DNA of 64,000 bases from Flexilinea sp. GTDB taxonomy: Bacteria; Chloroflexota; Anaerolineae; Anaerolineales; Anaerolineaceae. Under the pieces are notes generated by a model that saw only the letters and a program-made list of their open reading frames with translations, searched no databases and had not been told where the DNA came from. The DNA lies in NCBI GenBank assembly GCA_026645735.1, contig JAPKMT010000001.1, forward strand, positions 124,001 through 188,000, read 5' to 3'. A program made the position numbers and the translations under genes. Shown here piece after piece: positions 1 to 64,000 of the stretch. The number at the start of each line of letters is the position of its first letter. Positions within the stretch are counted from its first letter, which is position 1.

Positions 1-2
1 GG

Positions 3-179
3 CATCTTTCCAAGCAAACTATTCGATATCTATTAATTCCGGAACAAATTCAGAATCGATCTCAGGATTCGGCGCTGGTTCTTGAAGCATGTGTTCAGTC
101 CGGTCGCTGCCGGTTGATTGACTGCAGTGCCGGTTATTATGAGCCCTATTGTCTGTACGCTGTTTCAGAATCCAATTAA
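3..179 (+). CDS. C-terminal end of a truncated CDS, unknown product
   Basis: Open frame from the window edge to TAA at 177-179 (HLSKQTIRYLLIPEQ...AVSESN*). Confidence 0.4.
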   Translation, partial: HLSKQTIRYLLIPEQIQNRSQDSALVLEACVQSGRCRLIDCSAGYYEPYCLYAVSESN

Positions 180-665
180 TCGGATTGTCTTTTTAATGAA
201 TCTTGAAAATCAAAGCGAAATACGAAAAAAGCCCGTATTCCAGGTTTTTTGAGGAATTGTTTTCTTTCTAAGTTCGCAAGGTTGGTCAATATTTAAAATT
301 TTGAAGAAAATTAAAATTGAAGTAAAAATCTATTGTAAAATTGTACTGTTGCCGGAAAAATTCAATGAATCAGAATCTTTTTTTCACAAAATCGATTCAA
401 GGGATTCAGTGGAAAATTCCTGCAGCGCAAACAAAATTTCTTTTTAATGCAAATCAGAATTTTGAACATCCACAATTCGAAATATTGACTTGCTTTTCGA
501 ATCAATCTCAATAACGAATTTTCTCCCTCATATTTCGAATCACGATTAAAGCATGAAATCAATCACACGATGATTTGAAAAGTGTGAGGAATCATTCGAA
601 ATGATATGAATCAATTTAGGAATAACTGTTTCTTACTGGATAAGGAAAGAAAAAAAGAGGCGTGA

Positions 666-1457
666 ATGAACGATCCTTTGGAAATACTTGTGACGAATGA
701 TGATGGTATCCATGCACCGGGAATCCGTGTACTGGCTGAAGTTGCCAACGAACTCGGAAATGTAACTGTTATCGGTCCGGATAAAAATTGGTCCGCATCC
801 GGTCATCAGAAGGCATTGGGAAGACCACTTCGTGTAGAACAAGTCCCTTTTATTAACGGCATCCCAGCCTATGCGGCTGATGGAGGTCCTTCGGATTGTA
901 CAGCTCTGGCTGGTTTGGGCTTTCTGAAGAAAAAGATCGATCTGGTTCTGACTGGAATTAATCCAACAGCGAATGTCAGCCGGGATATTACGTATTCCGG
1001 AACAGTTACCAGTGCACTGGAAGCTACCATCTGGGAAATGAAAGGAATTGCCTTTTCAATTGATGCAGGTGAAGTGAAGCCGGATCAGATCGATTTTTCC
1101 GCTGCAAAAAAAATTATCATCCATGTTGTTCAAACCTTTTTGAAGCATGAATTACCCCCGTTTACCATATTAAACGTCAATATTCCATATCTGCCGCTTT
1201 CTCAGATACGGGGATACAAGATTACCCGGGGTGGATCCAGGTATTATCGGGATGAACTGGTTTCTTGTGTCGATCCATTCGGCCGTCCATATTACTGGTT
1301 TGGCGGATTGCCTCCATATGGGGATGAGGATGAAGGAACTGACTGCGGAGAATTGTCACGGGGATATGTCAGTATTACACCGATTCATTTGGACCTGACC
1401 GCTTACGAAATTTTGCCAACACTTCAAAGATGGGGATGGAATCAGCAATTCCAGTAA
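666..1457 (+). CDS. surE: 5'-nucleotidase SurE
   Basis: ILVTNDDGIHAPGIRVLAE and SGTVTSALEA motifs typical of SurE. Confidence 0.95.
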   Translation: MNDPLEILVTNDDGIHAPGIRVLAEVANELGNVTVIGPDKNWSASGHQKALGRPLRVEQVPFINGIPAYAADGGPSDCTALAGLGFLKKKIDLVLTGINPTANVSRDITYSGTVTSALEATIWEMKGIAFSIDAGEVKPDQIDFSAAKKIIIHVVQTFLKHELPPFTILNVNIPYLPLSQIRGYKITRGGSRYYRDELVSCVDPFGRPYYWFGGLPPYGDEDEGTDCGELSRGYVSITPIHLDLTAYEILPTLQRWGWNQQFQ

Positions 1458-1551
1458 TTCGAAATATGTGAAACAAGTTTACTTAATTGATTCGAATGAC
1501 GGGTTAATGTTTCGAATTATCCGAAAGGATACGTTTAGGAGATAATACATA

Positions 1552-2049
1552 ATGCAAATGGTAAAGAAAATCTTGATTATTATCGTTCTTTTTTTCTGCT
1601 TTCTTTTCACGTCCTGTACAGAAAAAGTTATAGAGACTCCGACTGCCATTCCAACCGCAATGCTTCCCACGCGAATTGCTGCCACTCTGGAGCCAACCGA
1701 AGTGAAGACGAATTGTATTAATAGTTTCTATTATTTGGATGATGTCAATTATCAGGATGGCACGGTTGTTGAAGCCGGATCCGTATTTCTCAAAGAATGG
1801 GAAGTCCAGAATAATGGATCGTGTGACTGGAATGAAAAATACCGGCTTCGTTTTGTCTCAGGCAATCAGATGGGGGCACCGGATTCTGTCCCCATTCCTT
1901 CTGTAATTGTGGGAAGTAAAGGCAAGCTTTCTGTTGAATTGCAGGCGCCCAGAGAACCCGGGACTTATCGTTCTGTCTGGAAAGCATTTGGGAGTGATAA
2001 CCGGTCCTTTGGTGAAACCGTGTACGTTGAAATTGTTGTGAATGAATAA
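1552..2049 (+). CDS. Lipoprotein with NBR1-type Ig-like domain
   Basis: Lipobox-like LFTSC; FLKEWEVQNNGSCDWNEKYRLRFVSGNQMG...PGTYRSVWKAF resembles the NBR1 Ig-like domain. Confidence 0.75.
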   Translation: MQMVKKILIIIVLFFCFLFTSCTEKVIETPTAIPTAMLPTRIAATLEPTEVKTNCINSFYYLDDVNYQDGTVVEAGSVFLKEWEVQNNGSCDWNEKYRLRFVSGNQMGAPDSVPIPSVIVGSKGKLSVELQAPREPGTYRSVWKAFGSDNRSFGETVYVEIVVNE

Positions 2050-2092
2050 AAAAGGTGAATTCATTTTCAAAAAAAATGAATTCACCTTTTTG
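2049..2092. terminator. Bidirectional intrinsic terminator between convergent genes
   Basis: AAAAAGGTGAATTCATTTT / AAAATGAATTCACCTTTTT inverted repeat. Confidence 0.85.
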
Positions 2093-2169
2093 TATTTGGA
2101 TGGTTTCTTTGATTCGATCTGCGATCGAAGATTCGAGAAGTTTTTTTATTCGAAAAACTGATTCTTATT

Positions 2170-4677
2170 TCAAATTGCTTCGATTCGATCGGATTGTTTG
2201 CGCAAAACGATCTCATTGTCTTCATCCAGCGTGATGCGTATGGAATCACCCTCGGCAAATTGACGGGCAAGCAGCGCATCGGCAAGCGGATCTTCGACTT
2301 TTTGCTGGATTATCCTGCGCAGCGGTCTGGCACCCATTTCCGGATCAAATCCATCTCGGGTCAGTTTTTCTAATGCGCTTTCAGTTACGGAGAGGCTGAT
2401 TTGCTGTTCTTTCAAACGTTCATTCAGTTTCTGAATCTCGATTTCAGTAATTTGCTGCATATCTTCCAGATTCAGCATTCGGAAAACGATCACGCTGTCC
2501 AGACGGTTGACAAATTCCGGACGAAACGTCTTTTTTAATTGTTCGAGCAGCTTCTTGCGCATCTCGTTATAATCATCTTTTTCCTCGTTGCTCTTGTCTG
2601 TTTTCAATGAAAATCCAAACGTGTTTTGCCGTTTAATAAGATCATCACCGATGTTGGAGGTCATTACGATAATTGAGTTCTTAAAATCAACCTTTTTGCC
2701 GCGGGCATCAGAAAGCTGGCCTTCTTCCATGATCTGCAGCAGAATATTCTGGATTTCCGGATTTGCCTTATCCATCTCATCAAAGACGACAATCGAGTAA
2801 GGACGACGTCGGATTGCTTCCGTAAGCTGCCCGGCATCATCATATCCGACATATCCCGGAGGGGCGCCTGTCAATCGGCTTGCGGAGTGCCGTTCCATAA
2901 ATTCTGACATGTCAAGCTGGATCAGTGCATCCTCACTGCCAAAAAGGAATTTTGCCAGCGCTTTCGTCAGTTCCGTTTTCCCGACACCAGTCGGTCCGAG
3001 AAACAGGAAGGATCCGATGGGACGATTAGGATCTTTCAGTCCGGAACGCGATCGACGGATAGCGTGTGCAATGGATTTGATCGCATCATCCTGTCCGATA
3101 ATCAGTTTACCGAGCTCCTCTTCCATCCTCAATAACCGTTCTGATTCTTTTTCGGCCATCTGCATTACCGGAATACCGGTCCACATGGATACAATTTCCG
3201 CAATATCTTCAGCATTTACGATCGGGGCTGTCTCCCGATCCCATTGCTTACTTTGCTCTTCGATCTGTTGTTCGAGCTGTGCTTCTTTGTTCTGCAGTTC
3301 AGTTGCCAGATCATCTTGTCCCTGTTCTGCAGCCATCAGCATCTGTTTTCTGGTTTCTCTGAGGTCAGCCATGAGCTGATTGGCTGCCGCTGCTGCAGGG
3401 CTCTTATACATGCGGACACGCGAGGATGCTTCATCGATTAAATCAATGGCTTTGTCCGGCAGGAAACGCTCGGATACATACCGAACAGATAATGAAACGG
3501 CTGCTTCCAGTGCTTCATCTGAAATTGTCAGTTGATGGTGTTCTTCATATTTGAGGCGCAGTCCTTTTAAAATTTCAACGGCTTCTTCGGATGTCGGCTC
3601 ATTAACCAGGATTGGCTGGAATCGGCGTTCGAGTGCCGCATCGCTCTCAATGTTTTTTCGATATTCTTCAGAGGTTGTGGCTCCGACCACCTGATTTTCT
3701 CCGCGTGATAAGGCGGGTTTCAGGATATTTGCTGCATCGACGGTTGATCCGGAAGCACCGGCTCCAACCAGCATGTGAATCTCATCGATAAACAAAATCG
3801 CTTTGGTGGTTTTCAATTCTTCGATGACTCGCTTCATGCGGTCTTCAAACTGACCGCGATACATCGTTCCGGCTACCATTGATCCGACGTCCAACTGGAG
3901 TACGCGTTTATTCAACAATTGTGCCGGCACATTGCCTTCCACGATTGCCTGCGCCAGTCCTTCCACGATGGCGGTTTTCCCCACCCCTGGTTCACCAATG
4001 AGTGCGGGATTATTCTTCGTTCTGCGAGCTAAAATCTGGATGACCCGGGCTATTTCGTTTTTTCGGCCAATCACCGGATCCAATTTCCCCATCGCAGCCT
4101 TGGCAGTTAAATCTGTTGCAAGCTGATCAATCAGCGGGGAACTGCTTTTTGCATTCTTATCCGTTTTGACTCTCTTTGCCGGTTTGATGGCAGTGTCTGA
4201 CTGCCCCTGTGAATCGGTCGGAGGTGTGGTTCCTTCTTCCAGAACCCTTCTTAATTGACGGCGAACCTGTTCCGGGCTGATGCCAAGTTTTTTCAGAATA
4301 GTGACCGCTTTTGATTCCGGAGTGTCGATCAGGCTCAGCAACAGATGTTCCGTACTGATATAAACCTGACCCATCTTGGTTCCTTCAATAACCGCTCTTT
4401 TTAAAATATCCTGAACTTCGGGAGATAATACTTCTTCCGATTTTTTCTCTGTCTTTTCTATGGAAATCCCGTCCATATGGACCAGGATTTCACGAACGCG
4501 TTCAGCAGTTAGATCTAAATCTCTCAACACTTTACCAGCAGTGGAGCCTTCAACCAGTAACAGGCCGATCAGAATGTGTTCGGTTCCGATCATGTCTGCA
4601 TTATTCTGATCCGCTTCCTGATGTGCGAGACTGAGTACACGTCGTGCTCTTTGCGTAAATCTGTCAATTCCAGCCAT
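2170..4677 (-). CDS. clpC: ATP-dependent Clp protease ATP-binding subunit ClpC
   Basis: Two Clp N repeats, two AAA+ modules (GEPGVGKTAIVEGLA, GPTGVGKTELTKALA). Confidence 0.95.
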   Translation of the reverse strand: MAGIDRFTQRARRVLSLAHQEADQNNADMIGTEHILIGLLLVEGSTAGKVLRDLDLTAERVREILVHMDGISIEKTEKKSEEVLSPEVQDILKRAVIEGTKMGQVYISTEHLLLSLIDTPESKAVTILKKLGISPEQVRRQLRRVLEEGTTPPTDSQGQSDTAIKPAKRVKTDKNAKSSSPLIDQLATDLTAKAAMGKLDPVIGRKNEIARVIQILARRTKNNPALIGEPGVGKTAIVEGLAQAIVEGNVPAQLLNKRVLQLDVGSMVAGTMYRGQFEDRMKRVIEELKTTKAILFIDEIHMLVGAGASGSTVDAANILKPALSRGENQVVGATTSEEYRKNIESDAALERRFQPILVNEPTSEEAVEILKGLRLKYEEHHQLTISDEALEAAVSLSVRYVSERFLPDKAIDLIDEASSRVRMYKSPAAAAANQLMADLRETRKQMLMAAEQGQDDLATELQNKEAQLEQQIEEQSKQWDRETAPIVNAEDIAEIVSMWTGIPVMQMAEKESERLLRMEEELGKLIIGQDDAIKSIAHAIRRSRSGLKDPNRPIGSFLFLGPTGVGKTELTKALAKFLFGSEDALIQLDMSEFMERHSASRLTGAPPGYVGYDDAGQLTEAIRRRPYSIVVFDEMDKANPEIQNILLQIMEEGQLSDARGKKVDFKNSIIVMTSNIGDDLIKRQNTFGFSLKTDKSNEEKDDYNEMRKKLLEQLKKTFRPEFVNRLDSVIVFRMLNLEDMQQITEIEIQKLNERLKEQQISLSVTESALEKLTRDGFDPEMGARPLRRIIQQKVEDPLADALLARQFAEGDSIRITLDEDNEIVLRKQSDRIEAI

Positions 4678-4796
4678 TAATTCGTTTTTTCCCTTTATTA
4701 TTTCCGCTGTATTTCAAATCGAAATCATATTCGGTTAATTCGTTTAAAAATATACTTGCATCTGCGTTTATTTTACCAGTTTAACCTCTGCCTTTC

Positions 4797-4842
4797 GGCG
4801 ATTCGAAATTTGAGGATTATTTTCTCATGCTTCGAATTGCTG
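4797..4842. repeat. Short hairpin-less derivative of the TTCGAA-ended palindromic element
   Basis: GGCGATTCGAAATTTGAGG...CATGCTTCGAATTGCTG. Confidence 0.5.
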
Positions 4843-4916
4843 CTTCTTTAGTATAAAGTATGCTGACAGGAATGATTGTTAGAAATGTATTAATTCCTGG
4901 ATTCTACGAATTACTA

Positions 4917-5041
4917 AAGTGATCCGAAATATGAAAAGATTTCATTGTTGTTCTTATGGTTTTGCGCTTCGCGCTAACATTACACCACAACCAGGTTTTT
5001 TCTTTTTATTCGAAAAGAATATCCATATTTCGAATTATTGG
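4917..5041 (-). repeat. Palindromic MITE-like element, copy A
   Basis: AAGTGATCCGAAATATGA...CCATATTTCGAATTATTG ends; hairpin core TTTTGCGC-TTC-GCGC; flanks GAATTACTA/GAATCACTA. Confidence 0.75.
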
Positions 5042-5236
5042 GAATCACTAGGAGATAATCTTTGTCACGTTCTCTTCATGTATAATTGTTTCAAAACAAT
5101 CAGGTAATCTGGTGAACGGGCTGACAATTGAGGTTGGGTTCGATCTGAGACTGTAAACATTATCAGTTTATTTTTCGGATTTGCAGACCAACAAAAACGA
5201 TCATGCAGCTTATTTTTCAGCCAATGGAAAATCCTC

Positions 5237-6730
5237 ATGCAATTGACTTCATTCTCATACTTAGTATTCTTCCTGATCGTCAGTTCGGTTTATTTCCTTT
5301 TCCCGTCCAAATACCGTTGGACGTGGCTTCTTCTGTCCAGTTATGTTTTTTATGGCCTCTGGAATGTCAATTCGATTGGCCTATTACTTATTGTGACTAT
5401 TACCACCTGGTACAGCGGATATCTCCTGGACACAACGAATAAAATTAGCAAAAAATCGAACCAATCTGTGCGGCAAAAAGGTATTCTTGCGGTCTGCATT
5501 TTTGTCAATATCGGTATCCTGATCCTGTTCAAATATTCCAATTTTGCCATCTACAACCTGAACCGGATTCTGAGAATTGGACACATCCCTGCGATTCAAT
5601 TTACAGTCAACTGGATCATGCCGGTCGGTATTTCTTTTTTTATCCTGCAGGCATTGACATATACCTTCGATATTTATCGAGGAAAAATTATTCCGGAAAA
5701 AAATCTGTTGAAATATGCCTTGTTTGTTTCGTTCTTCCCTCAGATTTTGTCCGGACCGATTGGCAGAGCAAAAAATATGCTTCCGCAAATCAGCTCGAGT
5801 CACAGTTTTGATTTTGACCGTATCAAACATGGCCTCTGGCGGATGCTTTGGGGATTCTTTCAAAAAATGGTGATCGGTGATCGGTTATCCATTTTTATCG
5901 CTCCGGTGTTCGATGATCCAGTTGTTTCCCAACATGGTGGAATCCTCAATTGGATTGCCATGATATTTTTTGGTTTGCAGATTTATTACGATTTTGCCGG
6001 TTATTCCAATATTGCCATAGGTGCAGCTCAAGTTTTCGGTTATTCAATTCCTGTGAATTTTCTGCGTCCCTATTTCTCAAAATCCGTTGTGGAGTTTTGG
6101 AAACGCTGGCACATCTCACTGACAAGCTGGTTTCGGGATTATCTCTATATCCCTTTGGGAGGTAATCGGGTCAGTAAAACACGGCACGCAGTAAATATTC
6201 TGGTTGTCTTTCTGGTATCCGGATTATGGCATGGAGCGAACTGGACATTTGTCGTTTGGGGACTTTTAAATGGCCTTTACCAACTGATAGAACTGTCCAT
6301 GAAACCTGTTCTTCAATGGATCGCACCAAAAAGAGCTTTTCGATTGGATTCCTTCGGTTGGAAAAGCTTGCGCGTTCTGTCAGTTTTTTTTCTGATTAAT
6401 TTTGCGTGGATTTTTTTCCGCTCCCGTACGATTCATGAAGCATTTGGATTTATCCGAGGACTCTTTTACTTTAATCCGCAGATTTTTTTGGGAGATAGCC
6501 TGTATCAGTTTGGATTAGATCGGATCAATATGCAGATCCTTTTGATTGGGCTGGTCATTTCTATAATGATCAGCTGGCTTCAGAGGACTGGCAGTTTGTG
6601 CGAAAAAATAGATCATCAGCCTTTCTGGTTTCGCTGGGCTGTTTTGTTGACCGGTATTTTTGCCATTCTGCTGCTGGGCATCTACGGTCCCAATGTCGAT
6701 ACCAGTCAATTTATTTACACGAAGTTTTGA
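5237..6730 (+). CDS. MBOAT family O-acyltransferase (AlgI/DltB-like)
   Basis: Polytopic protein; FFPQILSGPIGRA, FWKRWHISLTSWFRDYLYIPLGGNR, SGLWHGANWTFVVWG motifs. Confidence 0.92.
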   Translation: MQLTSFSYLVFFLIVSSVYFLFPSKYRWTWLLLSSYVFYGLWNVNSIGLLLIVTITTWYSGYLLDTTNKISKKSNQSVRQKGILAVCIFVNIGILILFKYSNFAIYNLNRILRIGHIPAIQFTVNWIMPVGISFFILQALTYTFDIYRGKIIPEKNLLKYALFVSFFPQILSGPIGRAKNMLPQISSSHSFDFDRIKHGLWRMLWGFFQKMVIGDRLSIFIAPVFDDPVVSQHGGILNWIAMIFFGLQIYYDFAGYSNIAIGAAQVFGYSIPVNFLRPYFSKSVVEFWKRWHISLTSWFRDYLYIPLGGNRVSKTRHAVNILVVFLVSGLWHGANWTFVVWGLLNGLYQLIELSMKPVLQWIAPKRAFRLDSFGWKSLRVLSVFFLINFAWIFFRSRTIHEAFGFIRGLFYFNPQIFLGDSLYQFGLDRINMQILLIGLVISIMISWLQRTGSLCEKIDHQPFWFRWAVLLTGIFAILLLGIYGPNVDTSQFIYTKF

Positions 6731-6765
6731 TGAGAAATAATAATTCGAATTTTTCGAAATGGTAG

Positions 6766-8226
6766 ATGAGAAGAAAAACAATGACTAAAAAGCTTGTTTC
6801 CGCCATTTTATTTTCTGTGCTCTTATATTATTCATTCCAGATGGTCAATGATATGCTATTTATCAAGACGGAAGCAAATGCAGCGAAAGACCTGGTATTG
6901 GAACCGAAAAACTCGATTGATGTTTTCTTTTTAGGCACCAGTCACGTATATTGCGGTGTCAATCCTTTGGAAATCTGGAAACAAACCGGCATCGCCAGTT
7001 TCAGTCTTGTTACCAATCGTCAACCGATTTGGGCCTCGTATCTACTCCTGAAGCATTCTTTGAAACACCAAAAACCTGCTGTCGTATTTTTTGATGTTTT
7101 GGGAGCCACAGATTATATAGAAGGATTGATGGAGAGCGATCGCGGAATTCATGCCACACATCTCGCAATGGATCCAATTCCATTATCTTTTTCAAAAATC
7201 GTTGATGTTTTGCAGATTGATGAGATAAAGAATAAACAGGAAATGCTATTTCCGGTGATTTATCATCATCGCCGTTTGTTAGAAAATGAATTGAATTTTA
7301 ACGATCTGTTATATCCTTTTTCTCGAAATCGCAATATTCAGAAAGGATATGTTCTGTCTTTTAAAACCGAACCACAAGAAAGATCAGCTCCGCATCCGAC
7401 ACAATCGATACACTTGCATCCAACTGCAGAAAAGTATTTGAAAAAAATCATTGAATTATGCAGGGAAGAAAATATTCCGCTGATTTTGTTTAAAACACCC
7501 GCACCTTCTTCTGACAATTTACTGATGCAGTTGAATGGCATCGGAGAACTTGCTGCTAAATTTGACATACCATGGATTGATTTCAACCGTCTGGTTGATC
7601 AGATCCATCTGGATTATTCAACTGATTTCGTAGATGGCGGGCATCTGAATGTATTTGGCGCAAAAAAAGTATCCGCATACTTTAGTCAATATCTGCAGGA
7701 AAACTTTTCCCTCAAGGATCGGCGGGAAGATCCGAAATACGCTTTCTGGAATGACGACGCGCTCCATTATGACAACCGGCTGAACTTGCAGACAACAACG
7801 TTTTTTTCCGAATATATACGACGATTAGATGATCCGCATCTGATATCAGTTATTACGTTTGATCAAAGCGTTATGGATCATCAAGAGTATTTTCAGGAAG
7901 GGAAGCAGCGCTGTGAAGTAGAGTCCAGTGAAATCAAAAATTCCAGCAACGGATTGATCTGCGTCATCGATGCGGAAAAAGTGATGAATTCGACTTCCGG
8001 TTATTTTATACACTATGCGAATGATACGATTTTCAATGTTGCTCTCGGGATTTCCGAAGATACAAAATCCAGCATCCTGATCAATCAAAAAGAACAGAGT
8101 TTAAATATGGCTGGTGTCAATATCGTTGTTTATGATAAGGATACGCAAACGGTGCTTGATCGGGTTGCTTTTCTGCCAACTGACGAATTACAGGCGATCA
8201 GAGATCCATCTGAAGTAAATCCGTGA
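6766..8226 (+). CDS. SGNH-like/AlgX-J-type protein partnered with MBOAT acyltransferase
   Basis: N-terminal TM, DVFFLGTSHVYCGVNPLEIW (SGNH block I-like), VDGGHLNVFGAKKVS (DxxH-like); follows MBOAT. Confidence 0.65.
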   Translation: MRRKTMTKKLVSAILFSVLLYYSFQMVNDMLFIKTEANAAKDLVLEPKNSIDVFFLGTSHVYCGVNPLEIWKQTGIASFSLVTNRQPIWASYLLLKHSLKHQKPAVVFFDVLGATDYIEGLMESDRGIHATHLAMDPIPLSFSKIVDVLQIDEIKNKQEMLFPVIYHHRRLLENELNFNDLLYPFSRNRNIQKGYVLSFKTEPQERSAPHPTQSIHLHPTAEKYLKKIIELCREENIPLILFKTPAPSSDNLLMQLNGIGELAAKFDIPWIDFNRLVDQIHLDYSTDFVDGGHLNVFGAKKVSAYFSQYLQENFSLKDRREDPKYAFWNDDALHYDNRLNLQTTTFFSEYIRRLDDPHLISVITFDQSVMDHQEYFQEGKQRCEVESSEIKNSSNGLICVIDAEKVMNSTSGYFIHYANDTIFNVALGISEDTKSSILINQKEQSLNMAGVNIVVYDKDTQTVLDRVAFLPTDELQAIRDPSEVNP

Positions 8227-8271
8227 TTATGGATATGAGATCCCTGAATCGTTTACAGTCTTAATCAATCA

Positions 8272-9756
8272 TTAATCGGATGAACCGCTTTCTGTTTGTT
8301 CCTTGCCGGATTCCGCTGCTGTTTGTTTCTTTTCCCGCCAATACCGCCAGATCCAACCAGCAAGACTGATGCCGGATAGCAATGCTCCGATGAGTAATCC
8401 GTTGGTATAGAGCGGATCGTCATGATTGCTGACCACCTTGATTGCCAGATTGGTATACGTGTATGGAAAGGCATTCACGCTGTTTAGGACCTTCCAGGTG
8501 TTGAGGTGTCTCCAAAGTTCTGCAATCAATATCAAAAGCAGTACCGATGCAAGAGCGTTTTTCAGCAAATGAAATCTCCTCTCTTGCAGGCTGCTTTGAA
8601 GTGCGATGCAAGCCATAACCATGAGAAAAACGACGGGGAGGATCAGAAAACGGGCACTGACGCGTTCTCCCGAAAAAAGCGGAATCTGAGTGAAACGGAT
8701 AATCTGATAAAAATTTCGTATCGAAAAGAAAACGAGCGCAACCAACGGAAAAATTAATGCCGGAAAGCCGTGTTCTTTTTTCCGCTGCAGCAGCCACTGG
8801 ATTCCAAAAAAAATCAGGAACACAGTGCCTGCAATTCCTATATACATATCAAATTCCCACCAACCCAAAACAGCGCCGGTTTTTTCCGCGTTCAGAGAGT
8901 CGGCAGGAAGGATGATTTGCATCAGCGCTTTTGCCATCACAAGCGGAGTTCCATATCCTCCGAGGAAGTCATCATCAAAAGCGCCCATCTGCAGCGCAGG
9001 GGGGATAATGCGGATTGCTGAAAAAAGGCAGGCCAGAACACCCGCTTTTAAGATCGGTATCAGAACACTGAATTTGGTGACAGCCAGGATGGCGAGAAAC
9101 ATCACACACCAGACAAATTGATGAAATGATCCCTGAAGAAAGATGAAAAACAATAAAAATGCCGTTCTTCCAACCCACGCCCAGCTTCTTTCTCCATCGA
9201 GCAGACAAAAGACCAGCCAGATAAACCAGGAGAAAAGGAAGTAACCTCCCCAGGTAATATGACCTACTGAAAAATGCGACAGGATATGTCCGTTGAAAAA
9301 GAAAAGGAAAAACAGCCAGGTGAAACTGAACAGCGAAAGCTGAAAATGCTTTTTAATCGCAAATAATCCGATGAATCCGGCAGAAAACAGCAGCCAGGTA
9401 TGCACCAGAATGAAATCACCGACGCTCAGCCATCGAAGCAGGATGATTTGCGGGCTTAAAATGACATCCGGCAGAGCCATAAAGCGATCCGTTACACCAC
9501 GCAATGCGGATGCATCCGGCATATGCAGCGGCAGCACCCCTTTTGTGACGGCATCTTTCAAAAAGGCCAAACGAGGCGCATTGACTTCTGCCCAATCATG
9601 ATAGTCAAATGGAATGTCACCAAAATTGAGGAAATAACCCCACAGAATCAACCCCGTGATGAGAAGAAATCCGAGCCAGATCCAGGTCAGCAGGATATTT
9701 TCTTTCTTTGGATCAAAAAAAGAATTCAATAAATTTTTCATAGCAGTACGATTCAT
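8272..9756 (-). CDS. Polytopic membrane protein, glycosyltransferase-like
   Basis: Many hydrophobic segments. Confidence 0.6.
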   Translation of the reverse strand: MNRTAMKNLLNSFFDPKKENILLTWIWLGFLLITGLILWGYFLNFGDIPFDYHDWAEVNAPRLAFLKDAVTKGVLPLHMPDASALRGVTDRFMALPDVILSPQIILLRWLSVGDFILVHTWLLFSAGFIGLFAIKKHFQLSLFSFTWLFFLFFFNGHILSHFSVGHITWGGYFLFSWFIWLVFCLLDGERSWAWVGRTAFLLFFIFLQGSFHQFVWCVMFLAILAVTKFSVLIPILKAGVLACLFSAIRIIPPALQMGAFDDDFLGGYGTPLVMAKALMQIILPADSLNAEKTGAVLGWWEFDMYIGIAGTVFLIFFGIQWLLQRKKEHGFPALIFPLVALVFFSIRNFYQIIRFTQIPLFSGERVSARFLILPVVFLMVMACIALQSSLQERRFHLLKNALASVLLLILIAELWRHLNTWKVLNSVNAFPYTYTNLAIKVVSNHDDPLYTNGLLIGALLSGISLAGWIWRYWREKKQTAAESGKEQTESGSSD

Positions 9757-9820
9757 ATGGATTCATTTTATATACAATTGCCCGCTTTCGCAACAGGTTC
9801 GCCCAACATCAGTAAAACAA

Positions 9821-9924
9821 CAGTAATTCAAAAAATGGGGAGGATACTTTGTTGTGGCGATGTTTTTGCGCTCCGCCAAAAACCACATAACAACCATTAA
9901 TCCTTCTTATATTTTGAATCGTAG
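9821..9924. repeat. Palindromic MITE-like element, copy B (short type, degraded)
   Basis: CAGTAATTCAAAAAATGG...ATATTTTGAATCGTAG; central TTTTTGCGC. Confidence 0.65.
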
Positions 9925-10004
9925 AAATAATCTTTTATAATCTTCTACAGAGCATACGGTATTTAGGTCGTTTTTCGGCCTTTGCATACCTTAAGGAGAA
10001 AAAC

Positions 10005-11660
10005 ATGCCATATTCAGCTGTGAATTTGCATCGAGTCAAAACGGTTCCGCTTCCTGCGCGTCAAAATCGTGTTGGAACAGAAAACCTTGTTTTCCCGACT
10101 TCACCGGTTGATGCTTTTGATACACCTGATTTTCGGGAAATTGTTGAACGTATCTTAGCTGCCAGAAAGGCCGGAAAACCGGTTCTCTGGATGCAGGGAG
10201 CCCATGTCATTAAATGCGGACTTGCTCCTGTTGTAATCGATTTATTGAAGAAGGGTTTTATTCAGCATATCGCCAGCAACGGCGCAGCGACAATTCATGA
10301 TTTCGAAATCGCTCTGCTCGGTCACACCAGTGAAGATGTTGCGCAATCTTTGAAAGATGGGACCTTTGGAATGGCTGAGGAAACTGGCGCAATGATGAAC
10401 CGTGCGATCCAGTATGGCACGAAAAACGGAATGGGCATCGGGGAATCATTAGGAGAAATGATCGCTACGGAAGCATGTTTTACGGCACATCGCGACGTCA
10501 GTCTCTTATATAACGCCTGGAAATTGGGTATTCCCTATACGGTTCATGTTGCAATAGGGACCGATATTATTCATCAGCATCCCGCAGCGGACTTCGCGGC
10601 CATCGGTTGGGGTACCGGTCAGGATTTTAAAATTTTCTGTCAATCCGTTGGCTCTCTTGAGGGCGGTGTATTCCTCAATTTTGGATCGTCTGTCATCGGA
10701 CCTGAGGTTTTCCTGAAGGCGGTTTCGATTGCCAGAAATCTTGGCAATCCACTGAAAGTGTTTACAACTGCCAATTTTGATCTGATTGATCTTGGAGACT
10801 ACCGGGTACCGCTTGATGAGGATAAAGTCCAATACTATTACCGTCCCCGTAAGAATATCGTCAACCGTCCGGTCATGCTGGGAGGAAAAGGATTTCATGT
10901 CTGTGGAAATCATCGCCTGACGATCCCAAATTTGCATAGACAACTGACATCTGAGGGAGAAACTTTCCCAGTCGAATCACAAAAAATTCATTTTACTCCG
11001 TCCGATAGCCTTTGCGCGGATGTGAAACAACTCCTTGAACAGGCAGTCCAGATGCATCCCGCCCTTGAATCCAGTAAAGATTCGATTGCGCGCGCATATC
11101 AATTAATTCGGCACAGTTATACAACAGGCGGAATCCTGTTCCTTGCCGGCAACGGCGGCAGCATGGCCGATGCGCTGCACATCAGTGGAGAATTAGGAAA
11201 AGCTTTTATGATTCATCGCCGCATGCCGGATGTGCTGCGAGAACGGTTATCTGTTTATGAAAATGGCGATGTGCTGGCGAAAAACCTGGAGCCTGCATTT
11301 CGAGCTTATGTACTCGGATTGAATCCGGTGCTGCGTTCTGCAATTGATAACGATTATCCGGATGCTGATCTCAGTATTGCACAGGAATTGTATGCCATGA
11401 GCAGACCGGGTGATGTGTTGTTATCAATCAGTACCAGCGGAAACGCTAAGAATCTGCATCATGCTGCCAATCTGGCAAAATCAATGGGAGTTTCTGTCAT
11501 CGGTCTGAGCGGAGCCAAAGGCGGGATGATGCGCCATGATGCCGATGTTTTCATATCAGTGGAAGCAAATCGAACGGATGAGATACAGAATCTGCATATC
11601 ATCGTTTACCACACACTGTGCAGTATGATCGAACAGGATTTTTATGGAGGAAATGCATAA
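10005..11660 (+). CDS. Fusion: deoxyhypusine-synthase-like domain plus GmhA-like SIS domain
   Basis: N-term MQGAHVIKCGLAPVVIDLLKKGFIQHIASNGAATIHDFEIALLGHTSEDV; C-term LFLAGNGGSMADALHISGELGK and SISTSGNAKN (SIS). Confidence 0.85.
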   Translation: MPYSAVNLHRVKTVPLPARQNRVGTENLVFPTSPVDAFDTPDFREIVERILAARKAGKPVLWMQGAHVIKCGLAPVVIDLLKKGFIQHIASNGAATIHDFEIALLGHTSEDVAQSLKDGTFGMAEETGAMMNRAIQYGTKNGMGIGESLGEMIATEACFTAHRDVSLLYNAWKLGIPYTVHVAIGTDIIHQHPAADFAAIGWGTGQDFKIFCQSVGSLEGGVFLNFGSSVIGPEVFLKAVSIARNLGNPLKVFTTANFDLIDLGDYRVPLDEDKVQYYYRPRKNIVNRPVMLGGKGFHVCGNHRLTIPNLHRQLTSEGETFPVESQKIHFTPSDSLCADVKQLLEQAVQMHPALESSKDSIARAYQLIRHSYTTGGILFLAGNGGSMADALHISGELGKAFMIHRRMPDVLRERLSVYENGDVLAKNLEPAFRAYVLGLNPVLRSAIDNDYPDADLSIAQELYAMSRPGDVLLSISTSGNAKNLHHAANLAKSMGVSVIGLSGAKGGMMRHDADVFISVEANRTDEIQNLHIIVYHTLCSMIEQDFYGGNA

Positions 11661-12229
11661 TGGATCATCGAGAACAATTAATCAGTACCTATTTGCTCGA
11701 ATTAAAAAAATCACTGGATCAGTTGCCTGTTGGTCAGATACTTCAGGCCGTGGATGTGATTCAAAAAGCCAGACTGAAAAAAAAGACGATTTTTACGATG
11801 GGAAACGGAGGAAGCTCTGCCACCGCCAGTCACATGGGATGTGATTTTTCAAAAAATACCCGCAGTCCGGAACTGCCTGCCATTCGCATGATTTGTTTGA
11901 GCGATAGTACACCCACTATCACAGCATTTGGGAATGACGAAGGATACGAAACTATCTTTTCAGAACCATTAAAAGCTCTGGCCAATGCAGGAGATGTGCT
12001 GATCGCCATTAGCGGAAGTGGAAATTCTCCGAATATCCTTCGCGGTTTGGAAACTGCAAAAAGTCTGGGAATGACGACAATCGGACTTTCCGGGTTCAAA
12101 GGCGGAAGGATGATTCATATGGTTGATATTCCGATTAATATCGATACTGACAGCATTGAACGTGTCGAAGACATTCATATGATTTGTGATCATGTGATGA
12201 CCATGGTTATGCGCGAATCGTTTCAATGA
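11660..12229 (+). CDS. SIS-domain phosphosugar isomerase (GmhA-like)
   Basis: FTMGNGGSSATASHMGCDFSK, ISGSGNSPNILRG; TAATG overlap with the upstream gene, so start is set at 11660. Confidence 0.85.
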   Translation: MDHREQLISTYLLELKKSLDQLPVGQILQAVDVIQKARLKKKTIFTMGNGGSSATASHMGCDFSKNTRSPELPAIRMICLSDSTPTITAFGNDEGYETIFSEPLKALANAGDVLIAISGSGNSPNILRGLETAKSLGMTTIGLSGFKGGRMIHMVDIPINIDTDSIERVEDIHMICDHVMTMVMRESFQ

Positions 12230-12352
12230 AAGCGATTTGCATGAAGAAAGGGATTATTTGTTGTTGTATTGTTTTTGCGCTTTGCGCAAAAACAATACAA
12301 CAACAATTTTTCTCTTATTTCTAAAAAGGTTTTACCAAATTTCGAATTACTG
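12230..12352 (-). repeat. Palindromic MITE-like element, copy C
   Basis: Perfect 23-bp hairpin TTGTTGTTGTATTGTTTTTGCGC-TTT-GCGCAAAAACAATACAACAACAA (12258-12306); right end CCAAATTTCGAATTACTG. Confidence 0.85.
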
Positions 12353-12382
12353 CTTCAATGAAGGGATAAACCTGAAAGAATA

Positions 12383-13369
12383 ATGACTCAGATGAATCAA
12401 AATGATGCATACGTTTTAGTATTGGATTTTGGCGGGACAAAACTTGCAACGGCTGTTGCGCGAATCGCTGATGGAGAATTGTTTGGATACCAGAAAGTTG
12501 CCACACCGGCTTCAATGGGTGCTGAGGCTTGTCTGTCATTGATTCTGAGTACTGCAGAATCCAGTTTGGAAAAATCATCTGTTCCCTCTGACATGATCCG
12601 GGGAGCTGGCATCAGTTTTGGAGGTCCGGTTTCTGCGGACGGCAGCAAAGTCGTTTTATCGATGCATGTCCGGGGCTGGGAGAACTATCCTCTCCCTGCA
12701 TTGGTCAGCGAACATTTTCATTTGCCTGTTCGCATGGGTAATGATGGGAATGTCGCCGCTTTGGGTGAATGGTTTTATGGCAGCAAAGCGATCCCAGACC
12801 ACTTTATGTACATTCAAATCAGTACCGGCATTGGTGGTGGATTTATCCTGAATCGAAAACCGTATACGGGACAGGGTTTGGGGGCTGAAGTAGGACATGT
12901 GAAAGTGCGTTTCGAAGATGCAGCGGCATATCCCTGCGCCTGCGGCAGTTATGGCTGCATTGAAGCGGTTTCTTCCGGATGGGCGCTTGCACGGGATGCA
13001 AAACGTTTATTCGAGACTGGCAGCAAAGAGAACATTTTCTATCGAACGGTAAAAGAAACTGGAGAATGCAGCGCCAGGACATTAGTAGTGGCGGCCCGCG
13101 ATGGAGATCCGGAAGCACTTTCCATTGTCCGTTCCGCTTTTTCAAGCTTTGCCCTGTCGTTGTCTGATGTGATCACCTTGCTGGATATGGAGGAAATTGC
13201 CATTGGTGGAGGTGTTGCTGTCAATTCCTGGGACTTGCTGGAACCGATCCTCAAGGAAAAAATACCGAATTTTCTGCAAACCAATCTGAGGGGCAGAACA
13301 AAAATCCGATTATCGCAGCTAAAGGGTACCGAGACGCTGCTGGGAGCAGCAAAATTGCTGGATATTTAA
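12383..13369 (+). CDS. ROK family sugar kinase
   Basis: VLDFGGTKLATAVA; CACGSYGCIEAVSSG Zn-binding ROK motif. Confidence 0.9.
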   Translation: MTQMNQNDAYVLVLDFGGTKLATAVARIADGELFGYQKVATPASMGAEACLSLILSTAESSLEKSSVPSDMIRGAGISFGGPVSADGSKVVLSMHVRGWENYPLPALVSEHFHLPVRMGNDGNVAALGEWFYGSKAIPDHFMYIQISTGIGGGFILNRKPYTGQGLGAEVGHVKVRFEDAAAYPCACGSYGCIEAVSSGWALARDAKRLFETGSKENIFYRTVKETGECSARTLVVAARDGDPEALSIVRSAFSSFALSLSDVITLLDMEEIAIGGGVAVNSWDLLEPILKEKIPNFLQTNLRGRTKIRLSQLKGTETLLGAAKLLDI

Positions 13370-13479
13370 ATGAGGACCGGATTACCCGATGAAATCAACC
13401 AGCAGTAATTCTAAATTTGAAAAATCATTTTGAAAAAAAGAAAAATAAAATGATCAACCAGCATACATGCCTGGCTGCA

Positions 13480-14487
13480 TCAATCGGATAATGCGATCTT
13501 CTTCGCCGCAGCGATAATTTCATCGCGGCTGGCTGTTCCTGTTGTCCCAAGCTGACGGATCGTTATCGATGCAGTGATATTTCCGATGAGCGCTGCTTCT
13601 TCATAGGAAGCGCCTGCGCAAAGGGAGCTGAGAATTCCGGATGTGGCACTGTCTCCGGCGCCGCAGATATCGATCGGTCCTTCCACCCGGATTCCAGGAA
13701 CCTGTTTTCCTGTTTGGTTGTGATAGACATAGATCCCTTCACTACCGAGTGTGATGAAACATCCTCTGGGATTGACCTGAAAGAGCTTTTGGGCAGCTTC
13801 CTCAACGGTTTTTGTATCCGTATTTTTTAACGCTTCGGATTGATTGCACTTGATGATCAAATGATGAAATTTCCCGGTGCGATGACGGGAATCCACTAAA
13901 ATCGGCTTCTGCGGGAATTGCCGTCCGAGCTCACAGATTGTTTCACGAATCCGATCGGTTACAACGCCGCAGTTTTCTTCCTCAACCTGGTCCAGCACAA
14001 CAATGCCATCCACGGCATCAAATGATTTCTGCAGATTCTCCATAATGGAGTCTTCGACGTTTTTCGGCAGATGGGAACGGTTTTTTATATCCAGACGTTC
14101 CAACTCGTGGACGGGTTCATTTTTGCCGGATAACATCGGCTTCGTATAGGTCGGAGTCATCATGGCATCTGACTCCACCATGTATCGGGTATCCGCCTGA
14201 CGAGCCTTTAATACCTGCATCAGATCAAAGCCGCGTCCATCCTGGCCGATCGCACCGAGCGTAATCACCTGGATGTCCAACGCGCGCAGGTTGTTGACCA
14301 CCGTACCGGCAGCACCCGGGCTGTTGCGGATTTCGGTTACCTGGTAACACTCCAATTGCGTTTCCAGTGATATTTCGGATATATCCCGGTTCAGCATCAG
14401 ATACTGATCCAAAAAATAATCACCCAGGACAAGAATCCGGATCGTCGGGAAATGGCTTAGAATTTCTTCCAAACGCTTCGTATTCAT
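13480..14487 (-). CDS. PfkB-family kinase (HldE/RfaE kinase-domain-like)
   Basis: ILVLGDYFLDQYL; DICGAGDSATSGILSSL. Confidence 0.88.
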   Translation of the reverse strand: MNTKRLEEILSHFPTIRILVLGDYFLDQYLMLNRDISEISLETQLECYQVTEIRNSPGAAGTVVNNLRALDIQVITLGAIGQDGRGFDLMQVLKARQADTRYMVESDAMMTPTYTKPMLSGKNEPVHELERLDIKNRSHLPKNVEDSIMENLQKSFDAVDGIVVLDQVEEENCGVVTDRIRETICELGRQFPQKPILVDSRHRTGKFHHLIIKCNQSEALKNTDTKTVEEAAQKLFQVNPRGCFITLGSEGIYVYHNQTGKQVPGIRVEGPIDICGAGDSATSGILSSLCAGASYEEAALIGNITASITIRQLGTTGTASRDEIIAAAKKIALSD

Positions 14488-15479
14488 GCCTTAGTTTCTC
14501 CTGCAGTTTTCAGAATAGTGTGATATAAAACCGGAAAAGTGACTGCATGATCGCCGCGGACGTAATAACTGACGCCGCCATCTGCAACGGTTCGGACCAA
14601 TATCGTTTTATAAGGGCGGAAATAATAGGCTGCCTGATTCTTTGGAATTTCCTGATGCCAGTCTTCACCCAAATCCTGCAGATCGAATACGGCAGTTGTA
14701 AAATGCCGGATTTCTCTTCCTTCCTGATATGCCGCATTTCTGCTCATTGCCAGCGCTTTCAGATATACTTCAGGTCCCATAATGGCGGTCCCGTAACTGA
14801 GATAAACACCATTCTCCAGATGATCAATCGTATTGGCAAAAACCAGAAAATCCTGGTAGGTAGCTTTTCCTAATCTTTGCGGATCACAGTTTGGATGTTC
14901 ATGAATGATATCACTGCCGATACTGACGTGAACAGTGACCGGGATCTGCATTTCATAAGCCTGAGCCAGAAGGCTGGTTGATCGGAACGGGTACTCGCGT
15001 TCAACAATCGCCTTTCCAACAGCTTCTCCCAGTCCGAGTCCCTGATCTGCACCTTCGTTGATAAGGTCATTTAATTCGCCGGACTCTTTCCATAAACCGA
15101 ATTGCCCTTCGTGAATATAGCGGGCAACGCTTTCTGTGGTTGCGCCGATGCGGGCTAATTCATAATCGTGGATACAACCTGCGCCATTCAGTCCGATATG
15201 AGTGATGAAACCGTGTTTCATCAGATCAATGATCAGGGGATTCATCCCTTTTCTGAGCAGATGTGCCCCCATCATCAGGATGATCGGGGCATTTTGTTTT
15301 TTAGCATTGATAATTGCAGCACTGATTTTTTCAATGGACGGATCAGCAAAATCAGGAACGGGATCATCCATCGAGACCAGCATCTGTGGTAAATGGAGAT
15401 CATGAATCCGTTCGGAAATCGGTTTGATCAAAAGACGTGAACGATCAAAAATTTTGTATGGCATAGGGTTTTCCTTCAA
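14484..15479 (-). CDS. Deoxyhypusine-synthase-like protein (stand-alone)
   Basis: MMGAHLLRKGMNPLIIDLMKHGFITHIGLNGAGCIHDYELARIGATTESV; VHVSIGSDIIHEHP; paralogous to the N-terminus of 10005-11660. Confidence 0.8.
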   Translation of the reverse strand: MKENPMPYKIFDRSRLLIKPISERIHDLHLPQMLVSMDDPVPDFADPSIEKISAAIINAKKQNAPIILMMGAHLLRKGMNPLIIDLMKHGFITHIGLNGAGCIHDYELARIGATTESVARYIHEGQFGLWKESGELNDLINEGADQGLGLGEAVGKAIVEREYPFRSTSLLAQAYEMQIPVTVHVSIGSDIIHEHPNCDPQRLGKATYQDFLVFANTIDHLENGVYLSYGTAIMGPEVYLKALAMSRNAAYQEGREIRHFTTAVFDLQDLGEDWHQEIPKNQAAYYFRPYKTILVRTVADGGVSYYVRGDHAVTFPVLYHTILKTAGETKA

Positions 15480-15592
15480 ATGAGAAGTTTATGCAAAACT
15501 GAAAGATAACAATCCCGGGCGCTTGTTGGGAGAAAATTTATTAAATACTTCTCATCTTCAGCCGCTTAGACAGTACCTTTTCAATAAGAAAC

Positions 15593-16420
15593 TCACTTCG
15601 CAGGGAACAGGATCTGCAGCAGCGATTCAGTGACCCGAAAATCAGGGATGATCAGATCTGCTCCAGCCTGAATTAATCGGCTGCGTTTCCATTCATCAAT
15701 TCCCTCGCGATCGGCCTCATTGGTCGCAACGCCTATTGCAATGCCGTTGACTGATTTGGTATCTTCAATCTCTACAAAACCGTCCCCAAATGCGACAAAT
15801 TCAGGCCCGCTGAGGTGGTTTTCTGTGATGATCCGCTGGATCACCATCTTCTTTGAAAAGTTAACGTAATCGTCCTGGGCACCATAGATGCCGGTAAAAT
15901 AGGGCGTCAGATGCAGTAATTCAGCTTCATCCAGCACATATTTTTCATCTGTGCCGGAAGCGAGATAACATTTAACGCCATGTGACTGAAGCCCTTCCAG
16001 AATCGAAATGGCACCTGGAACCAGAAAATCCTCCGGATGGATGTGCTGACTGCGCAGTCCATCCAAACGATATTGGATTCGTTTTAGAAGTCTTTCGTGG
16101 TATTCATCTTTATAGGTGAGCGGATCTTCGGCGTTTCCTCTCCGCTTCTTCACTTCCTCAGCCAATTGTATCATCTGGAAAATAGTCTGTTTTCCGGTTA
16201 ACCGTGTAACAAAATCGCGCACAATTGCTGTAATTGTTTCTTTATCTTCATGGTCAGGTGTCTGCATCAGAATTTCGATCATCATCGGGATCATAATCGC
16301 CTGCCAGCCTTCCCGAATCAGAGACAAGGTCCCGTCAAAGTCAAATAACGCATATCGCACGGCTTCTCGTTCTGGAAGCTGATGAATTATTTCAATTCTG
16401 CTTTCTTCAATGATTTTCAT
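15593..16420 (-). CDS. HAD family hydrolase
   Basis: ALFDFDGTLSLI motif; YLASGTDEKYVLDEAE; FGDGFVEIE. Confidence 0.88.
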   Translation of the reverse strand: MKIIEESRIEIIHQLPEREAVRYALFDFDGTLSLIREGWQAIMIPMMIEILMQTPDHEDKETITAIVRDFVTRLTGKQTIFQMIQLAEEVKKRRGNAEDPLTYKDEYHERLLKRIQYRLDGLRSQHIHPEDFLVPGAISILEGLQSHGVKCYLASGTDEKYVLDEAELLHLTPYFTGIYGAQDDYVNFSKKMVIQRIITENHLSGPEFVAFGDGFVEIEDTKSVNGIAIGVATNEADREGIDEWKRSRLIQAGADLIIPDFRVTESLLQILFPAK

Positions 16421-16484
16421 TTTCGATTACCTTTTCATCATTTTCTAAGAAATATTGTACCTTATGGACAAGATAAATGATTTC

Positions 16485-16588
16485 CAGCAATTCGAAATGT
16501 GTGGAAGAGGTTGCATGGTTGTATTGTTTTCTGATAAGCCCAAAAACAATACAACAACGAATAATTCTCCCCTAATTTCGAATCACTG
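16485..16588. repeat. Palindromic MITE-like element, copy D (short type, loop altered)
   Basis: CAGCAATTCGAAATGTG...CTAATTTCGAATCACTG; 13-bp arms GTTGTATTGTTTT/AAAACAATACAAC. Confidence 0.75.
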
Positions 16589-16687
16589 ACATGCCATTGA
16601 TCCTCTGCCATGGAAAAGGTAAAATGATAGATGCAATAAACAATAAAAGGATATATTTTCCCGGGAAAAAGAAGAAGAGGATCAATA

Positions 16688-17671
16688 ATGAATAAACAGA
16701 ATCGTGAAAAGTATATTGGACATGAATCGCAGCTCTATGGCGTTGAAGAACATCGCCTGATGGGAGGCAAAGGGGATGGTATTCGTTTGTTCCAGGTAAA
16801 AAATGGTTTAGGCCTTGAGTTTACGGTATCTGCGGATCGCTGTGCGGATATTTCCCGGCTTTCTTTTCAGGGTATGAATTACGGATTTTTTGCTGTCAAT
16901 GGATATAGCGCACCGGCTTATTATGATGACAAGGGAAATGGCTGGTTGAAGTCCTGTAATCTGGGATTCATGGTTACATGCGGGTTAACGAACGTCGGTA
17001 TCCCTTCTGAAGATGCCGAAGAATCTCTCGGGCTGCATGGCAAAGCCGGGCATACACCGGCTGAAAATATTTACTGGGACATGGATCAGGAAAAAATCCA
17101 GATTCATGCATTCATCCGCCATGCAGGCATATTTGCGGAAAAATTGCTGCAAAAACGAATTATTGAATGTTCTTTGACAGAAAATAAAATCTCGATCATT
17201 GATCGAATTCGTAATGTCGGTGATCGGACAACTCCGCTCATGATCCTGTACCATATGAATATGGGCTATCCGCTGTTGGATGAGGACAGCATTCTGGATA
17301 TCCGGTCGGACGAAGTGATTCCCAGAAATGAACATGCCCGTAAAGGATTTGCTGAATGGAATCAGGTAATTCCCCCGCAGGCTGGATATGAAGAAATGTG
17401 TTATTACCATCACTTCAAAAATGAAGGACTGGCGAGAATTTTTCAGCCAAAATATCAAAAAGGATTGGCCATTCATTTTGATCCAAAAAGTCTGGACGAA
17501 TTCGTTCAATGGAAAATGATGGGTGTCAAAGATTATGTCATGGGACTGGAACCTGGCAATTGCGAAGCAGACGGCCGTGACAAGATGCGTGCTGAGGGTA
17601 AACTGAAATTTATTCAACCTGAGGAAGAAAAAAGTTTCCGCATCGATTTGGAGATGATAGATCATTTGTAA
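16688..17671 (+). CDS. DUF4432-type aldose-epimerase-fold protein
   Basis: LEFTVSADRCADISRLSFQGMNYGFF; LYHMNMGYPLLDED; GLEPGNCEADGRD. Confidence 0.75.
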   Translation: MNKQNREKYIGHESQLYGVEEHRLMGGKGDGIRLFQVKNGLGLEFTVSADRCADISRLSFQGMNYGFFAVNGYSAPAYYDDKGNGWLKSCNLGFMVTCGLTNVGIPSEDAEESLGLHGKAGHTPAENIYWDMDQEKIQIHAFIRHAGIFAEKLLQKRIIECSLTENKISIIDRIRNVGDRTTPLMILYHMNMGYPLLDEDSILDIRSDEVIPRNEHARKGFAEWNQVIPPQAGYEEMCYYHHFKNEGLARIFQPKYQKGLAIHFDPKSLDEFVQWKMMGVKDYVMGLEPGNCEADGRDKMRAEGKLKFIQPEEEKSFRIDLEMIDHL

Positions 17672-17737
17672 AAAGGAAAATCGTCATTCATGATGATTTT
17701 GGTATCAAATATACGAAACAAAATTGAGAGGATATGC

Positions 17738-18499
17738 ATGTCAAATTTTGAGGTATGGCGAGCTGCTGATCCTGTGTCTGCAGGAAAAATCGGCGCTGAA
17801 ATTATTTCGAAAACAATTATAAACAAACCGGATTGTCTGCTTGGATTGGCTACCGGATCAACACCGGTTCCGGTTTATAAAGAATTGGTGCTGCAACACA
17901 AAAAAGAAGCCCTCGACTTTTCAAAAGTCCGGACAGTCAATTTGGATGAATATGTTGGACTTCCCGCGGATCATCCTCAAAGCTATCATCATTTTATGAT
18001 GGATAATCTTTTCCGCCACATCAACATCAATCTGCAGAACACCCGAATTCCGGATGGCATGGCGACCGATTTATCTGCACATTGCGACCAATACGAACAG
18101 CAGATTAAGAAATGGAACGGAATTGATCTGCAGCTTTTAGGAATTGGCCTCAATGGCCATATCGGTTTTAATGAACCGGCATCTGTTTTTACTCGCAGAA
18201 CCCATTTGACCAACCTGACTGAAAGTACGCGCAAAGCCAACCAGCGCTTTTTTACTTCGATTGATGAAGTTCCACGGCAGGCAATTACAATGGGCATCGG
18301 GACGATTATGGCGGCAAGTCAGATTCTGCTCGTTTGTACCGGTGTCAAGAAAGCGGATATTTTGGAACGCACGTTTTTTGGGCCAATCGATCCAATGGTA
18401 CCGGCATCAGTCCTGCAGTTTCATCAGCATGTGACGGTGGTTGCTGATGATGCGGCAGTAAAAACCATCCTGCAAAAACACCCCGAATTTACCGACTGA
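17738..18499 (+). CDS. nagB: Glucosamine-6-phosphate deaminase
   Basis: LGLATGSTPVPVYKEL, NLDEYVGL, GIGLNGHIGFNEP; RBS GAGAGG upstream of ATG 17738. Confidence 0.9.
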   Translation: MSNFEVWRAADPVSAGKIGAEIISKTIINKPDCLLGLATGSTPVPVYKELVLQHKKEALDFSKVRTVNLDEYVGLPADHPQSYHHFMMDNLFRHININLQNTRIPDGMATDLSAHCDQYEQQIKKWNGIDLQLLGIGLNGHIGFNEPASVFTRRTHLTNLTESTRKANQRFFTSIDEVPRQAITMGIGTIMAASQILLVCTGVKKADILERTFFGPIDPMVPASVLQFHQHVTVVADDAAVKTILQKHPEFTD

Positions 18500-18662
18500 C
18501 CGTGGATTTCCGAACTGATTTACAAACCCATTTTAACGTTCTGTTCTGATCCGTCCATCGAATAAAGAGAAAACACAAATCCTTCCTGCTTTTTGGATCG
18601 CTGTATTTGGATGGAGTGTTTACGAAGAAGTTTTTTTATAAACAGAAGAGAGTGTATTAAAA

Positions 18663-19271
18663 ATGCTGACTGTTGACAAAATTCGAAGCGTCGACAAAGA
18701 TAAGCTGGATGAAATCAGCAGCGGACTTGAATCGAATGATCTCAGCCTGTTGGTGTCCTGCTTAAATGAAAAGGATGATAAAATCCGCTATCCGGCACTG
18801 CTCCTGCTCCAGCATCGATCAGTAGACCGCGATGATGTATTCTCCTATTGGGATCATTTCACGAAAAAACTGCCGGATGCGAATTCTTTTCAGCGAAGTA
18901 TCGGGTTGATGATGATCGCTGTGAATGCACGCTGGGATCATGGCGACCGTATGGAAAATATGCTCGATGATTATCTCTATTGCCTGCATGATGAGAAACC
19001 GATTACTGTACGGCAATGTATTCAGGGACTCCTGCAGATTGTGCCCTTTCATCAAAAACTACGTCTGCAAATCGCAGACCGGTTGATGGAATTGGATCTT
19101 AAGGGAATCCGGGAGAACATGCGAAAGTCGGTTCTAACGGATATTCTAAATGTCCTGATTCTAATCCGTCAGGATGGAACAACCAATTCAATCGAACAAT
19201 ACATCGCTGAGGCATTGACCGGTGGTATTTTGGATCGTAAAACTGTTCAGCAGTTTCAGCATCAGCTTTAA
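18663..19271 (+). CDS. Hypothetical helical (HEAT-like) protein
   Basis: ORF with coding character; no recognised family. Confidence 0.55.
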   Translation: MLTVDKIRSVDKDKLDEISSGLESNDLSLLVSCLNEKDDKIRYPALLLLQHRSVDRDDVFSYWDHFTKKLPDANSFQRSIGLMMIAVNARWDHGDRMENMLDDYLYCLHDEKPITVRQCIQGLLQIVPFHQKLRLQIADRLMELDLKGIRENMRKSVLTDILNVLILIRQDGTTNSIEQYIAEALTGGILDRKTVQQFQHQL

Positions 19272-19392
19272 ATCATGATTCCGGTGTGCAAAGAATTTTA
19301 ATGATTCCATGACAGAATACTTTTTGGGAAAAAAACGTATATAGCTTTACAGGTTATTCATTCGCATTTTATATTTATAATATGGAGCAGCA

Positions 19393-19929
19393 ATGATGAA
19401 AACAGTAGTTATCTATCAGTCCAAGACAGGTTATACAAAAAAATATGCACAGTGGATCGCGGATGCACTGCAGGCAGATTTGACAGAAAATTCAAAGATT
19501 AAAGATCGTGAAATCACATCTTACGATGCGATTGTTTATGGCGGCAGCCTTTTTGCCACCGGTATCCTTGGTTTGAAGCGCATTAAGAAGCTGTTGCCGT
19601 CATTGACCGGCAAAAAGTTTGCCATTTTCGGTGTAGGACTTACGCCCACCCGTGAGGATGCGATCAATGGTGTCAAACAGCACAATCTGAAGGAAGACGA
19701 ATTGAAAATTGTCCATTTCTTTTATTTCCGCGGCGGTTTTAACCTGAAAAAATTGCCTCTGATCGATCAACTGATGATGAAGATGATGAAAGCATCGATT
19801 GAGAAAAAAAAGAAATCCGGTAAACTGCTCACAGAGGATGAAAATGGTATGCTGGAAGCATTTGATGTTGTATCCGATTTTACAGATCGCAGCGCGATTG
19901 AACCACTGCTCTCCTTTATTCGATCCTGA
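19393..19929 (+). CDS. Flavodoxin-domain protein (protoporphyrinogen-oxidase HemG-like)
   Basis: VVIYQSKTGYTKKYAQWIADAL; YGGSLFATGILG. Confidence 0.85.
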   Translation: MMKTVVIYQSKTGYTKKYAQWIADALQADLTENSKIKDREITSYDAIVYGGSLFATGILGLKRIKKLLPSLTGKKFAIFGVGLTPTREDAINGVKQHNLKEDELKIVHFFYFRGGFNLKKLPLIDQLMMKMMKASIEKKKKSGKLLTEDENGMLEAFDVVSDFTDRSAIEPLLSFIRS

Positions 19930-19954
19930 TTCAGAAAACTTTCGGAGTTTACCA

Positions 19955-20662
19955 ATGAAAATCACCGTTCTGCATGGACAGATGCATCATGGCAGTACCT
20001 GGCATATTACGCGGCTTTTCCTGGATGCGCTTCACACTGAAACCTCCCAAGTTTTTGAATACTCCTTTCCAAAAGATGGACCGTTACCTTGTATCGGTTG
20101 TTATCAGTGTTTTCAAAAAGGGGAGAATTCTTGCCCCCATGCAGAAACTGTACAGCCAATTGCAGAATCGATCGAGGAATCCGATCTGGTCATTCTGGAA
20201 TCCCCCTGCTATGTGTATGGTATGAGCGGACAACTGAAATCGTTTTTGGATCATATGGCTTATCGCTGGATGTCCCACCGGCCACATCCCTCCATGTCCC
20301 GCAAGATTGGTTTGTGTATTTCTACAGCAGCCGGATTGGGATCCGGAAGAACTGCAAAGGATATGCAGCAAAATCTTTTCTTTTGGGGAATTTCCAGATT
20401 GATGCGCTACAGTGTCAATGTGGCCGCGATGAACTGGGAATCGGTTGACCCAAAACGGAAAGCCCGTATCGAAAAAGATGTTTCCAGGATTGCATCTCAG
20501 ATTCGGAAAAACATCGGAACTGCGAAACCCGGTCTTAAAACGAGATTCTTGTTTTCAATCATGCGATTGAATCAAAAGGGAAACCATTGGAATCTGACAG
20601 ACCGCAATCACTGGGTAGCCAATGGATGGCTGCCGGCAGATAAAACGGGCCAGGGTGGATAA
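19955..20662 (+). CDS. NADPH-dependent FMN reductase/flavodoxin-like protein
   Basis: ITVLHGQMHHGSTWHITRLFLDAL; CIGCYQCF; LESPCYVYGMSGQLKSFLDH; start moved to ATG 19955. Confidence 0.85.
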   Translation: MKITVLHGQMHHGSTWHITRLFLDALHTETSQVFEYSFPKDGPLPCIGCYQCFQKGENSCPHAETVQPIAESIEESDLVILESPCYVYGMSGQLKSFLDHMAYRWMSHRPHPSMSRKIGLCISTAAGLGSGRTAKDMQQNLFFWGISRLMRYSVNVAAMNWESVDPKRKARIEKDVSRIASQIRKNIGTAKPGLKTRFLFSIMRLNQKGNHWNLTDRNHWVANGWLPADKTGQGG

Positions 20663-20698
20663 TCGTCGCCATCCGGATGTTTTTCAAGAGGATTTTCC

Positions 20699-20735
20699 AA
20701 AAAGACAGCCGCATTTTTTGCGGCTGTCTTTTTGT
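20699..20735 (+). terminator. Intrinsic terminator
   Basis: AAAAAGACAGCCGCA-TTTTT-TGCGGCTGTCTTTTT. Confidence 0.9.
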
Positions 20736-20737
20736 TT

Positions 20738-20838
20738 CAGTGAGATAAAACACGGGAAAATTATTTGTTATTGTGTTATTTTTGCGCGAAACACAAGATT
20801 ATCATAATAAAAGATTTCTCCTCCATTTGAAATGACTG
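20738..20838. repeat. Palindromic MITE-like element, copy E (degraded)
   Basis: CAGTGAGATAAAACACGG... TGTTATTTTTGCGC ... CATTTGAAATGACTG. Confidence 0.55.
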
Positions 20839-20856
20839 GTTCATCCTTCGAAATTG

Positions 20857-20946
20857 TTGATTAAAGTAATCAATTCTTGCTTTTCTAAAAAAATTGGCTA
20901 TAATCTAATTGTTGAAGGGTGACAAATGTCATATAATAAATATGAC
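20857..20946 (+). promoter_or_regulatory. Promoter with operator-like palindromes
   Basis: TTGCTT-16 nt-TATAAT (20877-20904); TTGATTA-AAG-TAATCAA (20857-20873); GTCATAT-AATAA-ATATGAC (20928-20946). Confidence 0.6.
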
Positions 20947-21058
20947 TAAAATAACCTGAAAAAATCGGTTGTATCAGGCAATCGATGAAAAATTGGAGAG
21001 GGTGGATGAAGCAAATTGCTTGATTACCATCTGTCCAGAATGGATGAAGGAGATTTTT

Positions 21059-21178
21059 ATGGCATTGTTATATACACTATTGGTCGTTGTCAGTTATATC
21101 GCCATCGCATTCGCAGTCAATCTTGTTTCAGCTCCGGCAGAACCTTGCACTGTGAATGTGGAATCGGATGAAAAATAA
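21059..21178 (+). CDS. 39-aa single-pass membrane microprotein
   Basis: MALLYTLLVVVSYIAIAFAVNLVSAPAEPCTVNVESDEK; GAAGGAG 6 nt upstream of ATG. Confidence 0.55.
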   Translation: MALLYTLLVVVSYIAIAFAVNLVSAPAEPCTVNVESDEK

Positions 21179-21327
21179 GCAACCCTCCGATTCTTCCTGT
21201 AATGAATCGTATGGGGTTGGTTGCAGAAGAGAAGCACCAACCACAGCACCTCACTTCACAAAAACATACGAATGATAATGAAATGTGAGAAATTTACAGG
21301 ATTTGTAAGAAAGAAAGGAAGGAAATC

Positions 21328-21396
21328 ATGTTAGCAGCAATTTCAGCAATTTTATTGGTACTGCTTGCCACTTTTGTAAATAATTACCACGAATAA
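21328..21396 (+). CDS. 22-aa single-pass membrane microprotein
   Basis: MLAAISAILLVLLATFVNNYHE; strong RBS AAGGAAGGAAATC. Confidence 0.5.
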   Translation: MLAAISAILLVLLATFVNNYHE

Positions 21397-21447
21397 GCAG
21401 AAAAATCTGTCTCATAAACGAGGCAGATACAACAAAATGCAATCTTC

Positions 21448-21481
21448 TGGGGGCATCTGATAAAACCAGGTGCCCTTTTTT
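21448..21481 (+). terminator. Intrinsic terminator after the microprotein pair
   Basis: GGGGGCATCTG..CCAGGTGCCCTTTTTT. Confidence 0.75.
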
Positions 21482-21491
21482 AATTCAAGGA

Positions 21492-22931
21492 TTATCTCTG
21501 AAGCGACAGCAGTTCATACCAAAAATCATCATGAGGCGAGACCATGGCAAGGCAGACACGAGCTTTTCCGCTGGCTGGATCAACAATGCCGGCTTCCAAC
21601 CTGTTCATGCCTTCCAATAAGATTTCCTGCGGGATGATAATTGTCACGGGAAAATCGATCCCGGGCTGAATATCGATCAGGTGCATCGGAATCGGCATGA
21701 GGTTTTGCTGGCCATCTTCTCCGACAATTCTCAGATATGCTTTCCAGTCAAAATAGAAGGGTGCAATCCCATCGTTGTGCCAGGTCAAGGTGAGCTGGTA
21801 ATTCCCATTCTTCGTCTCAGAGATTTCACTTTTTGAGATGCGCAATCTGTAACCGATCATGCGGTTTACCTGATCCAGCGCTTGCTGCAGGTCTCCATCG
21901 CGTTCCACTTTGACAAAACTGCCCGGCCCGATCCAACTGGTGTGGGATCGGGCAAAAAGATCCAGTGTCTGTGGCAGCAGTGTGTCCAGTAATTGCTGAT
22001 ATTTCATTGTTGTCGATAATTCTCCGCCGATTGGATTGGATCGCCAGGCTTCCGGCATCGGGCGGAGCAATGCTGATTCAGCGGGGTGTGCTTTATCTTC
22101 TCCGGTTTCAATCCAGGTCAACCATTCTTCGGTTGGCTCCAATTCTCCGGCAGTGTCGTTGAATAATCCGACTGCGATGTTTCCGGCGGCTGCAAATGGA
22201 CGGCGCAGCATCAGTTTTGCATCTGGAAAAGCGGAAACATATGGAAGAATATATTGTCTGCAGACAGAAACTGGCGGCATCGGTGAAATGCTTGAATGAA
22301 TGTGCCATTCACCCCAATGTCCGAGCGAGCCAAGTTCGATGTATGCAAAGAATGGATCTTTCCCGTAGCGCTTCCCCAGCGCGGCAATCGCTTTGGCATG
22401 GGCTTCGATGAAAATCGGATTTGCGTAGTTGGGAGCGTAACCTCGTCCGTATGAAACTGCATAAGCCTTTCCGTCTTTGTCCGTGGCGTTGTAAAGCCAT
22501 TCGGGAATATCGCGATGGTTGTTCTGTCCCGGCATGTCTGTCACAAAGCGGAAAATGACATGCTTTCCCTGTTCCCGCCAGAGATCGAAATGGTTGTTTT
22601 TCTCAAATGATTCGAAGTCATAAACTCCCTGTGTCGGTTCGAATTCAGCCCACGTCAGATCTGCGTAGACCAGTGTGAACGGCTGTTCTCTTTCTGAGGA
22701 GTCGTCTGCCCATATGGCGCTGCCGATAAAAGGATTGGATATTGCTTCATCGCTTGCGGGATAGTGAAATGAGATTGATATACCGGCTGCCGATTTTGAA
22801 TTTAAACCGAGAATCCCTGAAATTCCCAAAAGAATCAAACAACGGAAAAAAAACTTCCACTTCACGTATGAAGTGGAAAAAATGCCTTTTTGAATTTGTC
22901 GATCAGGAATGCTATTTTTTGGAGTTATCAT
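21492..22931 (-). CDS. DUF4832-type secreted TIM-barrel protein, glycoside-hydrolase-like
   Basis: Signal sequence WKFFFRCLILLGISGILGL; YADLTWAEFEPTQGVYDFESFEK; FAYIELGSLGHWGEWH. Confidence 0.7.
   Translation of the reverse strand: MITPKNSIPDRQIQKGIFSTSYVKWKFFFRCLILLGISGILGLNSKSAAGISISFHYPASDEAISNPFIGSAIWADDSSEREQPFTLVYADLTWAEFEPTQGVYDFESFEKNNHFDLWREQGKHVIFRFVTDMPGQNNHRDIPEWLYNATDKDGKAYAVSYGRGYAPNYANPIFIEAHAKAIAALGKRYGKDPFFAYIELGSLGHWGEWHIHSSISPMPPVSVCRQYILPYVSAFPDAKLMLRRPFAAAGNIAVGLFNDTAGELEPTEEWLTWIETGEDKAHPAESALLRPMPEAWRSNPIGGELSTTMKYQQLLDTLLPQTLDLFARSHTSWIGPGSFVKVERDGDLQQALDQVNRMIGYRLRISKSEISETKNGNYQLTLTWHNDGIAPFYFDWKAYLRIVGEDGQQNLMPIPMHLIDIQPGIDFPVTIIIPQEILLEGMNRLEAGIVDPASGKARVCLAMVSPHDDFWYELLSLQR
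22846..22878 (-). terminator. Terminator-like hairpin inside the 5' coding region of the DUF4832 gene
   Basis: Minus strand TTCCACTTCA-TACG-TGAAGTGGAA-G-TTTTTTTT. Confidence 0.6.
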
Positions 22932-22984
22932 AAACCGCTTGCAATCCTTTTGTTCAGTAATTCGATCGGATTGGCATAACCGGA

Positions 22985-23737
22985 TTAATCAACATAGTCC
23001 CCACGGTATTGCACAATTGTCAAATCTTTGATGTTCTCAATTTTACGAATGCGATCGGTGAAGGAGAGGTCATGCTTTCGAACGCGTACTTCAACAGCCA
23101 TCTCGGTATCGTTTTTGCGCATTGTCTTGGATTTGATTTGGTATGGATTCGTTCCGAGAATTTTTCGAACTTCTTCATCGATACCCTCTCCTTCGTAGTG
23201 GAGCAGCAGGATGTACATTTCATCCCGCCCATGTTTGCGTCCGGATAATATCCACAGGAGCAGCACCATGAAAACGGATGTGAGCAAGGCGATATAGAAC
23301 ATACCAGCACCGATGGCGATTCCGGCAGCAACTGCCCAGAACAAAAACAGCAGGTCCATCGGATCCTTGACTGCGGTACGGTACCGTACAATGGAGAGCG
23401 CACCAACCATACCCAACGATAAAACAATGTTGGATTGGATTGTCACGATAATGCAGCAGGTCAGAACTGTCATCCCGGCGATGGAAATGGCAAAGGATTG
23501 GCTGTAAACCACACCGATATAGGATTTTTTATAGATGAAATACAATGCCACTCCCATCAGCAGCGACAAAAAAACGTAAATTGCGGCATTGATAATGGTT
23601 TGCAAGGATACATTCTGTAAAAAACCGCCTGCTTCCAACACAGAATTATCAAAAATATCCTGAAAAGTCAATGTACCATCCATAAAAATCCCTCCGTACG
23701 ATTTAAATTTTTCTCTCTCACTGCAGCATTGCAGCAT
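22985..23737 (-). CDS. DUF4956 membrane protein
   Basis: IVLSLGMVGALSIVRYRTAVKDPMDLLFLFWAVAAGIA motif. Confidence 0.88.
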   Translation of the reverse strand: MLQCCSEREKFKSYGGIFMDGTLTFQDIFDNSVLEAGGFLQNVSLQTIINAAIYVFLSLLMGVALYFIYKKSYIGVVYSQSFAISIAGMTVLTCCIIVTIQSNIVLSLGMVGALSIVRYRTAVKDPMDLLFLFWAVAAGIAIGAGMFYIALLTSVFMVLLLWILSGRKHGRDEMYILLLHYEGEGIDEEVRKILGTNPYQIKSKTMRKNDTEMAVEVRVRKHDLSFTDRIRKIENIKDLTIVQYRGDYVD

Positions 23738-24405
23738 AATGCATATTTTGAGGCTGCCGTCAGCATGCTGGCACGTGGCGGTAAAATGCTGCGAACAAGG
23801 TTTGGCAGAAATTCAGTAAACTTGATTTCCATAATCATCTGATCTGCCTGTAAAACCTCTATGGCAGGCAGGTCTGGATCAAACAGATCCAGCTTCCCGA
23901 ATCCGGCACGTACATGTTTATCAAACGTGATCCGCACATCCCCTTCACCAAGCGCATAGGGCTCCCGATCATAATCGACAATCAGCCGGGGACGCATGAA
24001 TTTCGAAGTACATTCATAATAGAATTCTTGCAGCAGATTGTACTTGCTTTTTTTCAGGAAATCATATTCTCCTGCGAGGATCATTTCAGTTTCACTGCGG
24101 TTAACCGGTGCGCTTTCTTTGAAAATATATTGTCCATACTTGTTTTTCCGTTCCAGCTTGATAAAACGATCCGAACAATTATAGACACGCAGGCGATATT
24201 TATGCCTCAGTAAAATGCCATCCTCTTTTTCCTGGTAGGCTGAGTTCCAGTAATCATCAAAATACAGACTGCGAATCCAGTATTCGCCGTTTTCTCCGGT
24301 GTTTTCATCCGGTGGAATAATTCCCTTCATCCGGGAGCGAAGCAAAGCCCAATCCGGTAAATTGATCAGGTATTTCAGCTCGTGACGGTAGCGGATTTCT
24401 TTCAT
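23668..24405 (-). CDS. VTC-domain (polyphosphate polymerase-like) protein
   Basis: RHELKYLINLPDWALLRSRMKGIIPPD; YWIRSLYFDD; LRHKYRLRVYN; IKLERKNKYGQY. Confidence 0.9.
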   Translation of the reverse strand: MKEIRYRHELKYLINLPDWALLRSRMKGIIPPDENTGENGEYWIRSLYFDDYWNSAYQEKEDGILLRHKYRLRVYNCSDRFIKLERKNKYGQYIFKESAPVNRSETEMILAGEYDFLKKSKYNLLQEFYYECTSKFMRPRLIVDYDREPYALGEGDVRITFDKHVRAGFGKLDLFDPDLPAIEVLQADQMIMEIKFTEFLPNLVRSILPPRASMLTAASKYALCCNAAVREKNLNRTEGFLWMVH

Positions 24406-26168
24406 AACGGATTCTGTACTTTCCCGTCCTCAAGAATGATAAATCTGCGCATTCCTTGATGAATACCGCTATCCGTGACGACCTGGTCAAACGGTATTTG
24501 TGTTTTTCCGCTTTCATTTCTGGCAATAATCCGCCAATAATAATTTCCGGGAGGAAGCATCGAAATCGTTGTGTTGGATGGCAGCTGATCCAGGCTTTCG
24601 TACACAATCGTGCCTGGTGCAAAAGACCAGTCCCTTGCTACTTGAACATTATAGTAAATAAATTCAGCGTCGAAATCATAAGCTTCCGCCCAACTGAATG
24701 ATAATTTGTTGCCATCGCTTTCTACTGAATCCATGTAAAACGGCATCGGTTTTTCGAGAGAACTCAGAAAACGTTGATAAGCAATTTCCGTGTCATAAGG
24801 CATATTCTCATAAATCAGATCAAGATCTTCGAGGGTTACTTGCAGATGTATTTTATCGGGCATCTTTGCTGTGAACCGATCTACTACCGTTCGATATTTT
24901 TCAATCTCCTCAGCAATCCGTTCCGGAGTGATAATGCCTCGTAGAAGTTCTACTTTTTCTTTCAGCGCTTCCCGATATGCTTTAACGCGCAGAATTCGAT
25001 TAAAAAGAACAACGCCCCAGTAACCGGAAACACCATGTTCCCAATCCGCTTCAGTCCAGACATTCTTAAGTAATTCATCCTCGTAGTAGGAAAGACAACC
25101 ATCTCCGTCCCAGAACAGATAGTACCATTTGCTGCTGTTAACCGGGCTGTAAAGTAAATAATTTTGTGCATTACTGTCCGGATTTGCCATTAGAATATTG
25201 TAGGCTAGGTAACTGGTCAGGTTATTAATATCAAAATAGTTTGCGATCGTATCTTCGATTGGAATGGAATAATCGTTGATGGCATCCAGCATTTCAATCA
25301 GCTTTTTATGGTTTTCTCCGGTTTTAGGCTCCAGCACATCGTCAAATTCTGACAGATCATAAAGTGGATCGGTTGCCAGACGAATTTTATCTTCATACCG
25401 GAAAAACTCGTTTAAATTCGCTTTGTATAAATTCCCTTTACGACTGAGGTTGTGGTTGCGTAAATAACGGCCGTTGGGCAGTTCAACCTGTGTGAATAAG
25501 CCAAAATCGGTAAAATCCTTTTCGCCGGACATTTGATCTTTGATGAAAACATTTACAAATTGTGTGCGGAGACTGGTTGTATCAGGGACATCTTGCAGCA
25601 GCGAAAAATAAAGCATGTTGCGGAGCCGTGTCGGATCTGCCGGGTGTTTATTGATTGCAATCGCCCGTTGACCTCTCCATAGACCTGCATTGTCAAAAAG
25701 ATCGATGCGGTAAGATTTTTGTGGGGAATATGTACTGGTATGCCCACGAACACAAATGGTGGCATTAGAAGCCATCGCTCCATAACCGACTTCTCCCAGC
25801 AGTGGTCCGTATTGATCTCCGACCTGAAAAATTATTTCAGTTTTAATTCTTTGGGTGTCAGTCATAGAATTTATTAAATCGTACGAATTGACTTCTTCAA
25901 AGGTATGATTTGTTTGATCCGCCGCATTTCCGCCTGTAATCGTAATGTAAAAATAGATCAATGAGGTTGGATCCTGATTGGCATAGAGCGTTTTATTGTC
26001 CTTTAATGGAAGTTCATTTATATCCATCGGTTGCGCTTTGGAAACTTCACGTTGCGAATCCGGAATTGTATTTTCAGAAGGCGGCGTCGTATCCTTGGTA
26101 CTGCATCCGGAAAACATCAGGCCTATAACAGCCAATCCGATAAGAAAATTTTTTCGTTGGATTCTCAT
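24402..26168 (-). CDS. CotH kinase family lipoprotein
   Basis: Lipobox GLMFSGCS; RGHTSTYSPQKSYRIDLFD; YLAYNILMANPDSNAQNYLLY; YLFWDGDGCL. Confidence 0.88.
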   Translation of the reverse strand: MRIQRKNFLIGLAVIGLMFSGCSTKDTTPPSENTIPDSQREVSKAQPMDINELPLKDNKTLYANQDPTSLIYFYITITGGNAADQTNHTFEEVNSYDLINSMTDTQRIKTEIIFQVGDQYGPLLGEVGYGAMASNATICVRGHTSTYSPQKSYRIDLFDNAGLWRGQRAIAINKHPADPTRLRNMLYFSLLQDVPDTTSLRTQFVNVFIKDQMSGEKDFTDFGLFTQVELPNGRYLRNHNLSRKGNLYKANLNEFFRYEDKIRLATDPLYDLSEFDDVLEPKTGENHKKLIEMLDAINDYSIPIEDTIANYFDINNLTSYLAYNILMANPDSNAQNYLLYSPVNSSKWYYLFWDGDGCLSYYEDELLKNVWTEADWEHGVSGYWGVVLFNRILRVKAYREALKEKVELLRGIITPERIAEEIEKYRTVVDRFTAKMPDKIHLQVTLEDLDLIYENMPYDTEIAYQRFLSSLEKPMPFYMDSVESDGNKLSFSWAEAYDFDAEFIYYNVQVARDWSFAPGTIVYESLDQLPSNTTISMLPPGNYYWRIIARNESGKTQIPFDQVVTDSGIHQGMRRFIILEDGKVQNPL

Positions 26169-26170
26169 GT

Positions 26171-27658
26171 TTAAGGATTCCTATTTCGAGTTTTTCTGTA
26201 ATAAGCTCTGTCAGCTCCATATTCCATTTCATCCAACACAGAAGCCAGTTTTATCCAAAGATTGGATCGCTGGACTGCTAAAATCGGCTGGCTGCAATAG
26301 ATATGGTAATCTATGTTTCTGACAAAGGCAAATAAACGGGGAATGCCTGCCAGGTACATCGCAATTCCGGCAATTACCATGCCGAGCCCATAATAAATCG
26401 GAGAACGGAATAAGAAAAATCGCGTACAGAGGAGATTCACACTGAAATACAAAAAGCAGGTAAACAGCGCGCCTTTACGATCATTAAAATATAACTGAAG
26501 CTGCATGATGCTGTTGCCGATTGCATAAGCACTATAGCCAATACACATAATTTGAAACATGGTGATCATATCCCGTGTGAAACCGATTGATTCCAAGAAA
26601 TAGCGCATCAAAATGGCATAAAAAACCATGGCGAAAACTTGAATTTGGATCAGTCGGAAAACTTCCTGGTTGAGTGCGGCAATCATGTTTTTCTGCGAAA
26701 TTTGAATTTCCTTCAGCGTACCTCCGTTAGATATGGCAGTAAAGTAGCGACGGTATTTTTGGTAAAAGGTTACTTCGATGGAAACCACAAAATTCACATT
26801 GGCTGGAATCGTTACCAGAAATGCAAAAAAGGCTGCCGCATCATGCATGGGTGCCTGACGAAAGAGGCCTGTCACGTTTTCTCCCAATGGGGAAAACCAC
26901 ATCAGAATAATATGGACGAATGCTCCTGTCTGGCTCAGAATACTGGTGAGAACAAGATCCGGGAATAAACCGAAATATTTGACAAATGCGAATAAACTGC
27001 CGGTTCCAATCGGAAAAATTCGCAGCAGGATTTTGGTGAAACTGTAAACCATCACACCATATCCGGTAAAAAGTCCTGCCATGACAGCTGTAATCGGGTT
27101 AATCCCCAAAAGAAGAAGGATTCCGCCAACCACAAATACTGTCAGCACTCCTCCCACAAACCCAAGCAAAATTCTCTGGTAATCCTTCGCAGCAGTAATG
27201 TAGGCCATTTCCAACCAGACAAAGGCCATCTCAATAAACAGTCCCCAGTTAAAAAGGCGATCGATTGCAGGAATTTCCGGAGCAAATTGGAGAAAAATTC
27301 CATAAATCAGCCCTCCGGGAATGATGATCAAAACGGATCCTCCAAAAAGCGATGGTAAAACTCGTTCCAGATTTTTTCCGAACAGGTTATCGGCAGTATA
27401 ACGGGAAAGGATAATTTGCAGAACGGAAGAGAATATCAATGATCCAAGTGTTGCGTAAACCATCAGAACTATCATAATGTCGGTCTGGTGCTCAGTTGCT
27501 CCAAAGAAACGGGCGAGGTATTTGATCCCGAGCATCATCAGAACAGCCAAAACCATTGTGCCTGAAGTGATGATGCTTGCATAAGCATAGGCGCGGATTT
27601 TTGAAATCGCTCCTTTGCCAACAAATAATTTTCTGAGTTCAAATCCTATTCCTGCCAT
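26171..27658 (-). CDS. pelG: Pel exopolysaccharide transporter PelG
   Basis: MAGIGFELRKLFVGKGAISKIRAYAYASIITSGTM; polytopic. Confidence 0.92.
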   Translation of the reverse strand: MAGIGFELRKLFVGKGAISKIRAYAYASIITSGTMVLAVLMMLGIKYLARFFGATEHQTDIMIVLMVYATLGSLIFSSVLQIILSRYTADNLFGKNLERVLPSLFGGSVLIIIPGGLIYGIFLQFAPEIPAIDRLFNWGLFIEMAFVWLEMAYITAAKDYQRILLGFVGGVLTVFVVGGILLLLGINPITAVMAGLFTGYGVMVYSFTKILLRIFPIGTGSLFAFVKYFGLFPDLVLTSILSQTGAFVHIILMWFSPLGENVTGLFRQAPMHDAAAFFAFLVTIPANVNFVVSIEVTFYQKYRRYFTAISNGGTLKEIQISQKNMIAALNQEVFRLIQIQVFAMVFYAILMRYFLESIGFTRDMITMFQIMCIGYSAYAIGNSIMQLQLYFNDRKGALFTCFLYFSVNLLCTRFFLFRSPIYYGLGMVIAGIAMYLAGIPRLFAFVRNIDYHIYCSQPILAVQRSNLWIKLASVLDEMEYGADRAYYRKTRNRNP

Positions 27659-27812
27659 ATTTCCCTTTTCATGTCGGCATCTTTATAGAAAAATGAATTT
27701 CTGCAAAAAAGTTGCATCTTCTCCTTTAATGATTTATAAGACACTATGGAGAACAACCGGTTTTTGAATCGAAAAATTCCGGTTTCACAACCTCAATCTC
27801 AATAAAAAAAAT

Positions 27813-29243
27813 TTAGGAAGCCCATTTTTTTTCAGCAATATGAATCGCTTCCTGGTAAAGATCTAAATAATTTTGGATCATTTGTTTGTGACCATAGAAC
27901 GCATTGACCCGCTTCCTGCCATTCTCTCCCATCTGCCGGCGCAGCTCGTCATTCTGACACAAGGTAAGCATGGCTTCTGCCAACGCTGACTGATGCATGG
28001 TGGGAACACAAAATCCTGCATCACCGAATCCATCTTCTTTCCCTTCGATTAATTCATCACAACATCCTACTTTCGTTGTCACGGAGGGCCTGCCTGCTGC
28101 CATCGCTTCCAGAATTGCGAGTGGTTGTCCCTCGGAGATACTGGTTAAGACAGTGAAATCGATATTTTTCAAATAATCATGTACGTCCACTCTGCCGGTA
28201 AAAATGATATTTTTGAGCTCCAAGTCTTGTATGATTTGCAGACATTCTTGATAATACTCTTCATCCTCGTCCGTTGAACCCATAATATGCAGCCGGACAT
28301 TGTCCATTTCATCGCATAAAAGCGAAAAAGCATAGATCATGGTTTTAATATCTTTGATTGGTACAATACGTGCAATCGCGCCGATATCGATCAGGCCATT
28401 TGGTTCTTTCAGCGGTATGTCTGAAAATCTGTTGATGTGAACGCCATTTGGAATAACCACGCATTTCGACACCTCACAACCGATTTCCTCCTGAATTTGG
28501 CTTGCCCTTTGAAAGAGCGAAGTCACACAGTCGGCCGAATTGTATGCACAGCGCGTGAACATATAAAACATGTTAATCCATAAATCTTTGAAATGGGGTG
28601 GTACCCAATCTGTGCGCAAAATTTCTTCTTCCCGCTCTCTGGTGTAAATCCCATGTTCAGTGAGGATATATGGTTTTTTGTAATTCATGGCTGCCATGGT
28701 TCCCAATACCCCGGCATATCCTGCCGAAACGGAATGATACAGATCTGCTTCTGGCAGCGGACTGCCCATCAGGTATAACAACGGCAGGAACATCGAACGA
28801 ATGGTCCAGAAAAAATCAGTGAAACCGACATACGGGTAATTTTTGGCGCAGATCTCCTGTAAGATCGAAAAGAAATCGCGGTCTAAAAGAAATTCCACCC
28901 CTTTTAATCGATTCCCGCGGAATAAATTAAAGAGTTCGTTCCAATCAGGATTTTGACAGGAAAGCAGCTCGCGGGATGCATGAACCTGTGCAGCGGATAA
29001 ATGGATTCGACGCGGACTTTCCGCAATTCTCTCTCTAAGAACTGAATCAAGATACACATCCTGGAATGAAACAACATTTTCCGGAAGTTGATAAGCGAAA
29101 TGATTCCGCTGTTTTTCTTGTGCTCCGATAGCCCAAATGACGAATTCATGCTGCGGCATATTCTGAATGAGCTGCTGAAGCCAGGAGGAAACACCTCCAG
29201 CCACAAAGGGGTAACTGCCTTCACAGATCATACAGATTTTCAT
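27813..29243 (-). CDS. pelF: Pel glycosyltransferase PelF (GT4)
   Basis: MKICMICEGSYPFVAGGVSSWLQQLIQNMPQHEF; EGIYTREREEEIL; ILEAMAAGRPSVTTKVG; start placed at ATG 29243 (TAATG overlap). Confidence 0.92.
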   Translation of the reverse strand: MKICMICEGSYPFVAGGVSSWLQQLIQNMPQHEFVIWAIGAQEKQRNHFAYQLPENVVSFQDVYLDSVLRERIAESPRRIHLSAAQVHASRELLSCQNPDWNELFNLFRGNRLKGVEFLLDRDFFSILQEICAKNYPYVGFTDFFWTIRSMFLPLLYLMGSPLPEADLYHSVSAGYAGVLGTMAAMNYKKPYILTEHGIYTREREEEILRTDWVPPHFKDLWINMFYMFTRCAYNSADCVTSLFQRASQIQEEIGCEVSKCVVIPNGVHINRFSDIPLKEPNGLIDIGAIARIVPIKDIKTMIYAFSLLCDEMDNVRLHIMGSTDEDEEYYQECLQIIQDLELKNIIFTGRVDVHDYLKNIDFTVLTSISEGQPLAILEAMAAGRPSVTTKVGCCDELIEGKEDGFGDAGFCVPTMHQSALAEAMLTLCQNDELRRQMGENGRKRVNAFYGHKQMIQNYLDLYQEAIHIAEKKWAS

Positions 29244-31069
29244 TATTTTACCTTCCATTGAATGTGAACTTGCGGACTTTCCGCTTCGATCCAATAAAAA
29301 CCGCTCGTAATCTCCTGCATTTTACCGCCCTGGATGGAAATGATCGGATTCCTGGTCCGCATTGCGATCCAGGCTTCATCATAGAACGGTGATAAAGAAA
29401 GTTTAAGCCCATCCTCCGTTTCCTGCTGAGTAATTATTAACCGACCATAACGTTGAATTGCTGCTGCACCTTCTGTTGAGGTTGAAAAACGAAGTGACGG
29501 ATAAACGTCCATGATTTCTTTTAACAGATCCAGGAACCCGTCGTGCAGGTTTTTCCAACCCAGCGAAGCACCGCGAGCCTCGTCCAGCAAATCATCCGGA
29601 TGAATAAAATGGGAAAAAACACCATGTAACAGGAGTTCCTGTGCCATTGTGAATCGGGAAAAATCGGTGGGAATAAATCCGGAGGTAACACGCGGGACGC
29701 TGATCAATCCATCTGATTCTTCACGGAATTCCTGGATAAGGGCATTGACACCTTCTTCCCTGAGATAGAGTCCTGAAATGACTCTGATCTGGGGAATCGT
29801 TTCCCGGACGGCCTGTCGTCCTTCATCACATAAGTAATTGGAAGGGGGAACATAGGTTGTGAATCTGGGGTCGAGGAAAAGTGTTTTACCATAACGAAAC
29901 AATTCCTGAAGTCCTTCAGACATTTTTCGGGTTGAAGCCTAGGTTTTGTAATCTTCCCCCTGATATGCAAAACCATCCGGACAAAGGGGCATGTGGTTGT
30001 ATCCGTGCAACCCCAACTCTCCACCTGAGTGCAAAAGTTCAGAAGTATAAAACTTCAACAGAGTATCTTCAACACCTTCGTCATCAAAAGGGCCTTCAAC
30101 ATTGTCATTATAGGTTTCGATCAGCACGCCTGTATAACGGAGTCCGTATTTCCAGGTCAACTGTTTCATATCCGGCCACCAGTGATTGCGGTAGAAACCT
30201 TTAATGTCGTACCCATAAGCATCCAACAGCGCCTGATCTTTGCCTTCAGGCTGCGGAGCAGGGAAATCATCGATATAGATCATGCCTGCGTTGATGATGG
30301 GATAGATCACGGTATCTTCCAGCGCAAATATAATTGCAAGGACATAGCCTCTGCCGGCTTTGTTGTTCATTAAAGTGGTGTTAAAAAAAGCGATTCGACC
30401 ATTTCCGGATGGATGTTCCCAGAGAAGAGGCAATTGGCGATCATCAGCAGTTGTGATATGAACAGTGCAATCCTTTTCCAGTTGGATCGGCATCGCATAA
30501 TCCGTTAAAAGACCATCCCCATCGTAATCAGTATTTATAAAAAGCGGCAGCAGGTCTGAAATATATCGAATTGATTTATAATTGTGAAATTCCAATCCGT
30601 ACTCGACAATTCCAAATTTACGATAAAAAATTCGGAATACATCATCAGCTTCCTGGGACATCATTATGCCAAAATGACCGCCTTCATTGATCCAGTCAGA
30701 GATTTTCATCAGATGGTGTTCCAAAGGCTGCATCGACTGACTGCAAAAAAGGACGGTGGAAAATGGCGAAAGGTCAGGTAGCTCCTCTTGCGACAGATCT
30801 ACAGTATGAAATGCAATTTTCATCTCGTTGAGCGTATCAGTTAAGGTTATCGTAAACGGAATCTCTTCAGTACGATCGCGATTGACAACGACTAAAACAG
30901 CCGCTTCCATGCCTGCAGTTGTTTCTGTCTGCTGATTATCCAGGATAGCGAGCAGCGGCTGCTTGGCTTCCTGTTTTACCCCCTTTTTTTCAAGAAGAAT
31001 GGCACATGCAAGCAGCAGCATCACCAAAACCGGATTTAGCAGGCGAAAGAAAAAGACTTTCTTCGTCAT
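29243..31069 (-). pseudogene. DUF2194 (PelA-like deacetylase-type) gene interrupted by an in-frame TAG at 29939-29941; listed as ORFs 29939-31069 and 29243-29923
   Basis: Both ORFs are in the same frame with one amber codon between them: ...GHGYNHMPLCPDGFAYQGEDYKT*ASTRKMSEGLQELFRYGKTLF... Confidence 0.7.
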
Positions 31070-31950
31070 TCCTGGCTCCCCACATAAAACAGCAAATGTT
31101 CACGACCCGATGATGTGAAATCAACGGGAGTTTGTTTGAGACGTTTGAGCAATTCCTGCATCCCATCTTGATCATGAATTTCGACGCAAACCCGAATCGC
31201 TTCCAGCCATGATGATTCATCCAGTGGATTCAGCCGGATCAGTGCTTGCGCAGTTTCTTTGGCTTCTTCTGCTTCCCGCAGGGCAAGACAATTGCGAATT
31301 TTAATGCGCAGCAGAGACGGATCTTCGGAAAGGTCCGGTGCTTTTTCAAGCGCCTTTTTTAACACAAGCTGTTGACGGAAAAGCAGTTGCCCTTCCAATA
31401 ATCCGCTGTCACAATATCGTGACAGCAAATCTATATATTCACGATGCTTCAAAGAATTTTGCGGATCTTCGGCCAATTCCTGTTGAATTTTTTGGGATTC
31501 CAATTGGAATTGTCTTTGAATCTCCATGATGGTTGCTGTTGCATAATGGGCAGTTTCAGTATCTTCATTAAATCGGGCTACCAGCAATAAGTCCAGATAT
31601 TTCATCGGATCAGAACGCAGAATGTTCATCATCAGTAAGCGCCTTTTTTTCGGATCATTGATTAACAGGGCTTCTTCAAGCGGGATTGTATCTACTGGAG
31701 ACAGGTAGGTAGTAAGATTGATCTTTTGAAAATCCTCGTTGTTGGTCAACCAATCCAAATCAGGAGGCGTCTTTCTGGAAGCACGGATCAGCGCCAGTCC
31801 GGTTAAGGGACCGAAAAAAGGGACCAGAAGCATCCATAAAAAGTGGCTTGTATTGATGCGACACCAGTTCTTACGAGCATGAACATAAACAATCAGCAGC
31901 AATATAAAATGAACGAAAAAAATCATTCCGATGATTTCCGATTCAGACAT
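31066..31950 (-). CDS. PelE-like membrane/TPR protein
   Basis: N-terminal TM segments then helical repeats; position between PelD-like and DUF2194 genes; ATGA overlap. Confidence 0.7.
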   Translation of the reverse strand: MSESEIIGMIFFVHFILLLIVYVHARKNWCRINTSHFLWMLLVPFFGPLTGLALIRASRKTPPDLDWLTNNEDFQKINLTTYLSPVDTIPLEEALLINDPKKRRLLMMNILRSDPMKYLDLLLVARFNEDTETAHYATATIMEIQRQFQLESQKIQQELAEDPQNSLKHREYIDLLSRYCDSGLLEGQLLFRQQLVLKKALEKAPDLSEDPSLLRIKIRNCLALREAEEAKETAQALIRLNPLDESSWLEAIRVCVEIHDQDGMQELLKRLKQTPVDFTSSGREHLLFYVGSQE

Positions 31951-34078
31951 TTACGAGCTCCAGCGATGTAATCGTACATTCTAAACCGGCAGACAGGAAA
32001 CGTTTTTCAATTTGTGGAAAATTGTCGACCGTTGCCTGCGGAAGCATAACATAGATGGATCCGTTTTCGAGTTGACCGGCGATATCGGTACTGCGAATTG
32101 CCCTGCCGATCCGCTGATCCAATTCCTGAATGGACAGGTTCTCTGTTGTGCTGCTGATGCTGAGGAGCAAATAGGATGAAGCGCGTTGTCTGCGCATTTT
32201 ACTGTAGACAGTAAGTGTTGAGCGGAATGCTTTTGCAGACATGATGTGGGTATCGCTCAAATAGATATCCTGATTGGTGTCAAAATAGTACAAAGCACGG
32301 ATCATGGCTGATTGGACCAGACCTGAAACGACATTCAGCAGGTTTTGATGGTACAGCGTTTGTTGTTCAAAAGGTACTTCCCATAACGCAATAATCGCAA
32401 TTGGATGATCATTCTGCATGATCGGCGTACAAAATGTCGGGTAGCCTGGAATTAAATGTTTATTGACGAACATTTCTCCCCGATTAATCGCTTCGCGCAG
32501 ATGAGGCATTTTTTCCAAGTCGATGGATTTTGGGAGATTGATTAAGGCGCGGGAATGAACAACCATGCGTGCAAATGATGAACTGCTGCTGCATGAGTAA
32601 AGCGCAACACTTTTATTTTGCATGACATCCTCCAGTACGCCCAGCGTTGAAAGGAAAACTTGTTCCGGCTGCAGTGTGTCAAGTTCCTGGGTAATTGCAT
32701 AAATACGACCATAACTGTCTCGGTAACGAACCACTTGTTCCTGTAGCGAGTTCCTGTCTGCATCGACTCTTTTCAGCATCGTTTCAATAAACTCGGCTTC
32801 TTCATCTCGCTGTTCTTTTTCGATTCGAATTGCGGTCATGGTTTCCAAAGTTCTGTCATGGAGGTATCCAAAGAGACCGCCGCTTAAAAGATACATCAGC
32901 AGAGGAAGCCAATTGTCCATGTTGTACAGCAGCAGATATAGATCTCTGCCATCTTCTCTCCAACTGACTGCATAACCGATACAGGCGATCACTCCGGCAG
33001 TCGTTCCAAATGGCGCTCCATGCAGTGTTCCCATAAGAATGACATAAAACAGCCAATAGTCTACAAAGCGGAACATGGCATTCGTATTGGTCATCCGCAG
33101 CAGACTTTCCGTAATGACTGCAAAAAGAATCAGTTCTATCCAGGGAATCGATTTTCCAAATAACCGGCGTAAATAAGTCCTGACCCATACAAAAAAGTTT
33201 CTCTTTTCCTTTTTTAAACCGGTCCTGGTAAATATATCTTCTAATTCTGAAATCCAGCGATGCCGCGGAATCCAATTAACCCCGGCTTTGGTATCCTGGC
33301 TTCTAAGTCGCGGGCGTAAGATGGGATTTTCCGCGTAGGATACTTTCAGAGAAGGTAAGTATTCCTGTATCCTGCTGACAGCTTCCCCATATGTAAAATC
33401 TTCACCGTAATAGAGGTGTGTGATTCCGGAAATTCTTTTTCCAAGAGCTAACGTGAGAAATAAGGAGAGATCATCCACATGCAAAAAATCGCAGGGAGTT
33501 TCCGGAGGTCCGGATAGTTGGAATGTCAGATCATTCTGGGAGCATTTTAATGCACGGGAGAAGAAAGAATCTTCTGTGCCTGGCGCATACAAGCTGGGTA
33601 CTCGAACGAGTAATCGTTCCATTTTTTCAGAAGCGGTAAAACGCAAGCAATCCTCTGCCGCTTTAATCAGAATACCAGTTTGTGTGTCCGGTATGGGAGT
33701 CTCTTCTTCATCGCCGGTTTGTCCGCTGCTAAAAACGCGCAGATCCGTAATTAAGATGAATTTCTCTACACCGGAGGAGGAAGCTGTATGTGAAAATTGG
33801 AAAAGAACATCCAGCATAGATCCTTGAACAGAACCAAAAGCCAGGTCATCTTCACATTGATAAGCGTAGAAGAATATAATGGCGTTAAACCTGCCGCTTT
33901 CCAAAACTTGCAGCGCATCCGGGTGACTGGGACGAATGTCATGCAGAACAGCTTTCATCTGCGGCGGGGCAGGAGAAATGCCGCGCCCCAACAGAGATAC
34001 CTGATGTCCTTCTCGTGAAAGTCTGTCCACCATTCCCCAGACCATCGGTGTCAGAATGCCAGTCAACAGTATCTTCAT
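31943..34078 (-). CDS. pelD: PelD-like regulator with N-terminal NAD-dependent epimerase/SDR domain, TM helices, GAF and degenerate GGDEF
   Basis: KILLTGILTPMVWGMVDRLSREGH (Rossmann); central TMs; C-term GRAIRSTDIAGQLENGSIYVMLP (RxxD-x5-degenerate GGDEF). Confidence 0.8.
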   Translation of the reverse strand: MKILLTGILTPMVWGMVDRLSREGHQVSLLGRGISPAPPQMKAVLHDIRPSHPDALQVLESGRFNAIIFFYAYQCEDDLAFGSVQGSMLDVLFQFSHTASSSGVEKFILITDLRVFSSGQTGDEEETPIPDTQTGILIKAAEDCLRFTASEKMERLLVRVPSLYAPGTEDSFFSRALKCSQNDLTFQLSGPPETPCDFLHVDDLSLFLTLALGKRISGITHLYYGEDFTYGEAVSRIQEYLPSLKVSYAENPILRPRLRSQDTKAGVNWIPRHRWISELEDIFTRTGLKKEKRNFFVWVRTYLRRLFGKSIPWIELILFAVITESLLRMTNTNAMFRFVDYWLFYVILMGTLHGAPFGTTAGVIACIGYAVSWREDGRDLYLLLYNMDNWLPLLMYLLSGGLFGYLHDRTLETMTAIRIEKEQRDEEAEFIETMLKRVDADRNSLQEQVVRYRDSYGRIYAITQELDTLQPEQVFLSTLGVLEDVMQNKSVALYSCSSSSSFARMVVHSRALINLPKSIDLEKMPHLREAINRGEMFVNKHLIPGYPTFCTPIMQNDHPIAIIALWEVPFEQQTLYHQNLLNVVSGLVQSAMIRALYYFDTNQDIYLSDTHIMSAKAFRSTLTVYSKMRRQRASSYLLLSISSTTENLSIQELDQRIGRAIRSTDIAGQLENGSIYVMLPQATVDNFPQIEKRFLSAGLECTITSLELVNV

Positions 34079-34455
34079 TCGCCTGTCCCCTCATCATTAT
34101 TATTAAATGTTGTTTCAGATAACTTGATCAGTCCATGATGCAAAGAATGATCTCAAATCATTATCAGGAATAAACTGTGATCGACTGCTGCATTTATGAA
34201 AACTGAAATTCATTTTTTTCGTGATTAAAAGAATTTCAGCAGAATATTTTACCAGGAAGGACAATAGTACAGTCTGCCATCCGAAATATTGAAAATATTC
34301 TACCTAATTGTCTCACAGATGTAAATAAAAAAAAGATAAAATTTTCAGCAGATCGATATTGAAACAAGCCTAAAAATATATAAGAAATTAATTGTTTGAA
34401 AGGTAGTTCAAAATCCTGAAAAGTTACAGGCAGAGAATTTCTTTTCCAATATTGA

Positions 34456-35445
34456 TCATTCAGATAATTTCGCTGATCCAATATTCTCGATGCAATACGC
34501 CACCGAGCAAGCCGCTGTCTCTCCCGGATTAAGGATCATTAAGTGAGCGGTTTCAGTTTTTCCATTCCAATGCAGATTATGTGCATTGGGTGCACAAGAC
34601 CAACTTTCCGGACAATAATACTCGGCACCTTCGGGACAGTAGGTAACGCTATGCGTAAAGTGATCGCTGGTAACTACCAAAACCCGTTTTTGAATTGTTT
34701 CATAGCTCAGTGATTGAGGGCGTGCAGGATCCATTCCCCACCAGACATCATCGATGATCAGGTTGTCCAGCGAGACTGGTTTTCTCAGATCTGCCGGTGC
34801 GTTGGCAGGATCCTCCAACTCACTGGTAGTCGGGTTTAACCATTTTTTCATCGGAACATGAATCAAGACTGTTTTCCGCGGACCGATAATGTTGAAATAG
34901 GGATGAAGGCCAAACCCAAATGGAAAGCGTTTGACGCTTTCAAGATTTCGAATGACTGCGTCAATGATTACCCTGTCAGGCTTCAGCGTAAATGTCAGAT
35001 CGAGCCGATTTGCGATTGGAAAGATGTGATACAGCGGGTGCTGTGGTGTGATTTCAATCCAGGTTCTGACAGAAACCTGATCGTGTGAGTATTCCGGGGT
35101 GAAAAATTCGAATTTTTCTCCCATCACATAACCATGACGGAACAAATTACCACGGTTTGCAGGAAAACGGTAATCAACACCGTCAAAAGTGGTCTGACAT
35201 CCGTTGACAATACCCGGGAATGGGTAGAGCACCGGAATTCCGTAATGACGTGTATCGTCGCTGCATCGCGGAGAAGGATAAAGGAAATCAAAACCATGCG
35301 CTTTCAATCCGCACAGATTGGCTCCGAAGCCGGGAAGCAGTCTGGCTTCGATTTCATGGATGCCATCAATTTCGTTCCAGAGGCAAATCTCTTGCTGGTT
35401 TACCATGCTGTTTTGCTGATAGTGATATCCAAACATGCGTACCAC
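34456..35445 (-). CDS. Aldose 1-epimerase family protein
   Basis: ARLLPGFGANLCGLKAHGFDFLY; FGFGLHPYFNI. Confidence 0.85.
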   Translation of the reverse strand: MVRMFGYHYQQNSMVNQQEICLWNEIDGIHEIEARLLPGFGANLCGLKAHGFDFLYPSPRCSDDTRHYGIPVLYPFPGIVNGCQTTFDGVDYRFPANRGNLFRHGYVMGEKFEFFTPEYSHDQVSVRTWIEITPQHPLYHIFPIANRLDLTFTLKPDRVIIDAVIRNLESVKRFPFGFGLHPYFNIIGPRKTVLIHVPMKKWLNPTTSELEDPANAPADLRKPVSLDNLIIDDVWWGMDPARPQSLSYETIQKRVLVVTSDHFTHSVTYCPEGAEYYCPESWSCAPNAHNLHWNGKTETAHLMILNPGETAACSVAYCIENIGSAKLSE

Positions 35446-35600
35446 CTTTCATGGATCGAACAGATTTTTTAAAGGATGGGAAGGAATATCTGTTGTTCTT
35501 TTAATCCGTAATGTCAGTCTGAATTTCGTATGATTATCAAGTTATCCTGTTTATAGAAGAGAAAAAAATATGGGAGATGGATTTTTTTCTCTTTCCCTAA

Positions 35601-36410
35601 TTAAAACGATTCGATTTGAATCGTCTGCACATCTTCTATTTGAAAAGGCATGATCATATTGGCAAATTCAACCATCTTTTGCGCTGAATCGCTGACATAG
35701 AACTCATACTTCGGATGTTGATTCTGGCTGTTTAACAAGTGATTTATCTGAAGAATTTTCTGTACTTTGAGAGAAGTTTCCTCAGACGGGTCTACACAGA
35801 CTACTCCGTTTCCCATGTATTTTTCAATTGATGTTCTGAGCAGCGGATAATGCGTGCAGCCCAGCATCAGGGTATCAATGTGAGCATTGCGCAGTTCTTG
35901 TAAATAACGGGCAATGATACCGTCCGTCAGTATATCTTCCAGCATGCCTTCTTCGACAAAAGGGACAAACAGCGGACAGGCTTTGTTAAACACTTCAATA
36001 TGTGGATTGATATTTTTTATCGAAGACTCATATGCCTTGCTTCCGATGGTGGCATAAGTACCGATAACGCCAATTCGTTGATTCCGGGAGTTTTTGACTG
36101 CAGCTTCTGCACCAGGCTGAATCACACCGAGGATTGGAATCGAAAATTCTTTTTCGACTTCATGCAGTGCATAGGCACTGGCTGTATTGCAGGCGATGAC
36201 GATTGCTTTGACCTGTTTCGTTTCGAGAAAACGGATGATTTGATGCGTATATCGTAGTACTGTTTCCTTGGATTTGTTCCCGTAAGGTACTCTGGCAGTA
36301 TCTCCAAAGTAAACTACATTTTCTTCAGGCATGGTCTGAATCAGCTTCCTCATGACCGTCAACCCTCCGACTCCTGAATCAAATATTCCGATTGGCGCAC
36401 TGGATTTCAT
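35601..36410 (-). CDS. murI: Glutamate racemase
   Basis: IGIFDSGVGGLTVMR; IVIACNTASAYAL; LGCTHYPLL. Confidence 0.97.
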   Translation of the reverse strand: MKSSAPIGIFDSGVGGLTVMRKLIQTMPEENVVYFGDTARVPYGNKSKETVLRYTHQIIRFLETKQVKAIVIACNTASAYALHEVEKEFSIPILGVIQPGAEAAVKNSRNQRIGVIGTYATIGSKAYESSIKNINPHIEVFNKACPLFVPFVEEGMLEDILTDGIIARYLQELRNAHIDTLMLGCTHYPLLRTSIEKYMGNGVVCVDPSEETSLKVQKILQINHLLNSQNQHPKYEFYVSDSAQKMVEFANMIMPFQIEDVQTIQIESF

Positions 36411-36553
36411 TCCGTATTCTCCTAAATAAAGCTATTTCAATTTCTCATTGATTATAAGGCAGTTTCAAATCACTTGTCAGTATGCCAGCGATTCGAAGGG
36501 AATGGAACGGTTACAATTAGCATACGACTTGATGGAAAGGATAGAACAATCAA

Positions 36554-37462
36554 ATGGATGAGCAACAATTCATGGAATATTTGAAATTTATGCAGGCAAA
36601 TGAAATCAAAGAGAAGCTTGTATGTGAAGGTATTGCCAGGAATGTGAAAGATGAGAAAGATAAGCAGACACTTTTGGAAATCGCGAAACAGGAACAGATT
36701 CATTACGATTTATTTAAAAATTTAACGAAACAGGATGTCCGCCCAAACATGTTTTCTGTCTATTGGTATATTTTGATGGGGCGCATTTTCGGTTACACTT
36801 TCGCGGTGAAATTGATGGAAATCCACCTGTTGAGCCATGAAGAAGCAAAAAAATCGCGCAAACAGCTCATGATGGAAGCGGGAACACAGGAATTATTTCG
36901 TCGGCATCCTGGGTTTGAAAAACTTTTTGCCGAGGAAGTCCAGCATGAATTGGATATGATCCAAATGATCGATGAAGAAAAATTGAATTATGTCGGTTCG
37001 ATGGTTCTTGGTTTGAACGACGCACTGGTGGAATTCTCCGGAAGTCTGGCCGGCTGGAGTTTTGCCATGCAGAGTAATCGTATGATTACACTGGCTGGCC
37101 TTATCACCGGTATATCGGCAACTCTTTCCATGGCTTCTTCTGAGTATCTTTCTGCAAAAAACGAAGGCCGGACGGATGCTCTGAAATCTTCCGGTTATAC
37201 CGGTATCGCATATTTATTTACGGTTGTTGCGCTCTTACTGCCCTTCATTCTTTTACCGGACCATCAATTTTTACCGGCGCTGCTTATCATGCTGGCAATC
37301 GTTGTGCTGATCATTGCCGGTTTTAATTACTACATTTCTGTCGCCAGGAATGAAAAATTTTCCACAAAGTTCAGAGAAATGATCCTTGTCAGTCTTTCTG
37401 TTGCGGGAATTTCATTTTTAATCGGTTTGATTGTAAAAAAAGTATTGGGTATCGATATCTAA
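36554..37462 (+). CDS. Rubrerythrin-like domain fused to VIT1/CCC1 transporter domain
   Basis: Ferritin-like N-term; YVGSMVLGLNDALVEFSGSLAG; SMASSEYLSAKNEG. Confidence 0.9.
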   Translation: MDEQQFMEYLKFMQANEIKEKLVCEGIARNVKDEKDKQTLLEIAKQEQIHYDLFKNLTKQDVRPNMFSVYWYILMGRIFGYTFAVKLMEIHLLSHEEAKKSRKQLMMEAGTQELFRRHPGFEKLFAEEVQHELDMIQMIDEEKLNYVGSMVLGLNDALVEFSGSLAGWSFAMQSNRMITLAGLITGISATLSMASSEYLSAKNEGRTDALKSSGYTGIAYLFTVVALLLPFILLPDHQFLPALLIMLAIVVLIIAGFNYYISVARNEKFSTKFREMILVSLSVAGISFLIGLIVKKVLGIDI

Positions 37463-37506
37463 AAGCATATTTTGGGATCATCCAGTTTTATTTGGAAAGG
37501 CGCTCG

Positions 37507-38334
37507 TCAGCAATTGCCAACATAGACATGCGGCAAATGTTGACGAGCGATCTCTGCCAGATGATAGACCCGTCTCACTTCGGTTGCATTTCGGTCCATC
37601 ATTCGAAAATGAGGAAAGAAGCGTGTGATGTGAAAGGGGATCTCCGGATTGATGCCAGCAATCCATTGTGCGATTTGCCTGATCTCATCTTCTGAATCAT
37701 TTTCTTCAGGGATGATCAGCGTCGTGATTTCTACATGGGTAGATTTTGCGCTCAGCTCAATTGTCCGCTTGACGGTTTCCAGATTGCCGCTAATTTTTTT
37801 ATAAAAAGATTCTGTAAAGCCTTTTAGATCAATATTCATGGCATCGATCCAGGGCAAAATTTCCAGAAGCGGTTTTTCTTCCACAGTTCCATTCGTAACC
37901 AATACGTTTTTCAGTTTTTTTTGATGCGCCAGTTTCGCACAATCCATGACGTATTCATAACTGATGAACGGCTCATTGTACGTATAGGCGATACCGATAT
38001 TGTCTCTGACTTTCAATTTCTGTGCTTCTTCAACCAGTTCCTGCGGCGATATCATCGTGATCCGGATGTGATCTTTGTAGGTCTGTGAAATGTCACTGTT
38101 TTGACAGAAGGGACATCGAAGATTGCAGCCGTAACTCCCGACTGATAAAATGAAGCTGCCGGGAAAAAAATGCCTCAGCGGCTTCTTTTCAATCGGATCA
38201 AGGGCAATGGAGGTTATTTTCCCATAATTGGTGCAGATAATCTGATTTTGAATATTGGTTCTTGCACCGCAGAATCCGGTTTGTCCTTCCTCCAGACTGC
38301 AATGATGGAAACAAATTTCACATGTTGTTTTCAT
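37507..38334 (-). CDS. AmmeMemoRadiSam system radical SAM enzyme
   Basis: SVGSYGCNLRCPFCQNSDIS (CxxxCxxC); EICFHHCSLEEGQTGFCGAR. Confidence 0.93.
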   Translation of the reverse strand: MKTTCEICFHHCSLEEGQTGFCGARTNIQNQIICTNYGKITSIALDPIEKKPLRHFFPGSFILSVGSYGCNLRCPFCQNSDISQTYKDHIRITMISPQELVEEAQKLKVRDNIGIAYTYNEPFISYEYVMDCAKLAHQKKLKNVLVTNGTVEEKPLLEILPWIDAMNIDLKGFTESFYKKISGNLETVKRTIELSAKSTHVEITTLIIPEENDSEDEIRQIAQWIAGINPEIPFHITRFFPHFRMMDRNATEVRRVYHLAEIARQHLPHVYVGNC

Positions 38335-39716
38335 AAATGGCGCACCACTTCAAACCGTTCCAATGAGACGGTTTCATCTTTTCGGATTCCAGCTTTCTGT
38401 TTGGCAATGGCGATCTGCTGTTCCACATTGTCGACTCCTTCCAGATTTGGAAGCAGTAAACCGCGCCGATAATCTTTCGAAACAATGACACCATATCGTT
38501 TTACATTCAATTGAGCGGGGGAATGGATGGGTTCTGCCGGTGAGAGTACATCTACGCTGTAAGTGAGATCCGGCAATTCTGCTGCTGTGACCGGAGGAAA
38601 ACGCGGATCATCCGTGCCGGAAGAAATCGCATTCATTATGATTTCTTCCGCAATATTTTTTGTGACGGGTGCAATTGTTCCGATACAGCCGCGTAATTGT
38701 CCGAATTTTTTTATGGAGACAAATACCCCTGCTCTCTCTGTCATCATCTCCTGCGGCAAATTTACAGGTGGCTTGATATGCTTTCGTGTCGCCAGGTAAG
38801 ACTCGAGTGCTGTTCTTGCCAGTCTGACATACGGATCCTCATGAATTTTCATCTCAGCCAGCCGGTCTTTCTCGATTTGTTCATAGACCCTGTCATAATG
38901 ACGGTTCTCATCTTTGCCGGTGATTTCAAAGGCGGCTACGCCATATCCAACCCCGAAAGGTCCTTCGTACGATAATAACGTCGGCCGGACAGACTGTCCA
39001 TCCAGTGCACCGGCCATAATCAAAAAGGATCGCAGCCCGCATTCGCCCGCTTTTTCACAGAGTTCAGGGTCCAGAGTGAAAAAATCAAGAAAATTTCCGG
39101 TTTCCATCGCATGGATTACTTTTTGATCGAATGCCGGACCTTCCGGCTGGTATCCATAAGGCCCGTCTTCTGTTAATCGATGCGAAAGGTCCCCGCTTGC
39201 AATGAATACTGTTTTACGATTGAGCTGTTCTGCGGTTTTAGCGATGCATTTGCCAAATTGGTAATGTGTTACCAATCGTTCCCCGGATAAACCGATCCGT
39301 ACCAGCTTATACGAGGTCCAGCATTCATTGATAAATTTCAACGGGATCAAGGTGCCATGATCGATTTCAGGATTGCGCTCGCCAAGTGTTCCGGCCGAAA
39401 TCAGCGCTTCCTGCGCGTTTTTTTCCAGCCTTTTGACAAATTCTTTATCATATTCAGCTTCCAGCATCGAATTGCGTACACCGAATTGTCTGAGATCTCC
39501 AACCGCTTTCGATCCCGGTGAAATATGAAAATAATCGGAATATAGAATGGAATGCGGTGTTGTGACGACAATTGTTTCCGGAGCAAGCTCGGCGATGCTT
39601 TTTGCTGCTGTCCGATAACTGTCGATGGTTTTCTGAATTTTTTTTTCTTCACCTTTTCCGATTTCCGGCAAAATAATTGGCGGATGCGGGACAATAAATG
39701 CACCGATAATGGACAT
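38331..39716 (-). CDS. Memo-AMMECR1 fusion (AmmeMemoRadiSam proteins B and A)
   Basis: N-term AFIVPHPPIILPEIG, ASGDLSHRL; C-term GVFVSIKKFGQLRGCIGTI, DPRFPPVTAAEL. Confidence 0.93.
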   Translation of the reverse strand: MSIIGAFIVPHPPIILPEIGKGEEKKIQKTIDSYRTAAKSIAELAPETIVVTTPHSILYSDYFHISPGSKAVGDLRQFGVRNSMLEAEYDKEFVKRLEKNAQEALISAGTLGERNPEIDHGTLIPLKFINECWTSYKLVRIGLSGERLVTHYQFGKCIAKTAEQLNRKTVFIASGDLSHRLTEDGPYGYQPEGPAFDQKVIHAMETGNFLDFFTLDPELCEKAGECGLRSFLIMAGALDGQSVRPTLLSYEGPFGVGYGVAAFEITGKDENRHYDRVYEQIEKDRLAEMKIHEDPYVRLARTALESYLATRKHIKPPVNLPQEMMTERAGVFVSIKKFGQLRGCIGTIAPVTKNIAEEIIMNAISSGTDDPRFPPVTAAELPDLTYSVDVLSPAEPIHSPAQLNVKRYGVIVSKDYRRGLLLPNLEGVDNVEQQIAIAKQKAGIRKDETVSLERFEVVRHL

Positions 39717-39785
39717 GCTGACTCCTTTTCCGGAAAACTTTGTTTCTTTAATTATATACAGCTGTCAACCGAGTTTGAAAACATG

Positions 39786-39908
39786 CAGTAATTCGAAATA
39801 TGGAAATGTTTTTCGAATAGAGAAAGTAAATTTGTTGTTCTTATAGTTTTGCGCGAAGCGCAAAACTATAAGAACAACAAAGAATTCTTTTCATATTTCG
39901 AATTGTTG
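39786..39908 (+). repeat. Palindromic MITE-like element, copy F, with 9-bp target duplication
   Basis: CAGTAATTCGAAATATGG...CATATTTCGAATTGTTG; perfect 24-bp hairpin (39831-39854/39858-39881), loop GAA; flanked by GAAAACATG (39777-39785 and 39909-39917). Confidence 0.9.
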
Positions 39909-39917
39909 GAAAACATG

Positions 39918-40032
39918 TATTCGAATATGGAGAGGATAATCAACAGTTGTGCTGATGATGCACTTCACTCATAAAGATCACAACAAGTTTTCTCTTTTTT
40001 CTTAAAAGTCTTTTCCAAAACTCGAATTACTG
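39918..40032. repeat. Degenerate copy F2
   Basis: TATTCGAATATGGAG...TTTTCTCTTTTTTCTTAAAAGTCTTTTCCAAAACTCGAATTACTG. Confidence 0.6.
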
Positions 40033-40130
40033 GTAAGTTTAAGAAAACTCTGCAGGAAAAACTGAATTGATTATCATTTCGTTATTTTTATTCCTCGTTT
40101 TCTATGATGAAATCGTATCGTCAAAATTAT

Positions 40131-40251
40131 TAGCAACGAAATATGGATTAACCTTTCAATTAAAAAGAGAAAATTTGTTTTACTAATAGTTTTGCGCTTC
40201 GCGCAAAACTATTAGTAAAACAAAGAATTCTTTTCATAGTTCAAATTACAG
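40131..40251 (+). repeat. Palindromic MITE-like element, copy G
   Basis: Perfect 24-bp hairpin TTTGTTTTACTAATAGTTTTGCGC-TTC-GCGCAAAACTATTAGTAAAACAAA (40174-40224). Confidence 0.85.
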
Positions 40252-40268
40252 TATCACTGGAGTTAACT

Positions 40269-41612
40269 TTGGATTTTTCTTCTTGCACCATTTCCGATCT
40301 GTTAGATCCTGAAGGTTTTGCATGTTCCTGCGGGAAAGTACATCGTGTGAGTCTGCGTTATGTAGATATTGCTCAAGGAGCAATAAACCGTATTCCTGAA
40401 ATGCTTCATAAAACGGGCGTCACAAAACCTTTTCTGATTGCCGATTTATGTACCTACGAAGCGGCAGGACGACGCGTCAGTGAAATCCTGGACGCATCCC
40501 ATATCCCATTCGCAAAGTATATTTTCCAGGTTGAACGACCGGAGTCGAATGAATGTGCTGTCGGTTTGGCTGCCATGGCGTTTGATACATCCTGTGACGG
40601 AATCCTGGCAGTGGGCTCCGGTTCCATCGGGGATATCAGCAAAATTATCGCCAGATTAAGCGGCAATCCTTTGATCACGATTGCTACTGCTCCTTCAATG
40701 GATGGTTTCGCTTCTCCAACCTGTTCCAACATTGTGAGCGGCCTGAAATCCACTGTGCCGGGTGTCTGTCCGATTGCGATCATTGGCGATTTGGATGTGC
40801 TTTGCAGTGCTCCGACCCGAATGCTTCAAGCCGGGCTTGGGGATATGGCAGCAAAACCGAATGCACTTCTTGAATGGCGCTTATCCAACTTGATTAATGG
40901 AGAATATTATTGCGGGAACGTGGCTTCATTGATGCGGAAGTCCGCTTATCAATGTCTTTCCTCAGCATCCGGTTTGATGAACCGGGATCCTCAGGCTGTT
41001 ACGCATATTATGGAGGGGCTGGTGATGTCCGGTATTGCCATGGCTTTTGCTGACACGACTCGGCCGGCATCTGGTATTGATCATTATTTTTCCCATATCT
41101 GGGATATGCTGGCACTTCAAAGAGGTGAACTGCCGGATTTGCATGGCATTCAAGTCGGGATTGGAACGATCTATTCTATTCAAATTTATGAGATGATCAA
41201 ACAACAAAAACCGGACAGTCATAAAGCGCGATCCTGCATGAACGAATTTGACTGGCAAAGATGGCAGCAGTCCATAAGGGAATTTCTTCCGTCTGCCGCC
41301 GACAGCATTATTCGACAGGCGGCAGCCGAGAATCGTTTTGATTCGCAAAAACATGCCAGTCGATTTCAAACGATTTCTCAGCATTGGGACGAGATTGTAC
41401 AAATAATCGCGGATGATCTCCCGGACCTGCACACAGTACGCAGTCAGCTGCAGTCGGCTGGAGCACCGGTTTCTGCACAGGAAATTGGCATCTCTCCGGA
41501 AATACTAAAAAGAACTTTTTTGACGACCAAAGATTTACGGAATAAATATATGGCCAGCAGTTTGTTATGGGATATGGGACTGCTTGAGGAAGCCGCAAAT
41601 AAACTTTTCTGA
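40269..41612 (+). CDS. sn-glycerol-1-phosphate dehydrogenase (AraM/EgsA-like), TTG start
   Basis: ILAVGSGSIGDISKIIA; TAPSMDGFASPTCSNI; AGLGDMAAKPNALLEWRL. Confidence 0.85.
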   Translation: MDFSSCTISDLLDPEGFACSCGKVHRVSLRYVDIAQGAINRIPEMLHKTGVTKPFLIADLCTYEAAGRRVSEILDASHIPFAKYIFQVERPESNECAVGLAAMAFDTSCDGILAVGSGSIGDISKIIARLSGNPLITIATAPSMDGFASPTCSNIVSGLKSTVPGVCPIAIIGDLDVLCSAPTRMLQAGLGDMAAKPNALLEWRLSNLINGEYYCGNVASLMRKSAYQCLSSASGLMNRDPQAVTHIMEGLVMSGIAMAFADTTRPASGIDHYFSHIWDMLALQRGELPDLHGIQVGIGTIYSIQIYEMIKQQKPDSHKARSCMNEFDWQRWQQSIREFLPSAADSIIRQAAAENRFDSQKHASRFQTISQHWDEIVQIIADDLPDLHTVRSQLQSAGAPVSAQEIGISPEILKRTFLTTKDLRNKYMASSLLWDMGLLEEAANKLF

Positions 41613-41705
41613 GAAGGAACTTCTTCACGATTTTTGATTCTGCGCGGTTATGCCAAGTATTTTCAAAAGGATGAAAGCGGGATGCGCTGTCGGAGAAAAA
41701 ACTTT

Positions 41706-43190
41706 TTATTTAGATAGATTTCGAATTCTTCCGGCGCTGACAAAACCACAACCCAGATATGTCTCACTGCTATCTACCATTAAAAGGATCGTCCCTTTCG
41801 TTAGTATTTCATCCGAAGAAGGCAAATCCTCCCCGTGCAGCCAGCGAACTGCCTGTTCCTCATCCAAATGAAAGTGATTTTTTTTCATTTCTCTGAAAAA
41901 ACGGCTCATCCAATCGTTGTCAGGCATCCATCCGGAGACTGTGAGCGAGGCAACTTTCATTCCTGCAGATTTGCAGGGAAGTGATGAAAAAGCATTAACG
42001 TATCGATTGGATAACGCCCAAACTTCATTCTCTCGCTGCCATAAGGAACAATCATATTCTTCTAATACGGGCTTCAGCAGAAAAGCAAACTGATCCTCAA
42101 AAAATGCATCAATTTTTTTCTGCATCGACAGATCGATTTCTGTAAATCCACTTTTTTCCCAGGATCGAAAAGGGATTTCTGATTTTCGATCACTGAAAGA
42201 GTCTTGTTTGCAGAGCAGAGCAGCAAAAAATCCGGCTGTTTCATAACGATGCGGCCATAATCGGATGCTGCCAGTTAATGATGGATCAAATGTTTGGATA
42301 CCATCTGTGGTTAAACCTGGCGCAGGGTAAGGAAGCCTTTCCTGGGCATTGGCAACGCTGATTTTTGAGCCATATTTTTGCAGAATCTGGTTAACGACTG
42401 CTTCATCTTCATAAGGGGATAATGTACAGGTAGAATAAACAAGTTGCCCGCCAGGTTTTAAGGCATGGATGGCTGAATCCAGTAAAGCAGTCTGCCTTTG
42501 AGCCAGCGCTTTTTCTTCTCGCTCTGTGATCGGCCGCATGGGGTGAGAATCGATGGATACCAGGCTTTGCATACTGCAGGGAGCATCCAGCAGGATGATA
42601 TCAAAGGTATCCGGGTACCATAGACCGAAATTTTCTCCCGGAAAATTGGTGATGAAGTGGTTCAGGCTTCCCCAGTTTTTCAGAACTGTCTTTAACGCGC
42701 TGATTCTGGAAAGGCTTGAGTCATTAGCCATTACCAGCCCCTGATCCAGACTGCGGGCAACCAGGTGCGTCGTTTTTCCGCCCGGTGATGCGGCCATGTC
42801 GAGAATTAACGGGCGAGACTCCATCTTTTGCACATCAAATAAAGAAGCGGGCAGCATGGAAGCTGTGTCTTGAATGTAATACTGACCGATTTGATGTTCC
42901 CGCGTCAGGCTGGGAGACGTTTGATAGGTTCGAACCCGAAAACCGTCCTCGCAGAAGGAAACCTGTTCCAGCGTCCAGCCGTAACGTTTCGCGAGTATCT
43001 CCACTACTTGCCGATCCAGTTTCAAAGGATTGATGCGAAAGGCTCGATCCAAGGGTTTATAAAGAGCATCTTCCATAGCGGATAGTTCGGATTCCGGCAG
43101 GAAAATGCGATATTTCTCCCATGCTGCATCCAAGGCATCCTGTTTGGGGTTTCCGTGATTTTGTTTGTTTTGTAATTTCTTTTTAGCCAT
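41706..43190 (-). CDS. RsmB/RsmF-family rRNA cytosine-C5 methyltransferase
   Basis: LDMAASPGGKTTHLVA; LLDAPCS; YSTCTLSPYEDEAVV. Confidence 0.93.
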   Translation of the reverse strand: MAKKKLQNKQNHGNPKQDALDAAWEKYRIFLPESELSAMEDALYKPLDRAFRINPLKLDRQVVEILAKRYGWTLEQVSFCEDGFRVRTYQTSPSLTREHQIGQYYIQDTASMLPASLFDVQKMESRPLILDMAASPGGKTTHLVARSLDQGLVMANDSSLSRISALKTVLKNWGSLNHFITNFPGENFGLWYPDTFDIILLDAPCSMQSLVSIDSHPMRPITEREEKALAQRQTALLDSAIHALKPGGQLVYSTCTLSPYEDEAVVNQILQKYGSKISVANAQERLPYPAPGLTTDGIQTFDPSLTGSIRLWPHRYETAGFFAALLCKQDSFSDRKSEIPFRSWEKSGFTEIDLSMQKKIDAFFEDQFAFLLKPVLEEYDCSLWQRENEVWALSNRYVNAFSSLPCKSAGMKVASLTVSGWMPDNDWMSRFFREMKKNHFHLDEEQAVRWLHGEDLPSSDEILTKGTILLMVDSSETYLGCGFVSAGRIRNLSK

Positions 43191-44025
43191 GTTTGTGAAT
43201 GCAAAAAACCATTTCTGTTTCTATTTCGAATTCGACCATATCCCAGCCACTTCCTTCAATCGACTTATCCATTAATCGCTGTTGCCGATCTCGCATGCCG
43301 TGCTGACCAGTCAAGTTTTCTGCAGGCAGTGTAACAACCAGCCAGTCAGCTTGGATTCGCCGAAAGAAATCGCGGCAGCAGCCTTTGCTGCGTGCTTCAA
43401 ACCGGTGCGCTTCTTTAAAAAAGAAAGCGGCATCTGTGTGATTCTCCGGTGTGTTGATGAGGATATCCTGGACTTTTGCCAGGGGTGAGAGCCCTTGGAT
43501 TTCAAAGAATCGGTTGATTAAATTAATTCTGGGATGATGTAAATCATACGCATAATACTCTGTACTTAGTGACAATTCCATCCAGGGGAACGCAAGAGGA
43601 TTCATCGCACAAGCTAAATCCTGAATGCTGTGCGGTCTGCCGATCATTTCAAACAATTTTTGGTAAAACAAAACAATATGCGGCATGCGCTCTTTCGATG
43701 AAGAATGACTCATCAACATATTTTGGCACCAATTATTTACGGCTGTTATCCCGTTTAGATTGGCTTCCAGTAATTGTTGTTCTGCCAGAGGATAATCCGG
43801 ATCACCCAGATATGGTGCGATGATCTGGTGCAGTTTTTCGCGAACTCCTTTTTCAGCCTCTTTCCGGTTTTTGGTCTTTGATGATTCCTGTACCAATAAC
43901 TGCAACACAGTCTCCTCAGGAATATGAAGCGACTGATATTTCCTGGATTGCAGAATTTTTCGAACAATACTCTTTTGTGCTTCTTCAGAATCGAAAGCAG
44001 ATGCGGACGGGTAACTGAGGCTCAT
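43183..44025 (-). CDS. ArmA/Rmt-like 16S rRNA methyltransferase homolog 2 (divergent)
   Basis: VRKILQSRKYQSL...REKLHQIIAPYL...MSHSSSKERMPHIVLFYQKLFEMI...SIQDLACAMNPLAFPWM collinear with ArmA as remembered. Confidence 0.7.
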   Translation of the reverse strand: MSLSYPSASAFDSEEAQKSIVRKILQSRKYQSLHIPEETVLQLLVQESSKTKNRKEAEKGVREKLHQIIAPYLGDPDYPLAEQQLLEANLNGITAVNNWCQNMLMSHSSSKERMPHIVLFYQKLFEMIGRPHSIQDLACAMNPLAFPWMELSLSTEYYAYDLHHPRINLINRFFEIQGLSPLAKVQDILINTPENHTDAAFFFKEAHRFEARSKGCCRDFFRRIQADWLVVTLPAENLTGQHGMRDRQQRLMDKSIEGSGWDMVEFEIETEMVFCIHKHG

Positions 44026-44831
44026 TTTCTTTGTAATAAAAAGACTAATTCAGATGGAAATATGATTTTTTGGATCTCCCAGATATCCGGATTGCAGATT
44101 TCATGGAAGTGAGACTCGTAATTTTTGGGCATACCCTTATTCCTTCCGCTTAAACTATGGGCAGGGAAACTGATGATCGCATATTTGGATTTGATTTGGG
44201 CTAAAATATTTCTGCCAGCATTTTTATCGACCTGTTCCAGACAGGGAATTGTTTTGAGCAGCAGCGTTAAAGATGCCTGATTTGGCGGATAATTCTCCAA
44301 TAAATTCAGTTGGCTCGCTGTTCCGTGGATCTGAAAATGATGAAAAAAACCGTTGATCAAATCCATCATATCCTGAAAGAGATCATAGGCTTCATATGAA
44401 TAATTGTTTTCAAGGGGCATCCACGGAATGGAAAGCGGATTCAGACCGCATGCCAGATCCAGCACAGAATCAATTGGCGGCAGGTTGGAAAAAATATTAT
44501 GGTAAAACGCATCCAGGATTGGCAATCGTTCCCTGGTAGAGGCATGATTTTTCATTAGAGAGAGGCATTTTTCTTTGACGGCCTCCTGATTTTGCCAGGT
44601 GAGATCACCGAACGAATCTGAAGAAGTTTGATCATCAATCTTCTCGTTTCGAAAGGCTGATGCAATTTGATAGAGTTTTGATTTGACGTTCTTGATGATT
44701 TCTTTACGATTATTCGAAAGATTCAACTCTCGTATGATGAGCTGTCTGGTCAGTTGCTGATCCATGTTCCTGAAATTTCGGCCTTTATGAATTTCCGCGA
44801 TTAATTCTTCCGGGTTTATTTCATTTCCCAT
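44022..44831 (-). CDS. ArmA/Rmt-like 16S rRNA (m7G1405-type) methyltransferase homolog 1
   Basis: MKNHASTRERLPILDAFYHNIFSNLPPIDSVLDLACGLNPLSIPWM; YEAYDL; IISFPAHSLSGRNKGMPKNYESHF. Confidence 0.78.
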   Translation of the reverse strand: MGNEINPEELIAEIHKGRNFRNMDQQLTRQLIIRELNLSNNRKEIIKNVKSKLYQIASAFRNEKIDDQTSSDSFGDLTWQNQEAVKEKCLSLMKNHASTRERLPILDAFYHNIFSNLPPIDSVLDLACGLNPLSIPWMPLENNYSYEAYDLFQDMMDLINGFFHHFQIHGTASQLNLLENYPPNQASLTLLLKTIPCLEQVDKNAGRNILAQIKSKYAIISFPAHSLSGRNKGMPKNYESHFHEICNPDIWEIQKIIFPSELVFLLQRK

Positions 44832-45930
44832 ATTTCTCTTCCCGGAGAAGCTCCGTTAATCTTGTCAGAATTCGGATATTATGAATCGTAGCCAGGCGAG
44901 GAAACAGCGTATCTCCCATTTTGAAAAGATGCCGTAAATATCCCATGGAATAGCGTGTGCAGGTGAGACAATCACAGCCTGGCGAAACCGGTTGAGAGGA
45001 GCGAATATGCTGCTCATCACTGATGTAATGATATTGCAGCCATTTTCCGTCAAAGGAAGGACGTTCTTCACGAAAGGCATATAAACGTCCATGCCTGGCA
45101 TCACGTGTCGGCATCGCACAATCAAAGATGTCATATCCGAGATTAACACAGCGGACAACGTTTTCAGGATGTCCTATTCCCAGGGCATGGATCGGGAATT
45201 CCGGCGGTATTAATTCTCTGGTGTATTGCAAGATTTCAAATAAAAGGTTTCCTTCACTGTCCAGCGGCCAGCCGCCAAAACCAAATCCGTCAAATCCAAT
45301 TTCCAGCAGCGCTTCCGCACAGCGTTTCCGTAACTCAAACGATCCGCCTCCCTGTATCACACCGAAAATTTTTGGCTGGATCTCTCCATCTTTGGAGGAT
45401 TGTTTTTTCAAGCGCAAGAATTCTTTTTTGCAACGGGATGCCCAATTAATGGTGCGATTTACAGACAATTCCTGATCATGGTCAGAAGCTTCTGCATGTG
45501 TACATTCATCCAGGCATATAACGATATCGGTTCCGAAGGACATCTGAAGCTGAACCGTTTTTTCTGGTGTCAACTGCAATTTATGGGTTGAGTTTTCCGG
45601 AAAAATAGTAATTCCCCGATCCGTCATTTTCCCGAATTTTTCGTTTTCTCGGATGAGAGAATATGCTTGGAAACCGCCTGAATCGGTTACAATCGGTTTG
45701 GTCCACCCGCTCATCTGATGCATGCCATGCAAGGATTGGACTGTCAGGCTGCCAGGCTTCTGCATGAGATGGAACGTGTTCATCACCAGTCCTTGGACCG
45801 ACACATTTTCCAAATCGGCAGCATCGACACTGCGGACCATTCCATAGGTTGCGTCAGGAAGGTAAACCGGATACCATAATCTCCCATGTGGAAGATCGAT
45901 CCAGGAATTTGAAAGATTTATGATTGACAT
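44821..45930 (-). CDS. tgt: Queuine tRNA-ribosyltransferase family protein
   Basis: VTDSGGFQAYSL; GVIQGGGSFELRKRCAE; HALGIGHPENVVRCVNLGYDIFDCAMPTRDARHGRLY. Confidence 0.93.
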   Translation of the reverse strand: MSIINLSNSWIDLPHGRLWYPVYLPDATYGMVRSVDAADLENVSVQGLVMNTFHLMQKPGSLTVQSLHGMHQMSGWTKPIVTDSGGFQAYSLIRENEKFGKMTDRGITIFPENSTHKLQLTPEKTVQLQMSFGTDIVICLDECTHAEASDHDQELSVNRTINWASRCKKEFLRLKKQSSKDGEIQPKIFGVIQGGGSFELRKRCAEALLEIGFDGFGFGGWPLDSEGNLLFEILQYTRELIPPEFPIHALGIGHPENVVRCVNLGYDIFDCAMPTRDARHGRLYAFREERPSFDGKWLQYHYISDEQHIRSSQPVSPGCDCLTCTRYSMGYLRHLFKMGDTLFPRLATIHNIRILTRLTELLREEKYGK

Positions 45931-45940
45931 CCAATTTGTA

Positions 45941-46561
45941 TCAGGGAATCTGCAGATTCAACCCGGGAAGGATGGATTCATACATATTCAGTGAATTCTT
46001 TTTTGCGATCGCTTCCGGCGTTATATCACCAAAAATGCATGCAATGCTGTTAAAGGTGTCCCCTTGCTGAACTGTATACATCGTAGGATGGACAGAAGTG
46101 GATCGCGGTCCCTGCGCAGCGTTCCACTCAGAGTTCTTTGGAATTTTCAAGACGGTACCAAAAGAAATGCTGTTTTCATTATCAAATGAAATATGATTAA
46201 GAGAATATAAGGCTGCCCAATCCAGATTAAATCTTCTGGCGATGCATTTTGGCGTTTCGCCATATTGAAGTATGTATGTTTCCGGAAGTTCTCCCGATTC
46301 AAAATCAATCGGGTCGTTCTTTGGAATTTCTTCTGAAATCAGCACAGGCGGATTTCCTTCAGTCGGTGCTGTCTGATCGGAATTTGTTTCAAGCGGAGCC
46401 TGGCTGGAATCCCACACCTGTTTGGTCGCTTCGAACATCAGTGCCCGTTCCGGACTGATCGTGGCTTTCTCCAATGATTGGATCGGATCAGTGGATGACT
46501 GTTTGGAACACCCGGCAAACAAAATCAGTCCGACAAGGATTAGCAGCATACTTTTTTTCAT
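45941..46561 (-). CDS. LysM-domain lipoprotein
   Basis: MKKSMLLILVGLILFAGCS; ILQYGETPKCIARRFN and YTVQQGDTFNSIACIFG LysM repeats. Confidence 0.85.
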   Translation of the reverse strand: MKKSMLLILVGLILFAGCSKQSSTDPIQSLEKATISPERALMFEATKQVWDSSQAPLETNSDQTAPTEGNPPVLISEEIPKNDPIDFESGELPETYILQYGETPKCIARRFNLDWAALYSLNHISFDNENSISFGTVLKIPKNSEWNAAQGPRSTSVHPTMYTVQQGDTFNSIACIFGDITPEAIAKKNSLNMYESILPGLNLQIP

Positions 46562-46577
46562 AGATCCTCCCAAAAAA

Positions 46578-47486
46578 TTATTGAATAGTAACATAAGCAC
46601 CGGAAGAGGAAATCTTTGGAGTTAATGTTTCAATTTTCAGATGAGCTCTTTCTGAAGCTGCAACCATTCTGGACAACAAATGATTCGGGTCGGTCATTGT
46701 AAAAGCGATAATTCCAGGTCCTGCTCCGGATAAACCGGCTGCAGCTCCTGTATCCTCTGCCGCTTTTATGATTGCTTCAGATCCGGTGATCAATGGGATA
46801 CGATATGGCTGATGAAGACGGTCTTTCATCGCAAACTGCAGTAATTCTTCATTTCCTTCTGCCAACGCCTGCATCACCAAAATCGCATGACCAATATTAA
46901 ATATAGCATCTTTCCTGAGAATTGTCTCCGGTAAAATTTTTCGGGCAGTTTTGGTTGGCAGATTCATTTGTGGAATAAGAATGACCGTATTCCAGGGAGC
47001 GATCGGAAAACTGTGAGCACAGACCGTGTTCTCATCTGTGCTCATACCGACGAGACCACCGAAGATGGATGGTGCAGAATTGTCCGGATGGCCTTCGATA
47101 GATAATGCCAATTGAAGTAAATCGTTTTTCGAAACGTTAGTCCCAAGCCAGGCATCCGCTGCGAGTAATCCTGTCAGTGTCGCTGCAGCACTGGACCCCA
47201 TTCCGGCACCAATCGGAATCCGATTGGTGCAATCGATATGCAGATTCGCCGGAAGAGAAGCCCCATGAAAGACGCAAAATTTCGAGAAAGCCTGAAAAAC
47301 CAAATCATTCTCTGGCTTTGATTCAATTTCCGGTTGATATCCGTTCCAGGTGATCGTTCTTCCTTCTTGTTTGAATGAAAAGACTGACTCATTCCAAACA
47401 TCCAATGCCAGTCCGATGCAATCAAATCCCGGACCGAGGTTGGAGGTACTTGCCGGAACATGAACCGTGATTCTTTGCGAATTCAT
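46578..47486 (-). CDS. thrB: Homoserine kinase
   Basis: VHVPASTSNLGPGFDCIGLALD; PIGAGMGSSAAA. Confidence 0.96.
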   Translation of the reverse strand: MNSQRITVHVPASTSNLGPGFDCIGLALDVWNESVFSFKQEGRTITWNGYQPEIESKPENDLVFQAFSKFCVFHGASLPANLHIDCTNRIPIGAGMGSSAAATLTGLLAADAWLGTNVSKNDLLQLALSIEGHPDNSAPSIFGGLVGMSTDENTVCAHSFPIAPWNTVILIPQMNLPTKTARKILPETILRKDAIFNIGHAILVMQALAEGNEELLQFAMKDRLHQPYRIPLITGSEAIIKAAEDTGAAAGLSGAGPGIIAFTMTDPNHLLSRMVAASERAHLKIETLTPKISSSGAYVTIQ

Positions 47487-48541
47487 GGTTTTTTCAGAAT
47501 AAAAGCTTCAATCGCATCATAGTCAGCGGGCAGCAAGGTCGGTTTGGTCATCTTGGAAGTGATGATGTCCGGGTCTTTCATACCATGCCCTGTGCAGATC
47601 GCCACAATGCGTTTTTGATTTACATCGATGGAACCGGCATGAATTTGTGCTTTTAATCCGGCAATGCCTGCGGCGGAAGCCGGTTCGACCCAGATTCCAT
47701 TTAGAGCCAGCATTTTTTGAGCAGCCAAAATTTCTTCATCGGTTACAGCAATGATTTTTCCTTTTGATTCCTCTGCGGCTGCCAGCGCTTCCTCGCCTCG
47801 AGCCGGACGGCCGATTCGAATTGCAGTCGCAATCGTTTCCGGATGATCCACAGCATGCCCGATGACTAACGGCGCTGAACCGGCGGCCTGGACACCCAAT
47901 ATATGCGGCAGCCCGGTATTTTTCAGTTGATGGTATTGTCGAAACCCCATCCAATACGAAGTAATATTTCCTGCATTCCCAACTGGCAGACACAGCCAGT
48001 CTGGAGCCTGCCCAAGAACGTCACAAATTTCAAAAGAGGAAGTTTTTTGACCTTCCAGACGATATGGATTCAGCGAGTTGACCAGTTCTACACTGCTTTT
48101 TTGACTGATTTCAACGACAAAGGAGAGTGCTTCATCAAACGATCCGGGGATCTGGATCACTTCGGCACCATAAGCAATCGCTCCGGCCAGTTTTCCGGTT
48201 GCGACTTTTCCTTCCGGAATCATGACAATAGCCCGTAATCCGGCTCTGCGTGCATAGGCTGCTGCCGATGCAGCCGTATTTCCGGTGGATGCGCAAATCA
48301 CAGCTTTTGCTCCTTTTGCCTTAGCCATCGTCATGGCAGCAGTCATACCGCGATCTTTGAATGAACCAGTCGGATTAAGGCCTTCAAACTTGATGGACAG
48401 CTCAAATCCGCCGCCAAGTTCTTCTGCTAATGCCGGTACAGGAATTAAAGGCGTATTTCCTTCCAGCAGTGTTACAGGTTCAATGTCTGTCGGCAGATGG
48501 ATCAGATCACGATAACGGTTGATGACGCCTTGATAATTCAT
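47483..48541 (-). CDS. thrC: Threonine synthase
   Basis: KFEGLNPTGSFKDRGMT; ASTGNTAASAAAYA. Confidence 0.96.
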   Translation of the reverse strand: MNYQGVINRYRDLIHLPTDIEPVTLLEGNTPLIPVPALAEELGGGFELSIKFEGLNPTGSFKDRGMTAAMTMAKAKGAKAVICASTGNTAASAAAYARRAGLRAIVMIPEGKVATGKLAGAIAYGAEVIQIPGSFDEALSFVVEISQKSSVELVNSLNPYRLEGQKTSSFEICDVLGQAPDWLCLPVGNAGNITSYWMGFRQYHQLKNTGLPHILGVQAAGSAPLVIGHAVDHPETIATAIRIGRPARGEEALAAAEESKGKIIAVTDEEILAAQKMLALNGIWVEPASAAGIAGLKAQIHAGSIDVNQKRIVAICTGHGMKDPDIITSKMTKPTLLPADYDAIEAFILKKP

Positions 48542-48611
48542 AATTTTTCCTCTCTGAGATGCATTCGGGCTTTATTGAAATTTTATGTCTACAATTCTAA
48601 TATAATTTATC

Positions 48612-48734
48612 CAACAATTCGAAATATGGATTGGCTTTTTGAATCAATCAAGAAAATTTGTTGTTCTTATGGTTTTGCGCAAAGCGCAAAACCATAAGAA
48701 CAACATAGAATTCTTTTCATTTTGCGAATTGCTG
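48612..48734 (+). repeat. Palindromic MITE-like element, copy H
   Basis: CAACAATTCGAAATATGG...CATTTTGCGAATTGCTG; perfect 22-bp hairpin 48659-48680/48684-48705, loop AAA. Confidence 0.85.
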
Positions 48735-48815
48735 TTTTTATTAAGGAAATGCAGCCTTGATTTATAATGAGCATCATATGGGAATCCATGAAGAAGAGTT
48801 GGATGAGGGGTAGAA

Positions 48816-49712
48816 ATGAAAGACAGCATTCATAAGTATTTTCAAATCGGAACCATTCAATGGATGAGTTATCCACGACGGGAAATTTTGGATTCACTCC
48901 GGACGATAGCCAGTGACGATTTTTTTGATGCAGTTGAGATATGTGGATTTGTATCAGAAGCGCAGCGGATCCAGGCGAAAAAAATCCTGGATCAGTCGCA
49001 TTTAAAGGTTTGTTTTGCTGCGCAGCCTGTTTTGCTCAACTCGAAACTAAATCCGAATGATCTGAATGAGGAAAAACGTCTCCAGGCAGAAGATTTACTG
49101 CTGAAAGCAGTAGACGAAGCCGATTTTTTTGGAGCGGATGGAATTTCATTTCTGGCAGGCAAATGGGATGCTTCATCCAGGGACAGCGCATACGAGCAAT
49201 TAATAAAAACCACTCGCAATGTATGCACGTATGCCGGCGAAAAAGGAATGACCGTTGAACTGGAGGTGTTTGACTTCGATATGGACAAAGCAGTTTTAAT
49301 CGGTCCGGCACCTTATGCAGCGGAATTTGCTTCTGACATGAATTCTTTTGTCGATAATTTCGGACTGCTGGTTGATCTTAGTCATTTTCCCACAACCTAT
49401 GAGACCAGCGCTTTTGTGATCAAAACGCTGCGTCCGTTTATTACCCATCTGCATATCGGCAATGCTGTGGTAAAAAAAGATTGTGATGCCTATGGCGATC
49501 AGCATCCCCGTTTTGGTTATCCGGAAAGCGCCAACGATGTTCCGGAACTTCTGGATTTTTTTCAGGTATTGAAACAGGAAGCATTCTTTAATGCAGAAAA
49601 ACCATATGTCCTTTCTTTTGAAGTGAAACCTCGCGAGGATGAAGATGAGGATGTTATTCTTGCAAATACAAAACGGGTTATTCGTAGAGCATGGAGTTTG
49701 CTTGAGGATTGA
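48816..49712 (+). CDS. Xylose-isomerase-like TIM-barrel sugar isomerase/epimerase
   Basis: LLVDLSHFPTTYET; THLHIGNAVV; LSFEVKPREDED. Confidence 0.82.
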   Translation: MKDSIHKYFQIGTIQWMSYPRREILDSLRTIASDDFFDAVEICGFVSEAQRIQAKKILDQSHLKVCFAAQPVLLNSKLNPNDLNEEKRLQAEDLLLKAVDEADFFGADGISFLAGKWDASSRDSAYEQLIKTTRNVCTYAGEKGMTVELEVFDFDMDKAVLIGPAPYAAEFASDMNSFVDNFGLLVDLSHFPTTYETSAFVIKTLRPFITHLHIGNAVVKKDCDAYGDQHPRFGYPESANDVPELLDFFQVLKQEAFFNAEKPYVLSFEVKPREDEDEDVILANTKRVIRRAWSLLED

Positions 49713-49828
49713 GAAATCAAAAAAATCCTGATCATGGTTTAAAAAAAACGGTTGGCTATCGGCCATTTGAAATCGCTGCAAAATAAATTTGCTGTATTGA
49801 ATTAGTCATCAAAATCTCGAATTGCTGG

Positions 49829-50020
49829 TTGACAGTATTGTGAAAATTATTTAAACTAAAGCAATGTTATTCGATTTATCTTTTCGACGAACCATCCGAT
49901 ATTACTCCCTTCAGGTTTGAAGCGGGGAAGTCGTGTTTTGTCACTGATAAGATCCATTTGTGAAAAGCAGCCCTCCTTCAAGGAGGGCTTTTTATATCTA
50001 TCAAAGTGAAGGAGATTCAC
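49829..50020 (+). promoter_or_regulatory. lysW leader: candidate promoter, terminator-like hairpin and RBS hairpin
   Basis: TTGACA-17-TAAACT (49829-49857); AGCCCTCCTTCAAGGAGGGCTTTTT (49969-49993); GTGAA-GGAGA-TTCAC around the SD (50006-50020). Confidence 0.55.
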
Positions 50021-50021
50021 C

Positions 50022-50192
50022 ATGAAAACCGTAATTTGTCCTGTGTGTGGAGCCGAAATTGAAGTGGATCAGACCGTAGAACTCGGTGAGATTATTGTTT
50101 GCCCGGATTGTGGCGTAGATTTGGAAATTGTTTCTTTAGATCCATTGACCGCTGAAGAAGCACCGATGGAACAGGAAGATTGGGGAGAATAA
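50022..50192 (+). CDS. lysW: LysW amino-group carrier protein
   Basis: [56 protein letters not shown]: two CxxC and terminal EDWGE; absent from the supplied ORF track. Confidence 0.95.
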
Positions 50193-51043
50193 TGCCGAAA
50201 ATCGGTGTGCTTTTCTCCCGTCTTCGTGTTGAAGAAAAATGGATCTTTGAAGCTTTCGAATCCCGCGGGATCGATTATGAGCGGATCGATGACCGGAAAC
50301 TGGTACTGGATTCCCATGGATTAAAAAAATGGAGCCAATTTGACTGCATTTTGGAACGCAGCATCAGTTATTACAGTGGTCTTTATGCGCTCAAAGTATT
50401 AAATGGATGGGGCATTAAAACAGTTAATACAGCGCTGACGGCAGAAATTTGTGGTGATAAACTGGCAACCAGTTGTACATTGGACAAAGCAGGCATTCCA
50501 CAACCTCGTTATGCCTGTGCTTTCACCCCGGAATCTGCGTTGGAAGCAATTGATGCACTGGGATATCCTGTTGTGATAAAACCCGTCGTGGGCTCCTGGG
50601 GCAGACTATTGGCAAAACTCAACGACCGTGATGCGGCAGAAGCTCTTTTGGAACACAAATCTGTTTTGGGTTCTGCATTGCATTCTGTGTTCTATATCCA
50701 GGAGTATATTCAAAAACCGGGACGTGATATTCGTGCCATCGTCGTAGATAACAAAGTTGTTACAGCCATATACCGGAAATCACAACATTGGATTACCAAT
50801 ACTGCGCGTGGAGGCGAGGGAGAAATTTGTCCTATCACACCTGATCTGGAATCTCTCTGTCTGAATGCGTCCGCTGCAGCAGGTGGAGGAATACTGGCAA
50901 TTGATGTGTTTGAGGATATGCAGCGCGGTCTGATGATTAATGAAATCAACCATACAATGGAGTTTCACACACTGCAACCGACAACCGGGGTGAATATTGC
51001 CGATCTGATTGTTGATTATGTGTTGAAAGTGGCGAAATTATGA
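50192..51043 (+). CDS. lysX: LysW ligase LysX (ATP-grasp)
   Basis: ATP-grasp; [34 protein letters not shown] overlaps the lysW stop (TAATG). Confidence 0.92.
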
Positions 51044-52074
51044 TAAAAACTGCTATTTTTGGCGGTTCCGGTTATGGCGGGGGTGAATTGCTCCGTTTGC
51101 TGCTAAATCATCCGGAAACCGAAGTGACTCAGGTAACCTCCCGCTCCCATTTGGGCGAATATGTTTATCAGGTGCATCCAAACCTGAGAAAGCGGACGAT
51201 GTTGAAGTTCTGTGATCCGGATCAGATAGAACCGGTGGATGTTTTGTTCCTCGCACTTCCCCATGGACAGGCGATGAAAAAAATTCAGACTTATGCGGAA
51301 CTGGCTCCCTGCATTGTTGATCTGTCAGCCGATTTTCGCCTGAAGGACGAATTGGTCTATCAACAGTGGTATGGAAGTACCCATTTGGCTCCGGATTGGA
51401 TGCCGAAATTTGTATATGGCTTACCGGAGCTGCACCGAGCAGAAATCAAAAAAGCCCATTACATCAGCGGCGTAGGGTGTAATGCGACTGCCGCGAACCT
51501 GGCATTAATGCCGCTGATCCAATCCGGTCTTATTGATTCAGATCAGCCGGTTTATGTTGAAATCAAAGTTGGTTCCTCGGAAGGCGGCGCTGAAGGAAAT
51601 GCCGGATCGCATCATCCGGAACGGAGCAATACGGTCCGAACATTTTCCTGTTTTGGACATCGCCATACTGCTGAAGTGATGCAGGAAATGCATCTTTCCA
51701 AAGTAGCGTTGACTATGACTTCAGTTGAGCTGGTGCGCGGTGCGCTGGCGACTGTGCATGCAGCTGCAAAACCTTTTGTCACAATGAAAGATTTATGGGC
51801 AGCCTATCGGACCGTTGTCAGCGAAAATCCATTTCTGCGTCTGGTTCATGAGCAAAGAGGCATATACAGAGTACCGGAACCGAAAATTCTGGCAGGATCG
51901 AATTATGCGGATTTGGGCTTCGACTATGATCCACAGAATGGGCACTTAATTTCAATTTGTGCCATTGATAACCTGATGAAAGGCGCTGCAGGGACGGCAG
52001 TGCAATGTATGAATCTGATGTTCGGCTTGGATGAAACTGCAGGATTAGATTTCTCTGGTTTGCATCCGGTATAA
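51040..52074 (+). CDS. lysY: LysW-aminoadipyl/glutamyl phosphate reductase (LysY/ArgC family)
   Basis: [50 protein letters not shown]. Confidence 0.93.
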
Positions 52075-52135
52075 ACCAGGTTTTCTCGCATCATAGATAA
52101 AGCTGGTTTATTTTTCGAATCGCTGGGTATAGACA

Positions 52136-52960
52136 ATGAACGACAAAAATCTAAAAATAATGGTGGTGAAAATTGGCGGGACAGAGGGTGTGGATTTCTC
52201 GCGTATCTGTTCGAATGCAGCCCGTCTGATTACTGAAGATAAAAAATTGATTCTAGTGCATGGTGGATCAGCCGAGGCCAACCAGCTTGGAGTGGATTTA
52301 AATATTCCTCCGCGTTTTATTACTTCACCTTCCGGACACACTTCCCGTTATACGGATCAAAAGACTATGGAAGTTTTTATTATGGCGGTCAATGGGAAAG
52401 TCAATTCGAGACTTGTGTCACAGCTCCAGGAGAAGGGTGTAAATGCTTTTGGTTTATCCGGTATGGACGGTCGACTGATTCAGGCGACACGCAAAGAAGC
52501 CATTCAGAGTGTTGAGAATGGAAAACGCCGGATAATCCGTGACGATTTCAGCGGGAAAATTGATACTGTCCAGGCGGATCTGCTGCATACCTTGCTCGCT
52601 GCGGAAATGCTACCGGTAATCGCGCCCATTGCGATCGGCAAAGCCGGAGAACCGCTAAATGTTGATGCGGACCGTGCGGCTGCTGAAGTGGCTGCAGCGA
52701 TGAAAGCGGACACATTGATTCTGCTGACGGCTGTGCCAGGATTGATGAAATCTTTCCCGGATGAACGCACGTTGATTAAAAAAGTCGATCGAAAAGATAT
52801 CACGTCGCTGCAAGAATATGCACAAGGCAGGATGAAGAATAAAGTACTGGGAGCTCAGGAAGCACTCGAAAAAGGTGTGAGTAATGTTTTGATTGCTGAT
52901 GGAAGCGTGGAAAATCCGATTGATCACGCACTTGCAGGAAACTGCACATGGATCTGCTGA
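52136..52960 (+). CDS. lysZ: LysW-aminoadipate/glutamate kinase (LysZ/ArgB family)
   Basis: VVKIGGTEGVDF; LILVHGGSAEANQLG; TAVPGLMKSFPDE. Confidence 0.92.
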   Translation: MNDKNLKIMVVKIGGTEGVDFSRICSNAARLITEDKKLILVHGGSAEANQLGVDLNIPPRFITSPSGHTSRYTDQKTMEVFIMAVNGKVNSRLVSQLQEKGVNAFGLSGMDGRLIQATRKEAIQSVENGKRRIIRDDFSGKIDTVQADLLHTLLAAEMLPVIAPIAIGKAGEPLNVDADRAAAEVAAAMKADTLILLTAVPGLMKSFPDERTLIKKVDRKDITSLQEYAQGRMKNKVLGAQEALEKGVSNVLIADGSVENPIDHALAGNCTWIC

Positions 52961-52982
52961 GTGATCTGCTGCGGATCGACGG

Positions 52983-54098
52983 ATGATGCGAAAAAAACTG
53001 AAACAGAATAAGGATTATCAACAGATGGAGAATAATTACTGGCTGACAGCTCCTGAAACTTACAAAACATTGTTTGGATTAGTGGAAAAATATAGTCCGA
53101 GCGGATCTGAAGCGGATGCCGTTAATTGGCTGGTTTCGAGAATGGCGGGATTGGGGTATACGAAATCCTATATCGATGGCGGCGGTAATGCAATTGGTGT
53201 GATGGGAGACGGTCCACGACAGTTGGTATTGTTGGGACATATTGATACCGTTCCGGGTGAAATCCCGTTTTCTGTTGAAAACGATATCCTTTACGGCCGT
53301 GGTTCGGTTGACGCGAAAGGACCGTTATCCTGCTTTGTGGATAGTGTCGCACAACTTGGACCGGTTCCAGATTGGCAGATTGTTGTCATCGCCTGTGTTG
53401 ATGAAGAATGTGATGGAATGGGCGCGCGCTTTGTACTGCCGCATTTCTCTCCGGAACTGGTCATTGTGGGGGAACCCAGTCGATGGGATCGTATTGCGCT
53501 CGGGTATAAAGGTTGTGCATGGTCCAGCATTCAAATTTCTTCTGATGTAACCCATGGAGCGAGTGAAGAAGCTACTGCGTGTGAAATTGCATCAGAGCTC
53601 TGGGGAAAAATACGGACATGGTGTCAGGAATACAACCAGTCCCGTTCAAAGATTTTCGATCAGATCATGTTTTCTTTGACAAACTGGTATTCGGGAAAGG
53701 ACGGTTTTTCTCAATGGGCTCGGCTGGTAGTAAGTGCCAGAATTCCACCCGGATTTATGCCGGAAGATTTCTATGCGGTTCTGGAATCTCTCGCACCGGA
53801 TGCGATCATTTCTCATTCAGCATTTCCGACACCGGCATATCGCGGAGAAAAAAATTCACCACTTGTTCGGGCATTTCTACCGGCAATCCGCTCCAACGGC
53901 GGGCAGCCTGCCTTTGTTTATAAAACCGGCACAGCGGATCTGAACCTGGTGGCTCCTGCATGGAATTGCCCCGGACTGGCATACGGACCCGGTGATTCAA
54001 CCCTGGATCATACTCCCAATGAGCATCTCTATCTGCCTGAGTTTCAAAAATCGAAAGCAATCCTTATTGATGTACTCAGACGTCTGACAAAAAAATGA
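52983..54098 (+). CDS. lysK: LysW-lysine/ornithine carboxypeptidase (LysK, M20 family); start may be 53025
   Basis: VLLGHIDTVPGEIPF; LYGRGSVDAKGPLSCF; KTGTADLNL. Confidence 0.92.
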   Translation: MMRKKLKQNKDYQQMENNYWLTAPETYKTLFGLVEKYSPSGSEADAVNWLVSRMAGLGYTKSYIDGGGNAIGVMGDGPRQLVLLGHIDTVPGEIPFSVENDILYGRGSVDAKGPLSCFVDSVAQLGPVPDWQIVVIACVDEECDGMGARFVLPHFSPELVIVGEPSRWDRIALGYKGCAWSSIQISSDVTHGASEEATACEIASELWGKIRTWCQEYNQSRSKIFDQIMFSLTNWYSGKDGFSQWARLVVSARIPPGFMPEDFYAVLESLAPDAIISHSAFPTPAYRGEKNSPLVRAFLPAIRSNGGQPAFVYKTGTADLNLVAPAWNCPGLAYGPGDSTLDHTPNEHLYLPEFQKSKAILIDVLRRLTKK

Positions 54099-54189
54099 GT
54101 CTTTCCGGTTGTATCGTTTTAGAAAAGTCGTGGTCTGTAATTGACTTGATCTTTTTACTGAAAAGAAAGCGTCCATAATTTTTCTCTCA

Positions 54190-54226
54190 TTAATTCGAAA
54201 GGTCAATCGATATTTTGAATTATTGA
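54190..54226. repeat. Short hairpin-less derivative of the palindromic element
   Basis: TTAATTCGAAAGGTCAATCGATATTTTGAATTATTG. Confidence 0.5.
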
Positions 54227-54235
54227 CCCTGTTTG

Positions 54236-54358
54236 CAGCCATTCAGAATATGCGAAGAAGTATATGTTGTTGTGCTGTTTTTTCGTGAAGCGCAAAAACA
54301 ACATAACAATAAGTTTTCTCGATCGATTCGAAAGGTTGGTTCAGATTTCGAATTTCTG
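54236..54358 (-). repeat. Palindromic MITE-like element, copy I (imperfect hairpin)
   Basis: CAGCCATTCAGAATATG...CAGATTTCGAATTTCTG; arms TTGTTGTGCTGTTTTTTCGT / GCGCAAAAACAACATAACAA. Confidence 0.7.
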
Positions 54359-54446
54359 GCCCGTTAGTCATCTTTTAAGGAAAGCCGCTTTCGGGGTTAT
54401 AATCTTTCTGGCTAAATACACTAATAGAAAGAAAAAATAATCTTTT

Positions 54447-55223
54447 ATGCCTGATATTTCCTTACTTCAAATTATTGCAGCTTGTTTTTTTTCTTTCCTG
54501 GCTGGTGCCATTGATTCGATCGCTGGAGGCGGTGGATTAATACAACTGCCCGGTTTAATGGCTGTCCTGCCAAACGTCCCCGTTGTCATGCTTCTCAGTA
54601 CCAATAAAATGTCCTCCACATTTGGGACGGGTATGGCAATTTTTCAATATTCCAAAAAAGTACCGATTCACTGGAAGCGCATGATTCCGATTGCAGCCAT
54701 TGCATTTTTCGCCAGTATCGGTGGAGCGCTGACAGCGACACGCGTCCCGAATCATTGGATGCGTCCGTTAGTTACATTTTTACTGATCGTGATTCTGATT
54801 TACTCCTTGCTGAAAAAAGATTTGGGCGATGATACTCAAAAAGCAGGCGTTTCAAAAAAGAGCAAGATCATTCTCGGATTACTGGTCGGTGTAATCATCG
54901 GTTTCTATGATGGATTCTTTGGCCCCGGAACCGGAAATTTCCTGATCCTCAGTTTTATTTTTATTTTCGGATTGGATTTTTTACAGGCTTCCGCTTCTTC
55001 AAAGGTGGTCAATTTGGCAACCAATATCGGTGCAATGACCCTTTTCCTCATCAGTGGATATGGTTATTACATTCTGGGTATCTTAATGGCTCTATTTAAC
55101 ATGGCTGGAGCTGTATGCGGCGTAAAACTGGCTGTTCTTAAAGGGAGCAAATTTATCCGCATCTTCTTTATTGTTGTCGTTTCAGGTCTTATCATTAAAC
55201 AGATACTGGATTTCTTATTGTAG
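54447..55223 (+). CDS. TauE/SafE (TSUP) family permease
   Basis: SFLAGAIDSIAGGGGLIQLPGL; GFYDGFFGPGTGNFL. Confidence 0.9.
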   Translation: MPDISLLQIIAACFFSFLAGAIDSIAGGGGLIQLPGLMAVLPNVPVVMLLSTNKMSSTFGTGMAIFQYSKKVPIHWKRMIPIAAIAFFASIGGALTATRVPNHWMRPLVTFLLIVILIYSLLKKDLGDDTQKAGVSKKSKIILGLLVGVIIGFYDGFFGPGTGNFLILSFIFIFGLDFLQASASSKVVNLATNIGAMTLFLISGYGYYILGILMALFNMAGAVCGVKLAVLKGSKFIRIFFIVVVSGLIIKQILDFLL

Positions 55224-55333
55224 AAAGGGAGAAATGCCTTTTTGATTCTTCCAAAAAAAAATAGAGGTAAATTTTCTGTTATTTCAATTATTGAGGATAA
55301 AGTGGTTGATTCGCTAGCCTTCCCCCTGACCAG

Positions 55334-55455
55334 CAGCGATTTAAAATTTGGAAAAAAATAATTGTTGTAGTGTTATTTTTGCGCTTAGCGCAAAAATAAC
55401 ACTACAACATATTTCTCTCTTTATTCGAAAAGCTTTTCCAAATTTCGAATTCCTG
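55334..55455 (-). repeat. Palindromic MITE-like element, copy J, with near-perfect 9-bp target duplication
   Basis: CAGCGATTTAAAATTTGG...CCAAATTTCGAATTCCTG; perfect 22-bp hairpin 55363-55384/55388-55409, loop TTA; flanks CCTGACCAG (55325-55333) / ACTGACCAG (55456-55464). Confidence 0.88.
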
Positions 55456-55479
55456 ACTGACCAGGCAAATCCGAATAAA

Positions 55480-56688
55480 ATGGAAATAACAGAACAACCT
55501 GATGAAAGCGATTCTATGCAGCAGAAAAACAAGATCATATTCCCGGATTATTCCAATAGCAATTTAGGCATCATTTCCTCGTTGCTTCAGTATTACAATA
55601 TCCCGTGTGCGACACCGTCCATACCTGAACTGGATGACGAACTAAAAACTGGTAACTATCGGAATATTGTACTGGTTCTGATGGATGCTATGGGTTCTCG
55701 CATCCTTGAAAAAAATCTCTCGCCAGACAGTTTTCTTCGCCGTCATCTATGCAAGGAGCTTACGGCTGTATATCCATGTACCACAGTCTGTGTTACCTCT
55801 TCATTTTTCTCTGGATTACCGCCGGTATCCCACTCCTGGCTGGCATGGAGCCTTTATTTCAAGGAGTGGAAACAGGTCATTGACCTTTTCCCATACCGGG
55901 ATTCTTTTTCAGGTGATCTGATTGATCGCCATGAGAAGAATGTGCTCGAATTTATGAGTTTTGATTCAATCCTGCCAAAAATTGAGGCATCTACACAAGG
56001 CACTGTTGGAATCCATTGTGTATTTACCGATATCGCACGGCCTCGTCTGGTCGATTTGACCGAAAAATATCTGACGAAAATTGGCACATTTGAATCCTTG
56101 CTGCAGACAACGCTTGAAAAATCCAGGGAATCGGGTGATCATTTTATTTTCAGCTATTTTAAATCTCCGGATGACTTGCTGCATAAAAACGGTCTAACCC
56201 ATTCTGAGGTGTCAGAATTTCTTGAAAACACCGATCAGCTCTTCGAAAAATATGCAGACCAATTTAAAGACACGCTGCTGATCATCACAGCAGATCACGG
56301 AATGCAGGACATCACCAATCATTTCTATCTCAATGCGGTTCAACCATTGCGTGAACTGTTGCGTAATGATCCGGCTGGCGATCCAAGAGCGAAATTCTTT
56401 TATATTAAGCACGGCCGTGAAGATGCTTTTGTTGAAAGATTTCAGCGTGAATTTGGAGATGAGTTCTTGTTGTTCAGTCAGGATGAGTTTCTTTCAAAAA
56501 AAATGCTGGGTGAAGGTCCGCTGCATCCGAAAGTAAAAGATTTTCTTGGCGATTTCGTCGCCTGCGGGGTGGGACACAGTGACCTTCTCTACGTTCCAGA
56601 CGGAGCCCGTCCTCCTAAAGAATTTAACGGGCATCATGCCGGTTTGACGGCTGAAGAGATGTTTGTTCCGTTGATCCTGGCGAAATAA
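55480..56688 (+). CDS. Alkaline phosphatase/nucleotide pyrophosphatase superfamily protein; start 55480 or 55516
   Basis: LVLMDAMGSRILE; TAVYPCTTVCVTSSFFSG; IITADHGM; the ORF-track start at 55348 lies inside the repeat element. Confidence 0.85.
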   Translation: MEITEQPDESDSMQQKNKIIFPDYSNSNLGIISSLLQYYNIPCATPSIPELDDELKTGNYRNIVLVLMDAMGSRILEKNLSPDSFLRRHLCKELTAVYPCTTVCVTSSFFSGLPPVSHSWLAWSLYFKEWKQVIDLFPYRDSFSGDLIDRHEKNVLEFMSFDSILPKIEASTQGTVGIHCVFTDIARPRLVDLTEKYLTKIGTFESLLQTTLEKSRESGDHFIFSYFKSPDDLLHKNGLTHSEVSEFLENTDQLFEKYADQFKDTLLIITADHGMQDITNHFYLNAVQPLRELLRNDPAGDPRAKFFYIKHGREDAFVERFQREFGDEFLLFSQDEFLSKKMLGEGPLHPKVKDFLGDFVACGVGHSDLLYVPDGARPPKEFNGHHAGLTAEEMFVPLILAK

Positions 56689-56700
56689 AAAAAATTAAAC

Positions 56701-56737
56701 AAAAAAACGGCTGAGTAAGTTTCAGCCGTTTTTGTTT
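56701..56737. terminator. Bidirectional intrinsic terminator
   Basis: AAAAACGGCTGA-gtaagtt-TCAGCCGTTTTT between convergent genes. Confidence 0.88.
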
Positions 56738-56754
56738 TAAGAAATCGGTTTCTG

Positions 56755-58353
56755 TCAACGAGTGACAGTAGTTCCAAGCGTCAGTCTGATTTCCAGAGTT
56801 TCGCTTCCGCGCAAAATCGTCAGCGTAATGCGTTCACCCGGCAGATATTTTGCGAGTTCTTCTTTCAATTCTTTGACATTGTGGATTTCCTGATCATCCA
56901 TTTTTTGAATCACATCGTTGACTTGCAATTCTGCGTCATCGGCCGGACTGTCTTTCGTGACCTGGCTGATCAGCGCACCTTCTGTTCCTTCGGGAAGACC
57001 AATCGTTTTCAAGTCATCCGTTGTCAGATCTTTGACGAAGGTACCGATCCAGGCGTTCCCTTTACCGTTTTGTGCAATCACTTCGGTCTTTTGTTCTCGT
57101 TCTTCAGAGGATGGACGGGCAGCCAGTGTGATATCCACATCCATTTCTTTCCCGTCGCGCAGGACATGCAGTGTGATGGTGTCCCCTACGCTGGTATTCG
57201 ATGCAAGATAGGAGATTACATCATCCATACCTTTGACATCACGGTCATTAATTTTGGTAACAATATCGCCATCGCTGAAAATATCTGCGCCGCTGATAGT
57301 AACCGTTTCTTTTCCACCTTCAATACCTGCTGCTTCTGCCGGGCTGTCCTTTTGAACTGTCTGAATTAATGCTCCGCGCTGATCATGATTGAGTTCCAAT
57401 GCTTCATTGATTTCAGGAGTCAGGGCAATTCCACTCATGCCGATCCATGCGTGTTGATAGGCGCCGTCGCTGATCAACTTAGGTACGACTCTTTTGGCCA
57501 GGTTGGATGGAATTGCATATCCGATTCCCGCTGAGGAATAGGTTGAGGATGAGAATGAGTTGACAACACCAATGACTTCGCCGTTGAGGTTAATCAGGAC
57601 GCCACCGGAGTTGCCCGGGTTAATGGCTGCATCAGTTTGGATCATATCAGGGATGGAGTAGTGACCGGTTTCGTCAGATCCGCTTTCCAGAGAGAAACTT
57701 CGGCCGAGCGCAGAAATGATACCCTGCGTCATCGTTCCATTATTTCCAAACGGATTGCCGATAGCAGCAACGAAATCGCCGGTTTTTATCGTGGATGAGT
57801 CACCCAGTGTAACTGGCTGAATTTCAGCACGGAAATCCGTAACTTCCAGAACTGCAAGATCACTGTCCGGATCGGATCCGATGACTTCTGCCTTGCGCAC
57901 GATACCATCATAATAAGTCACTGTTATTTCTGTTGCGTCTTCGATAACATGATTATTCGTGACTATGTGGCCTTCGGTATCATAGACAAAACCGGTTCCT
58001 GAGCCATATTGCATCGGTTTTTCGCTTTCATTATCCGGTTCCGGCTGCTTTTCATTCGGCTGGTTCTGTTGATTAAATTGTTCCAAAAACGGGATTATAT
58101 CCTGAAAATTGAAATTTTCGATCCAGGGATAATCCTGTTTTGGATCCATCGAAGCAGTCTTGGCCGGAACGGCTACAGAAATGAAAACTACGGAAGGATT
58201 AATTTGATCATACAGCGAACTCAAAGAGAGTTTTGCTGTTGCTACATCTGCCTGAGAAATATTTTCCTGTGCATTTACCAGACTGAAAGCGCCAAAACTG
58301 ATTGCCAGGATGAAAACTATCGATAACCAAATAATTTTTGTTGATTTTTTCAT
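56755..58353 (-). CDS. HtrA/DegP-like serine protease with two PDZ domains
   Basis: VTNNHVIEDA, SDLAVLEV, TDAAINPGNSGGVLINL. Confidence 0.95.
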   Translation of the reverse strand: MKKSTKIIWLSIVFILAISFGAFSLVNAQENISQADVATAKLSLSSLYDQINPSVVFISVAVPAKTASMDPKQDYPWIENFNFQDIIPFLEQFNQQNQPNEKQPEPDNESEKPMQYGSGTGFVYDTEGHIVTNNHVIEDATEITVTYYDGIVRKAEVIGSDPDSDLAVLEVTDFRAEIQPVTLGDSSTIKTGDFVAAIGNPFGNNGTMTQGIISALGRSFSLESGSDETGHYSIPDMIQTDAAINPGNSGGVLINLNGEVIGVVNSFSSSTYSSAGIGYAIPSNLAKRVVPKLISDGAYQHAWIGMSGIALTPEINEALELNHDQRGALIQTVQKDSPAEAAGIEGGKETVTISGADIFSDGDIVTKINDRDVKGMDDVISYLASNTSVGDTITLHVLRDGKEMDVDITLAARPSSEEREQKTEVIAQNGKGNAWIGTFVKDLTTDDLKTIGLPEGTEGALISQVTKDSPADDAELQVNDVIQKMDDQEIHNVKELKEELAKYLPGERITLTILRGSETLEIRLTLGTTVTR

Positions 58354-58607
58354 ATGAACTTCCTTTCTTTATCTTTCCTCTTTTTTCCTTACAAGATAAA
58401 TTGTGAATTTTTCTTTCATTGATAATAAGATTACTACGAATTTGTTAGCGGAATATTAACTTTCGTTTAAATCAATTCTTAGTAAACATTAAATTCTGAT
58501 TAAAAAAACGCATAATGGGTGAAAATAAATTTTTTGAGAGGTGAAATTCCAAAAGACAAGACAACAACGGATAAAACATTTCATATTTTAAGTCGCTTGC
58601 AGTTAAT

Positions 58608-60038
58608 TCATGATGCTGACGGAAACTGCAGGTGAATGGTGAATGTACTCCCGGCGCCTTTGATGCTTTCGACACTGATTGTTCCGTGATGCGCTTTCAC
58701 AATTTCCAACGCAATGTTGAGTCCCAGACCCATCCCCTGGATAAAGCGCTTCTTTTCCGATCCACGGTAAAAAGGCTCAAAAATATGCGGCAGATCCCCT
58801 TCTGAAATTCCAGGACCAAAGTCTTTTACGGAAATCAGGATTTCTTCTGCATTGACAGAAGCGTGAATGATGACGTCACCACCTTTGGATGAGTATTTGA
58901 TGGCATTGCTTAAGATATTCCCGACAGCCTGGTGGAACCGGTTTTCATCCATCATAACGATCGGCAGATCGTCCGGAATTTCATGGATGAGATGGACCTG
59001 GTTGTTTTGCGCATATTTTGTCCAATAGGTGAAAAAGTTCATCAGCCATTCAGACAATGGGACTGGTTTCATGAAATACTGGTTCAGCGGATCTGATTCG
59101 GATCTCAAAATGGATAAATCGCCAACCAATAATTCTAATCTTCGAATTTCCATTTTCATGCCGCTGGTTAAATCTCTGGTCAGGTTTTCATCCTGGACCG
59201 CGCCTAAATTCAGTGAATCGACTGCAGATGCCAGGGCGCCTAAAGGCCTCCCTAATTCGTGTGTCAGATAAGAGATCAGTTTTGTTCTGGTTTGTTCCGA
59301 GGTATCAAGTTTCTGGGATAGATTATTGAAGGCTGCTGAGAGTTTTCGGATTTCTGCCGGTCCTGTCTCCGGTAGCGGTTCGTTTTTCCCGCCGCTCGAC
59401 AAGTCATAGATGGCGTTGGTGGTCCGATTGAGCTGTTCTTCCAGCCGGATGGCGTTGAAAAGACCGATGATGATCCCCAGAAGTATTCCGCATATCAGGA
59501 TAACGATAATTCTGGTGGAGGTTTGTTTTAATTGATTTTCAAAATAATTAACCGGGAGATTCAACCGGATGATGCCCAATAATTCATCCTCATTGTTGGT
59601 GACCGGAACCATCATTTCAATGATGTCACCTGTTTTTTGGAAAGGCTGATATGGATTAATTTTCAGAAATGGTTCAAAAGATTTTTGTTGTAACTGGGAG
59701 ACCAATTGCGAAAAATCTGAATTCAGATCCGGTAATATGGGCTGATTGTCAGTGGAGGCAATCCATTGCCATGCCTGATCAAACAGAACAATTCCGGATA
59801 TCAGCTGCGGGCGAATCTCCTGAATCAGATTATTTGCAGATTCTCGATCTTTCCAAATCTCCGGATTCCCCTCCGCATACCCTTTGATCAGTTCTGCCTG
59901 GTATTCGATCGTTTTTTTCATGTCTTTCAAAATGTAATTTGTCTCCATCGCATATGAGAGCGCCACACCGATCAATGGAATGGTGATGATGACTGGGAGT
60001 ATATGACTGAGAATGAATTGTAATTTTAGATTTTTCAT
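58608..60038 (-). CDS. Sensor histidine kinase (HAMP-HisKA-HATPase)
   Basis: LISYLTHELGRPLGALA; HQAVGNILSNAIKYS; KDFGPGISEGDLPHIFEPF. Confidence 0.93.
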   Translation of the reverse strand: MKNLKLQFILSHILPVIITIPLIGVALSYAMETNYILKDMKKTIEYQAELIKGYAEGNPEIWKDRESANNLIQEIRPQLISGIVLFDQAWQWIASTDNQPILPDLNSDFSQLVSQLQQKSFEPFLKINPYQPFQKTGDIIEMMVPVTNNEDELLGIIRLNLPVNYFENQLKQTSTRIIVILICGILLGIIIGLFNAIRLEEQLNRTTNAIYDLSSGGKNEPLPETGPAEIRKLSAAFNNLSQKLDTSEQTRTKLISYLTHELGRPLGALASAVDSLNLGAVQDENLTRDLTSGMKMEIRRLELLVGDLSILRSESDPLNQYFMKPVPLSEWLMNFFTYWTKYAQNNQVHLIHEIPDDLPIVMMDENRFHQAVGNILSNAIKYSSKGGDVIIHASVNAEEILISVKDFGPGISEGDLPHIFEPFYRGSEKKRFIQGMGLGLNIALEIVKAHHGTISVESIKGAGSTFTIHLQFPSAS

Positions 60039-60736
60039 TCTGAACCGGGATTAGAAACAAATTTATAACCGATACTTCGGACTGTAACGATGCGCTCCGG
60101 ATGATCCGGATCTTTTTCTACTTTTTCGCGCAGCCAGCGAATGTGAACATATAAAACTTGCGATTCGCCGATATATTCCGCACCCCAAACACGCTTCAGC
60201 AGATTGTCTGTACTGATTACACGATCTGCGTCCAGCATGAATGCCGTAAGAAGATCGAATTCTTTCGGCGACAGATCAAGGGCTTGATTATCCTTACTGA
60301 CCTGATGCTGTGAAAAATCAATTTTCAGATTTCCAGCCTGAATTACTCCTTCCGGTTGCGGTGGTGGGACAGATTCCTTCCTGCGCAGCACCGCTTTCAC
60401 TCGGGCCAGCAGTACGTCAAAATCAAATGGTTTGGAAATATAATCATCCGCCCCGGCATTTAATCCCATCACCTGATCACTGCCACTGCGTCGTGCAGTC
60501 AGGAAGATGACCGGAATGTTCTTGATCTGATGAATACTGGAGATCGCATCGAGACCATCCATGCCGGGTAACCCAATATCTAACAGGATCAAATCAGGTT
60601 GATCAATTTGCACAATGGCGAGAGCATCCTCTGCGCTTTCCGCTGTGTTAGCCTGGAATCCGCTTTTTTCTAAATTAAAAGCCAAACTTCTTCGGAGCAA
60701 GACATCATCATCAACAATTAAAATCTTATTGGCCAT
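60035..60736 (-). CDS. OmpR-family response regulator
   Basis: ILIVDDDVLLRRSL; LILLDIGLPGMDGLDA; C-terminal wHTH. Confidence 0.95.
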   Translation of the reverse strand: MANKILIVDDDVLLRRSLAFNLEKSGFQANTAESAEDALAIVQIDQPDLILLDIGLPGMDGLDAISSIHQIKNIPVIFLTARRSGSDQVMGLNAGADDYISKPFDFDVLLARVKAVLRRKESVPPPQPEGVIQAGNLKIDFSQHQVSKDNQALDLSPKEFDLLTAFMLDADRVISTDNLLKRVWGAEYIGESQVLYVHIRWLREKVEKDPDHPERIVTVRSIGYKFVSNPGSE

Positions 60737-60904
60737 TCCTTATCCTCCTCCTTCTTTAATAAAAATTCGTATCTTCTCTTTTATTTTATATACCTGTTTT
60801 AAAAATGTGTGTCAAGGAGCGGTATCTTTCTGATGATTAAATCCAGCTTAAGGATTTCTGTTGGGTGATCAGCCATTTGTGCTGAGGTAGCTGGATGACT
60901 TTAT

Positions 60905-60946
60905 TTTTTCTCTATTCGAAAAGCACTTCCATATTTCGAATAGCTG
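60905..60946. repeat. Short hairpin-less derivative of the palindromic element
   Basis: TTTTTTCTCTATTCGAAAAGCACTTCCATATTTCGAATAGCTG. Confidence 0.6.
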
Positions 60947-61056
60947 TCAATCGGTGGTGCGTATAGATGCTGACACTAAAACCGCCGACCGGACGGCGCG
61001 GAGAGGACATGGATGGTATAATTAGTATGTTAAATTTGAGATAAAAGGCGAAAAAT

Positions 61057-63681
61057 ATGGGAAATGATGCAGTAAATTCGGTGGATATCGATCAACAAAT
61101 GCGCGTTGCGTATCTTGATTACGCAATGAGTGTGATTGTGTCACGAGCATTACCGGATGCGCGCGATGGTCTCAAACCAGTTCACCGCAGAATTCTTTAC
61201 GCAATGCAGGATATGGGCATTCGCTCCAATGGTCCGCATAAAAAATCAGCCCGTATTGTTGGTGAAGTTCTGGGTAAATATCATCCGCATGGCGATTCAT
61301 CCATTTATGATGCGATGGCTCGAATGTCCCAGGATTTTTCGATGCGTTATCCACTGGTTGACGGGCAGGGTAACTTTGGTTCTATCGATGGCGACTCACC
61401 GGCAGCCATGCGTTACACCGAAGCGCGGATTGCCTCTATCACCGATGAATTGCTGGCTGATATTGAAAAAGACACTGTCGATTTCAGTGATAATTTTGAT
61501 GGAACCTTGCGGGAACCGCTTGTACTGCCATCAAAATTGCCTAACCTCCTCCTGAATGGATCGGCTGGAATTGCCGTCGGTATGGCGACCAACATTCCGC
61601 CGCACAACTTGCGGGAAATTTCGGCGGCGATGATTTATATCATCGATAACTATGATGACATTGATAATATTTCGGTTGAAGATCTGATGCGTTTTGTTCA
61701 GGGGCCTGATTTTCCGACTGGCGGCATAATTCTTGGAAGAGAAGGAATCATGCAGGCTTATTCCACGGGACGTGGACGCGTTGTTGTACGCGGACGTACG
61801 GAAATCGAAGAGAACCGCCCTGGACGGTATGACATTATCATCAATGAAATTCCATACCAGATAAACAAGACAACACTTATTGAACGGATCGCTGAACTGG
61901 TGCGTGAAGGCAAACTGGACATGATTTACGATTTGCGTGACGAGTCCGATCGCACAGGAATGCGTATTGTCATTGAACTGAAGAAAAATGGGCAGCCAAA
62001 ACAGGTATTAAACCTGCTGTACAAACATACGATGCTGCAATCCACATTTGGTGTCCAGATGCTGGCACTGGTGGATAACCAGCCGCGCACGCTTTCCCTT
62101 AAAAAATCGCTGCAAATTTTCATTGAACACCGACTGACGGTCATTCAACGCAGATCGCGATTCGATCTGGAAAAAGCAAAAGCCCGTGCTCATATACTGG
62201 ACGGTTTGCTGATTGCTCTCGCCAATATCGATGATGTCATTGCTCTGATTCGCGCTTCCCGTGATACGGATACTGCCCGAAATGGCTTAATGGAACGATT
62301 CAATCTCTCTGAATTGCAGGCACAAGCCATTCTGGACATGCAGTTCCGCAGACTCTCTGCGCTTGAACAAATGAAAATCGAGGATGAACAACGGGAAATT
62401 GCAGCCCGTATTAAATACTTGACAGAATTACTTGCTGATCCGAAACAACAGCTCGACATCGTGAAACAGGAAACTGAAGACCTGACAGAAAAATATGGCG
62501 ATGATCGCCGGACATCCGTTGAAGCGGATGCTGTTGAGCACTTGTCAGATAGCGATCTGGTGGATGATCAGTCGGTTTTTATTACGCTGACAGAACGCGG
62601 ATATATTAAGCGCGTCAACGCAAATGTCTACCGGACGTATAACCGCGGAGCCGTCGGAGTGGCGGGCCACGGATTAAAAGAGGAAGATGAGCTTTCTAAG
62701 CTGGTCTTTGCAAATACGCATGATACAGTTCTTTTCTTTACGAACAAAGGGAAAGTTTATACTGAAAAAGTCTACCGCATCATAAAAGGAGAGCGTACAG
62801 ACAAAGGCACTCCAGTAATCAATGTGATCAACCTGGAGCCTGAAGAGAAAGTGACTGAGTTAATTGCTGTCTCCGATTTTAATCCTAAAAATTACCTGGT
62901 TATGGTCACGGCAAATGGAAAAATAAAACGCAGTCCATTAAAAGAATATGCCAACGTCCGCACGAATGGCATTAAAGCAATTCGTCTGGAAGAAGATGAC
63001 GAATTGAAATGGGTTCTGCAGACCAACGGGAAGCTGTTTATCATTATGGCAACGGAAAATGGCAAGGGTTTACGCGTTTCCGAGACGAAAATTCGGTCGA
63101 TGGGTAGAACTGCTTCCGGTGTCCGTGGTATGCGGATTGCTGAGGATGATCGCCTGGCTTCAGTGGATGTTGCAGCGGAAGCAGACTTCCTGCTGGTGGT
63201 CGGTGAGAAAGGAATCGGAAAGCGAACACCAGTGCAAATGATCCCGACACATGGACGAGCAACAAGCGGTGTGATGATTACCAACAAACGAGCACTCCCG
63301 ATTACTGGAAAGGTGATTGCTGCCTGTGTCTTACGTGAAAATTATGATGTTACATTCATCACTTCGCTAGGCAATGTGGTGCGTCTGAAAGGGGCAACCA
63401 TTCCGGTCAAAGGAAGAACAGCTCGAGGCGTTCGTCTGGTGCGGCTGACCGATGGCGCAACCGTCGCAGCTGTGACCAGTAATGATGCGGGTTTAATCCT
63501 GGACGATGTGATTCCTGAAAATGTTCTCCCGCCGGAAACGCAGGAAGATATGGCGGCTGATGCTTTTGAAGAAACGGAAGATCTTGATGAAGAATTGGAT
63601 GAAGCCGAAGAAGCGAATGACCTCCCTGAATCAGATGAAAATGAGGATATCCTTCCGGAAGAATCTGACACTGAAGAATAA
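61057..63681 (+). CDS. gyrA: DNA gyrase subunit A
   Basis: [47 protein letters not shown]. Confidence 0.97.
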
Positions 63682-63683
63682 AA

Positions 63684-63716
63684 TAAAAGCGGGCTGATTT
63701 GATAGCCCGCTTTTTT
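63684..63716 (+). terminator. Intrinsic terminator after gyrA
   Basis: AAGCGGGCT-gatttgat-AGCCCGCTTTTTT. Confidence 0.9.
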
Positions 63717-63718
63717 CT

Positions 63719-63763
63719 CAGTAATTCTTTATTCGAAAAGCCAATCCAAATTTCGAATTGCTG
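63719..63763. repeat. Compact hairpin-less derivative of the palindromic element
   Basis: CAGTAATTCTTTATTCGAAAAGCCAATCCAAATTTCGAATTGCTG. Confidence 0.65.
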
Positions 63764-63770
63764 CGTGTTT

Positions 63771-63998
63771 CTATTTGGATGTCGAAACTTTTAGAATTCT
63801 CCCGTTGGCATCCACAGTCACTCGCAGCACCAGTCTGATGGGTATTCCATCTGCTGTTTTTTCTTTTTTCTCATATATAAACACAGTATTTCCATCCGAT
63901 GTCTCAGTGACCTTCGGATTGATATTTTTAAAATCTGAATACTCCTGATAGACAGTCTGATTCACATTTTGTACTTTTTGTTTCGAAAACGCTGCCAT
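63771..63998 (-). CDS. Hypothetical protein, possibly truncated at the window edge
   Basis: 75-aa ORF with coding character. Confidence 0.4.
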   Translation of the reverse strand: MAAFSKQKVQNVNQTVYQEYSDFKNINPKVTETSDGNTVFIYEKKEKTADGIPIRLVLRVTVDANGRILKVSTSK

Positions 63999-64000
63999 CT

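Follow-up and report, generated by a model that had tools for sequence, protein, structure and literature searches.

Bacterial MITEs have been reviewed (PMC10969869, PMC2229807), and REP/REPIN elements have been described together with their RAYT (Y1) transposases (PMC3116915, PMC2817692). In yeast, homogenisation of inverted-repeat arms combined with inversion of the spacer is the signature of template switching (PMC8604942); bacterial data cited in that paper showed that template switching favoured transversions, and E. coli reporters for template-switch (quasipalindrome) mutagenesis have been constructed (PMC7202029). Monttinen and Loytynoja (2022, PMC8794818) proposed that template switching creates and maintains RNA hairpins and gives rise to the compensatory changes in their stems. 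When hairpin arms covary, this is routinely read as proving that an RNA structure is under selection; for the hairpin family described here, a copying process appears to explain it better.

The 64-kb stretch of DNA analysed (the window) belongs to the genome of a Flexilinea relative (3.35 Mb, 86 contigs; G000 in the site names below). An 874-aa protein encoded at 61057-63681 is 93% identical to a Flexilinea flocculi TC1 protein, and syntenic DNA of this genome and F. flocculi is ~83% identical, the two species thus being ~17% diverged.

Hairpins as the core of a 123-bp mobile element

A preliminary description of the window had listed five hairpins (C, F, G, H and J). All five were recovered at the positions claimed, with arms that are exact complements (Table 1), and no dinucleotide shuffle equals them in folding stability (z -8.1 to -11.2).

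The hairpin forms the centre of a MITE, a non-autonomous mobile element 123 bp long. A full copy comprises a 45-nt left part (CAGYAATTCGAAAT plus spacer), a 24-nt arm, a 3-nt loop, a second 24-nt arm and a 27-nt right part ending in ATTTCGAATYRCTG. The class assignment follows from the ends, since CAGYAATTCGAAAT on the left and ATTTCGAATYRCTG on the right are terminal inverted repeats flanked, outside the element, by a 9-bp direct repeat (the target duplication); the element is also short, multicopy (166-167 matches in 863 kb) and without a transposase gene. In a set of 146 copies, 47 have an exact flanking 6-mer in register, where chance alone predicts 0.45, and the 120-129 bp class predominates among end pairs whose target duplications match at 8-9 of 9 positions. 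Copy C has the terminal repeat ATTTCGAATTACTG at 12339-12352, and its flanks, TTTCAATGA (12221-12229) and CTTCAATGA (12353-12361), are 8/9 identical.

Table 1. Hairpins and element copies in the 64-kb window
Feature	Positions	Strand	Remarks
Hairpin C	12258-12280 / 12284-12306	.	Arms of 23 bp, perfect; loop TTT 12281-12283
Hairpin F	39831-39854 / 39858-39881
Hairpin G	40174-40197 / 40201-40224
Hairpin H	48659-48680 / 48684-48705
Hairpin J	55363-55385 / 55387-55409
MITE copy	4918-5041	-	Profile match
Partial MITE copy	9843-9924	+	Profile match
MITE copy C	12230-12352	-	123 bp, holds hairpin 12258-12306; profile match 12231-12353
Decayed MITE copy	16484-16589	+	Profile match; hairpin tip lost, both terminal repeats kept
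Decayed MITE copy	20747-20853	-	Profile match
MITE copy F	39786-39908	+	9-bp target duplication GAAAACATG on either side
Decayed MITE copy between F and G	39919-40033	-	Profile score 46.3
MITE copy G	40136-40251	+	Hairpin and profile match
MITE copy H	48611-48735	+	Hairpin and profile match
MITE copy	54235-54359	-	Profile match; several unpaired arm changes
MITE copy J	55333-55456	-	Hairpin and profile match
MITE end fragment	60906-60947	-	Profile match
MITE end fragment	63726-63764	-	Profile match

Inverted ends together with target duplications do not fit the single-stranded DNA transposition raised in the preliminary description, as elements of the IS200/IS605 or REP/RAYT type have neither; they point to mobilisation by a DDE-type transposase. 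A scan of 863 kb of this genome and 660 kb of F. flocculi revealed no excess, over the offset control, of long end pairs bearing target duplications, and no autonomous partner element. The CAG ends suggested an ISAs1-type transposase as partner, but PF13808 is absent from the genome. For IS256-like and IS4-like partners, the candidates were one PF00872 gene and one weak PF01609 match, respectively, neither of which was recognised as bounded by the element ends. F. flocculi also has repeated IS-like segments (1.3-1.5 kb), which were set aside because their ends are different.

Copy number and distribution

When the entire genome was searched with TTTTGCGCNNNGCGCAAAA (≤1 mismatch), 267 near-perfect hairpin cores were identified and none with the reversed control, so that copies number in the hundreds. 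The sample for closer analysis consisted of 863 kb of this genome, window included, and 660 kb of F. flocculi, whose sequence was extended later. A profile search gave 167 merged matches in the former and 177 in the latter, and the density is ~1 copy or fragment per 5 kb in both species. Matches were detected in 6 of the 61 genomes searched, all six from one genus. The family appears to be undescribed so far: its ends matched no described family in this analysis, a literature search on Flexilinea repeats returned nothing relevant, and Rfam gave no family match above the gathering score at the elements, the sub-threshold matches being generic hairpins. The genome of the window carries a SAM riboswitch (RF00162) at L067 19195-19299 on the + strand.

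Copies with a damaged or deleted hairpin exist. Short forms of the element, 59-93 bp long and apparently without some or all of the hairpin but with perfect 9-bp target duplications, lie at C4:21927, C22:89611 and C22:60890 of this genome (joined-stretch coordinates) and at G010:C2:409417 of F. flocculi. Also in F. flocculi (L169 / G010:C3 ~691184-692490), an IS256-like element sits inside the loop-proximal part of one hairpin, with GCGCAAA on both sides. In a hairpin of another genus relative (G008; L095, ~1515), the tip TTTTTGCGC...GCGCAAAAA is shared, while the outer arm (GACGGATATG...) is quite different, yet paired.

Covariation of the arms

The arms had been claimed to vary between copies while staying complementary, and this holds genome-wide, well beyond the window (267 hairpins; 97.0% of mid-arm positions paired). 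For 156 copies the register was well defined, and 127 of them, from the two species, were assigned to five subfamilies on their flanks only; each subfamily has its own arm consensus. Mid-arm pairing (-20 to -5) over these 127 copies exceeds that in 200 within-subfamily shuffles of the right arm (mean 80.7%, maximum 82.9%), and sliding the arm registers by 1-3 leaves only 39-64% paired. The claim of perfect pairing applies to the mid-arm; the four loop-adjacent pairs and the outermost 3-4 pairs carry many unpaired changes.

Rates were estimated from copies of this genome whose target duplications have ≤3 mismatches (n=56). Per pair of mid-arm sites, the rate of paired changes is 0.071 and that of unpaired changes 0.016, with per-site divergence of 0.122 in the spacer and 0.106 in the ends; independent sites would be expected to give 0.005 paired and 0.224 unpaired changes per pair, so that the paired rate observed is far above expectation. 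Unpaired arm changes as frequent as flank changes had been named in advance as the outcome that would speak against the claim. In the mid-arm they are far rarer (0.008 per base against 0.122 in the spacer), but at the hairpin tip the flank rate is much more nearly reached (0.121 unpaired changes per pair). The paired rate is higher where the spacer has diverged more (rho 0.42, p 7e-7) and amounts to 0.55-0.7 of the rate in the spacer or the ends, a value somewhat below neutral that leaves room for constraint.

Among 98 copies with arms perfectly paired over -22 to -5, 61 arm types were distinguished, 49 of which were seen once; many matched changes are therefore private rather than a few inherited variants. 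These singletons bear on ectopic gene conversion between dispersed copies, by which whole hairpins would be swapped with both arms together. Hundreds of similar donors are available for such exchange, and some copies bear the arm type of another subfamily; at C44:44521 (joined stretch, L078-L081) and F. flocculi G010:C2 ~589219, apparently the same site, the arm classes differ between the two species, through either conversion or independent insertion. However, the 49 singleton types have no donor within the sample, and conversion tracts would normally take adjacent flanks along, which makes gene conversion a very improbable source of the pairing.

Gradient along the stem and age of insertions

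In the target-duplication copies of this genome, 64 paired and 14 unpaired changes fall in the mid-arm, compared with 0 and 27 in the four loop-adjacent GCGC pairs (Fisher p 4e-15). The contrast persists when only G/C sites of the mid-arm are used (p 6e-11), and it has the same direction in F. flocculi (p 2e-4). By position, paired changes are nearly absent from -1 to -7 and common from -8 to -21, and unpaired changes predominate again at -22 to -24. The loop-adjacent GCGC may be hypermutable (CpG), which covers the rate there but not the absence of paired changes.

Target duplications provide a clock, at 0.097 mismatches per site. Unpaired changes at the tip run at about this rate, whereas those in the mid-arm lie about 6 times below it. 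Unpaired changes grow with the number of target-duplication mismatches and paired changes do not, so many of the latter may be older than the most recent insertion; for dating paired changes, the duplications have too little power.

The age relation bears on the idea that pairing is kept only in the mobile lineage, where transposition would pick intact hairpins or regenerate one arm while resident copies decay. This idea agrees with the subfamilies being defined jointly by arms and flanks, and with paired changes being equally common beside perfect and older target duplications while unpaired ones rise with mismatches. Yet in resident copies the unpaired mid-arm changes stay far under both the clock and the tip, orthologous resident copies differ by paired changes (see below), and hairpin-less copies of 40-93 bp carry good target duplications. 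We regard maintenance in the mobile lineage alone as improbable.

Mutation spectrum and loop inversion

Among paired mid-arm changes, transversions outnumber transitions (64 to 44), whereas flank changes comprise 581 transitions and 417 transversions; with so many transversions, G-U intermediates cannot explain the paired changes. Unpaired mid-arm mismatches divide into 22 G.T, 20 A.C and 30 others; the near-equality of G.T and A.C indicates that neither RNA strand is favoured, with no sign of wobble tolerance on one strand. The wobble-tolerant, transition-rich compensation on one strand that marks a structured RNA was thus not seen.

The loop is inverted between copies, a hallmark of template switching. 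Loop words occur about as often as their reverse complements (GAA/TTC 35/29, AAA/TTT 17/11, GGA/TCC 15/12, AGA/TCT 6/4), with few intermediate words between the classes, and copy pairs at a flank distance ≤0.12 have reverse-complement loops in 25 cases and the same loop in 19.

These patterns weigh on the main rival to template switching, namely selection on the fold of every resident copy, which might act as an RNA stem in mRNA stability or termination, with unpaired mutants purged and compensations fixed. Mid-arm pairing, the scarcity of unpaired mid-arm changes relative to the clock and the very stable structure are all what such selection would produce, and in the window larger ORFs flank the copies and never contain them. 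A general terminator role is unlikely, though, because the neighbouring genes are mostly divergent or co-directional. The closing GC pairs decay at the clock rate and uncompensated, a neglect hardly to be expected of a stem under selection; transversions outnumber transitions among paired changes, wobble mismatches have no strand bias, loop orientation is near-random, and two-step compensation through deleterious intermediates would be too slow for the frequency of paired changes. Selection on the fold is accordingly an unlikely explanation.

Orthologous sites

Orthologous copies were required to share element boundaries, because synteny misled: many doubly occupied sites are independent insertions with other boundaries or orientation. 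Only a handful passed. The copy at C11a:16224 is identical in both species. At C11a:22846, the flanks are nearly identical between species, and the perfect mid-arms of this genome (GTTGTTGTGATATTTTT) correspond to a mismatched left arm in F. flocculi. Both sites lie within a recombination mosaic, C11a:22846 at a tract edge. A T-A to A-T exchange separates the orthologs at C11a:113991; those at C11a:52473 show several adjacent paired differences, the inner 13 bp being perfectly paired in this genome, and half of the hairpin has been lost from this genome at C11a:65924. The three informative pairs (C11a:113991, C11a:52473 and C11a:22846) fit a paired evolution of the arms in place, although they are few.

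The mosaic itself occupies G000:C11 ~14600-24200 (L066-L067), where tracts 100% identical to F. flocculi alternate with stretches of 80-90% identity. This suggests recent recombination between the two species.

Template switching as the probable process that keeps the arms complementary

The preliminary description had offered two alternatives, a selected fold or a process that restores the perfect palindrome. Of these, the latter is better supported by the evidence: it is likely that the arms stay complementary mostly by template switching (quasipalindrome correction) within a MITE, and not by selection on the fold. Template switching is favoured because paired changes exceed half of the single-site flank divergence and are transversion-rich, wobble mismatches have no strand bias, the stem tip is not maintained and the loop is inverted between copies. 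The frequency of paired changes is roughly what a neutral one-step process would produce. We infer the single events behind the paired changes, and the polymerase mechanism, from what is directly observed, namely the element and its target duplications, the covariation, the gradient along the stem, the loop symmetry, the spectra and the few paired differences between orthologs. Our confidence is held at this level by the lack of a trend of paired changes with duplication age, the somewhat sub-neutral paired rate and a comparison made between species.

On this model, a nascent strand that reaches the palindrome during replication would pair, close to the loop, with the opposite arm and use it as template. 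A mid-arm mutation would then be either erased or copied to the partner arm in one step, and the two paired mid-arm sites would behave as one nearly neutral site. The loop-adjacent pairs would serve as the priming stem and, not being rewritten, would mutate independently; switching of the template strand could also invert the 3-nt loop. There is about an even chance that template switching is frequent enough for each hairpin to evolve like one nearly neutral site, the conversion zone lying ~8 to 20 bp from the loop, and that the family is a natural gauge of template switching. If true, this would be a large-scale case of strong covariation without a selected RNA structure.

Comparison with known systems

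With more than 100 sampled copies and insertion age gauged independently from target duplications, the family could serve to measure how often templates are switched in nature, where the tracts lie and how the loop inverts; it also calls for caution in covariation tests on mobile hairpins. The template-switch mechanism is already published; it is the MITE family itself that appears to be new.

Like the reviewed bacterial MITEs, the element is short, non-coding, present in high copy and mainly intergenic, with terminal inverted repeats and target duplications; unlike them, it has a 24-bp near-perfect palindrome at its centre, and no autonomous partner was found in the sequence scanned. It shares with REP/REPIN elements the hundreds of intergenic palindromes, but differs from them in its inverted ends and 9-bp target duplications, the features indicative of a DDE transposase. 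Both hallmarks of template switching in E. coli and yeast, arm homogenisation and short-spacer inversion, recur here; whereas single events are not observed, the element offers a long-term footprint with a position gradient over more than 100 natural copies in a Chloroflexota genus. Monttinen and Loytynoja (2022) likewise ascribed paired 'compensatory' changes and loop inversions to copying, in their case in rRNA and microRNA genes; ours is a mobile element of DNA for which no RNA function is known.

Follow-up and report, generated by a model that had tools for sequence, protein, structure and literature searches.

A very abundant, probable MITE family in Flexilinea with 9-bp target duplications, a covarying central hairpin and a probable partner insertion sequence

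Hairpin-bearing repeats in a 64-kb window

What are the hairpin-bearing repeats that recur in a short stretch of a Flexilinea genome, what moved them there, and why are their hairpins so well paired? We analyzed bases 124001-188000 of contig C11 of a 3.35-Mb draft genome (Flexilinea sp., Anaerolineaceae; G000), and "the window" refers to this whole 64-kb stretch. An earlier note on this DNA had named 11 copies, A to J, and interpreted them as non-autonomous mobile elements with 9-bp target duplications. With copy F as its starting point, an iterated nucleotide HMM recovered every named copy in its place. It gave a window total of 11 full or degraded copies and 2 fragments of an element of ~123 bp, which is bounded by CAGYRATTCGAAATWTG ends and has a 24-3-24 hairpin at its center. 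The orientations claimed before (F, G and H forward; A, C and J reversed) hold under the HMM. With at most 2 mismatches allowed, the window contains 19 occurrences of the 14-base end motif CAGTAATTCGAAAT; 0.97 are expected, and shuffled sequence gave no more than 5. The features are as follows.

4917..5041, minus strand: copy A, near full length, hairpin degraded; flanks GAATTACTA/GAATCACTA, 8/9
9821..9924, minus strand: copy B, shortened, without clear target duplication
12231..12353, minus strand: copy C, full length; exact repeat TTCAATGAA in the flanks, displaced by one base from the model end
16485..16588, minus strand: copy D, shortened internally, without clear target duplication
20741..20856, minus strand: copy E, degraded
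39777..39785, no strand: left 9-bp target duplication of copy F, GAAAACATG
39786..39908, plus strand: copy F, full length (123 bp), terminal repeats (TIRs) at both ends; exact 24-3-24 hairpin, perfectly paired, at 39831-39881
39909..39917, no strand: right 9-bp target duplication of copy F, GAAAACATG
39919..40032, minus strand: copy F2, degraded, hairpin lost, adjoining copy F
40131..40251, plus strand: copy G, left end degraded; exact 24-3-24 hairpin, perfectly paired, at 40174-40224
48612..48734, plus strand: copy H, full length
54236..54358, minus strand: copy I, full length
55334..55455, minus strand: copy J, full length; flanks CCTGACCAG/ACTGACCAG, 8/9
60905..60946, minus strand: end fragment, model positions 1-42, absent from the earlier list
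63726..63763, minus strand: end fragment, model positions 1-38, absent from the earlier list

The flanking repeats of these copies are uneven. Those described earlier for F (exact), A and J (8/9 each) stand, and the exact duplication of copy C had been missed. No convincing duplication flanks copies B, D, E, F2, G, H or I, where the best match is 5-6/9 even with the ends shifted. Single copies in the window therefore do not all back the 9-bp claim on their own, and the genome-wide test carries it.

Two loci neighbor these copies. At 37507-39716 on the minus strand, adjoining copy F, are AmmeMemoRadiSam genes, one for a radical SAM enzyme and one for an AmmeMemoRadiSam A/B fusion protein. Directly downstream of copy G, at 40269-41612 on the plus strand, is a relative, below the curated cut-off, of NAD(P)-dependent glycerol-1-phosphate dehydrogenase, an enzyme of the archaeal-lipid type.

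Target duplications, empty sites and spread within the genus

Across 116 full copies, the identity between left and right flanks is 0.60 at k=9, compared with 0.29 for shuffled partners. At k=6-8 and k=10-12 it stays at background (0.28-0.33), so that the signal is confined to 9 bp. Flanks agree at 8/9 or better in 40 of the 116 copies, where 0.04 would be expected. In exact register, 63/116 match at 6/9 or fewer, which we tentatively attribute to age.

Orthologous pairs of filled and empty sites lead to the same length. The filled site is longer by the element and exactly 9 bp more, and the target is present once at the empty site. The cleanest pairs are the G000 insertions at C55:88844 and C22:154365, whose sites are empty in G010, taken to be the sister species F. 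flocculi. Conversely, the G010 insertions at C3:513749, 739830 and 476888 correspond to empty sites in G000. In some filled/empty pairs the flanks have diverged.

The copies are also numerous. The HMM finds 171 in 830 kb sampled from G000, 118 of them near full length, and 314 in 1.2 Mb sampled from F. flocculi. Copies cover 2.2% of the first sample and 2.7% of the second. Extrapolation from the sampled stretches gives genome totals of about 690 (G000) and about 900 (F. flocculi). At 2-3% of the sampled sequence, the family ranks among the more abundant MITEs of bacteria, and our literature searches found no MITE family described for Anaerolineaceae, Chloroflexota. The earlier note had held that mobility would be refuted if the genome contained no other copies or if relatives offered no empty sites; hundreds of the former and several of the latter were found.

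The distribution is restricted to a clade. With one mismatch allowed, the CAGYRATTCGAAATWTG pattern gives 622 hits in G000, 550 in G010 and 141 in a third genome (G003), while the reversed-pattern control gives 0-1. Elsewhere in the genus, there are 10 hits in G008 and 0-1 in ten other genomes, including one single-contig, 99%-complete genome. The full-length query has no match outside the genus among 61 genomes. Between 89 and 91% of the copies are intergenic, as expected if insertions into genes are lost. Many intergenic gaps are occupied in both species, often by more than one copy per gap.

Hundreds of intergenic copies that carry hairpins could also be REP/BIME-like repeats moved by a RAYT (Y1 tyrosine) transposase, an enzyme that recognizes single-stranded hairpins. 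RAYT/Y1 elements are not known to make a target duplication, whereas an exact 9-bp duplication is present here. In addition, Y1_Tnp (PF01797) is absent from G000, G003 and G010, while control genomes give matches. We regard the RAYT origin as practically ruled out by the 9-bp duplications.

Some copies are associated with other repeats. Sequences abutting several copies (ATGAAAGAAATTACACATCC...) were considered as a gene family and rejected; they are instead a non-coding block of ~65 nt inside the right TIR of some copies. In both species this block, CAGCAGATGAAAGAAATTACACATCCGATAATGAAAATTGAATTC(T/A)ATTTTCATAGGAATTGCTG, breaks up the right TIR of several copies (C55:9101, C55:67539, C66:68353 and C85:56626 in G000; several in G010). 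Possibly the block represents another mini-element nested in the first, or else the copies with it form a longer MITE subfamily. A second dispersed repeat of ~190 bp in F. flocculi, CCTGTCATTGCGAGCCCCGAAGGGGCGTGGCAATCTC...CTCGCAATGACAG, is often joined to the 65-nt block (G010 C3 near 434000, 521360, 690719, 753270 and 1190199).

A candidate autonomous partner

In line with the earlier note, which saw no transposase or RAYT gene in the window, PF01609, PF00872 and PF01797 (RAYT-type) have no match there. The earlier note had proposed looking for a transposase whose insertion sequence (IS) has matching ends, and such an element is found in F. flocculi (L109:821-2452), agreeing in both ends and duplication length. 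This IS of 1632 bp starts with CAGCAATTCGAAATATG, ends with CATTTTTCGAATTACTG and is flanked on both sides by exact 9-bp GCATTCTGT. Its left end agrees with the MITE consensus at 17/17 positions and its right end at 18/21. It carries an intact 446-aa ORF for a DDE-type transposase, which scores 19.9 bits against PF01609 (DDE_Tnp_1; cut-off 23) and, at its N terminus, 20.6 bits against PF13808 (DDE_Tnp_1_assoc; cut-off 32.3), in both cases below the cut-off. The protein has no NCBIfam match, and its profile matches no solved structure. This gives the MITE a likely transposase, one still without a name in the NCBIfam library.

Homologues of this transposase, at 38-40% identity, lie in ISs with the same type of ends. 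One in another genus (L126; transposase 38% identical) has CAGCAATTCCAAATTTG ends and an exact 9-bp GGAATATAT. A second (L208) is broken by stops and has 9-bp flanks matching at 8/9, and one end was seen in each of two more (L125 and L209). CAGCAATTC-type ends and 9-bp duplications thus occur together in three homologues, one of them at 8/9, which indicates that both travel with this transposase family.

The nearest described relatives may be ISAs1-type ISs, which include the E. coli H-repeat protein YhhI (PF13808 with PF01609). Members of the ISAs1 family have ends beginning with CAG and duplications of 8-10 bp, and the L109 element and its homologues agree with this type in ends and duplication. 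Like ISAs1-type proteins, the L109 transposase matches PF13808 at its N terminus, although weakly. BLASTP aligns it with YhhI weakly but collinearly, including a C-terminal W-x-x-E-N motif, and the profile comparison of the two is not significant. Judged by its sequence, the L109 transposase resembles the ISAs1 type; we withhold membership because the profile tests fall below their cut-offs.

Other ISs in these genomes were considered as partners. IS256-type elements are the commonest ISs found in G010, and their family often makes 8-9 bp duplications. A single IS256-type transposase lies at C17:17533-18600 in G000 and has 12 near-identical family copies in G010; an IS1634-family transposase at C83:1-1057 in G000 is cut by the contig start. 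When the IS256 borders in G010 are aligned, they lack CAGYRATTCGAAAT ends at their start, and the IS1634 copy is followed solely by an ordinary MITE-like copy, whereas the L109 element combines both ends with the exact 9-bp duplication. IS256 (PF00872) and the IS1634 fragment were ruled out as partners on their ends, and mobilization by an IS of either type rather than by the L109 family is hardly credible.

In the window's own genome the partner may be missing. The L109 transposase has no match in the draft genomes G000 and G003 (92% and 80% complete), and the 830-kb sample of G000 holds no long element with CAGYRATTCGAAATWTG-type ends and a 9-bp duplication. ISs collapse in assemblies. The window's copies may have been orphaned of their IS.

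Taken together, the copy number, the length-specific 9-bp duplications, the empty sites, the clade-restricted presence and absence, and an IS that agrees in its ends and in the length of its duplication argue for the reading of the earlier note. With high probability, the repeats form a MITE family, that is, non-autonomous elements of ~123 bp with ~17-bp TIRs (CAGYRATTCGAAATWTG) mobilized in trans by a transposase of the DDE type. Such an enzyme, encoded by an IS of 1.4-1.6 kb with the same ends, would move, or would have moved, the MITEs, and its 9-bp staggered cuts would duplicate 9 bp of target at each insertion. The L109 transposase or a lost close relative may have been the one that mobilized them.

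The hairpin and the comparison with known systems

The hairpin evolves in a manner distinct from the ends. The subfamilies have their ends in common and vary in the sequence of the arms, where changes compensate each other. Among 56 disjoint pairs of nearest copies, there are 70 cases in which both bases of a stem pair were replaced to give a different Watson-Crick pair, compared with 4.8 expected for independent arms. The terminal repeats, in the same comparison, show 1 compensatory change against 175 single changes. The 3-nt loops form reverse-complement pairs (GAA 68/TTC 52, AAA 34/TTT 35, GGA 20/TCC 17), and the loop is thus found in both orientations about equally, although the asymmetric flanks fix the orientation of the element. 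Mispairing in the stem amounts to 5% where the target duplication is 9/9 and climbs to 20% where it is 0-3/9 (Spearman -0.34, p 3e-7). Since mispairing grows as the duplication is lost, the hairpin is well paired at the time of insertion and decays afterwards.

Strong covariation in a stem is also what a host-domesticated regulatory RNA or transcription terminator would show, if the hairpin acted in mRNA and were selected at each site. The other observations disagree with a role in mRNA. Copies have no orientation bias relative to flanking genes (same/opposite 46/41 and 92/93), convergent gaps are not enriched, and no other type of gap is favored. Pairing decays with the loss of the target duplication, the loop occurs about equally in both orientations, and Rfam has no match in the window. 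A selected host RNA is thus very improbable. We find no evidence of a general regulatory function; the copies would have no general role in the host, and individual ones could still matter. Arm covariation, both loop orientations and the decay of pairing together indicate that the hairpin is a property of the mobile lineage and not a host regulatory RNA.

How the lineage keeps its hairpin can be compared with template switching between short inverted repeats, whose known signature is homogenization of the arms with inversion of the spacer (PMC8604942, PMC8794818). The published cases and the present family share arm homogenization, stem changes that compensate each other and a 3-nt spacer that inverts; in the yeast example, TAT2, the spacer change is likewise GAA to TTC (PMC8604942). 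Those cases concern single gene sites, whereas here the process is deduced for hundreds of mobile-element copies rather than traced event by event. Fast flipping of the loop is argued from the near-equal numbers of exact reverse-complement loops. On a tree, loop orientation changes 60 times, and shuffling the labels gives 64 +/- 4. Loop type, with orientation ignored, is itself only weakly clustered, and therefore the tree alone is no proof that flipping outpaces point mutation.

We tentatively suggest, as one possibility, that recurrent template switching during replication in the transposing lineage, and not selection on an RNA, keeps the hairpin near-perfect by homogenizing its arms and inverting its loop. 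The hairpin may in addition aid transposition, for example as single-stranded or cruciform DNA exposed to the transposase. Alternatively, selection for the hairpin in transposition could maintain it. Hundreds of copies that can be dated by the decay of their 9-bp duplications constitute a natural data set for comparing template switching with selection for long hairpins.

The family is new, but the kind of element is already known. Short, non-coding, dispersed copies with TIRs, a target duplication of fixed length, empty sites and a related autonomous element in F. flocculi are what defines a MITE, and on its sequence features the family is a new, very abundant one with a probable autonomous partner IS. 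The Correia elements of Neisseria, ERIC and the Chunjie elements of Geobacter are likewise short, non-coding, TIR-bounded, intergenic and high in copy number, with flanking direct repeats and a transposase acting in trans (PMC10969869). The Flexilinea family differs from them in its ends, its length and its 9-bp duplication. With about 700-900 copies it lies at the upper end of the range given there, in which ERIC reaches up to 711 reported copies in Photorhabdus luminescens (PMC10969869). In contrast to those families, its center is formed by a single long hairpin that is nearly perfect, with arms that co-vary and a 3-nt loop that can invert, and the concerted evolution of this hairpin is the unusual part of the family.
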